Below are positions 1 through 35,015 of a stretch of 35,015 nt of DNA, one piece after another. Both the position numbers and the translations under genes were made by a program. Numbering within the stretch: position 1 is the stretch's first letter; the number at the start of each line of letters is the position of its first letter. The notes beneath the pieces are model-generated. The model searched no databases. It saw only the letters and a program-made list of their open reading frames with translations, and was not told the origin of the DNA. Source of the DNA: Desulfotignum sp. (GTDB taxonomy: Bacteria > Desulfobacterota > Desulfobacteria > Desulfobacterales > Desulfobacteraceae); the NCBI GenBank assembly GCA_021737695.1, contig JAIPDL010000037.1, positions 1 through 35,015 of the forward strand. The letters are read 5' to 3'.

Positions 1-40
1 CGTACTTGAAAGGTAATACGCCTTGTGTCATATTGGGTGC

Positions 41-122
41 ACCTCGTTGATGATAGTTTTTTTCCTCAAAAACATTCTATCTGCTTGACCAGTCAAGCGC
101 AACGAGGTTTTTCTTTTTTTTT
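41..122 (+). terminator. Nested inverted repeat followed by T-tract, upstream of murJ
   Basis: Outer arms ACCTCGTTG (41-49) and CAACGAGGT (100-108) are exact reverse complements. Between them lies a second perfect hairpin, GCTTGAC (83-89) and GTCAAGC (92-98). A T-rich tract broken by a single C follows at 108-122. This looks like a rho-independent terminator for a gene ending left of the window, or a structured leader for murJ. The long distance between the outer arms is unusual for a simple terminator. No coding region is supported in 1-187. Confidence 0.45.
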
Positions 123-187
123 GATGGTGGATCTGGGACAACAAACGGCCCTTTTCTTTGCCTTTCGGGTGTGGTACATCTTCGCCC

Positions 188-1786
188 ATGAAGACGGCGG
201 CCCCTTCCATATTCAAAAAAATCGGCGTGGCATCGTTTATCATGATGACGTCCGTGTTTGCCAGCCGGATCATCGGCCTGGTGCGGGAAATGGCCATTGC
301 CTGGGCCGGCGGCGCAGACGCCGGGGTAGATGCCTACCAGATCGCCTTTGCCCTGCCGGAAATTCTCAATCATGTGGTGGCCAGCGGGTTTCTGTCCATC
401 ACCTTTATCCCGATTTTTGCCCGGTATATCACCCGGGGAGACGAAAAACAGGGGTTTGAGGTGTTTTCCCTGGTGTTTAACGGATTCGGCCTGATCCTGG
501 TCACAGGCATTGCCTTAGGGATGATCTGGACCCCGTTTTTCGTTCATCTGCTGGCACCGGGCATTGATGATCCAGCCACTTTTGCTCTGGCCGTGCGCAT
601 GACCCGCATCATCCTGCCGGCCCAGTTTTTCTTCTTTGCCGGGGGCCTGTTCATGGCCGTGCAGTTCACAAAAGAAAAATTTTTCATCCCGGCGTTAGCC
701 CCGTTGATCTACAATCTGGGCATCATCTGCGGCGGGGTGTTTCTGTACCCGCATATCGGTATGGAAGGGTTTGCCTGGGGGGTTTTAGGGGGTGCATTTG
801 CCGGCAATTTTCTTTTGCAGATGACCGGTGCCGCCAGACAGGGATTGAGGTGCCGATTTTATATCAATTTTTTTCATCCGGATTTCATCCATTATGTGAA
901 AATCACCCTGCCTTTCATGGTGGGGCTCACCATCACTTTTTCCACGGAAATTCTGATAAAACTGTTTGGATCCTTTCTGCCCACCGGCCACATTGCCGCC
1001 ATGAACTATGCCCTGCGCATCATGTTCATTCTGGTGGGATTTTTCGGCCAGGCCATCGGCATGGCATCTTATCCCTTTATGGCCGGTATCGCAGCTGCCG
1101 GGGACATGGACCGCCTCAACCACATTATCAACCAGACATTGAAATTCATTTTTCTGGTGATTCCGTTTTCCGTGCTCTTTATTGTCCTGCGCTATGAAAT
1201 CGTGATGATCCTGTTTCAGCGGGGGGCGTTTGATGCCCATGCCACAAGGCTCACCGCACACATCCTGCCGTTTTTCATGGCCGGGGCCTTTGCCTTTTCC
1301 GCCCAGACCTTTGTGGCAAGAGGGTTCTATGCCCTGGAAAACACCTTGTTTCCCGCAGTGGTGGCCACCGTGTGCATGCTGGCCGGTTTGCCGGTTATTT
1401 ATGGCTGCATGAAAGTTTTCGGCGTCACCGGCGTGGCATCGGGACTGTCTTTGACGGTCATCATGTCCTCTTTTGCCCTGTATGGGTCCTGGAATCGAAA
1501 AACCCGGAACCCGGGCGATACTGGGGTGTATCTGTTTCTGGTCAAACTGATCCTGGCCAGCCTGATCATGGGAGGGATTCTTTCAGGCCTCCACCAGATG
1601 CTGACCCGCCTGATGCCGCCCACCACATTTGTCCCGGCAATGGGAATCTGCATTGTCACCGGACTGGCGTTCCTGATGTTGATGCCGGTGGCGGCCATGC
1701 TGCTGCGCATCCCTGAAATCATGACTTTTTATGAAAAAACAGCAAGGAGACTGCTTTCATGGCAAAAAAAACCACCCCGGTCCTGA
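188..1786 (+). CDS. murJ: MurJ/MviN lipid II flippase
   Basis: Polytopic inner-membrane protein of the MOP exporter superfamily that flips lipid II to the periplasmic face for peptidoglycan synthesis. The product of about 532 residues has the hydrophobic segments expected for a 14-helix MurJ. Its N-terminus has the family pattern (IFKKIGVASFIMMTSVFASRI followed by IGLVREM). The ATG at 188 is preferred because the conserved N-terminus begins just after it; an in-frame TTG at 158 would add only ten uncharacteristic residues. The ribosome-binding site is weak. The 3' end overlaps the sirtuin gene by 28 bp, which suggests cotranscription. Identification is from sequence pattern and length, with no sign of damage. 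Confidence 0.93.
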   Translation: MKTAAPSIFKKIGVASFIMMTSVFASRIIGLVREMAIAWAGGADAGVDAYQIAFALPEILNHVVASGFLSITFIPIFARYITRGDEKQGFEVFSLVFNGFGLILVTGIALGMIWTPFFVHLLAPGIDDPATFALAVRMTRIILPAQFFFFAGGLFMAVQFTKEKFFIPALAPLIYNLGIICGGVFLYPHIGMEGFAWGVLGGAFAGNFLLQMTGAARQGLRCRFYINFFHPDFIHYVKITLPFMVGLTITFSTEILIKLFGSFLPTGHIAAMNYALRIMFILVGFFGQAIGMASYPFMAGIAAAGDMDRLNHIINQTLKFIFLVIPFSVLFIVLRYEIVMILFQRGAFDAHATRLTAHILPFFMAGAFAFSAQTFVARGFYALENTLFPAVVATVCMLAGLPVIYGCMKVFGVTGVASGLSLTVIMSSFALYGSWNRKTRNPGDTGVYLFLVKLILASLIMGGILSGLHQMLTRLMPPTTFVPAMGICIVTGLAFLMLMPVAAMLLRIPEIMTFYEKTARRLLSWQKKPPRS

Positions 1787-2544
1787 CCCCGGAGATCCAG
1801 GCCAAAACCAGGGCCATTGCCGAAAAAATCACAGCCGCCCGCAGTGTGATCGTGTTCACCGGGGCCGGGATGTCCACGGAAAGCGGCATCCCGGACTACC
1901 GGAGCCAGGGCGGGCTGTGGGACAGGTTCACCCCGGTGTACTTTGATGCGTTCATGTCCAGCGAAACAGCAAGGGTCCAATACTGGGACATGCGCATGGA
2001 CATGGAAAAAGGATTAAAGAACGCCCGGCCCAACCCGGGTCACATGAGCATTGCCCAGCTTTACGAAACCGGACACCTCACCGCGGTGATCACCCAGAAC
2101 ATTGACGGGCTTCACCAGGCTTCGGGCATCCCGGAGGACAAAATCATCGAACTGCACGGCAACACCCGGCGGGTTCGGTGCATGTCCTGCCGCACCCTGG
2201 TTTCCTGGGATGCGGCGGAACAAATGATCCTGGCCGGCGACAAAGCCCCCCGGTGCGATTGCGGGGGATATCTCAAGCCGGACACCATCTCCTTTGGCCA
2301 GGCCATGCCGGAAAAAGAAACCCGGCGGGCTGCTGAGCTGTCTTTAAAAAGTGATGTATTCATCGTGGTGGGCTCCACCCTTCTGGTCCAGCCCGCAGCC
2401 CTTATGCCCGGATATGCCCTGGATGCCGGGGCGTTTCTGGCCATCGTCAACCTGTCCCCCACCCCCTATGATGACCGATGCCGGGTGCTGATCCGGGGAA
2501 AAGCCGGCCTGGTCCTGGCCGATATCGCGGCCCGGGTGGGGTAA
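1759..2544 (+). CDS. cobB: Sir2-family NAD-dependent protein deacylase
   Basis: Sirtuin that removes acyl groups from lysines using NAD+, giving nicotinamide and O-acyl-ADP-ribose. Visible motifs in the 261-residue product are the Rossmann GAGMSTESGIPDYR segment (35-48), TQNIDGLH (112-119), the catalytic His133 in ELHGN, a zinc site of Cys141, Cys144, Cys166 and Cys168, and an NAD-binding GSTLLVQPAA segment where the family usually has GTSL. An AAGGAGA ribosome-binding site lies at 1744-1750, inside the end of murJ, and the gene overlaps murJ by 28 bp. Length is normal for bacterial sirtuins. Acyl specificity cannot be read with confidence. The symbol is used by family and not by proven orthology. 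Confidence 0.9.
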   Translation: MAKKTTPVLTPEIQAKTRAIAEKITAARSVIVFTGAGMSTESGIPDYRSQGGLWDRFTPVYFDAFMSSETARVQYWDMRMDMEKGLKNARPNPGHMSIAQLYETGHLTAVITQNIDGLHQASGIPEDKIIELHGNTRRVRCMSCRTLVSWDAAEQMILAGDKAPRCDCGGYLKPDTISFGQAMPEKETRRAAELSLKSDVFIVVGSTLLVQPAALMPGYALDAGAFLAIVNLSPTPYDDRCRVLIRGKAGLVLADIAARVG

Positions 2545-2601
2545 TCTGATCGGCTGGAGCCCTGCCACTCGGTTTAAACCAGTGTCTCATACGATCAGTT
2601 C

Positions 2602-2647
2602 TTGACGGCTTAGGGCAATTCATTTATAGTCATATCATTGAAATGAT
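2602..2647 (+). promoter_or_regulatory. Sigma70-type promoter with adjacent dyad, upstream of GAF gene
   Basis: TTGACG (2602-2607) and TATAGT (2625-2630) are separated by 17 bp. A perfect inverted repeat ATCATT-GA-AATGAT (2634-2647) lies where transcription would start. It could be an operator or a 5' hairpin. The predicted leader before the GAF gene is about 175 nt. The rest of 2545-2813 shows nothing coding. Confidence 0.5.
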
Positions 2648-2813
2648 TCCTTCTCATGACCACGTTTTTCCGTTTCCCAAGCGACCTGTGAACCAAGCGG
2701 CATCACTGACCCTGACTGCCAATTCATCTGCCTGATCCGCCTGTCTTTGACTCAGTTGATACCTGCACTCCGTCCGGGTGCAGACATATTAATCATAACC
2801 AAAGGAGGCTGTT

Positions 2814-3431
2814 ATGGAAAAACACGCCATGTATTACGACACCATCGTCAAACTCACCACCGCCATTGCCCAGTGCAAAGACCCGGAAGAGGTGGCACTG
2901 ATCACGGCAGAAAGCGTGAAAACCGCATTCAGCGCCAAGGGATGTTCCGTATTTCTGGTGAACCGGGAAACCCGGGAACTGGGCCTGGTGGCCTCATCCG
3001 GCCTGAGTGAAGAGTATCTGAACAAAGGCCCGATTCATTTCATGCAGACGATTCAGGAAGCCAAAGACGCTGAGCCCATTGCCATCTTTGATGTCATGGA
3101 TGATCCACGCATCGAATACCCGGAACACGCGAAAAAGGAAGGCATCGCCTCCCTGCTTGGGGTTCCCATCATCAGCAACAACAAGATCATCGGGGCTTTG
3201 CGGGTCTACACGGCCGAGCCCTGGGAATTTGCCCATCACGACATCAATATGGCCCAGGCCGTGGCCCTGATCTGCGGCATGGCCATGGACATGTGCCGCA
3301 TGTACAAGGGGTACAAAACCAGCATTGAAGTTCTTAAAAACATGCGGGACGGGGACAGCTACAAATCACACAAATGGACCCCCTATGAAGGGGTACCGTC
3401 CAGCGTGGATCCGTCCATCTGCGATTATTGA
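2814..3431 (+). CDS. GAF-domain protein
   Basis: A 205-residue soluble protein that is essentially one GAF domain (about residues 10-165). The family pattern is seen in the stretches CSVFLVNRETREL, GIASLLGVPI and IIGALRVYTAEPWEF. The C-terminal tail of about 40 residues has no output domain that I recognise. GAF domains bind small ligands or mediate dimerisation, so this is likely a stand-alone sensor or regulatory partner, but its ligand is unknown. A strong AAAGGAGG ribosome-binding site at 2801-2808 fixes the start. It has its own promoter about 185 bp upstream and stands as a monocistronic unit facing the convergent helicase gene. Confidence 0.85.
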   Translation: MEKHAMYYDTIVKLTTAIAQCKDPEEVALITAESVKTAFSAKGCSVFLVNRETRELGLVASSGLSEEYLNKGPIHFMQTIQEAKDAEPIAIFDVMDDPRIEYPEHAKKEGIASLLGVPIISNNKIIGALRVYTAEPWEFAHHDINMAQAVALICGMAMDMCRMYKGYKTSIEVLKNMRDGDSYKSHKWTPYEGVPSSVDPSICDY

Positions 3432-3433
3432 CC

Positions 3434-6400
3434 CTACCAGGACACCGGGACCCTTACCTGGTGTCCTGCCTTGTTTGTGAATATCAGAAACCGGTTGTCC
3501 CGGCCGAACCGGTACAGATCCCGGGTCACCCGCACATCCTGGGTGCAGTACTCAATGATTTTATCCATCTCCCCCTGCTGCCACCATTGCAGGGCCATGA
3601 GCCCGTCCGCGCTTTTTTTTGCCCCCAGGGTGTTCTGGGCCAGATGATCCAGAGACAGCCGGTACCCTAAGACCTCATGGACCTTCATCAAAATATCCAG
3701 GGTGGGAAGGCGGTAAAAATCAAATTCACTCAACCCGGCCAGGACCTTATAGTCAAACCGGATCAAATTGAACCCCACCACCCGGTCCAGTAAGGAGAGA
3801 TGTTCGCACAGGGCCGGCACCTGATCCTGGGAATAATCATGGAACCGTCCGGAATGTGAATCATAGAGCACGGCACAGCTGACCCCCATGTTTTCCGCCT
3901 TGTTCCAGCCCCCCACCTCAGCTGCGGACCGCCTTGTCTCGATGTCCAGAACCCCATAACGCAGGATTTTATTTTCCTGCAACCATGTCTCCTGAACCTG
4001 GGGGTGGATTCCGGCACCAGGAAAATCTTCTGTCCCGGCAGTCAAGGTTTCCGGATGTTCTTTTCGTTCAACTGCAGCCGCCGGCAAATCCGGCAACTGA
4101 AATTTTGCCGGACCGGCCGGCCCGGAAATGATACATTCAAGAATCTGCCGGGCCGCATGCTTGTCAATGGGCCGGTTGCCGGACCCGCACTTGGGAGAAT
4201 GCACACAAGCCGGACATCCGGTGGTGCAGGGGCAGGACGTGATGGTCTCCAGGGTGGCATGCAGAAACCGGTCTGCGTGTTCAAACGCCTGGCGGCACAG
4301 CCCCAGGCCCCCGGGCACAGCATCGTACACAAACACAGCCGCGGTCTGCACCTGATCATGAAATGGAATGGAGATGCCGCCCAGATCATTTCGGTCGGTC
4401 ATCACCAAAAGCGGCATGATGCCGATGGCAGCATGTTCCATGGCATGAATCCCGCCCATGAAATGCATGCGGTCCGATTCAAGACGGTCCCGGATCTCAT
4501 CCGGGATCTGGATCCACAGCCCCCGGGTGTCAAAGGTCAACGGCGGCAGATCCAGGGGCACCATGCCGATGGACCGGCCCGTGGCCACCAGTTTGCGGTC
4601 ATACCCGGTCACCTGCTCAGTGATGCGCAGCCGGCCGAACCCCACCCGGGTGGCTTTCACAATTTTGCTGTCCAGAATCTCAATGATCTGCGTGGATTTG
4701 GAAGACCATGCTCTTGTGTAGTAGTTCACCTCTTTGGGGATCACCTCCACGCTGCCCTTTTCATGGTCGAACCGGGTCACCACATAGGATTTGCCCTGGT
4801 GCAGATACACAGCCCCGTCATGGGTGTCGAAAAACGCCCGGTACCGGTCGATCTCTCCCAAACTCCGGCGGGTATTTTCCAGAAAAATTGGAATGGTGCG
4901 GCCCGTGCCCCGCAGGCTCACCTCCCGGTGGGGACTTTTTTGGGCCGCATACCAGATGTCATTGGTCACACTGCGCAGCAGCTTGCCCGAGGCTTCCAGT
5001 TTTTGAAGGGCCGCCTGGACCGGGCCGGTCCCTGCCGTTTTTCGATTGGTTTTCTGCCTGTCGACAGGTGGCTGATCCGGCGCACCCGGATCCGTCATCA
5101 GCATGGGTTCCCCTTTTTTCAGGGCCAGATCGGCGGCCGCACACACCAGGTGGGCCTTGCAGATCACGGGATTGTCCGGATTGATGAGCGCGGTTTCCGG
5201 GGGCATGTCAAAAAACACGTCCGGATGGTTCATGAAATACTGGTCCAGGGCATCCTCATGGGCGATGAGCACCAAAGCGGATTGGCTGCCGTCCCGCCCG
5301 ACTCGGCCGGCCCGCTGCCAGGTGGACATGATGGTGCCCGGATACCCCACCAGGATGCACAGATCCAGGTTCCCGATATCAATGCCCAGCTCCAGGGCCG
5401 AGGTGGACACCACGCACAACAGGTCTCCTGTGGCCAGCCGGGTTTCGATATCCCGCCGCTCTTCGGGCAGGAACCCGGCCCGGTAGGCACTGATTTTGTC
5501 CTGCATTTTTTTGGCCCGCTGGGACGCCCAGATGGCGATGAGTTCCGTGATCTTTCTGGACTGGGTATATACAATGGTGCGCAGATTCCGGTGCATGGCC
5601 GCATGGATCAGGGCGATGGCGGTTTGAGCCGCCCCATCTATGCCCCGCATGAGCACCACCTCTTTTTTCCCGGCCGGAGCCCCGGCCCGGTCCACCACCC
5701 CCACGTCCAGCCCCGTGAGCCGGCGGCACAGGTCGCCCGGGTTGGCAATGGTGGCCGAACAGAACACAAACACGGGTTCAGTCCCATAATACCGGCAGAT
5801 GCGCACCAGGCGCCGGAACACCCAGGCCATGTGGGACCCCATCACCCCCCGGTACGTGTGCACCTCATCCACCACCACAAACGCCAGGCGCCGGAAATAC
5901 GTCTCCCACAGATGATGATGGGGCAGCATGGCCAGGTGCAGCATCTCCGGGTTGGACAACAGCACCTGGGGCGGATCCCGCCGAATTTTGGTCTTGTGAT
6001 GGGAAGTGACATCCCCGTCATACACGGCCGCTTTCAGCACCGGTAGATCCGGTAAAAGGGTTCTGGCCCGCACCAGCAGGTCCTGGACCGTGCCCAGCTG
6101 GTCCCGGGCCAGGGCTTTTAACGGAAACAGATACAGGGCTGTGGCAGACGGATCAGACAAGAGCCGGTCCACCACGGGCAAATTGTACACCAGGCTTTTG
6201 CCTGAAGCTGTGGGGGTGGCAATCACGGTGTGGGAACCGGACAAAATCCGGTCCATGGCGGTCTGCTGGTGGGAATACAGCCGAGATATGCCCAGGTCTT
6301 CCAGCAGCAAGGACAGGTCATGGGAAAACCCGGGCAAAGATCCGGCAAATCGGGCCGGCACCGGATCCAGGGTCCGGTGGCACACAATGTCGCCGGCAAA

Positions 6401-6445
6401 TCCTTTGTAGGCTTTCAGGGATTGAATATACTCGGACAGGCTCAC
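3434..6445 (-). CDS. MrfA/YprA-type DEAD/DEAH helicase fused to YprB-like RNase H-fold exonuclease
   Basis: A 1003-residue DNA repair-type superfamily 2 helicase. The Q-motif region is at residues 55-60, Walker A TASGKS at 79-84, DEVH at 193-196, SAT at 230-232 and the QRAGRVGR motif VI at 377-384. A C-terminal DUF1998 zinc-type cluster has Cys738, Cys740, Cys744, Cys747 and Cys753. After a linker (about 770-825) comes a DEDDy-like 3'-5' exonuclease domain: DIE (834-836), N893/D898 in NLIRFD, and YCTQD (966-970). In Bacillus the helicase MrfA (YprA) and nuclease MrfB (YprB) are separate proteins acting in mitomycin-damage repair; here both activities are in one chain. The GTG start overlaps the arginase stop by 4 bp (GTGA), so translation is probably coupled. 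The catalytic residues look intact. Confidence 0.88.
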   Translation of the reverse strand: MSLSEYIQSLKAYKGFAGDIVCHRTLDPVPARFAGSLPGFSHDLSLLLEDLGISRLYSHQQTAMDRILSGSHTVIATPTASGKSLVYNLPVVDRLLSDPSATALYLFPLKALARDQLGTVQDLLVRARTLLPDLPVLKAAVYDGDVTSHHKTKIRRDPPQVLLSNPEMLHLAMLPHHHLWETYFRRLAFVVVDEVHTYRGVMGSHMAWVFRRLVRICRYYGTEPVFVFCSATIANPGDLCRRLTGLDVGVVDRAGAPAGKKEVVLMRGIDGAAQTAIALIHAAMHRNLRTIVYTQSRKITELIAIWASQRAKKMQDKISAYRAGFLPEERRDIETRLATGDLLCVVSTSALELGIDIGNLDLCILVGYPGTIMSTWQRAGRVGRDGSQSALVLIAHEDALDQYFMNHPDVFFDMPPETALINPDNPVICKAHLVCAAADLALKKGEPMLMTDPGAPDQPPVDRQKTNRKTAGTGPVQAALQKLEASGKLLRSVTNDIWYAAQKSPHREVSLRGTGRTIPIFLENTRRSLGEIDRYRAFFDTHDGAVYLHQGKSYVVTRFDHEKGSVEVIPKEVNYYTRAWSSKSTQIIEILDSKIVKATRVGFGRLRITEQVTGYDRKLVATGRSIGMVPLDLPPLTFDTRGLWIQIPDEIRDRLESDRMHFMGGIHAMEHAAIGIMPLLVMTDRNDLGGISIPFHDQVQTAAVFVYDAVPGGLGLCRQAFEHADRFLHATLETITSCPCTTGCPACVHSPKCGSGNRPIDKHAARQILECIISGPAGPAKFQLPDLPAAAVERKEHPETLTAGTEDFPGAGIHPQVQETWLQENKILRYGVLDIETRRSAAEVGGWNKAENMGVSCAVLYDSHSGRFHDYSQDQVPALCEHLSLLDRVVGFNLIRFDYKVLAGLSEFDFYRLPTLDILMKVHEVLGYRLSLDHLAQNTLGAKKSADGLMALQWWQQGEMDKIIEYCTQDVRVTRDLYRFGRDNRFLIFTNKAGHQVRVPVSW
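3438..3468. terminator. Hairpin between convergent GAF and helicase genes
   Basis: CAGGACACC (3438-3446) and GGTGTCCTG (3460-3468) form a 9-bp stem with a 13-nt loop. It begins 7 bp after the GAF stop codon and lies inside the last codons of the convergent helicase. The U-tract is weak on the plus strand (CCTTGTTTG) and absent on the minus strand, so termination is plausible but not certain. Confidence 0.45.
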
Positions 6446-7341
6446 AAAATGCTTTTTCCCAGCGCGGACAAGGTCAGCTCCACGGCCAGTTTCGCCGTCT
6501 TGTTGGCCACATCCAGGATCGGGTTGATCTCCACCAGATCCATGGATCCCATCTTTTTGGAATCCGCCAGGATCTCCATGAGCAGATGGGCCTCCCGGTA
6601 GGTGATGCCGCCGGGCACGGGCGTTCCCACCCCCGGGGCTTCCACCGGATCCAGGGCATCCATATCCACGGTCAGATGAATGCGTTTCATGTGGGCAAAT
6701 TTCATCACAGCCTTGTTGGCCACCGTGGAAATTCCCTGTTCATCAATGTCCCGCATGGTGAATACCGTGACCCCGGAAGTTTTCAACCGCTTTTTCTCGA
6801 CCGGGTCAATATCCCTCAGCCCGATCATCACCACGTTTTCCGGCAATACCTTGGGCCCTTGCCGCCCCACGTTCACCAAATCCGGATGCCCTTCTCCCAT
6901 GAGAATGGCCAGGGGCATGCCGTGGATATTGCCGGACGGCGAGGTGGCCGGGGTGTTGAAATCCCCATGGGCATCCAGCCATATCAGGCCGATGGATTCA
7001 TCTTCGGCTCCGGCCGCGGCCACCGTGCCCACGGCAATGGAATGATCCCCGCCCACAAACAGCGGGAAATCTCCCTCTGTCATCACCCGGCGACCCAAAG
7101 TGTACACGGCGGTGCAGATCCTGGAAATCTCTTCCACATAAGTATTTCCAGCCAACGGCCCGGGCACGGCATCGTCCCGGATGGGAATGGGCACATCCCC
7201 CCGGTCCCGCACAGAATGGCCCAGTTCCCGCAACCGGGCAATCAGGCCGGTGTACCGCACCGCAGCCGGCCCCATATCCACCCCGCGCAGGTCCTGGCCG
7301 AAATCCATGGGCACGCCGATCAAACTGATCTGTCTGGACAT
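6442..7341 (-). CDS. Arginase family hydrolase (arginase)
   Basis: Mn-dependent ureohydrolase, most likely arginase (L-arginine to ornithine and urea). In the 299-residue product the metal ligands are present: His100 (GGDHS), Asp123, His125 and Asp127 (DAHGDFN), and Asp226 and Asp228 (VDMDALDP), plus Glu271 in EINP. The N-terminal IGVPMDFGQDLRGVDMGPAA segment is typical of true arginases rather than agmatinases or formimidoylglutamases. Length matches the family (about 300). A strong AAGGAGG ribosome-binding site lies just upstream. It is first in a two-gene minus-strand operon with the helicase; the functional link between the two is not obvious. Confidence 0.88.
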   Translation of the reverse strand: MSRQISLIGVPMDFGQDLRGVDMGPAAVRYTGLIARLRELGHSVRDRGDVPIPIRDDAVPGPLAGNTYVEEISRICTAVYTLGRRVMTEGDFPLFVGGDHSIAVGTVAAAGAEDESIGLIWLDAHGDFNTPATSPSGNIHGMPLAILMGEGHPDLVNVGRQGPKVLPENVVMIGLRDIDPVEKKRLKTSGVTVFTMRDIDEQGISTVANKAVMKFAHMKRIHLTVDMDALDPVEAPGVGTPVPGGITYREAHLLMEILADSKKMGSMDLVEINPILDVANKTAKLAVELTLSALGKSIL

Positions 7342-7389
7342 GCTTCCTCCTTAAATCCTAAAAATAACATCAGGTTCCCGTTGACAGCT

Positions 7390-7419
7390 CCTATAGCATG
7401 ACGTAAGAATCAAGTTCAA
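7390..7419 (-). promoter_or_regulatory. Putative sigma70 promoter for arginase-helicase operon
   Basis: On the minus strand TTGAAC (7414-7419) and TATAGG (7390-7395) are separated by 18 bp, about 50 bp before the arginase ATG. A plus-strand TTGACA at 7381-7386 followed 17 bp later by the weak TAAGAA could serve the divergent flavoprotein gene, but that -10 is poor. Confidence 0.4.
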
Positions 7420-7508
7420 CCGGATTGTAACATCTTTTTAAAAATACAGGAACCCGCACGCAACCTTTGATCGGCCGGTATCCTGACACATTCCTTTCGG
7501 AGGCAGTT

Positions 7509-7958
7509 ATGGACAACCAGACCCTGTTCACCACCATTCAAGACCTGATTGATTCCCGGCAGCTGGCCGTGCTGTGCACCCAGAAGGACGGCCACCCCTA
7601 TGCCAGCCTGGTGGCGGTGGCCGCCACCCAAAAACTGAACCGGATCATTTTTCTGACTCCGAAGACCACGCGCAAATATGACAACCTCACAGCCTGCCCC
7701 AATGCCGCGTTTCTGATCAACAACAGTGAAAACCGGACCGAAGATTTCTACCAGGCGACTGCGGTCACGGCCACCGGAACGGTGATCCATGTGCCCGATG
7801 CTGAACAACAGGCCCTGACAGACATCTACCTGGCCCGCCACCCGCACCTGGAATCCTTTGCCGCAGCCCCCACCACAGCCCTGGTGTGTGTAAAGATCTC
7901 CAAATATATCCTTGTGAACCGGTTTCAGAATGTGTTTGAACTTGCGGTGACACCATGA
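7509..7958 (+). CDS. Pyridoxamine 5'-phosphate oxidase-like FMN-binding split-barrel protein
   Basis: A protein of about 149 residues with the split-barrel pattern of the pyridoxamine-phosphate-oxidase-like superfamily: a QLAVLCTQKDGHPYASLVAV strand pair, then IIFLTPKTTRKYDNL and NAAFLINNS. Members bind FMN, F420 or heme and reduce diverse substrates; the substrate here is unknown. The ATG at 7509 is chosen because a GGAGG ribosome-binding site (7499-7503) precedes it at good spacing; an upstream TTG at 7467 has no such site. Its stop overlaps the next gene by 4 bp (ATGA), so it is co-translated with the PEP-synthase-like protein and may act with it. Confidence 0.8.
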   Translation: MDNQTLFTTIQDLIDSRQLAVLCTQKDGHPYASLVAVAATQKLNRIIFLTPKTTRKYDNLTACPNAAFLINNSENRTEDFYQATAVTATGTVIHVPDAEQQALTDIYLARHPHLESFAAAPTTALVCVKISKYILVNRFQNVFELAVTP

Positions 7959-10168
7959 CCCCGCTGCTGGATATCCAAGGAATCCTGGCCGCAGGCAGAC
8001 AGCAGACCGGGACCAAGGCGTTTCACATGGCAAAACTGAAGAAAACCGGGTTCACCGTTCCCCGAACCTGGTGCATTCCCACCCCTGTGTATGAGGCATA
8101 TCTGGCGAACACCGGGATCCGGGACCGTATCGGAATTGAACTCAACCGAAAGGCCTTTGACCGGATGCGGTGGGAAGAGATCTGGGACGTATCGCTGCGT
8201 ATCCGCAATTTTTTTCTGACCACACCCTTGCCTTCCTCTCTGGATGAGCGGCTGACCCGGGAACTGGCAGCCGCCTGCAACGACTTTCCAGTAGCCGTCC
8301 GCTCCTCCGCCCCCGGAGAGGATGAAAAAGCGTCCTCCTTTGCCGGCCTGCACGCCTCGTTTCTCAATGTCACCTCTCCGGCCTCAATTGTCACCCATAT
8401 CAAACTGGTATGGGCCTCCCTGTTTTCCGATGCGGCCCTGCTCTACCGCAGGGAACTGGGACTGGCCGTGGAGCGCAGCACCATGGCTGTCCTGATCCAG
8501 GAGCTGATTCCCTCGGACTGTTCCGGGGTGTTTTTCAGCCGCAATCCGGCAAACAGCAGACAGATGCTCATCGAAGCGGTGTGGGGATTGAACCAGGGGC
8601 TGGTGGACGGGGATATCGCCCCAGACCGGTGGCACCTGGACCGGACCACCGGCCGGATTGAGGCCCACTATGACCCGAAGCGGTCCCACTGCATCCAGGC
8701 CGGCACCGGCGGGGTGGAACGGGTGGCACTAACGCCGGCTTTGGCCGACAAACCGCCTCTGGAACCAGCCATGATCGACCAGGTCCGGGAAGCGGGCCGC
8801 CGCCTGGAATCCCTTTTCGAACAGCCTCAGGATATGGAATGGACCTTTTGGCAGAACCGATTTTATGTACTCCAGTCCCGGGCCATCACCACCTCGGCAT
8901 CTAAAGACACGGATGACAAACGCACCTGGTACTTGAGCCTGCATCGCAGTTACGATAACCTCAAGGCCCTGTATGACAAAATCGAGCATTGCCTGATTCC
9001 CAAGATGATCCAGGTGGCAGAAGATCTGGGCCGCATCGATCTGTCCGCGCTGTCCCCTTCGAATCTGTGCGCTGAAATCGACCGCCGGCAGGCTGTCTAT
9101 GACCACTGGGTCAAGGTGTACTGGGCCGATTTCATCCCCTTTGCCCACGGGATCCGGCTGTTCGGCCAGGTGTACAACGATGCGGTCAAACCCGCCGACC
9201 CCTATGAATTCATGACCCTTCTGGAAAATACCGGCCTGAAGAGCGTCCGGCGCAACACCCTGCTGGAGGAACTGGCTGAATGCATTCGAACCGATCCCGG
9301 CCTGGCCCGGACCCTGGCACAGCACGGCCGGGCACCTTCAGACCATCGGTTTTCCCGGCTTCTGGCCGATTTCATCGAAGAATTCGGGGATCTGTCGTGT
9401 ACCACAGGCACGGGCAATGAATGCCAGTATGGAGACACGGCCATCATCCGCATCCTGCTGGCCTATTCACAGCGCTCGGCAAAACGCTTGGACCCGTCCG
9501 ATCCCGGCACGCTCGAAGATTCGTATCTTAAGGCGTTTGCCCCGGATCAGCAGACGTATGCAAAAGACCTGCTGCACCTGGGTCGGGAAAGCTTCCGGCT
9601 CCGGGATGACGACAACATCCACCTGGGGCGCATCGAAGCCCGGCTCCATGAAGCGCTCCAGGAAGGACAGACCCGTTTGTCGGCACCAGGAAATAACCCG
9701 GCAGACCTGGCATGCCTGACAAAAATTCCAGCCCTGAGTGCCGGTGCCCTGAACGCGGATACCGCTTCCGCCTCCGGCACTTTTCAGCGCACTGAAACCG
9801 GTGAGCCGGATACTGTGTCCGACCGCTGGTTCCGGGCACGCCAAATTGTGGGCCACCCTGCTGGCCAGGGAATTGCCAGAGGAACCGCCCGGGTAATCCG
9901 TGACCCCGGGGACCTGACCGGGTTCAACGAAGGCGAGGTCCTGATCTGCCAAGGGGTGGACCCCAACATGACCTTTGTGATTCCCCTGGCCGCCGCCGTG
10001 GTGGAGGCGCGGGGTGGCATGCTGATCCACGGCGCCATCATCGCCCGGGAATACGGCCTGCCCTGCGTAACGGGCGCGGACCGGATCCTGGAATACATCC
10101 AGACCGGGGACCGGGTCACTGTGGACGGATACCTTGGAATCGTTACCTGTGAGACCAGTCCTGACTGA
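7955..10168 (+). CDS. PEP synthase/rifampin phosphotransferase-like ATP-dependent dikinase
   Basis: A 737-residue enzyme with the architecture of the PEP synthase/pyruvate phosphate dikinase/rifampin phosphotransferase group. An N-terminal ATP-grasp-like PPDK_N domain (about 20-300) has AVRSSAPGEDEKASSFAGLH with Arg116. A central variable, probably substrate-binding region spans about 310-620. A C-terminal mobile phosphohistidine domain has the catalytic His692 in GGMLIHGAIIAREYG. The expected chemistry is ATP + acceptor + Pi or water giving phospho-acceptor + AMP. It lacks the C-terminal PEP/pyruvate barrel of true PEP synthase, so the acceptor is probably another molecule. It overlaps the flavoprotein gene by 4 bp. 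It is a one-chain analogue of the split PpsA/PpsB pair nearby, but has GC-rich codon use like the flank and is probably not part of that operon. Confidence 0.75.
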   Translation: MTPLLDIQGILAAGRQQTGTKAFHMAKLKKTGFTVPRTWCIPTPVYEAYLANTGIRDRIGIELNRKAFDRMRWEEIWDVSLRIRNFFLTTPLPSSLDERLTRELAAACNDFPVAVRSSAPGEDEKASSFAGLHASFLNVTSPASIVTHIKLVWASLFSDAALLYRRELGLAVERSTMAVLIQELIPSDCSGVFFSRNPANSRQMLIEAVWGLNQGLVDGDIAPDRWHLDRTTGRIEAHYDPKRSHCIQAGTGGVERVALTPALADKPPLEPAMIDQVREAGRRLESLFEQPQDMEWTFWQNRFYVLQSRAITTSASKDTDDKRTWYLSLHRSYDNLKALYDKIEHCLIPKMIQVAEDLGRIDLSALSPSNLCAEIDRRQAVYDHWVKVYWADFIPFAHGIRLFGQVYNDAVKPADPYEFMTLLENTGLKSVRRNTLLEELAECIRTDPGLARTLAQHGRAPSDHRFSRLLADFIEEFGDLSCTTGTGNECQYGDTAIIRILLAYSQRSAKRLDPSDPGTLEDSYLKAFAPDQQTYAKDLLHLGRESFRLRDDDNIHLGRIEARLHEALQEGQTRLSAPGNNPADLACLTKIPALSAGALNADTASASGTFQRTETGEPDTVSDRWFRARQIVGHPAGQGIARGTARVIRDPGDLTGFNEGEVLICQGVDPNMTFVIPLAAAVVEARGGMLIHGAIIAREYGLPCVTGADRILEYIQTGDRVTVDGYLGIVTCETSPD

Positions 10169-10181
10169 TTATCACTGGTCT
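10152..10181 (+). terminator. Hairpin at end of PEP-synthase-like gene
   Basis: AGACCAGT (10152-10159) and ACTGGTCT (10174-10181) form an 8-bp stem around the stop codon with a 14-nt loop. There is no U-run directly after it. A second AT-rich inverted repeat follows at 10196-10226. Confidence 0.35.
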
Positions 10182-10193
10182 GCTCAGGATATC

Positions 10194-10259
10194 ATAATAA
10201 AATCTTATGGATTTCATAATTTTATTTAAATTGACACCTTTTTTGCAACGCCATACACT
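10194..10259 (+). promoter_or_regulatory. LysR-type operator and sigma70 promoter of idi
   Basis: TTGACA (10231-10236), a 17-bp spacer and TACACT (10254-10259) form a good promoter just before idi. Upstream is an ATAA-N7-TTAT dyad (10194-10208) centred about 65 bp before the inferred start site, then CATAATTTTAT near the -35. The stretch 10194-10245 matches 12552-12603 before ppsA at 42 of 52 positions with no gaps and with the same distance to the -35 and -10. This fits a LysR regulator recognition site plus an activation site. The same region can also fold as an AT-rich hairpin (10196-10226). Confidence 0.7.
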
Positions 10260-10281
10260 TTGGTAAAAAAGGAGTCCTGAA

Positions 10282-10833
10282 ATGTTCTTGAAAGATGAAT
10301 ATGTTGTCTTGGTAGATGAAACAGACACCCCAATCGGGGTAAAAAAAAAATCGCGGGTTCATTCCTCATCAACCCCGTTACACCGGGCTTTTTCAATTTT
10401 TCTTTTCAAAAAAACCAAAGAACTTCTGCTGCAGCAGCGGTCAGAAGCAAAAAAAACCTGGCCCATGGTATGGTCAAACTCATGCTGTGGTCATCCCATT
10501 CCGGGCGAATCATATGAGACCGCCGTTGTCCGGCGGACACAATTTGAACTGGGTATTGATCTATCCGCCTTAATAAAAATATCCAATTACCGGTATTGCT
10601 TTTCAAAAGATGGGGTTATGGAAAATGAGATCTGCCCTATCTATGCTGGAATCTGTGAAAATGACATAGCGCCTGACAGCGATGAAATAAACGCCGTCAA
10701 ATGGATTGACTGGGATAACTGGCTTGCTGAAATCCGCACAGGCCCTGAGAACTATTCTCCATGGTGTGTCGAAGAAACCTTGATTCTGGCATCAGCAAAA
10801 AATTTTAAAAAACTTAAGCAGTTACCATTCTGA
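10282..10833 (+). CDS. idi: Isopentenyl-diphosphate delta-isomerase, type I
   Basis: Nudix-fold enzyme interconverting IPP and DMAPP. The 183-residue product has the type I hallmarks at the same positions as E. coli Idi: metal ligands His27, His34 and His71, catalytic Cys69 in SNSCCGHP, Glu114 and Glu116 in ENEICPIY, and SPWCVEE near the end. A GGAGT ribosome-binding site precedes the ATG. The gene is single, with its own promoter, and its 3' end overlaps the convergent phosphoesterase gene by 20 bp. Its context is telling: it sits beside a ubiX/ubiD aromatic cluster, and UbiX needs a dimethylallyl donor. The AT-richer composition matches that cluster rather than the left flank. Confidence 0.92.
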   Translation: MFLKDEYVVLVDETDTPIGVKKKSRVHSSSTPLHRAFSIFLFKKTKELLLQQRSEAKKTWPMVWSNSCCGHPIPGESYETAVVRRTQFELGIDLSALIKISNYRYCFSKDGVMENEICPIYAGICENDIAPDSDEINAVKWIDWDNWLAEIRTGPENYSPWCVEETLILASAKNFKKLKQLPF

Positions 10834-11473
10834 CCATGATCTGTTTGTTGTCCGTGTCATAAACGACATATTTTGATGCCTCAAAATCATCTCTTGAAAA
10901 ACCGATGCTGCCGACATTGATCAGGTATTTCTGGTTATTTTCCACAGGAATAATGCAGTTTTTGTTTATTCTTCCACGATAAACAATTCTGTCTTTATAG
11001 GTAATCATCTTCAGCTTGTGGGTATGACCCGTGAAAAAAATCCGTGTGTCTGAATTATTGAAAACAGACTTTAAATAATAATCCGTCACATCATAGATGT
11101 AAGTGGTCATCTTGTCCGGTGGTGTCCCGTGGACAAAGTGGCTGTCTTCCAATTTCAGATATACCGGTGTTTTTTCAAGGTACTGGATGGATTTTCCAGA
11201 AATCGCTGCGATATTTTTCAGCAGGGGCTCTTTTATTGCCGTTGGAAACAGTTCAAGATATTCTGGGTTGAACATAGCCAGTTCATGGTTGCCTCTAACC
11301 GACGTCACATTTTTTGATATTAACAACTGAATGGTTTCTTCAGGTTGATTCCCGTATCCGATAATGTCACCAAGACAAATATACCGATCGATCTGAAATT
11401 TTTCCATATCGTCGAAAACTGCCAACATTTTTTCATAAGAGCTGTGGACATCTGAAAAAACAGCTATTTTCAT
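10814..11473 (-). CDS. YfcE-like calcineurin-type metallophosphoesterase
   Basis: A 219-residue two-metal phosphoesterase. Motifs are DVH (8-10), GDIIGYG (35-41), GNHE (61-64), HG (115-116) and GHTH (149-152), the complete metal-binding set of the YfcE/MJ0936-like family. These enzymes hydrolyse phosphodiesters or phosphomonoesters; the substrate is unknown. The ATG at 11473 is preferred over an upstream in-frame start at 11542 because the conserved beta-strand MKIAVFSDVH starts there and an AAGG site precedes it. It lies 71 bp downstream of the LysR gene on the same strand and may be cotranscribed with it. It could act on DMAPP, a phenolic phosphate ester or a nucleotide; nothing in the sequence decides. 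Confidence 0.82.
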   Translation of the reverse strand: MKIAVFSDVHSSYEKMLAVFDDMEKFQIDRYICLGDIIGYGNQPEETIQLLISKNVTSVRGNHELAMFNPEYLELFPTAIKEPLLKNIAAISGKSIQYLEKTPVYLKLEDSHFVHGTPPDKMTTYIYDVTDYYLKSVFNNSDTRIFFTGHTHKLKMITYKDRIVYRGRINKNCIIPVENNQKYLINVGSIGFSRDDFEASKYVVYDTDNKQIMVRMVTA

Positions 11474-11544
11474 AATTTTACCTTGTTTTAAAGAAAACTT
11501 CAGCAACCAAAATAAGGCGCAATCCAGACAAGTAAACCGCAAAT

Positions 11545-12504
11545 TTATTCTTTAAACCGTTGCCCTGCCAGAATTTTTGCCATGATGGACCCGATTTTAT
11601 TTTGTGAGGACTCTTCTATAAAAGAACGTTTAATCACCTCATAAAAAGCCGATGCTGCAGGTGAAGGAGGGTTGTTTTTTGAGAAACCTAAGCTGACGTC
11701 CAGAGACAATCTGATGTCTTTTAAACGGTGCATGACAATTTTTTTTTCATTCACTTTTTGTTCGACCGAAGGTTTGACAAGAAAGGATATTCCTTCTCCC
11801 CTTTCAACCAGATTGATAATGAATTCCGTATTATTTGATTCCATAAACACATTGGGCGCCGCCTTATTGCTGCTGTAAAGTTGTACAACTCGCTTCCGTG
11901 TACCGGATCCGGTTCCTTTCAGAATAATCGGTTCATTTTCAATGTCGTGAAATGTGATCTCGTTCTTCCTGGAAAGCGGATGCCCTACCGCCATAATCAC
12001 AACAATTTCCTCCTGGCTGAAAGGGACAAACTGAATTCGGGGATCTTTGACTTCCATTTGTGCCACAACAATAATCTCGTTTTTAAACTCTCTCAAGCTG
12101 TTGATCATCGCCATGGAGCTGCCTTCTTCCAGTATGATTCGGATGTTGGGATACGCCCTGTGAAATACAGAAACAATAGATGGCATAATATGCTTGGCAT
12201 ACGCTTTGGTACAACCGATCGTCAGAAGGCCCCGGTCCATTTCCTTGATCTGGGTCAGCATCTTCTCTATATCATTTTCCAATGCAAATATTTTTTCAGC
12301 TTTTTCAAACAAAAGCTTACCGATATGGGACAGAAAAAGGGATCTTCCCTTCCGATTGAATAACGTGATGTCATAAAAATTTTCAAATAATTTAATCTGT
12401 GCTGTCACGGCCGGCTGGGTAATAAAAAGCTTCTGTGCTGCGATTGTATAGCTGTCATATTTCGCAACAAAATAAAATGCCCGCAGCTGATTTAAATTGA
12501 CCAT
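11545..12504 (-). CDS. LysR-type transcriptional regulator
   Basis: A 319-residue LysR regulator. The N-terminal winged helix-turn-helix (about 1-60) includes the AAQKLFITQPAVTAQI recognition region, and an effector-binding periplasmic-protein-like domain occupies about 90-300. An AAGGGA site precedes the ATG. It is divergent from ppsA across a 272-bp region that contains a 25-bp palindrome typical of LysR sites. The same box occurs before idi, so it probably activates both transcripts in response to a phenolic compound or pathway intermediate and may repress itself. The effector is not readable from the sequence. Confidence 0.88.
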   Translation of the reverse strand: MVNLNQLRAFYFVAKYDSYTIAAQKLFITQPAVTAQIKLFENFYDITLFNRKGRSLFLSHIGKLLFEKAEKIFALENDIEKMLTQIKEMDRGLLTIGCTKAYAKHIMPSIVSVFHRAYPNIRIILEEGSSMAMINSLREFKNEIIVVAQMEVKDPRIQFVPFSQEEIVVIMAVGHPLSRKNEITFHDIENEPIILKGTGSGTRKRVVQLYSSNKAAPNVFMESNNTEFIINLVERGEGISFLVKPSVEQKVNEKKIVMHRLKDIRLSLDVSLGFSKNNPPSPAASAFYEVIKRSFIEESSQNKIGSIMAKILAGQRFKE

Positions 12505-12546
12505 TAAGCGATTCCCTTCTTGGCAGCGTGGATGACAAAGATCAAA

Positions 12547-12617
12547 AATTTATAAGAAATTCTTATAAATTGCATAAATTTATATGAATTGACAGTTTTT
12601 TTGTCAAGAATTATTAA
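12547..12617 (+). promoter_or_regulatory. LysR-type operator and sigma70 promoter of the pps operon
   Basis: A perfect inverted repeat, AATTTATAAGAA (12547-12558) and TTCTTATAAATT (12560-12571) around one base, has the T-N11-A character of LysR sites. A second AT palindrome ATAAATTTAT (12574-12583) abuts TTGACA (12589-12594). TATTAA (12612-12617) follows after 17 bp. The main dyad centres near -65 from the inferred start, the classic LysR arrangement. The dyad also lies where the divergent lysR promoter should be, allowing autoregulation. The leader to ppsA is about 150 nt and shows nothing else I recognise. Confidence 0.75.
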
Positions 12618-12776
12618 TGCCTTCATATACTTGCTGCTTTGATGAAAAAGAAATCAGCTCCGCGCTCCGTATCACTGGATTCTTTCTCATTCTGCCTTTT
12701 CGATTCCAGGCAAGTATGGTCCGAGTTATTTTTTGGGTTTTTACTGCACCTAACGTAACTTTTCAAGGAGGCTGAA

Positions 12777-14618
12777 ATGGCTGACAAGAGTTTTCCCAAT
12801 CCCCACGAAGTAGAAGCGATACCCGGAACCGAAGGCTGGGAAAGGATGTATCCGTACCACTATTTTTTTACGACAAAGGACAAGGAGCGTGAGGCCTACG
12901 AGAACAATATGTTCTGGTTCAATGATGCCCTGCATTACCCTGAGCCTCTGTATCCCTTTGATATTATCTGGGATGAAGCATGGTTTCTTGCGCTCTCACA
13001 ATTCAACACCCGGATTTTCATGATTCCGCCGGTGTATGGCGTTGACCATCGTATTATCAACGGAAATGTTTACATTTCTCCAGTTCCAGTCACGGACCCG
13101 GAAGAGGTGCAAAAAAGAATTCCATTGTTCATGGAAAGGGCTGGTTACTATTATGAGAATTGGGACAGGCTCCATGACCAGTGGGAAAAAAAGATGCGTG
13201 GGATTATTTCAGATATTGAAGCACTTGAAATAAAACAATTGCCGGCCATGGAGGATATTTCGGTTGTCAAAAACGGGATAGGCACCTCATCAGGGTATGA
13301 ATTGCTCAAAACTTACGATAAATTAATAGATCTGGGAATCCGCTGCTGGCAATATCATTTTGAATTTTTGAACCTGGGATATGCGTCCTATGTCACTTTT
13401 GTTGATTTCTGTTCAAAAGCCTTCCCTGATATTCCGTTACAGAAAATAACCCAGATGGTCGCAGGTATCGATGTTATTTTGTACAAACCGGACGATGAGC
13501 TGAAAAAACTTGCCAAGCTGGCCGTTGAATTCGATCTGGCATCACAGATTGGCGATGATACCAAAGACGTCAAAAGCGTCATTGACGTCCTTCAATCATC
13601 TGAAAAGGGGAAAAAATGGGTGGCGGCCTGGGAAAATGCCAGATATCCATGGTTCAATATCTCAACCGGCACCGGCTGGTACCACCAGGATATTTCATGG
13701 AATGACAATCTGAATATCCCCATGAGTTCAATTCGAATATATATAAAAAAAATTATTGACGGCCATAATATCGACAGGCCCATGGACGCTATTATTGAGG
13801 AGCGGAAAAGACTGGTTCAGGAATACAGAGGTTTTTTAAAAACCGATGAAGACAGGCAGACTTTTGATCAGCTTCATGGCACCGCCGAACTGGTGTTTCC
13901 CTATGTTGAAAATCATATGTTCTATGTAGAGCACTGGTTTCACTCTGTGTTCTGGAACAAGATGAGGGAAATTGCCGCCATCATGACAGATCATAAATTT
14001 ATCAATGGACCTGAAGATGTCTGGATGATGTCCCGCAGTGAAATCAAGGAAGCCTTATGGGATCTTGTCACTGCATGGGCAACCGGTACAAAAGGATATG
14101 GTCCACTCCACTGGCCTGAAGAAATCGCCTGGAGAAAAGGGGTTTATCAAAAATTTAAAGAACATCCGCCCATCCCGGCCGTCGGCACTCCGCCTGAAGT
14201 CATAGCGGAACCGTTCACCATTGTGCTCTGGGGCGTAACCAATGAGAGCATGACCGCCTGGTCCAAACTAAAGAAAATCGGCGATCCGGACAAGGTGAAT
14301 GAAATCGAAGGATTCGCCGGATCCCCCGGGGTTGTAGAAGGCATAGCACGGGTATGCCGCTCCGTTGAGGATATCGGCCAACTCAAGGAGGGTGAGATAC
14401 TGGTGGCGCCGACCACATCGCCTTCCTGGGCACCTGTATTTCAAAAAATCAAAGGAGTGATTACCGATGTGGGTGGGATTATGTGCCATGCCGCCATTGT
14501 CTGTCGTGAATACGGGATGCCGGCGGTTGTCGGAACAGGCCAGTCCACAACCATTATCAAATCCGGTATGAAAATTAAATTGAATGGTGATACAGGCAGA
14601 ATATATATCGAAAGGTAG
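12777..14618 (+). CDS. ppsA: Phenylphosphate synthase subunit A (phosphohistidine subunit)
   Basis: A 613-residue protein matching the large subunit of phenylphosphate synthase, which phosphorylates phenol with ATP to phenylphosphate, AMP and Pi. The C-terminal mobile domain carries His571 in GGIMCHAAIVCREYGMP, the swivelling phosphohistidine of the PEP synthase family. The ATP-binding domain is absent and supplied by the next gene. The aromatic-rich N-terminal 500 residues probably form the phenol-binding and subunit-contact part. An AAGGAGG site (12765-12771) fixes the start. It is the first gene of a long operon behind a LysR-type promoter. The size (about 70 kDa) equals the Thauera aromatica subunit. 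A related phenolic such as catechol is an alternative substrate. Confidence 0.85.
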   Translation: MADKSFPNPHEVEAIPGTEGWERMYPYHYFFTTKDKEREAYENNMFWFNDALHYPEPLYPFDIIWDEAWFLALSQFNTRIFMIPPVYGVDHRIINGNVYISPVPVTDPEEVQKRIPLFMERAGYYYENWDRLHDQWEKKMRGIISDIEALEIKQLPAMEDISVVKNGIGTSSGYELLKTYDKLIDLGIRCWQYHFEFLNLGYASYVTFVDFCSKAFPDIPLQKITQMVAGIDVILYKPDDELKKLAKLAVEFDLASQIGDDTKDVKSVIDVLQSSEKGKKWVAAWENARYPWFNISTGTGWYHQDISWNDNLNIPMSSIRIYIKKIIDGHNIDRPMDAIIEERKRLVQEYRGFLKTDEDRQTFDQLHGTAELVFPYVENHMFYVEHWFHSVFWNKMREIAAIMTDHKFINGPEDVWMMSRSEIKEALWDLVTAWATGTKGYGPLHWPEEIAWRKGVYQKFKEHPPIPAVGTPPEVIAEPFTIVLWGVTNESMTAWSKLKKIGDPDKVNEIEGFAGSPGVVEGIARVCRSVEDIGQLKEGEILVAPTTSPSWAPVFQKIKGVITDVGGIMCHAAIVCREYGMPAVVGTGQSTTIIKSGMKIKLNGDTGRIYIER

Positions 14619-14627
14619 CTGGATATC

Positions 14628-15713
14628 ATGGAAAAAAGACATGACTACGTTCTTTGGTTTGATGAATGCAATCTTGAGTCCATCCCACTGGTCGGTGGGA
14701 AAAATGCCAGCCTTGGTGAACTGCTCAATGCTGACATACCCGTACCTCCGGGTTTCGCTGTCACCACAAAAGCCTATGAACAGTTTCTGGAACAAGGTGG
14801 AATAAAAAAGCAAATTTTCAAGATTCTGGAAGACATAAAGCCCAATGACATGGACTCTGGAGAAACGGCCAGCAAAGAAATCCGATCACTCATCGAAAAT
14901 ACACCGATCAGCGAAAGTCTCCAGGATTACATGGGTGAATTCTACAGAAGACTTTCTAAAAAGTGCCATGTCCCGGCTGTTCCGGTAGCGGTGAGATCCA
15001 GCGCCACCGCAGAAGACCTTCCCGGAGCCAGCTTTGCCGGCCAGCAGGATACTTTTCTCTGGATAAGGGGGATTGATGATGTGTTCACCCATATAAAAAA
15101 ATGCTGGTCCAGTCTTTTTGCTGCAAGAGCCATCTATTACAGAGCCAAAATGGGGTTCCCCCATGAAAAAGTTGAAATTTCGGTGGGGGTTCAGAAAATG
15201 GCAAATGCCTGGACTGCCGGGGTCATGTTCACTCTAAACCCGGCCACGGGAGACAGGGCATCCATTGCCATTGATGCGAACTGGGGATTCGGGGAAAGTG
15301 TTGTCAGCGGTGAATGTACCCCTGATAATTTTATTGTCAATAAAGTTACCAACGAAATAATCAAAAAAACCATTTCCCATAAAACCTTTTTGTTCACCCG
15401 TGACCCTGAAAACCATTGCGTCATAAAAAAGGATGTTCCTGTAGAAAGACAAGATACCCAATGTGTCGTGGATTTGGATGTTGTTGAACTTGCCCGGATT
15501 GGGAAGAAAATTGAAACTCATTACGGCAAGGCAATGGACATTGAGTGGGCCATCGACAAAGACACGCCGGGAAAAGCCAAGATCATGATACTACAGAGCC
15601 GTCCTGAAACGGTCTGGAGTGATAAAAAAGTGGAGCCGGTTGTGGCTTCACGATCTTCAGCTCTCGAACATATCTGCGCCGGACTTGTCGCAGGCAGAAA
15701 AATCAGCAGTTGA
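14628..15713 (+). CDS. ppsB: Phenylphosphate synthase subunit B (ATP-binding subunit)
   Basis: A 361-residue stand-alone PPDK_N/PEP synthase ATP-binding domain. Motifs include VGGKNASLGELL near residue 22, AVRSSATAEDLPGASFAG with the nucleotide-contacting Arg, GVMFTLNP, DIEWA, and the terminal LQSRPETVW strand. It has no phosphohistidine domain, so it must act with PpsA, whose His receives the beta-phosphoryl group from ATP. It starts 9 bp after ppsA with a poor ribosome-binding site, consistent with translational coupling. The size (about 40 kDa) matches the Thauera subunit. The last 20 residues are a family-unlike tail of no obvious function. Confidence 0.85.
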   Translation: MEKRHDYVLWFDECNLESIPLVGGKNASLGELLNADIPVPPGFAVTTKAYEQFLEQGGIKKQIFKILEDIKPNDMDSGETASKEIRSLIENTPISESLQDYMGEFYRRLSKKCHVPAVPVAVRSSATAEDLPGASFAGQQDTFLWIRGIDDVFTHIKKCWSSLFAARAIYYRAKMGFPHEKVEISVGVQKMANAWTAGVMFTLNPATGDRASIAIDANWGFGESVVSGECTPDNFIVNKVTNEIIKKTISHKTFLFTRDPENHCVIKKDVPVERQDTQCVVDLDVVELARIGKKIETHYGKAMDIEWAIDKDTPGKAKIMILQSRPETVWSDKKVEPVVASRSSALEHICAGLVAGRKISS

Positions 15714-15728
15714 TCAGAATACTTAATC

Positions 15729-15771
15729 TTGTTTGAACGCCTGGCCTTGAAATTCAGGGCCGGGCAAACAA
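15729..15771 (+). other. Intercistronic hairpin between ppsB and ubiD
   Basis: TTGTTTG (15729-15735) pairs with CAAACAA (15765-15771). Inside it, GCCTGGCC (15739-15746) pairs with GGCCGGGC (15758-15765) with one G-U pair; the base at 15765 is shared by the two stems, so only one can use it. No U-tract follows. It is more likely an RNA-stabilising, processing or attenuation element than a full terminator. A second 7-bp stem, CGGCAAC (15794-15800) with GTTGCCG (15823-15829), ends just before the AAAGGAG site of the next gene. Confidence 0.5.
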
Positions 15772-15849
15772 TATAACCTTGTGCGCATTGCGCCGGCAAC
15801 CTTATTCGTATGTCAAACCAGCGTTGCCGTAAAAAAAGGAGAACAGTGT

Positions 15850-17256
15850 ATGAAAGACATGAGAGATTTTATTGCCACCTGTGAAGAAAAAGGTCTTTTG
15901 AAACGGATCACTGCAGAAGTTGACACCCATCTGGAATTGTCACACATTGCCAAATTAAACGAAGAGGCCCATGGACCGGCTCTGTTGTTTGAAAATTGCA
16001 AAGGCCACACATCACCGGTTATTACCAGTGTGGCCACCACCGTTCAACGGCTTGCCATCATCATGGGAGAGGATGAAAATTCAAGCCTAACCGACCTATA
16101 CGGGGCCTGGGCAGAAAAAGCAAAAAAGCCCATTCCACCGGTATATGTCGACAAATCAATAGCCCCGTGCAAAGAAAATATCATGATGGGTGATCAAGTG
16201 GATTTGAATATGTTTCCTGTCCCTCATTACTACCCTTTAGATGGGGGAAAATATTATGGAACCGCCCATTTTATCATTACAAAAGACCCTGATTCCGGTT
16301 GGGTCAACCTGGGCACATACAGAAGTCAGCTTCTGGGCAAAGATAAAATCGGTACCCAGTTTATCAAAGGAAAACATGCTGACATCATGCTGAAAAAATA
16401 TCAGGCCCTTGGGAAACCCATGCCCTGCGCCTCCATTTCAGGGTGCGATCCAATATTGTTTATCCTGGGCGCTGCCCGGGTTGGTGCGTTCACCAGTGAA
16501 TATGATGTGGCAGGGGCATTCCGTGGTGAAGCGGTCGAAGTCGTTAAAGGAGAGGTGGTTGATCTGCCGATTCCAGCCCATGCGGAAATTGTTGTGGAAG
16601 GTTTTGTGGATGCGGAAAAATTCATGGAAGAAGGACCGTTCGGTGAATATACCGGATATTATTCAGGTGTTGGTACAGATCCCAGAAACTTTATTGATGT
16701 GAAATGTGTGACTTACAGAAACAATCCGATTCACTGGGGCACAACGGTTGGGCGTGCTGTCACTGATTCCCATATGGTTATGGCGTTGTCTTATGGGGCG
16801 ACCCTCTGGCAGCAGCTCAATGAAATGAATATCCCGGGTTTGAAAAACTGCTATTGTCCGCCGGAAGGTGCCGGCCGATTCCTGGCTATTATTTCCATGA
16901 AACAAATGTATCCCGGGCATGTTGACCAGGTATTGACCGCAGCCATTTCCACGGAAATGGGTGCCTATGGTCTTAAAACAGTTATTGTGGTGGATGACGA
17001 CATTGATTCATGGGACATCCCAAGAGTCATGTATGCCATGAGTTTCAGATTCCAGCCCAATCGCTGCCAGATCATCAAGAGAGGCAGGTCTACGCCTCTT
17101 GATCCTTCTTTACCTATCAATGCCAGATGGATTACAGGAAGACTTCTCATGGACTGTACGATTCCCTATGAATGGGAGCCAAAACCCATACAGATCCAAC
17201 TGGACCCCGCCGTGGTGGAAAGAGTAAAAGAAAGATGGTCTGAACTCGGTTTATAA
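15850..17256 (+). CDS. UbiD-family (de)carboxylase, phenylphosphate carboxylase PpcB-like
   Basis: A 468-residue UbiD-family enzyme, a group that uses prenylated FMN for reversible (de)carboxylation of aromatic and unsaturated acids. The catalytic Arg158 (TYRSQ) and the Glu261/Glu266 pair (EEGPFGEY) have the spacing of the R-E-E network known from Fdc1/UbiD. The ATG at 15850 follows an AAAGGAG site; the open frame extends upstream to a GTG at 15781, but that stretch is hairpin sequence and not protein-like. In this context it should carboxylate phenylphosphate (or the phosphate ester of another phenol) to a hydroxybenzoate. Only one UbiD-like subunit is present, unlike the PpcA+PpcB pair of Thauera but like the single ppcB of the Geobacter metallireducens cluster. 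Confidence 0.85.
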   Translation: MKDMRDFIATCEEKGLLKRITAEVDTHLELSHIAKLNEEAHGPALLFENCKGHTSPVITSVATTVQRLAIIMGEDENSSLTDLYGAWAEKAKKPIPPVYVDKSIAPCKENIMMGDQVDLNMFPVPHYYPLDGGKYYGTAHFIITKDPDSGWVNLGTYRSQLLGKDKIGTQFIKGKHADIMLKKYQALGKPMPCASISGCDPILFILGAARVGAFTSEYDVAGAFRGEAVEVVKGEVVDLPIPAHAEIVVEGFVDAEKFMEEGPFGEYTGYYSGVGTDPRNFIDVKCVTYRNNPIHWGTTVGRAVTDSHMVMALSYGATLWQQLNEMNIPGLKNCYCPPEGAGRFLAIISMKQMYPGHVDQVLTAAISTEMGAYGLKTVIVVDDDIDSWDIPRVMYAMSFRFQPNRCQIIKRGRSTPLDPSLPINARWITGRLLMDCTIPYEWEPKPIQIQLDPAVVERVKERWSELGL

Positions 17257-17270
17257 GGAAAGGATGACAC

Positions 17271-18923
17271 GTGAAACCTATTCGATATACAAAAGCGATG
17301 ACAGATGAATTTGTCCGTGACGGATACTGGACCCAGGAAACCTTTTATGATTTCTGGGAAAAAAATGCCCGTGAAATACCCAATCAGGAAGCCCTGGTGG
17401 ATTCAAAATACAGGCTTACCTGGAGTGAGGCAGAGAAACTGGCGGATGCCATGGCAATCTCCTGGGTTGAAATGGGCATAGAAAAACATGCCCGGGTGAT
17501 CATTCAGTCTCCCAACAGTGTGTATGGCTTTCTGGCAAGAATTGCCTGTGAACGGGCCGGCTTAATTTCTCTGACCGTGTATCCCTACCTGAGAAAAAAA
17601 GAGCTGACTTACATGGTGGACAGGACCAAGGCATCTGCGGTTATTATCCTGCACACCTATAATAAGTTTAATTACCTTGAAATGTATGAGGATCTGCAGA
17701 AAGACTTTCCCCATCTGAAAAATATTTTTCTGTTTGATGATCAGGTTCCAGACAGCGCTCCGGAAGGCACTTTTTCTCTTCCTGCGATTGTTGAAAGCCG
17801 AGTCAAACAACCCATTGATAAAAAAATTCTGGCAGAAAGACGACTGGATGCCATAGAAAATGTGGCTATTCTCACCACAACTTCAGGCACTACCGGGATC
17901 CCCAAGCTGGTTGAATGGCCGGCAGCGCCACGGATCTGTACCTCCAAGGGCCGGGTGGATATCTGGAGCCTGACAAAAAAAGACATCACCATGGCCATTG
18001 CCCCCCACGCCGGGGGAGCGGCAGGAACCTTGACCTATTTTGCCGCCCCGATTGCAGGCGCCAAAACCGTTATGCTTGAAGAGTTTTCACCAGATGCTGC
18101 CCTGGCACTTATTGAAAAAGAACGGGCAACAGCTATTGGGGTAGTCCCTACCCACCTGATTCGAATGCTTGAAGCCGATATATCAAAGTATGACTTGAGT
18201 TCCCTCAGATTTATTCGGTCGGCTGGCGGATATCTGCCGCCTCAAGTTGCAGAGGAAGCGGAAGCGGCGTTTGGCGCTTCGATCACCAGTGATCTTGGCA
18301 CACAGGATATGGGCTCAGTATCAGGATGCCGGGTGGAAGATTCCAAAGACCTCAGACGGCGAACCGTCGGTAGAATGCTTCCGGGAAACAAAGTCAGGCT
18401 CGCACATCAGGAAAACAGAGAAATAACCGTGCCTGATGGTGACCCAGGCATACTGTATTTCAGAGGGCCCCATGCCCCGGCCGGATATTACAGGGATGAA
18501 GAGCTGACCTCAACGGTATTTGACAAAGACGGGTGGACCACAACCGAAGATATTGTCAAGTTTGATCATGGGTGTCTGTGGATATTGGGAAGGGCCAAAG
18601 ACATGATTATCCGGGGTGGCCAGAATATCTATCCGGCCGAAGTGGAAGGTCTTTTAAATGATCATCCTGCTGTGGGATCAGTGGCCATTGTAGGCTATCC
18701 GGACAGGGAGATGGGTGAGCGCTGTGCCGCCTATGTTATCCCAAAACCCGGGAAGAATTTCGATTTTCAAACCATGGTCGATCATCTGAAATCCAAAGAT
18801 ATCGCCATGTTCAAACTTCCCGAACATCTGGAGGTCGTTACTGAATTTCCGACAGTCGGCGATTCCGGTAAGGTGAACAAGGAAACCCTGAAAAAAGATA
18901 TCAGAGAAAAACTGGGTTTGTAA
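17271..18923 (+). CDS. Aryl-CoA ligase / AMP-forming acyl-adenylating enzyme
   Basis: A 550-residue ANL superfamily enzyme. The P-loop TSGTTGIPK is at 204-212, the aromatic-acid pocket and A5-like motif around SDLGTQDMGS, the GRAKDMIIRGGQNIYPAEVE hinge in the C-terminal domain, and the catalytic Lys534 in GDSGKVNKE. It activates a carboxylic acid to an acyl-AMP and normally to a CoA thioester. Given the neighbours, 4-hydroxybenzoate or another hydroxybenzoate is the likely substrate, feeding the benzoyl-CoA pathway. It begins with GTG 15 bp after ubiD behind an AAGGAAAGGA site. The overall pattern also recalls dihydroxybenzoate-AMP ligases, so substrate assignment is an inference from context. 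Confidence 0.82.
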   Translation: MKPIRYTKAMTDEFVRDGYWTQETFYDFWEKNAREIPNQEALVDSKYRLTWSEAEKLADAMAISWVEMGIEKHARVIIQSPNSVYGFLARIACERAGLISLTVYPYLRKKELTYMVDRTKASAVIILHTYNKFNYLEMYEDLQKDFPHLKNIFLFDDQVPDSAPEGTFSLPAIVESRVKQPIDKKILAERRLDAIENVAILTTTSGTTGIPKLVEWPAAPRICTSKGRVDIWSLTKKDITMAIAPHAGGAAGTLTYFAAPIAGAKTVMLEEFSPDAALALIEKERATAIGVVPTHLIRMLEADISKYDLSSLRFIRSAGGYLPPQVAEEAEAAFGASITSDLGTQDMGSVSGCRVEDSKDLRRRTVGRMLPGNKVRLAHQENREITVPDGDPGILYFRGPHAPAGYYRDEELTSTVFDKDGWTTTEDIVKFDHGCLWILGRAKDMIIRGGQNIYPAEVEGLLNDHPAVGSVAIVGYPDREMGERCAAYVIPKPGKNFDFQTMVDHLKSKDIAMFKLPEHLEVVTEFPTVGDSGKVNKETLKKDIREKLGL

Positions 18924-18930
18924 TCAGGCG

Positions 18931-18974
18931 CCCGCAGCAGGAATAAAACAGATTTCTGAAATTTCTGCTGCGGG
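18931..18974 (+). other. GC-rich intercistronic hairpin between CoA ligase and Tm-1-like gene
   Basis: CCCGCAGCAG (18931-18940) and CTGCTGCGGG (18965-18974) form a perfect 10-bp stem with a 24-nt AT-rich loop, followed by TTTAAAAAAGG. It starts 8 bp after the ligase stop. The weak U-run suggests partial termination or an RNA 3'-end/processing element dividing the operon. Confidence 0.55.
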
Positions 18975-18993
18975 TTTAAAAAAGGCAAAAAAG

Positions 18994-20211
18994 ATGAATA
19001 CACCGAAAACGGTTTTAATCATATCCACCCTGGACACCAAAAGAGATGAAACCCGGTACCTGAAATACAAATTTAAAGAAATAGATGTTCTGCCACTTTT
19101 AATGGACCTTTCAATGCGGGGCAAAGAACCTTCCAGAGCGGAATTGACCCCTTCCCATGTAGCTTCTGCCGGCGGGAGCACCATAGAAGAGATCAACCAG
19201 TCCAAAGAACGTTCAACCATCACCAATATCATTATTGACGGCGCCACCAAAATTGCCAGGGACCTGTATCTCGCGGGCAAAATCCATGGCGTTATGGCCA
19301 TTGGTGGATCGACCGGGTCTCTGATGGCAACCGATGTCATGCGTTCCCTGCCGTTTGGCATCCCAAAGCTGATGATATCTTCCACTGCAGCGTTACCGGG
19401 TTTGTCCACCAGATATATCGGCACCAGTGATATTCTTCTGTTTCATTCGGTTATTGAAATTACGGGTGTGACAGATATGCTCAAAAATGTCATGGACAGG
19501 GCCTGTTATGCCATGAAAGGGATGATCAAATATGTGGACAATACCCTGGCTGCCCACAACAAGAAAACCATTGCCATGACCATGCTGGGACCGTGCGAAC
19601 AATGCGCGCGCTCAGTTCGTGCGGCCCTTGAAAACCAAGGATTTCAGATCACTGGATTTTCTGCTGCCGGTGTCGGAGATCAGGCCATGGAAAAAATGAT
19701 TGCTGAAGGGTTTTTCCATGGAGTCATCGACCTGGCCCCGGGCGGAGTCGGAGAACATTATTTTGGCTTCATGCGGGACGGTGGCCCCGATCGTCTGGAA
19801 TCTGCTGCAAAAACAGGGATTCCCCAGATAATTTCCACCTGTTCTGTCAACCACATGACACCGGCCCGGTCCAAATACAAAAAGGAGTTCTATGAACGGC
19901 GAAAATATGACCTTGATAAATTTCGGACCTGGCTGCGCCTTTCACCGGACGAACTCAAACAGGTGGCCGGTGAATTTGCCAGAAAACTCAATGGTTCCAA
20001 AGGACCTGTAAAAATTATGATTCCGCTGAAAGGATGGTCTTCTGTGGACGCGCCGGGAAATTCGACCTATGATCCGGATGAAGACAAACTTTTTACCCAT
20101 ACACTGCGCAATTTACTGAATTCAAACATCGACATCATTGAAATCGATGCAAACATGGAAGATCCGGTATTCAGCAAGATAGTCATCAAAACGGCGCTGG
20201 AGATTTTTTAA
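18994..20211 (+). CDS. Tm-1-like ATP-binding domain protein (UPF0261)
   Basis: A 405-residue member of the UPF0261/Tm-1-like family. The N-terminal half starts with the VLIISTLDTKRDETRYLK strand-helix unit and contains GVMAIGGSTGSLMATDVMRSLPFGIPK, the glycine-rich nucleotide-binding region. The C-terminal half contains the conserved GVIDLAPGGVGEHYFG and MIPLKGWSSVDAPG segments. The plant Tm-1 protein of this family binds ATP, but bacterial members have no settled enzymatic role. Its stop overlaps the HD gene start (TAATG), so the two are translationally coupled. It is embedded in the aromatic operon, suggesting a pathway-specific function that I cannot name. Confidence 0.8.
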   Translation: MNTPKTVLIISTLDTKRDETRYLKYKFKEIDVLPLLMDLSMRGKEPSRAELTPSHVASAGGSTIEEINQSKERSTITNIIIDGATKIARDLYLAGKIHGVMAIGGSTGSLMATDVMRSLPFGIPKLMISSTAALPGLSTRYIGTSDILLFHSVIEITGVTDMLKNVMDRACYAMKGMIKYVDNTLAAHNKKTIAMTMLGPCEQCARSVRAALENQGFQITGFSAAGVGDQAMEKMIAEGFFHGVIDLAPGGVGEHYFGFMRDGGPDRLESAAKTGIPQIISTCSVNHMTPARSKYKKEFYERRKYDLDKFRTWLRLSPDELKQVAGEFARKLNGSKGPVKIMIPLKGWSSVDAPGNSTYDPDEDKLFTHTLRNLLNSNIDIIEIDANMEDPVFSKIVIKTALEIF

Positions 20212-20813
20212 TGGATGCTGCCTTTGAAAAACGGTTAATTACAAAAATTGAACCGATGTATAAAAACGGACGGGAGGGTGACTGGGATCATATTCTGCGC
20301 ACCGTTGATCTGTGCAGATACCTGATGGCACATGAAAATGGAGATCCTGGCATTGTTTTACCGGCCGCATACTTACATGATCTGGGATGGGCCATCGTTG
20401 ATTATGCAGATTTTAATGCTGCCACTCCCGGGGTAAAAACTAAAACCACCAGTTTTCTAAAGCATATGGAACAAGGCGCTATTCTTGCCGGTAAAATTTT
20501 AAAAGAGCTATCTTATGGTGAGGCTGAAACCAGGGAGATTCAAAGCATCATAAAAATCCATGATCTGCCTGAAAAAATTTTCAAAATGAATAAAATTAAT
20601 GCCACCCTGGTTGTAGAAGCCGATCGTTTAGACAGATATGGAAAAACAGGAATTCGCCGTTTTAAAACCATGTTTGGAAAAGAAAAAATTAGCGGGCCCT
20701 ACTGGGAAGAAGCCAAGAAAATGCGGAGAGAAGGCCTGGGGACCTGGTTCATTACCCCAACCGCCAGACTTCTGGCCAAAAAACTTGCAACGGAAATGGG
20801 ATTGTTTGATTAA
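20211..20813 (+). CDS. HD-domain phosphohydrolase-like protein
   Basis: A 200-residue protein with an HD metal-binding fold: His27 in DHILRTVDLC, His56-Asp57 in YLHDLGW, a further His in LKHMEQG, and the IIKIHDL segment. HD proteins hydrolyse phosphate esters of nucleotides or small molecules. The ATG overlaps the Tm-1-like stop by one base. No regulatory or nucleic-acid-binding domain is fused, so a metabolic phosphohydrolase is plausible. Its neighbours handle phenyl phosphate and prenyl phosphates, but a substrate cannot be assigned from sequence. Confidence 0.78.
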   Translation: MDAAFEKRLITKIEPMYKNGREGDWDHILRTVDLCRYLMAHENGDPGIVLPAAYLHDLGWAIVDYADFNAATPGVKTKTTSFLKHMEQGAILAGKILKELSYGEAETREIQSIIKIHDLPEKIFKMNKINATLVVEADRLDRYGKTGIRRFKTMFGKEKISGPYWEEAKKMRREGLGTWFITPTARLLAKKLATEMGLFD

Positions 20814-20822
20814 AAATTGTGT

Positions 20823-20844
20823 TGTCTGGTCCATACACCAGACA
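20823..20844 (+). other. Perfect intercistronic hairpin before CBS gene
   Basis: TGTCTGGT (20823-20830) and ACCAGACA (20837-20844) form an 8-bp perfect stem with a 6-nt loop, 10 bp after the HD stop. No U-tract follows. It is likely an RNA-processing or stability element. Confidence 0.5.
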
Positions 20845-20876
20845 TAATAGTACACTTATAAAATGGAGGATCAGAC

Positions 20877-21542
20877 ATGATAGTAAAAAACTGGATGCGT
20901 AAAAATCCTGATACTATTTCCAGTGAATTGTCAGCCAAAGAGGCCATGCAGGTGTTTGAAACAAAAAAAGTCCCGTTTCTGGCAGTGGTGGACAACGGCA
21001 AATTCAAGGGATTACTTGCAAGACGGGATTTGAGAGAGACTGCATCCTGGACAATTTCAACCCAGGATATTTTCGAAATGCAGTATTTTAATGAAAAATT
21101 AAAAGTCAAGGATATCATGGTGAGAAAACCGGTAAGCCTTTCCATTGATGATTCTGTTGAAACAGCCATCAAAAAAGGGGGCCAGTTCGGCAGAAGTTTC
21201 TTACCGGTAATGGATGGAGACAAATTAGTAGGCACGCTTTCCAACAGGGATTTCACCCAGGCCTTAAGCCAGCTTTTAGGGCAGGAAGAAGGCGTTCACG
21301 GGGTGACCATAGAATTAAATGGAGACTCAAATAATACCATAAAGAAAATCCTTGAAGATTTTTTTGCTGCCGACGTCAAAATCATGGGACTTTTTACGCT
21401 TAAAAACCCAAATACAGGCATCAAACGTCTTGTCATCCGATTTAACATTAAATGCTTAAAAAAGATCATCTCAGTTCTTGAAGAAAAGGGATACAACCTG
21501 TTGGAAAAAGCCACACACACAACCAATAAGTCATTATCATAA
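20877..21542 (+). CDS. ppsC: CBS-pair protein, phenylphosphate synthase subunit C-like
   Basis: A 221-residue protein with two CBS motifs (about 5-60, VKNWMRKNPDTIS to GLLARRDLRE, and about 77-135, VKDIMVRKPVSLS to GTLSNRDFTQ) and a C-terminal ACT-like region of about 85 residues. CBS pairs bind adenosine nucleotides. In Thauera the third phenylphosphate synthase protein (about 24 kDa) has CBS domains and stimulates the PpsAB reaction; size and context match here. A GGAGG site precedes the ATG. Unlike ppsA and ppsB, which are adjacent, this gene lies about 5 kb downstream in the same run. The symbol rests on context and domain match and not on a distinctive signature. Confidence 0.72.
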   Translation: MIVKNWMRKNPDTISSELSAKEAMQVFETKKVPFLAVVDNGKFKGLLARRDLRETASWTISTQDIFEMQYFNEKLKVKDIMVRKPVSLSIDDSVETAIKKGGQFGRSFLPVMDGDKLVGTLSNRDFTQALSQLLGQEEGVHGVTIELNGDSNNTIKKILEDFFAADVKIMGLFTLKNPNTGIKRLVIRFNIKCLKKIISVLEEKGYNLLEKATHTTNKSLS

Positions 21543-21557
21543 AAACAGGGGGCTGCA

Positions 21558-22151
21558 ATGAAAAAACGTTTAATTGTGGGCATCGCAGGTGCAAGCGGAG
21601 TCATTTACGGTGTCCGGCTGCTTGAGGTTCTGAAACCGACTGACATCGAAACCCATTTGATCATTTCAGAAGCGGGAAAACTGAATATAAAAATTGAAAC
21701 CCGTTATGACGTGGATGACGTCCTTTCAATGGCTGATGTTACCTATACCAATAGAGATATTGCCGCATCCGTTGCCAGCGGTTCATTCGAGACCATAGGG
21801 ATGGTGGTTGCCCCCTGCACCGTAAAAACACTTTCAGGTATCGCCAATTCCTTCAATGAAAATCTTTTGATTCGTGCTGCAGATGTTCAACTCAAGGAAA
21901 AACGCAAACTGGCCCTGATGTTCAGGGAAACCCCATTGCATGTCGGTCATTTGAGACTGCTGACTCTGGCTGCGGAAATGGGCGCCCACATTGTGCCACC
22001 CGTACCGGCTTTTTATCATCATCCCGAGACACTGGATGACATCATCAACCAGTCCGTGGGAAAAGTACTTGATTACATCGGCATAGCCCATGATCTTTTC
22101 AAACGCTGGGACAATTCAGAGTTGGTAAAACTAAAATCAGAGCTCAATTGA
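21558..22151 (+). CDS. ubiX: UbiX-family flavin prenyltransferase
   Basis: A 197-residue flavoprotein of the UbiX/Pad1 family, which joins a dimethylallyl group to FMN to make prenylated FMN for UbiD enzymes. The N-terminal VGIAGASGVIYGVRLLE is the FMN-phosphate loop. APCTVKTLSGIANSFNENLLIRAADVQLKEKRKLALMFRETPLHVGHL is the conserved core with the prenyl-phosphate-binding Arg/Glu region. It starts 15 bp after the CBS gene. It presumably serves the UbiD protein encoded upstream in the same operon and depends on the dimethylallyl supply that idi could provide. Confidence 0.92.
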   Translation: MKKRLIVGIAGASGVIYGVRLLEVLKPTDIETHLIISEAGKLNIKIETRYDVDDVLSMADVTYTNRDIAASVASGSFETIGMVVAPCTVKTLSGIANSFNENLLIRAADVQLKEKRKLALMFRETPLHVGHLRLLTLAAEMGAHIVPPVPAFYHHPETLDDIINQSVGKVLDYIGIAHDLFKRWDNSELVKLKSELN

Positions 22152-22192
22152 ACATCAGCTGAGGTACTGCAATATGTTCACGAAAGGCGGCT

Positions 22193-23197
22193 ATGACAAC
22201 GCATCCCAAATGTAAAATCACAGTCATTAAAAGAACCGTCAACCAGGATCTTATTGATGACTATTTGAAAAATTTCCCGAAAAACAGCTCTCCTTGCAGC
22301 ACGTTTCAGGAAGGGGATGAATTTCTTGTAACTTCTGAATTCAACATGCCGGAAAATTTCTGCCACTGGGCCTGGGCTGACATTCGAAGAGAAATTCTGG
22401 CAGTCATCAACGACGCCTCCTATAACTGGTACCAAAAGCCTGGGGTCGTCATTGCCGGTTGCACCGACTGGTTCCGGCCCGTATATTTCAAAATCGAAAA
22501 ACTCTCCTTTGCCGCTGCACCAAGTGATAAAAAATTCAAGGCGGTGCTGTTTGATCTGGATGGCACATTAGTGGATTTTCAATGGGACCTGGATAAAGCC
22601 ATCCCTGAAATCTGCGACATCCTTTCAGGTGCCGGTATGGATATGGCATGCTATGGAGACCCACCCAGTTACGTCAGTCTGTTCAATCTTACCCGGGATA
22701 TAACGGATCAGTGGATCAGCCGGGATGGGGCCGAAGATGCACGAACACTTCTGGCAAAAATGGATGAAGTTTACGACCGATATGATCAGGATGCCATGAC
22801 ACGGTGGCAGCCTTATCCGGAGACCCGAACCATACTGACAGAGTTGGCCGAAAAGGGTTACCGTCTGGGTGTTGTGAGCAATTGCGGCCGGGAAGCTGTC
22901 CACGGCATTCTATCCCGTTTCAATCTGACCGGGTTTTTTGAGATTATTCTGGCCCGTCAGGACATATCCCGGCTCAAGCCCCATCCTGAAAGTCTGAATC
23001 TGGCCCTTCAGGCATTATCTTTTCCACCGGAACAAGTGTTGTTTGTCGGTGATTCAATCAATGACATCATTGCTGCTGACAACACCGGTATGACTTCCTG
23101 TTTTCTATCATGCGGTGAAAGCCGGATCACAGGCTTTTCCGCTAGCCCTAATGTGCACCATATATCCCGCCTGTCGGATCTTCTGAACATTTTATAA
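22193..23197 (+). CDS. TIGR04076-domain/HAD-hydrolase fusion, possible PpcD-like subunit
   Basis: A 334-residue two-domain protein. Residues 1-105 match the small TIGR04076 family pattern (CKITVIKRTVNQDLIDDYL, MPENFCHWAWADI, GVVIAGCTDWFRPVYFKIEKL) of unknown function. Residues 115-334 are a HAD phosphatase with all four motifs: Asp121 and Asp123 in LFDLDGTLVDF, VVSNCG, LKPHPES and VLFVGDSINDI. In Thauera the phenylphosphate carboxylase delta subunit (PpcD) is a HAD protein, so this may be its counterpart acting with the UbiD protein. Alternatively it hydrolyses another phosphate in the pathway. It is the last gene of the AT-richer operon; a GC-rich operon with its own promoter follows. Confidence 0.78.
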   Translation: MTTHPKCKITVIKRTVNQDLIDDYLKNFPKNSSPCSTFQEGDEFLVTSEFNMPENFCHWAWADIRREILAVINDASYNWYQKPGVVIAGCTDWFRPVYFKIEKLSFAAAPSDKKFKAVLFDLDGTLVDFQWDLDKAIPEICDILSGAGMDMACYGDPPSYVSLFNLTRDITDQWISRDGAEDARTLLAKMDEVYDRYDQDAMTRWQPYPETRTILTELAEKGYRLGVVSNCGREAVHGILSRFNLTGFFEIILARQDISRLKPHPESLNLALQALSFPPEQVLFVGDSINDIIAADNTGMTSCFLSCGESRITGFSASPNVHHISRLSDLLNIL

Positions 23198-23219
23198 CGC
23201 ACCAACGGCCCCGGGACTC

Positions 23220-23269
23220 CAAAGGAAGCCAAACTTGATATTGACAGTTTTCTTCCTTTGCGTTATGAA
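23220..23269 (+). promoter_or_regulatory. Promoter with flanking inverted repeat for the phosphatase/lipid operon
   Basis: TTGACA (23241-23246), a 17-bp spacer and TATGAA (23264-23269) form a sigma70-like promoter about 60 bp before the histidine-phosphatase gene. Exact 9-bp arms CAAAGGAAG (23220-23228) and CTTCCTTTG (23252-23260) flank the -35 and run into the spacer, an arrangement suited to a repressor site. The LysR-type ATAA-N7-TTAT box found before idi and ppsA is absent here. Confidence 0.5.
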
Positions 23270-23327
23270 AATCATATGAAATAAACTATCTTACCTTTCC
23301 AGCATTCAGGAGATTTCGTACCCTGCC

Positions 23328-24041
23328 ATGAACCGAAAATATGAAGTTAAGTCCGACCAGACCCTCACTGTTATCAAACAACTATTAAACCAGGGTATCA
23401 CAAAAATAGCCGCAATTATCAGACATTCCGAGCGGCTTTATTCCACCCAGGCCCGTATGGAACCCTTCATGAACCTCACAACTGATGGCTTACAGTATGC
23501 TGTGGAAATGGGACAAAATCTGCCGGCAGGTTCTCTGCCTCGGATGTACTCCTCCTATATCGGCCGGTGCATTGAAACCGCCTATCTCATTGACAAAGGA
23601 TTCTCACGCCAACATGGCATACAACTTCCCCACAATCAGCCAAAAGAACAGCTGGCCCCATTTTACATCAAAGACAACCAAAAAGCCCTGGCCCTGCTCA
23701 AGGAACAGGGTACCCACGCATACATCCGCAACTGGTTTGACAACCGCCTGGATGACACCGTGATGGAAAGCCCGGCAACCACCACGGCCGCCCTCACCCG
23801 GTTCATGACGGAAAAAGTCAACGGCCTGGCAGACAATGAGATCGCCATCTGCGTATCCCATGACTGGAACATCTTTCCCCTCAAGGAGTTTGCCTTGGGA
23901 TTGCCCCACGAGGAAGCCGGAGACATCGATTACCTGGACGGGGTGGTGTTTTTTAAAAATAAGAACCGGATGTACGTCACCTCATATCAGACAGATCCCC
24001 GGCCCGTGGATGCCGCATCCCCTGAAACGTCACCCGGCTGA
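23328..24041 (+). CDS. Histidine phosphatase superfamily protein
   Basis: A 237-residue protein with the histidine-phosphatase core: the catalytic RHSER motif (Arg32-His33-Ser-Glu-Arg36), Arg80 in YIGRCIETA, and the second catalytic His178 in CVSHDWNI. These enzymes form a phosphohistidine intermediate and dephosphorylate sugars, nucleotides, lipids or proteins; the substrate here is unknown. No signal peptide is seen. It is the first gene behind the promoter at 23241-23269 and lies 24 bp upstream of the SnoaL-like gene, so it probably belongs to the lipid-modification operon. Residues 38-75 carry the usual substrate-loop insertion. Confidence 0.78.
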   Translation: MNRKYEVKSDQTLTVIKQLLNQGITKIAAIIRHSERLYSTQARMEPFMNLTTDGLQYAVEMGQNLPAGSLPRMYSSYIGRCIETAYLIDKGFSRQHGIQLPHNQPKEQLAPFYIKDNQKALALLKEQGTHAYIRNWFDNRLDDTVMESPATTTAALTRFMTEKVNGLADNEIAICVSHDWNIFPLKEFALGLPHEEAGDIDYLDGVVFFKNKNRMYVTSYQTDPRPVDAASPETSPG

Positions 24042-24065
24042 TCTGTCACAAAAAAAGGCGGGATC

Positions 24066-24491
24066 ATGAACCACCTGGACACATTTCTGGACACCTTCAA
24101 CCAGCTGGACAAAACCAGCCTGAATCTGCTGGACACCCTCTACCATCCCGGCATCTGTTTCATTGATCCGGCCCATACCCTGGAAGGCCTGCCTGTGTTG
24201 AAGCGGTATTTTGCATCCCTGTATGAAAACGTCCGGTCCATCCGGTTTGTCTTTGATGCCCGGATGCAGTCTGGAAACCAGGCGTTTGTCACCTGGACCA
24301 TGGAACTATCCCACCCCCGGCTGGTAAAAGGAAAGCCCGTTGCTGTGGACGGGTGCAGTCACCTGACCTTTGCCCCGGACGGCCGGGTGATTCGTCATCA
24401 AGACTATTTTGACCTGGGGGCCATGATATATGAGCACCTTCCGCTGATGGGGGGCCTGATCAGAACCGTGAAAAAAAAGCTGGGATCATGA
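24066..24491 (+). CDS. SnoaL/NTF2-like fold protein
   Basis: A 141-residue small cone-shaped NTF2-like protein: an N-terminal helix LDTFLDTFNQLDKTSLNLL, then YHPGICFIDPAHTLEGLPVLKRYFASLYENV and the TWTMELSHP...VDGCSHLTFAPDGRVIRHQDYFDLGAMIYEHLP beta-sheet typical of SnoaL-like proteins. An AAAGGCGG site precedes the ATG, and the stop overlaps the FAD gene by 4 bp (ATGA). This gene commonly accompanies the FAD/DUF1365/CFA-synthase set in bacteria. A precise function, enzymatic or ligand-binding, is not established. Confidence 0.8.
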   Translation: MNHLDTFLDTFNQLDKTSLNLLDTLYHPGICFIDPAHTLEGLPVLKRYFASLYENVRSIRFVFDARMQSGNQAFVTWTMELSHPRLVKGKPVAVDGCSHLTFAPDGRVIRHQDYFDLGAMIYEHLPLMGGLIRTVKKKLGS

Positions 24492-25723
24492 AAAGAATTG
24501 CCGTCATCGGATCAGGCATTGCCGGATTGACAGCGGCCCATTACCTGTCCACTCAATACCGGGTCCACCTGTTCGAAGCCACTGATTATATCGGCGGCCA
24601 CACCCACACCGTGGACGTGACAGTGAATGGCGTTCCCTGCGCCGTGGACACCGGGTTCATCGTGTTCAACGACCGGACTTATCCCCATTTTATGCACCTG
24701 CTGGATGAACTGGCAGTGCCTTTCCAGAAAACTGAGATGAGTTTTTCCGTGCGCAACGATGCCATCGGCCTGGAATACAACGGCCATACCCTGGACACCC
24801 TGTTCGCCCAGCGCAAAAACCTGGTGTCTCCATCTTTCTGGCGTATGCTCATGGATATTGTCCGGTTCAACCGGCAGGTGAAGAAAGCAGCGGCAGACCC
24901 GGCCTGGCAGACCCTTGGGGAATATCTGGATGCCCGAAAGTTCGGGTCCCTGTTCCGGGACAACTACCTGTTTCCCATGGTGGCGGCCATCTGGTCCATG
25001 GGCCTGGACAACATCCGGGACTTTCCTTTGCCCTTCTTTGTCCGGTTCTTTGACAACCACGGCCTGCTCAACCTGGTGGACCGGCCCCAGTGGTACACCA
25101 TCACGGGTGGGTCCCGGTCCTATATCCCGAAAATCACGGCCCGGTTTACCGACCGGATCCATCTGTCCTCTCCGGTGAGAAACATCGTCCGAGAACCTGA
25201 CGGCATCCGGGTGAAGACCGACAAAGATGAGGGGATATTCGATCATGTGGTGGCCGCCTGCCACGCCGACCAGGCCCTGGCCCTGCTGGATGCCCCGGCT
25301 GATGCGGAAACCCGGGTCCTTCAAAACTTGCCTTTTATCGACAACCAGGTGGCCCTGCACACGGACACCCGGATCCTGCCCCGGATCCCCAAAGCCCGGG
25401 CCAGCTGGAACTATAATGTGTCTGCGGGTCACACCGATCTGACCACGTTGACCTACAACATGAACATTCTGCAGCAGCTGGATCTGCCCGCCACGTGCCT
25501 GGTCACCCTGAACCAGGAGATTGCGGCGCAGCACGTTGTGCAGGATTTCACCTATGCCCACCCGGCCTACACCCCGGCCACCATCGAAGCCCAGCAGCAG
25601 TGGGACCGGATCTCTGGACCCGGAGGACTTCATTTCTGCGGGGCCTACTGGTTCAACGGGTTCCACGAAGACGGGGTGAAAAGCGCCCTGCGGGTGTGTG
25701 CGGCCCTGGGGGTGACCCCGTGA
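24488..25723 (+). CDS. FAD-dependent amine-oxidase-like oxidoreductase of the CFA cluster
   Basis: A 411-residue NAD(P)/FAD-binding protein. The Rossmann dinucleotide motif GSGIAGL is at 8-14 and IGGHTHTVDV follows; the ANFAD-like GFIVFNDRTYPHF and the terminal GLHFCGAYWFNGFHEDGVKSAL flavin-contact segment are present. It belongs to the COG2907-like family found next to cyclopropane-fatty-acid synthases. Members near such synthases are thought to oxidise or reduce the modified acyl chain. It shares 4-bp overlaps with both neighbours. A role in making methylated, cyclopropane or further oxidised acyl chains is an inference from context. Confidence 0.82.
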   Translation: MKRIAVIGSGIAGLTAAHYLSTQYRVHLFEATDYIGGHTHTVDVTVNGVPCAVDTGFIVFNDRTYPHFMHLLDELAVPFQKTEMSFSVRNDAIGLEYNGHTLDTLFAQRKNLVSPSFWRMLMDIVRFNRQVKKAAADPAWQTLGEYLDARKFGSLFRDNYLFPMVAAIWSMGLDNIRDFPLPFFVRFFDNHGLLNLVDRPQWYTITGGSRSYIPKITARFTDRIHLSSPVRNIVREPDGIRVKTDKDEGIFDHVVAACHADQALALLDAPADAETRVLQNLPFIDNQVALHTDTRILPRIPKARASWNYNVSAGHTDLTTLTYNMNILQQLDLPATCLVTLNQEIAAQHVVQDFTYAHPAYTPATIEAQQQWDRISGPGGLHFCGAYWFNGFHEDGVKSALRVCAALGVTP

Positions 25724-26466
25724 AATCCGCGCTCTACAAAGGACGGGTATTCCACCACCGCCACACCCCAAAGCACCACGGGTTCAGCTACGGGTTTTTC
25801 ATGTGGTTTCTGAACCTGGATGAACTGGACCGGGTGCCGGACCTGGCCCCCTGGTTTTCATTTCGGCGGTTTGCCCTGAGCCGGTTCCGGCGGGCCGACT
25901 ACCTGGGACCGGCCGAGGAACCCCTACATATCAGCGTCAAAAAAAAGATGCACGACCTCACAGGCAAACCGGTAAAAGGGCCGGTGTGCGGACTGATGAA
26001 TGTCCGCACCCTGGGCCTGTACTTCAGTCCGGTCAATTTTTATTTCGGCTATGACCAAAACCACACCTGCACCCATCTGCTGGCCGAGGTATCCAACACC
26101 CCCTGGAATGAGCGCCACTATTATGCCCATGACCTGAGCATCTCCCTGACTCCGGACAACCCCAAAATGTTTCATGTGTCCCCGTTCAATCCGGTTCACC
26201 AGCACTACCGCTGGTCTCTCACCCCGCCGCCGGCAGACAGGACCGCCGTTAAAATCCGGGTGGATGATCCCCGGGGCCACATATTCGATGCCACCCTGAT
26301 TCTGGAAAAACAACCGCTCACCCGGCAGTCGGTCCGGCCACTCCTGCTGCGCAAACCCGTGATGACCATCTTTATCATCCTAAGGATATACTGGCAGGCG
26401 GCCCGGATCTTTTTGAAAAAAATCCCCTATGTCCCCTATGTCCACTGTAAAAAGGAGTTGCCATGA
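25720..26466 (+). CDS. DUF1365 family protein
   Basis: A 248-residue DUF1365 protein. The GTG at 25720 gives the typical N-terminus (KSALYKGRVFHHRHTPKHHGF) and overlaps the FAD gene stop in GTGA; the open frame upstream of it is only a shadow of the FAD gene. Conserved elements include YFSPVNFYFGYD and HVSPFNPVHQHYRWSL. The C-terminus is hydrophobic (PVMTIFIILRIYWQAARIFL), suggesting membrane association. The family nearly always neighbours CFA-synthase-like methyltransferases and FAD enzymes, but its biochemical role is not established. It overlaps the downstream gene by 4 bp. Confidence 0.85.
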   Translation: MKSALYKGRVFHHRHTPKHHGFSYGFFMWFLNLDELDRVPDLAPWFSFRRFALSRFRRADYLGPAEEPLHISVKKKMHDLTGKPVKGPVCGLMNVRTLGLYFSPVNFYFGYDQNHTCTHLLAEVSNTPWNERHYYAHDLSISLTPDNPKMFHVSPFNPVHQHYRWSLTPPPADRTAVKIRVDDPRGHIFDATLILEKQPLTRQSVRPLLLRKPVMTIFIILRIYWQAARIFLKKIPYVPYVHCKKELP

Positions 26467-27716
26467 AATCTGTCACCTCTCCCGGACAAATGACCCCTGC
26501 CCGCACCATGTTCACGGCCCGGCCCAGAACCTGGGCCCGCCGCATGGTGCTGAACATGTTGAATCAACTGGCTTTCGGTTGTCTGACCATCCATGAAAAC
26601 AGCCGGACCCTGACCTTCGGGCCGGGCAGCGGGCCGGAAGCGGTCATCCAGGTGCTGGACCCTGCGTTCTACACCCGGGTCATGGTGGACGGCTCCATCG
26701 GTGCGGCAGAATCCTATGTGGAGGGCCAGTGGGACACAGATGACCTGACCGCGGTGATCCGCATCATCGTGCGAAACCAGCCGGTCATGGACCGGATGGA
26801 CAACCGGCTGGCGACTCTGGTAAAACCCTTGCTGCGCCTGGCCCACCAGCGCCGGCACAACTCCAAAAAAGGAGCCCGCCGGAACATCCTGGCCCATTAC
26901 GATCTGGGCAACGACATGTACCAGACATTCCTGGACCCGGCCATGATCTATTCCGCCGCCATTTTTCCCCATGACACCAGCAGCCTGGAGGAAGCGGCCG
27001 TGCACAAGCTGGACGTGATCTGTCAACAACTGAACCTGGGCCCGGAAGACCGGGTGATCGAAATCGGGGGCGGCTGGGGCGGGTTCGCCATCCATGCGGC
27101 CTCCCGGTATGGGTGTCACGTCACCACCACCACCATCTCCGATGCCCAGTATGACGAAGCAAAGCGCCGCATCCGGGCCGCAGGGCTCCAGGACCGGATC
27201 ACCCTGCTGAAAACCGATTACCGGGACCTCACCGGGCAGTATGACAAACTGGTGAGCATCGAGATGATCGAGGCCGTGGGCCACCGGTATCTGCCGGCTT
27301 TCATGAAAACCTGCGAATCGTTGCTTGCACCCGACGGTATCATGCTCATCCAGGCCATCACCATCAAAGATCAGCTGTACCGGTCTTATCTGAAAAGTGT
27401 GGATTTCATCCAGCGCCACATCTTTCCGGGCGGGTGTCTGCCCGCTACCCATCATCTGCTCCAGGTGCTCACGGATCACACCGATATGATGGTCCGCAAG
27501 CTCACCGATTTCGGATTCGACTACGCAAAGACCCTGAACCACTGGCGGCAGCGGTTCTTTGCTTCCCGGGACACCCTGGAACGGCTGGGGTATGACCGCC
27601 GTTTCAGGCGGCTGTGGGAATTTTACCTGTGCTACTGCGAAGGCGGATTCCTGGAACGGTCCATCAGCGTGATCCACCTGGTGGCTGCCATGCCGGACAA
27701 CCGCACCCGCATCTGA
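26463..27716 (+). CDS. Cyclopropane-fatty-acyl-phospholipid synthase-family methyltransferase
   Basis: A 417-residue SAM-dependent enzyme that methylates or cyclopropanates double bonds of phospholipid acyl chains. Motifs are AHYDLGNDMYQTFLD (144-158), the SAM loop VIEIGGGWGGFAI (198-210), IEMIEAVGHRYLPAFM, HIFPGG and the C-terminal YCEGGFLERSISVIHLV, whose Cys-Glu-Gly-Gly-Phe includes an active-site Cys of CFA synthases. Length is normal for the CfaA/B-like group. It ends the chain of genes linked by 4-bp overlaps. The product could be a cyclopropane or a mid-chain methyl/methylene acyl group. Confidence 0.88.
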   Translation: MKSVTSPGQMTPARTMFTARPRTWARRMVLNMLNQLAFGCLTIHENSRTLTFGPGSGPEAVIQVLDPAFYTRVMVDGSIGAAESYVEGQWDTDDLTAVIRIIVRNQPVMDRMDNRLATLVKPLLRLAHQRRHNSKKGARRNILAHYDLGNDMYQTFLDPAMIYSAAIFPHDTSSLEEAAVHKLDVICQQLNLGPEDRVIEIGGGWGGFAIHAASRYGCHVTTTTISDAQYDEAKRRIRAAGLQDRITLLKTDYRDLTGQYDKLVSIEMIEAVGHRYLPAFMKTCESLLAPDGIMLIQAITIKDQLYRSYLKSVDFIQRHIFPGGCLPATHHLLQVLTDHTDMMVRKLTDFGFDYAKTLNHWRQRFFASRDTLERLGYDRRFRRLWEFYLCYCEGGFLERSISVIHLVAAMPDNRTRI

Positions 27717-27740
27717 CAAACAACCAAAGGAGCTGAACTC

Positions 27741-28583
27741 ATGACACACACCCGCATCATTGTTATCTGTGAAAACCGGGCACACATGACCAGAGACATC
27801 ATGGGCGAACATGGATTCGCCGCCCTGATAAAAACCCCGGATTCCTGCCTGCTCATGGACACGGGCCAGGGCCTGGGTCTGGCCCACAACGCCAGCGCCA
27901 TGAAAATCGACCTGGCCGCCCTGGACGGGGTGGTGATCAGCCACGGCCATTTTGACCATACCGGCGGGCTCATGCAGATCCCGGCCCAAAAAACCCCGTT
28001 GCCCGTCCATGCCCATCCAGACCTGTTTGCCCCAAAATATGTGATGCCCAGAGGAGAATCCCCCACCTATATCGGGATCCCGTTTTCACAAACCGCGCTG
28101 GAAGAGACAATCAACGCCCGGTTCGAGTTCCACAGCGACTTCACTGACATCGCTTCGGGCGTGTTTTTTTCCGGCCAGGTGCCCCGGACCTGGTCGTTTG
28201 AACCCTCTGATGACCGCCTGGTGACAGAAACAAAGGATGGTTTCGTCCCCGACCCGTTCAACGACGATGCCAGCCTGCTCATCGAGACCCCATCCGGCCC
28301 GGTGATTCTCACCGGATGTGCCCATTCCGGCATCGTCAACATCATGGAACATTTTGCCGAAAAATCCGGCCACCAGACCTTCCACGCAGTGATCGGCGGC
28401 ACCCACCTGGGCTTTGCCAACGACCCGTCCCAGCTGGAACAGGCCATGGATGCCTTTGACCGGTTCCAGGTCCAGACCATTGCCGTGTCCCACTGCACGG
28501 GCAACGAAGCTGCGGCCCGGCTCTTTCACCGGTTCAAAGACCGGTTCGCCTTTGCCGGTGCCGGCTGGCACATGGATTTTTAA
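27741..28583 (+). CDS. MBL-fold metallo-hydrolase, COG1237-like
   Basis: A 280-residue metallo-beta-lactamase-fold protein. The metal motif HGHFDHTGG has His68, His70, Asp72 and His73. LTGCAHSGIVNIME, IGGTHLGF and the terminal AVSHCTGNEAA...GAGWHMDF follow, the pattern of the group annotated as 7,8-dihydropterin-6-yl-methyl-4-(beta-D-ribofuranosyl)aminobenzene-5'-phosphate synthase-like. Most bacterial members have no proven substrate, so that name should not be taken literally. An AAAGGAG site precedes the ATG. It starts 24 bp after the CFA gene and ends 2 bp before the GNAT gene, so these are probably cotranscribed. Confidence 0.8.
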   Translation: MTHTRIIVICENRAHMTRDIMGEHGFAALIKTPDSCLLMDTGQGLGLAHNASAMKIDLAALDGVVISHGHFDHTGGLMQIPAQKTPLPVHAHPDLFAPKYVMPRGESPTYIGIPFSQTALEETINARFEFHSDFTDIASGVFFSGQVPRTWSFEPSDDRLVTETKDGFVPDPFNDDASLLIETPSGPVILTGCAHSGIVNIMEHFAEKSGHQTFHAVIGGTHLGFANDPSQLEQAMDAFDRFQVQTIAVSHCTGNEAAARLFHRFKDRFAFAGAGWHMDF

Positions 28584-28585
28584 AA

Positions 28586-29086
28586 ATGTCCGACCTGCTT
28601 GTCCGGCTGTATGGCCTGCCCGGGGCCGCTTCAGAGCGAAACCGTCTGGCCGACCGGGGCATTGTGATCCGCCGGGCCATGGCATATGAAAAACAGGCGG
28701 TTGTCCAATGGGTGACCCACCGGTTCGGCCCGGGCTGGGCCGGTGAATGTGACGTGGCCTTCACCCGTGTCCCCGTGTCCTGTTTCATTGCCACCGACGC
28801 TGGAAACATCGCCGGTTTTGCCTGCCATGATGTCACCTGCCTGAATTTTTTCGGCCCCTTCGGCGTGGATGAAAAATACCGCCGTACCGGCATTGGCAAG
28901 GCCCTGCTTTTGTCCTGACTTCACGCCATGGCGGCCAAGGGATATGCCTATGCGGTCATCGGTGGTGCCGGGCCCACGGAATTTTTTGTTAAAACAACCG
29001 GAGCCCAGCCCATTGCCGGTTCCACCCCCGGCATTTACCATGATCGACTCACCATCCAGGATATGAACAAAGGAGAAATCCCATGA
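28586..29086 (+). CDS. GNAT-family N-acetyltransferase with in-frame TGA (candidate selenoprotein)
   Basis: A GNAT protein of 166 residues if the TGA at 28916-28918 is decoded as selenocysteine (position 111). Before it are the GNAT core and acetyl-CoA loop (GVDEKYRRTGIGKALLLS). After it the same frame continues with family-typical sequence (LHAMAAKGYAYAVIGGAGP, then GAQPIAGSTPGIYHDRL) to a TGA that overlaps the next start codon by 4 bp. From memory, close homologues have Cys at this position (ALLLAC followed by LHAM-like sequence). The coding pattern and GC-rich codon use do not change across the TGA. The alternatives are a nonsense mutation in a pseudogene or a sequencing error. The substrate is unknown; Cys80 and Cys85 lie nearby in sequence. 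Confidence 0.65.
28916..28957 (+). promoter_or_regulatory. Possible bacterial SECIS element after TGA
   Basis: Directly after the TGA, CATGGC (28927-28932) can pair with GCC-T-ATG (28946-28952, one bulged T). This leaves a loop at 28933-28945 that begins GG, as bacterial SECIS loops usually carry a G at the start. The loop starts 15 nt after the TGA, slightly close but near the known range. The stem is short, so support is moderate. Confidence 0.35.
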
Positions 29087-29421
29087 GCCAGCATATGCAG
29101 ATCACCGTGACCATCCGGCCGTTTTACAAACAAAGCTTTGAAAAAACCTACCCCCGCCTGGCCCGGCACCTGGGATATCAGGACCCGGATCTTGTGGACG
29201 GCAACCCGTCCCTGTACGAACTGGCCAAAAAGATCGACATGCTGCTCTATCAACACGACGGCACCCCCCTGCGGCAGGTGCTGCTTGATCACAAACAGCA
29301 GTTGACACAGACCTTTCACACCATTGAAGAACACATCGCCGACCGGCGCCTGGCCGAAGCAGACAAACTGCTGTACACCCTGGAAGATATCTTTGATGAT
29401 ATCGAATATCATCTTGATTGA
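29083..29421 (+). CDS. Conserved hypothetical protein, 112 residues
   Basis: A small soluble protein that I do not recognise. It is charged and mostly helical in appearance, with a likely helical C-terminal half (LLDHKQQLTQTFHTIEEHIADRRLAEADKLLYTLEDIFDDIEYHLD) and no membrane segment or signal peptide. A good AAGGAG site lies upstream of the ATG, which overlaps the GNAT stop codon by 4 bp, so it is translationally coupled to that gene and may work with it. A perfect inverted repeat, GATGATAT-CGA-ATATCATC (29395-29413), lies in its last codons and may form an RNA hairpin at the 3' end of the operon. Confidence 0.7.
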   Translation: MSQHMQITVTIRPFYKQSFEKTYPRLARHLGYQDPDLVDGNPSLYELAKKIDMLLYQHDGTPLRQVLLDHKQQLTQTFHTIEEHIADRRLAEADKLLYTLEDIFDDIEYHLD

Positions 29422-29731
29422 GCTTGCCCGGAAATTACATCCCCGATCCCACTTACCCACATGTTACCGCATTCATCAATGTGCAAGAATATTGGAATAG
29501 CCATTGAATTTTCAAACACTAATGATAGAGAGAAGTATGGTTGAGCATGATCTAAATCACGCGTGGTTGCAATTATAGTTGAGGTTTTAAAATCTGGACT
29601 TCCATGGGAAATTATGAAATAAAACAGTGAGTGAATTTTTACAGATACCTTGAGTATCATTGAGTTTCGTGAGAATCAAGATTATGTGCAAGAATGTGTT
29701 ACATTTCTTGTCACCTTGGACAGGTGTACTC
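29422..29731. other. 310-bp AT-rich intergenic region before the hybrid kinase
   Basis: No convincing gene is seen on either strand. The 12-mer ATGTGCAAGAAT occurs twice in direct orientation (29479-29490 and 29684-29695), 205 bp apart. No well-spaced sigma70 promoter stands out. Composition drops sharply in GC compared with the operon to the left. Confidence 0.5.
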
Positions 29732-32700
29732 ATGGCTGAAAAACCCACCTATGAAGCGTTAAAAAAAAGGATCGCCGAATTAGAACGACAGGTTGATCAG
29801 AATAATTCAGCGGGATTAACAAATCCGCCCGAGCTGTTTTCTTTTTTAATTGAGGCGTTCCGGCACATTCCTATTTGCACCACATTCGAAGATGCCGCCA
29901 GGGAAATATTTAAATATTGCAAAAGGCTTACGGGTGCACGCTCAGGATATGTTGCGCTGCTCTCTGAAAATGGTGAGGGAAATGAGGTACTTTTTTTAGA
30001 TACCGGTGGAATGCCGTGCGACGTCGATCCAAATCTTCCCATGCCCATCAGGGGGTTGCGGAAAACAGCGTATAGAACAAAAGAGGTGGCTTACGACAAC
30101 TCTTTTCCCGAAAGCCCCTGGATGGAATATATGCCGGAAGGTCATGTGAAACTCGATAATGTCCTTTTCGCTCCCCTGAATATTAAAAACAAAACTGTAG
30201 GGGTTATTGGCATCGCCAATAAGGACGGGGGCTTCAATGAGTACGACGTCCATATATCAAAAATTTTGGGGGATCTTGCTGCGGTAGCGCTGTCCTATGC
30301 AAGGGCACAGGAAAATCTACGACAAAATGAAGCAAAACTGCGCTCGATGCTGAATGCTTCTCCTCTGGCCATTGTCCTCTTAAATCGCAGTGGCCGCATT
30401 CTTGACTCCAACGAGGAACACGCCAGTCGACTTAACGTGAGTCGGGATGAAACCCTGGGACGGTGTTTATGGGAATTGTTGCCGAAAGAGGTATTGACCC
30501 ATCGAAGAAGACAGGTGGAATCGGTATTTGAAACAGGCAGGCCGTATACGGGTGAGGACAAAAGAGGGGCTGTCTGGAATCAATATCATATTCATCCAGC
30601 CATTATTGACCATTCCGGAAAGGTGCAGGCAGTCATTGTCGAAGCCATTGATATCACCGAACGAAAAATGGTGGAAAAAAAGCTGTCGCAAATATTCACC
30701 ATGTCCATGGACATGCTCTGCATTGCAGATATTCATCGATCCTCTTTCATTAAAGTAAATCCCGCGTTCTCAGAAACTCTCGGATTTTCAGAATCAGAGC
30801 TTTTGGGCAATTCTTTTTTAGACTTCATTCACCCCGAGGACATTGATGCCACACGCTCTATAATCAATAAAAAACTAAAGATGGGTGAGAAAGTCATCAA
30901 TTTTGAGAATCGGTATCAATGCAAAGATGGTAAATACCGTTGGTTAAGCTGGGTATCCCATCCAGACACGGAAGAAGGAGTGACTTATGCTGCCGCACGT
31001 GACATCACGGAACAAAAGCAGCAGGAGCAAGCATTAAATCATAGCAAAGCCATCCTTGATGCCACAGGCCGTATGGCCAAGGTGGGTGGATGGGAGGTGC
31101 ATGCCGACACAATGGAGGTGACCTGGACAGAAGAAACCTATCGCATTCATGAGGTCCCGTTTGATGAAAAACCGTCATTGCAGGGGGCTATCAATTTTTT
31201 CCATCCAGCAGACAGACCCACACTGGAACAGGCTGTTCAGCGCGCCCTGGATTCTGGGGAACCCTATGATATGGAGCTCCGGTTTGTCACGGCCAGAGGA
31301 AACCATCTGTGGACACACACCATCTGCCAGCCGGTGATCATCAATGGGAAAGTCACCAAGCTGACGGGAACCTTTCAGGACATCACCGATCGAAAACAGG
31401 CTGAAAAGATTTTGCAAAAAAACCATGAAATGCTCAAGCGTACCGAAGCCATGGCCAGTATCGGCAGTTGGGAATGGGATGTTCAACAGGACCGGGTGTA
31501 CTGGTCGGAAGAGCTGTTTCGAATATTCGGACGGGATCCCGCCGAAGAAGCCCCCTGCTTTGCCGAGCAATCGGAATTCTATGCGAATGGAGACATGCAG
31601 CGATTAAAGGATGCGGTGAAGATCTGCATTAAACGGGGGACGTCATACGAAATTGAGCTGAGAGCCGTTCGGCCGGATGGTGAAATAAGGCATTGCATTT
31701 CCAGGGGACAACCCCAATACGATGAGAATGAAAATGTCTTCAGACTTACCGGATCATTCCAGGATGTTACCGAGCGTAAAAAGGCGGAAGAGGCACTAAA
31801 ATCAAATTATACATTGCTTCAGATTGCCGGTGAAACGGCCATATTCGGCGGTTGGAGCGTTGATTTGGAACATAATATCTGCATTTGGTCGGATGCTGTG
31901 GCAGATATTCATGATGTACCCCACGGTTATGCGCCATCTGTGCAGGAAGCCATAAACTTCTACGCTCCAGAATGGCAGGAAAAGATAACACATATTTTCA
32001 GCGCCTGTGCCAAAGATGGTATTCCTTATGATGAAGAAATGGAGATCATCACCCAAAAAGGAAACCGTGTCTGGGTGAGAGCAACCGGCAAGGCAGTGAA
32101 AAATGAAAAAGACAAAATCATCAAAGTGCAGGGTTCTTTTCAGGACATCACCGAAAAAAAGCAGGCTGAAGATGCCTTGCGAGAGAGCGAAGAAAAGCTG
32201 CATGCGCTTTTTTCAGCCATGACAGAGATGGTGGTTTTACACCAACTTATATTTGATGACAATGGTATGCCTTGCAATTACCGAATTCTGGATTGCAATC
32301 AGGCCTTTTGCCGGATAACCAAAATTACAAAGGAAACCGCTGTCGGCAAAACAGCCACCCAGGTATATAATACCAATTTAGCGCCGTACCTGGATGTGTA
32401 TGCCAAAGTTGCTCTATCTGGTGAACCGGTTGAGTTTGTTACTTACTATACCTCAATGGATAAGCATTTTCTTGTTTCCGTCGTTTCGCCCCGAAAGAAT
32501 TATTTTGCCACGATTACTTCTGATATCACTGAAATCAGGAAGGCCGAAGCGGAACGTGAAAAACTTCAGGCCCAGCTGAATCAGGCCCAGAAACTGGAAT
32601 CTGTAGGACGTCTTGCCGGAGGTGTGGCCCATGATTTTAACAACATGCTGGGGGTGATTCTCGGACATACGGAACTGGCACTGTTGAAAACGGATAAAGA

Positions 32701-33727
32701 TAACGATCTGGTTTCTGACCTGAATGAAATTCAAAACGCAGCAACGCGTTCAGCTGATATCACAAAACAACTGCTGGCTTTTGCCAGAAAACAGACTATT
32801 TCCCCCAGGCAGATAGACTTGAACGATACAGTGGAGCATATGCTTAATATGCTGCGCCGGCTCATCGGGGAAGATATTGACCTGGTCTGGAAGCCTGCTG
32901 CCCATATCTGGCCAGTAAAAATGGACCCATCACAAATTGACCAGATCCTTGCCAACCTCTGTGTCAATACCAGGGATGCCATTGCCGGTGTAGGTAAATT
33001 CATCATTGAAACCGGGAAAAAATCATTTGATGATGAATACTGCAGACAACATTCCGGTTTCACCCCCGGAGATTTTGTCCTGCTGGCGGTCAGCGACAAT
33101 GGTTGTGGTATGGATAAGAATACTATGGACAATATGTTCGAACCGTTTTTCACAACCAAGGATGTGGGCAAAGGCACAGGCCTTGGGCTTGCAACAATAT
33201 ATGGCATCGTGAAACAGAATAACGGTTTCATCAATGTATACAGCGAACCCGGCCATGGTTCCACGTTTAAAATTTATTTGCCCCGGTCAGTTGAAAATAA
33301 AGAAACCAGCAAGACCGTCCATGAGAAAAAATCAGCCGAGGGCACTGAAACCATCCTGCTGGTGGAAGATGAACCGTCTATTCTCAGAATAACCCGAATA
33401 ATGCTGGAAAAAAAAGGGTATTGTGTTTTACCTGCGGATAGACCAGCAGAGGCAGTGGAAAAAGCTAAAAACCATTCCGGTTCTATTGATTTGCTTATGA
33501 CCGATGTGGTCATGCCGGAGATGAACGGCCGCGCCCTTGCCGGACAAATCACCAAACTTTACCCCGGCATCCGGCTTTTGTTCATGTCCGGGTATACTGC
33601 CAACGTCATTGCCCATCACGGGGTCCTGGATGACGGGGTGGCATTCATCCAGAAGCCATTTTCCATGGCGGATATGGCAGAAAAGGTGCGGGATATTTTG
33701 GATGAATCAAAAAAACCCGCTACATAA
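29732..33727 (+). CDS. Multi-PAS/GAF hybrid sensor histidine kinase with C-terminal receiver
   Basis: A 1331-residue cytoplasmic hybrid kinase; no membrane segments are visible. Approximate domains are a short coiled N-terminus (1-25), GAF (50-192), six PAS/PAC units (205-310, 322-428, 440-553, 565-683, 695-808, 822-935), HisKA with His967 in GGVAHDFNNMLG, HATPase (about 1065-1185, with DNGCGM and GTGLGLATIYG) and a receiver (1206-1325) with Asp1258 and Lys1308. Most PAS units end with the PAC-like DIT-E/D-K motif. The ATG at 29732 gives the MAEKPTYEALKKRIAELE start common to such kinases; an open frame upstream to 29660 is not protein-like. It has no adjacent response regulator, so output probably passes through its receiver to a distant partner. 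The signal is unknown. Confidence 0.9.
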   Translation: MAEKPTYEALKKRIAELERQVDQNNSAGLTNPPELFSFLIEAFRHIPICTTFEDAAREIFKYCKRLTGARSGYVALLSENGEGNEVLFLDTGGMPCDVDPNLPMPIRGLRKTAYRTKEVAYDNSFPESPWMEYMPEGHVKLDNVLFAPLNIKNKTVGVIGIANKDGGFNEYDVHISKILGDLAAVALSYARAQENLRQNEAKLRSMLNASPLAIVLLNRSGRILDSNEEHASRLNVSRDETLGRCLWELLPKEVLTHRRRQVESVFETGRPYTGEDKRGAVWNQYHIHPAIIDHSGKVQAVIVEAIDITERKMVEKKLSQIFTMSMDMLCIADIHRSSFIKVNPAFSETLGFSESELLGNSFLDFIHPEDIDATRSIINKKLKMGEKVINFENRYQCKDGKYRWLSWVSHPDTEEGVTYAAARDITEQKQQEQALNHSKAILDATGRMAKVGGWEVHADTMEVTWTEETYRIHEVPFDEKPSLQGAINFFHPADRPTLEQAVQRALDSGEPYDMELRFVTARGNHLWTHTICQPVIINGKVTKLTGTFQDITDRKQAEKILQKNHEMLKRTEAMASIGSWEWDVQQDRVYWSEELFRIFGRDPAEEAPCFAEQSEFYANGDMQRLKDAVKICIKRGTSYEIELRAVRPDGEIRHCISRGQPQYDENENVFRLTGSFQDVTERKKAEEALKSNYTLLQIAGETAIFGGWSVDLEHNICIWSDAVADIHDVPHGYAPSVQEAINFYAPEWQEKITHIFSACAKDGIPYDEEMEIITQKGNRVWVRATGKAVKNEKDKIIKVQGSFQDITEKKQAEDALRESEEKLHALFSAMTEMVVLHQLIFDDNGMPCNYRILDCNQAFCRITKITKETAVGKTATQVYNTNLAPYLDVYAKVALSGEPVEFVTYYTSMDKHFLVSVVSPRKNYFATITSDITEIRKAEAEREKLQAQLNQAQKLESVGRLAGGVAHDFNNMLGVILGHTELALLKTDKDNDLVSDLNEIQNAATRSADITKQLLAFARKQTISPRQIDLNDTVEHMLNMLRRLIGEDIDLVWKPAAHIWPVKMDPSQIDQILANLCVNTRDAIAGVGKFIIETGKKSFDDEYCRQHSGFTPGDFVLLAVSDNGCGMDKNTMDNMFEPFFTTKDVGKGTGLGLATIYGIVKQNNGFINVYSEPGHGSTFKIYLPRSVENKETSKTVHEKKSAEGTETILLVEDEPSILRITRIMLEKKGYCVLPADRPAEAVEKAKNHSGSIDLLMTDVVMPEMNGRALAGQITKLYPGIRLLFMSGYTANVIAHHGVLDDGVAFIQKPFSMADMAEKVRDILDESKKPAT

Positions 33728-33847
33728 ATTATCTGCTGCTCGAGCTTTTTGAGGCTGAAAAAATTTATGATTTCAATTGTAATGCTGAGCAGAAGGTCAT
33801 TTATGCCTGATGAGATCATTCATGAAAACCTGTCAGGGAATTATAAC

Positions 33848-34128
33848 ATGCGGCAAACCGATCTGATCCTGTTCTTTACCATGACATTTGTCATCATCGG
33901 AGGGATTCTCGGGCTGTATATTTTTGCTTCTGAGTCCATGGTCCGGTTGGTCGGCAGTCTTACCGGCTGCACCTGCTGTTTTACCTTGCCCTGATCAATC
34001 CCCTGTGGCCGGATGCCCAGCCCTGTGATACCTGGGTGTTTGTGGGGATTGCTGCGGTTGTAATATGGCTGAACCGCAAAACGATGTTCTCACGCCACCA
34101 TGCAGTGACCGATGTGGTTTCAAAATAA
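33848..34128 (+). pseudogene. Frameshifted small membrane protein remnant
   Basis: From ATG 33848 one frame encodes a membrane helix (LILFFTMTFVIIGGILGLYIF) up to about 33950. A different frame from about 33952 to the TAA at 34126-34128 encodes a plausible continuation with a second helix (TWVFVGIAAVVIWL) and a basic tail. Joined, they would make a membrane protein of about 93 residues. A single frameshift near 33940-33955 is the simplest explanation, although two unrelated short frames cannot be excluded. I do not recognise the family. Confidence 0.4.
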
Positions 34129-34134
34129 AAACAG

Positions 34135-34456
34135 ATGGGCGAGAACAATATCTTTACATCCATCCCGGTGCGCATCCAGGAGGAAATATTTTAAGACCTG
34201 CTCAAGACGGACCATATCCGCATCGAACGGATCCTGTCCCGGGGCCAGGCCTCTCCGGCAGAGGGATGGTACGACCAGGCCGAAAACGAGTGGGTCATGG
34301 TGCTGGAGGGGAGCTGTGTTCTCCAGTTTGAAGACGGCAGGGAAATCACACTGAACAAGGGGGATTTCTACCATATCCCGGCCCATGTGCAGCACCGGGT
34401 CGCGGTCCGATCCGGATCGGGTCACTGTATGGCTGGCGGTGTTCTACGATGACTGA
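34135..34456 (+). pseudogene. Decayed cupin-domain protein
   Basis: A typical small single-domain cupin of about 106 residues can be reconstructed. MGENNIFTSIPVRIQEEIF is followed by an in-frame TAA (34192-34194). Then DLLKTDHIRIERILSRGQ, the cupin strands with WYDQAENEWVMVLEG, FEDGREITLNKGDFYHIPAH and HRV follow. Near 34401-34412 the frame must shift for the expected ending SDPDRVTVWLAVFYDD, stopping at 34456. One nonsense and one frameshift lesion make this a pseudogene. The TAA cannot be a recoded selenocysteine codon. Confidence 0.7.
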
Positions 34457-34562
34457 TCGACTGACAGAAGCCATGGGCCTTTATGAAACCCTTGGATTCA
34501 GGAGAACAGCCCCTTACTATGAAAATCCGCTTCAGAGTGTCGTTTACTGGGAAACCTCTCTG
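34449..34562 (+). pseudogene. C-terminal fragment of a GNAT acetyltransferase
   Basis: The frame from 34449 encodes EAMGLYETLGFRRTAPYYENP followed by LQSVVYWETSL, the usual last 30 residues of GNAT acetyltransferases. The upstream acetyl-CoA loop is missing and the frame overlaps the end of the cupin remnant. After about 34562 the reading frame continues without any GNAT character. It is a truncated remnant. Confidence 0.6.
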
Positions 34563-34843
34563 GTCCCGGGTAATGGCCCGGCAGATCCCGGCACGGTGTA
34601 TCGGTCGGGACACGGGAAATCGAGTAGGGTGAGACCGGGTAAAACAATCTGGTCCAGATGCGGCGCTCGGGTCGCTTCTCAGTCGTTGCCCTCTCCTCCG
34701 ACCTGGCTCGGGCATATTATCAAAATCGGTTAAAAGTACAAGCAATCAAACATCGAAATATAAAAAATGGAGGTTAAAAACGGCATTTGGAAATTGGATA
34801 AAATTTGATCGGATAATTCTTCCGAAATTGACGCTTATTTTGA
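34563..34843. other. Non-coding, degenerate stretch
   Basis: Short open frames exist on both strands but none has convincing protein character. GC falls abruptly at about 34730. GGAGG at 34770 is followed by only a short stop-ridden frame. This is probably debris at the junction with a mobile element. Confidence 0.4.
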
Positions 34844-35015
34844 GCAAAAAACTGTCTTGACAATGGGGTCCACTATAGTGCCCACGACAAACGCAGGCAA
34901 AAAAAAATCGAACGTCTGTTGACCAAGAGTAAAAAGGATCTTGAAAAGCAGGCCCAAAAAATACTTGCAGCACCTTATTATTGCGAAGCCGATGCCCTGG
35001 CTGCGGTGGAAAAGC
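34844..35015 (+). mobile_element. Partial transposase-like sequence running off the window
   Basis: The frame through 34874-35015 encodes YSAHDKRRQKKIERLLTKSK and then KDLEKQAQKILAAPYYCEADALAAVEK. This Lys/Glu-rich helix followed by Cys-Glu-Ala-Asp-Ala-Leu resembles the mid-region of IS1634/IS4-type transposases. Stop codons occur in frame upstream (34841-34843), so the 5' part is missing or shifted. The gene continues beyond 35015. Family assignment is tentative, from pattern memory. Confidence 0.45.

Follow-up and report, generated by a model that had tools for sequence, protein, structure and literature searches.

A putative LysR-type operator shared by idi and a phenylphosphate operon in Desulfotignum and its relatives

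The question raised by this locus, found in sulfate-reducing bacteria that seem to degrade phenol, is why a gene of isoprenoid metabolism should carry the same control region as a probable phenol-degradation operon; a preliminary description of the DNA gave no metabolic reason. In a 35,015-nucleotide stretch of a Desulfotignum sp. genome (contig JAIPDL010000037.1), referred to here as the window, the isomerase gene idi and a phenylphosphate synthase-like (pps) operon are preceded by two closely similar 52-bp blocks. We consider it likely that the blocks are a shared LysR operator, which co-induces idi and the pps operon, and that Idi tops up dimethylallyl pyrophosphate (DMAPP) for the synthesis of prenylated FMN (prFMN). 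Enzymes of the UbiD family, some of which take part in anaerobic phenol and phthalate degradation, use prFMN as their cofactor. The idi gene would most likely have come under a phenol switch because the carboxylase needs a flavin cofactor built from DMAPP.

The idi gene (10282..10833, plus strand) encodes a type-1 isopentenyl-diphosphate delta-isomerase of 183 residues, which exceeds the NCBIfam cut-offs of NF002995 (206.3 vs 127 bits) and TIGR02150 (149.4 vs 105.8 bits). The protein aligns to solved isomerases, and residues H27, H34, C69, H71, E114 and E116, to which we assign presumed catalytic roles, are invariant in an alignment of eight sequences. The idi and LysR genes are not neighbours, as they are separated by a gene encoding a calcineurin-like phosphoesterase (10814..11476, minus strand; PF12850/PF00149), which adjoins LysR or idi in many relatives. 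The LysR-type regulator (11545..12504, minus strand; PF00126 and PF03466), the presumed binder of both blocks, features an HTH_1 domain (56.2 bits, cut-off 26.6) and a LysR_substrate domain (142.4 bits, cut-off 28).

The genes of the pps operon that are given here with coordinates lie on the plus strand. The phenylphosphate synthase-like subunits are encoded by ppsA (12777..14618), which features a PEP-utilizer mobile domain (PF00391), and ppsB (14628..15713), which features a PPDK ATP-binding domain (PF01326); both names are ones that we presume from the operon context. The ppsA product is also above the cut-off of NF006152, a family that carries the name "hypothetical protein". Next come the UbiD-family phenylphosphate carboxylase subunit beta (15850..17256), which narrowly passes TIGR02724 (471.0 vs a cut-off of 468.95), and an AMP-forming CoA ligase (17271..18923; PF00501), the role of which is assigned by context. 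Further downstream are the UbiX flavin prenyltransferase (21558..22151; NF004685, 260.6 vs 188; TIGR00421, 235.7 vs 108.9) and a HAD-type phosphatase with an N-terminal TIGR04076 domain (22193..23197; domain and family matches). The operon also includes a UPF0261 protein, as well as ORFs that by eye look HD-like and CBS-like.

The blocks map to positions 10194..10245, upstream of idi, and 12552..12603, upstream of ppsA, both on the plus strand. A preliminary description of this DNA had aligned them without gaps at 42 of 52 positions; this alignment is exact and is the top 52-mer match between the idi and pps intergenic regions. Dinucleotide shuffling of both regions (2000 rounds) never gave an identity above 33/52, and 2000 shuffles of the AT-rich cores alone gave a maximum of 34/52. 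The elements originally described, namely a dyad, a second AT-rich element, TTGACA and a -10 hexamer 17 bp further on, were all located in both copies. The putative idi operator/promoter comprises a distal dyad ATAA-N7-TTAT (10194-10208), a proximal element ATAA(T/A)TTTAT (10216-10225), the -35 TTGACA (10231-10236) and a -10-like TACACT (10254..10259). The corresponding pps elements map to 12552-12566, 12574-12583 and 12589-12594, and are followed at the same 17-bp distance by a -10-like TATTAA (12612..12617), assigned from sequence only. A promoter scan reported the idi promoter (10/12 matches) and missed that of pps, because the scan demands a T at the last -10 position, which TATTAA does not have.

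LysR operators typically feature a T-N11-A dyad. Both copies contain such a dyad near -65 and a second site near -35, with the spacing kept; the positions of the dyad and of the proximal element, near -65 and -45, presuppose that transcription starts about 7 bp downstream of the -10 hexamer. The LysR gene lies between the two copies, as had been noted, and its start is 47 bp from the second. A 43-bp pattern drawn from both blocks, allowing up to 3 mismatches, matches only these two sites in the genome of the window (G000; 4.2 Mb, 158 contigs, 88% complete), and the reversed pattern has no match there. A plasmid search with positions 10100-12800 returned no high-identity match.

A sample of 389 genomes of the order was searched with a pattern drawn from both copies and from relatives, again allowing up to 3 mismatches. 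This revealed 40 sites in 34 genomes, and none with the reversed pattern as a control. The surroundings of all 40 sites were examined: the gene downstream is ppsA in 29, idi in 5 and another gene in 6. The latter include four sites, all in one other family, that precede a molybdopterin oxidoreductase gene (domain-tested at one site and assigned by likeness of the start at the other three). Of the remaining two, that of G342 is followed by ORFs and then ubiD matches, and that of G331 by an unnamed ORF. The six other-gene sites have 2 or 3 mismatches each, and the 17 sites with none or one are all upstream of ppsA or idi. A widespread promoter element, with only two sites in the genome of the window and 40 in 389 genomes, is rejected. 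The scan for unrelated promoters proposed in the preliminary description thus found the box before ppsA or idi at 34 of 40 sites rather than scattered. The comparison also supports the two-target operator, since the box is unique to two sites in the genome of the window and is kept before both idi and ppsA in other genera.

Close idi genes (E up to 1e-40) are found in 10 of the 86 genomes of the window's family. The box precedes idi in five of them, belonging to three genera, with no mismatches in the window's genome, G023 and G356, two in G300 and three in G272. In G023, a member of a different genus, box and idi are followed by an opposite-strand LysR fragment, as in the window. G272 features six idi genes, one in the pps locus and five equal-scoring copies spaced at intervals of 19 to 24 kb. 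G374 retains just the proximal half of the box before idi. In G264 and G389, idi follows ubiX at the distal end of the pps operon and has no box of its own. The match in G396 is limited to residues 50-172 and is probably the contig end L163 mentioned below.

Other idi genes are damaged. In G008 and G011, which belong to the genus of the window, the LysR and phosphoesterase genes and the pps genes with an intact box are retained. Of their idi, a 65-bp piece and the 3' end are left, under a decayed box that has lost the -35, and the gene upstream of idi is missing. The idi gene of G289 is cut at residue 53 behind a foreign ORF, transposase-like by eye, and that of G356 contains one stop. Since idi is a remnant, cut or stop-bearing in these genomes, it must be dispensable, and the repeated losses fit an optional booster.

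The idi boxes were scored with a matrix that covers 37 operator columns and for which pps sites in other genomes served as input (17 of the 18 pps boxes of the family). The matrix detects the box in all five genomes, with scores from 26.7 to 52.3, and 0 of 500 shuffles reach the score in each. The lowest score is that of the window, where the maximum in 500 shuffles is -0.8. In the regions upstream of idi in G374, G264, G389 and the G272 repeat described below, the best score is no better than in shuffles; the half box of G374, scored as a whole operator, is reached by 227 of 500 shuffles. Identities were also compared with the pps boxes of the window's family only, omitting G011, which has the same sequence as G008, and aligning the half box of G374 by its TTGACA. 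The idi box of the window matches its own pps box at 42 of 52 positions and the 18 family pps boxes, own included, at a mean of 41.3. The corresponding values are 40 and 41.4 for G300, and 38 and 35.8 for G272; an own pps box was not seen for G023 and G356. We therefore reject a recent origin of the idi box from the pps promoter, by duplication or gene conversion, in the genomes of the window, G300 and G272, as likeness to the own box is about the same as likeness between genomes. Across the idi boxes, the dyads and the -35 are conserved and the linker is divergent.

The link of idi to UbiX and UbiD is seen in gene content. Among the 86 family genomes, 9 carry both idi and the operon ubiD, 1 idi only, 12 ubiD only and 64 neither, so that a close idi is missing from 12 of the 21 ubiD-bearing genomes. 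The co-occurrence yields a Fisher P of 5.5e-6, a figure inflated by relatedness, as the genomes are not independent events. The genome with idi only is G356, the contig of which still has ppsA beside idi. The close idi group is joined to ubiX/ubiD in three arrangements, that is, by the shared box, at the end of the pps operon and in a repeat of G272. The two copies of the repeat examined contain genes for a UbiD decarboxylase, a CoA ligase and a TAXI-type TRAP transporter (all three family-tested on the first copy), followed by ubiX and idi, and feature no pps genes in the stretches examined. We presume that G272 is possibly Desulfobacula toluolica Tol2. PMC8269228 counts this strain as one of the phthalate degraders that have a UbiD-type phthaloyl-CoA decarboxylase. 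The repeat is probably a phthalate cluster, in which case idi would go with two distinct UbiD pathways.

Distant idi genes have other neighbours. Four of them (37-41%) in the 389 genomes show no pps, ubiD or ubiX match in the stretches fetched, and those of G196 and G177 are located beside genes that by eye resemble the mevalonate pathway. We also surveyed idi loci in named genomes, taking the best 80 of 553; some of these lie on short contigs. The first five, which come from Desulfobacula and relatives and have longer flanking context, adjoin LysR or pps genes; the flanks of the other 75 show no ubiX/ubiD match at E 1e-8. One of those 75 loci, L163, is a Desulfobacula contig end. Two Kaiserbacteria loci among the best 80 have PEP-enzyme matches to ppsA/ppsB. 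Because, apart from these two, the LysR/pps/ubiD/ubiX context is confined to five Desulfobacula-like loci among the best 80, the idi link is lineage-bound; a wider idi-ubiX link is not borne out among the best 80 of 553 named-genome loci. Within the lineage, we lean towards viewing the close Idi group as a dedicated cofactor-supply isomerase of these sulfate reducers that feeds UbiX with DMAPP and is tied, through the three arrangements, to UbiD-dependent aromatic catabolism, which would mean that donor supply can limit prFMN enzymes in nature.

Phenol stresses membranes, and Idi products feed all isoprenoids. The operator could accordingly be shared while idi serves general isoprenoid needs on this toxic substrate, such as menaquinone, undecaprenyl phosphate and membrane repair. 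We regard this as unlikely, as the close idi group sits with ubiX/ubiD in all three arrangements, one of which is free of pps genes in the stretches examined, and the genes that do lie beside mevalonate-like neighbours are two of the distant ones.

It is very improbable that a chance rearrangement placed a copy of the pps promoter before idi to no benefit. The dispensability of idi, lost or broken more than once, and the 12 ubiD-bearing genomes without it are in keeping with such an event. Against it stand the retention of the idi box in three genera, with dyads and -35 conserved in the face of a divergent linker, and its decay where idi is gone. We give slightly less credit still to the notion that the LysR gene next to the block is there by coincidence, the block being either the site of some other regulator or simply a strong sigma-70 promoter. 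Its TTGACA does match the -35 consensus perfectly. Against this notion, the conserved dyads fall outside the -35 and -10 hexamers, and a LysR homologue adjoins 28 of the 29 ppsA boxes, divergently in 27, the remaining box being at a contig end. The N-terminal HTH is alike in the 20 aligned LysR proteins of ppsA boxes, that of the window included.

Co-induction for cofactor supply, the reading that we prefer, also bears on the prenyl donor. UbiX enzymes prenylate reduced FMN with a dimethylallyl group, for which they use dimethylallyl phosphate (DMAP), DMAPP or both as donor (PMC6541611). The same paper reports that Phe181 blocks DMAPP in Pseudomonas aeruginosa UbiX (PaUbiX), that Gln203 holds the beta-phosphate in the DMAPP-specific Aspergillus niger enzyme and that His164 likely does so in O157 UbiX; the residue at PaUbiX position 181 is not the sole determinant of donor choice (PMC6541611). 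Gln165 of the window UbiX aligns with residue 203 of 6qlg and residue 164 of 1sbz, which correspond to PaUbiX position 181. Gln is also found in the UbiX of five fetched pps-linked or repeat loci, which amount to three distinct genes (G264, G389 and the G272 repeat), and the UbiX of the G342 cluster, from another family, has His at this position. By alignment, the Gln suggests that the window UbiX may use DMAPP directly, and the phosphoesterase beside LysR was therefore set aside as a DMAPP-to-DMAP enzyme. Of 10 genomes tested, 8 contain ispH, the two without it being that of the window (88% complete) and G023 (81% complete), so that idi as the only DMAPP source is not supported. A type-2 isomerase above the cut-off was found in none of the 10 genomes. 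G011 shows a partial 144-bit type-2 isomerase match.

The proposed mechanism would operate as follows. The LysR regulator, encoded between its targets, would bind the 52-bp block, probably on the T-N11-A dyad near -65 and on an activation site over the -35, and a phenol-related effector would cause it to switch on both promoters. The pps operon would then make phenylphosphate, to be carboxylated by the UbiD-family enzyme, a member of a family that as a rule needs prFMN. UbiX of the same operon would build prFMN from FMN and dimethylallyl (pyro)phosphate. Idi, by converting IPP to DMAPP, would raise the prenyl donor when much UbiD needs its cofactor. LysR binding, induction by phenol, DMAPP use by the window UbiX, limiting DMAPP and the flow of cofactor are steps that we infer.

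BenM, CatM and PcaQ are examples of LysR regulators that control aromatic catabolism and whose genes lie divergent to the target operon. The window LysR resembles such regulators in its domains, the divergent gene, the T-N11-A dyad near -65 and the site over the -35, and scores well short of the BenM and PcaQ cut-offs of NCBIfam. Unlike in these systems, an isoprenoid isomerase gene is placed under a second promoter of its own. The novelty is the target, idi, not the regulatory principle. Thauera and Aromatoleum degrade phenol anaerobically via phenylphosphate synthase and carboxylase. The window shares PEP-synthase-like ppsA/ppsB, a UbiD-type beta subunit and UbiX in the cluster with these bacteria and with the phenol pathway of Desulfatiglans anilini, and differs from the known phenol systems in having idi under the pps operator. 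According to PMC7500099, a UbiX-like protein of D. anilini was found on phenol only, and for a related carboxylase, whose substrate is phenylphosphoamidate, FMN was enough by itself. The latter result speaks against prFMN being needed in general. The words "isomerase" and "LysR" have no occurrence in the main text of that paper (PMC7500099).

The co-encoding of ubiX and ubiD is common to the window and the UbiX-UbiD prFMN system. Further genes beside ubiD are common, and the accessory roles named in the part of PMC10865409 used here are a phosphatase subunit and the prFMN chaperone LpdD; a donor-supplying isomerase, as proposed for the window, is not among the roles named there. A search of one open-access library, which the 2013 Desulfobacula toluolica Tol2 genome paper lies outside, returned no report of idi in a phenol regulon, consistent with the earlier statement that no precedent had been described. 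The portions of the open-access prFMN literature covered held no discussion of in-cell prenyl-donor supply as a regulated step. If true, the arrangement would provide a natural, testable case for donor supply mattering to UbiD enzymes, and would suggest that idi be co-expressed when UbiD enzymes are produced heterologously.

The type-1 isopentenyl-diphosphate isomerase gene (idi) is preceded in the window by a PEP-synthase-like gene (7955-10168; 737 residues), the 3' end of which lies 25 bp ahead of the box, the 52-bp LysR-type operator/promoter block, of idi. Transcription may read through from this gene into idi. The corresponding spot lacks the gene in G008 and G011, genomes of the same genus in which idi is reduced to remnants. 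A calcineurin-like phosphoesterase gene (window 10814-11476) is located directly after LysR or adjoining idi in many relatives, and keeps such placing also in relatives where no idi was seen.

Genome G272 carries five idi genes with equal scores, spaced 19-24 kb apart, at 3.17-3.27 Mb of contig C1. The two repeat copies read (L141 and L142) contain ubiD, a CoA ligase, a TAXI-TRAP transporter, ubiX and idi, as well as ORFs of insertion-sequence-like appearance. The five-copy repeat is probably an amplified phthalate cluster.

In G300, which has both pps and idi boxes, an additional LysR gene, a 48% match to the window LysR, is situated between them (L104, 8203-10670). The same interval includes a weaker box (4 mismatches) upstream of an ORF that by appearance resembles a membrane protein.

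Four genomes, all from a single different family within the order, carry the box pattern, with 2-3 mismatches, ahead of a molybdopterin oxidoreductase gene (L113, 7020; L115, 7027; L116, 1154; L117, 3021), assigned by domain testing at one site and by likeness of its start at the others, hinting at an additional target of LysR or of a LysR paralogue. In box-bearing pps operons of several other families, ppsA is only 41-42% identical (L091, L111, L112 and L117), whereas ubiD, where read, is ~79% identical (L091, L111 and L117). These sequence identities suggest that a different activating kinase is paired with the same carboxylase.
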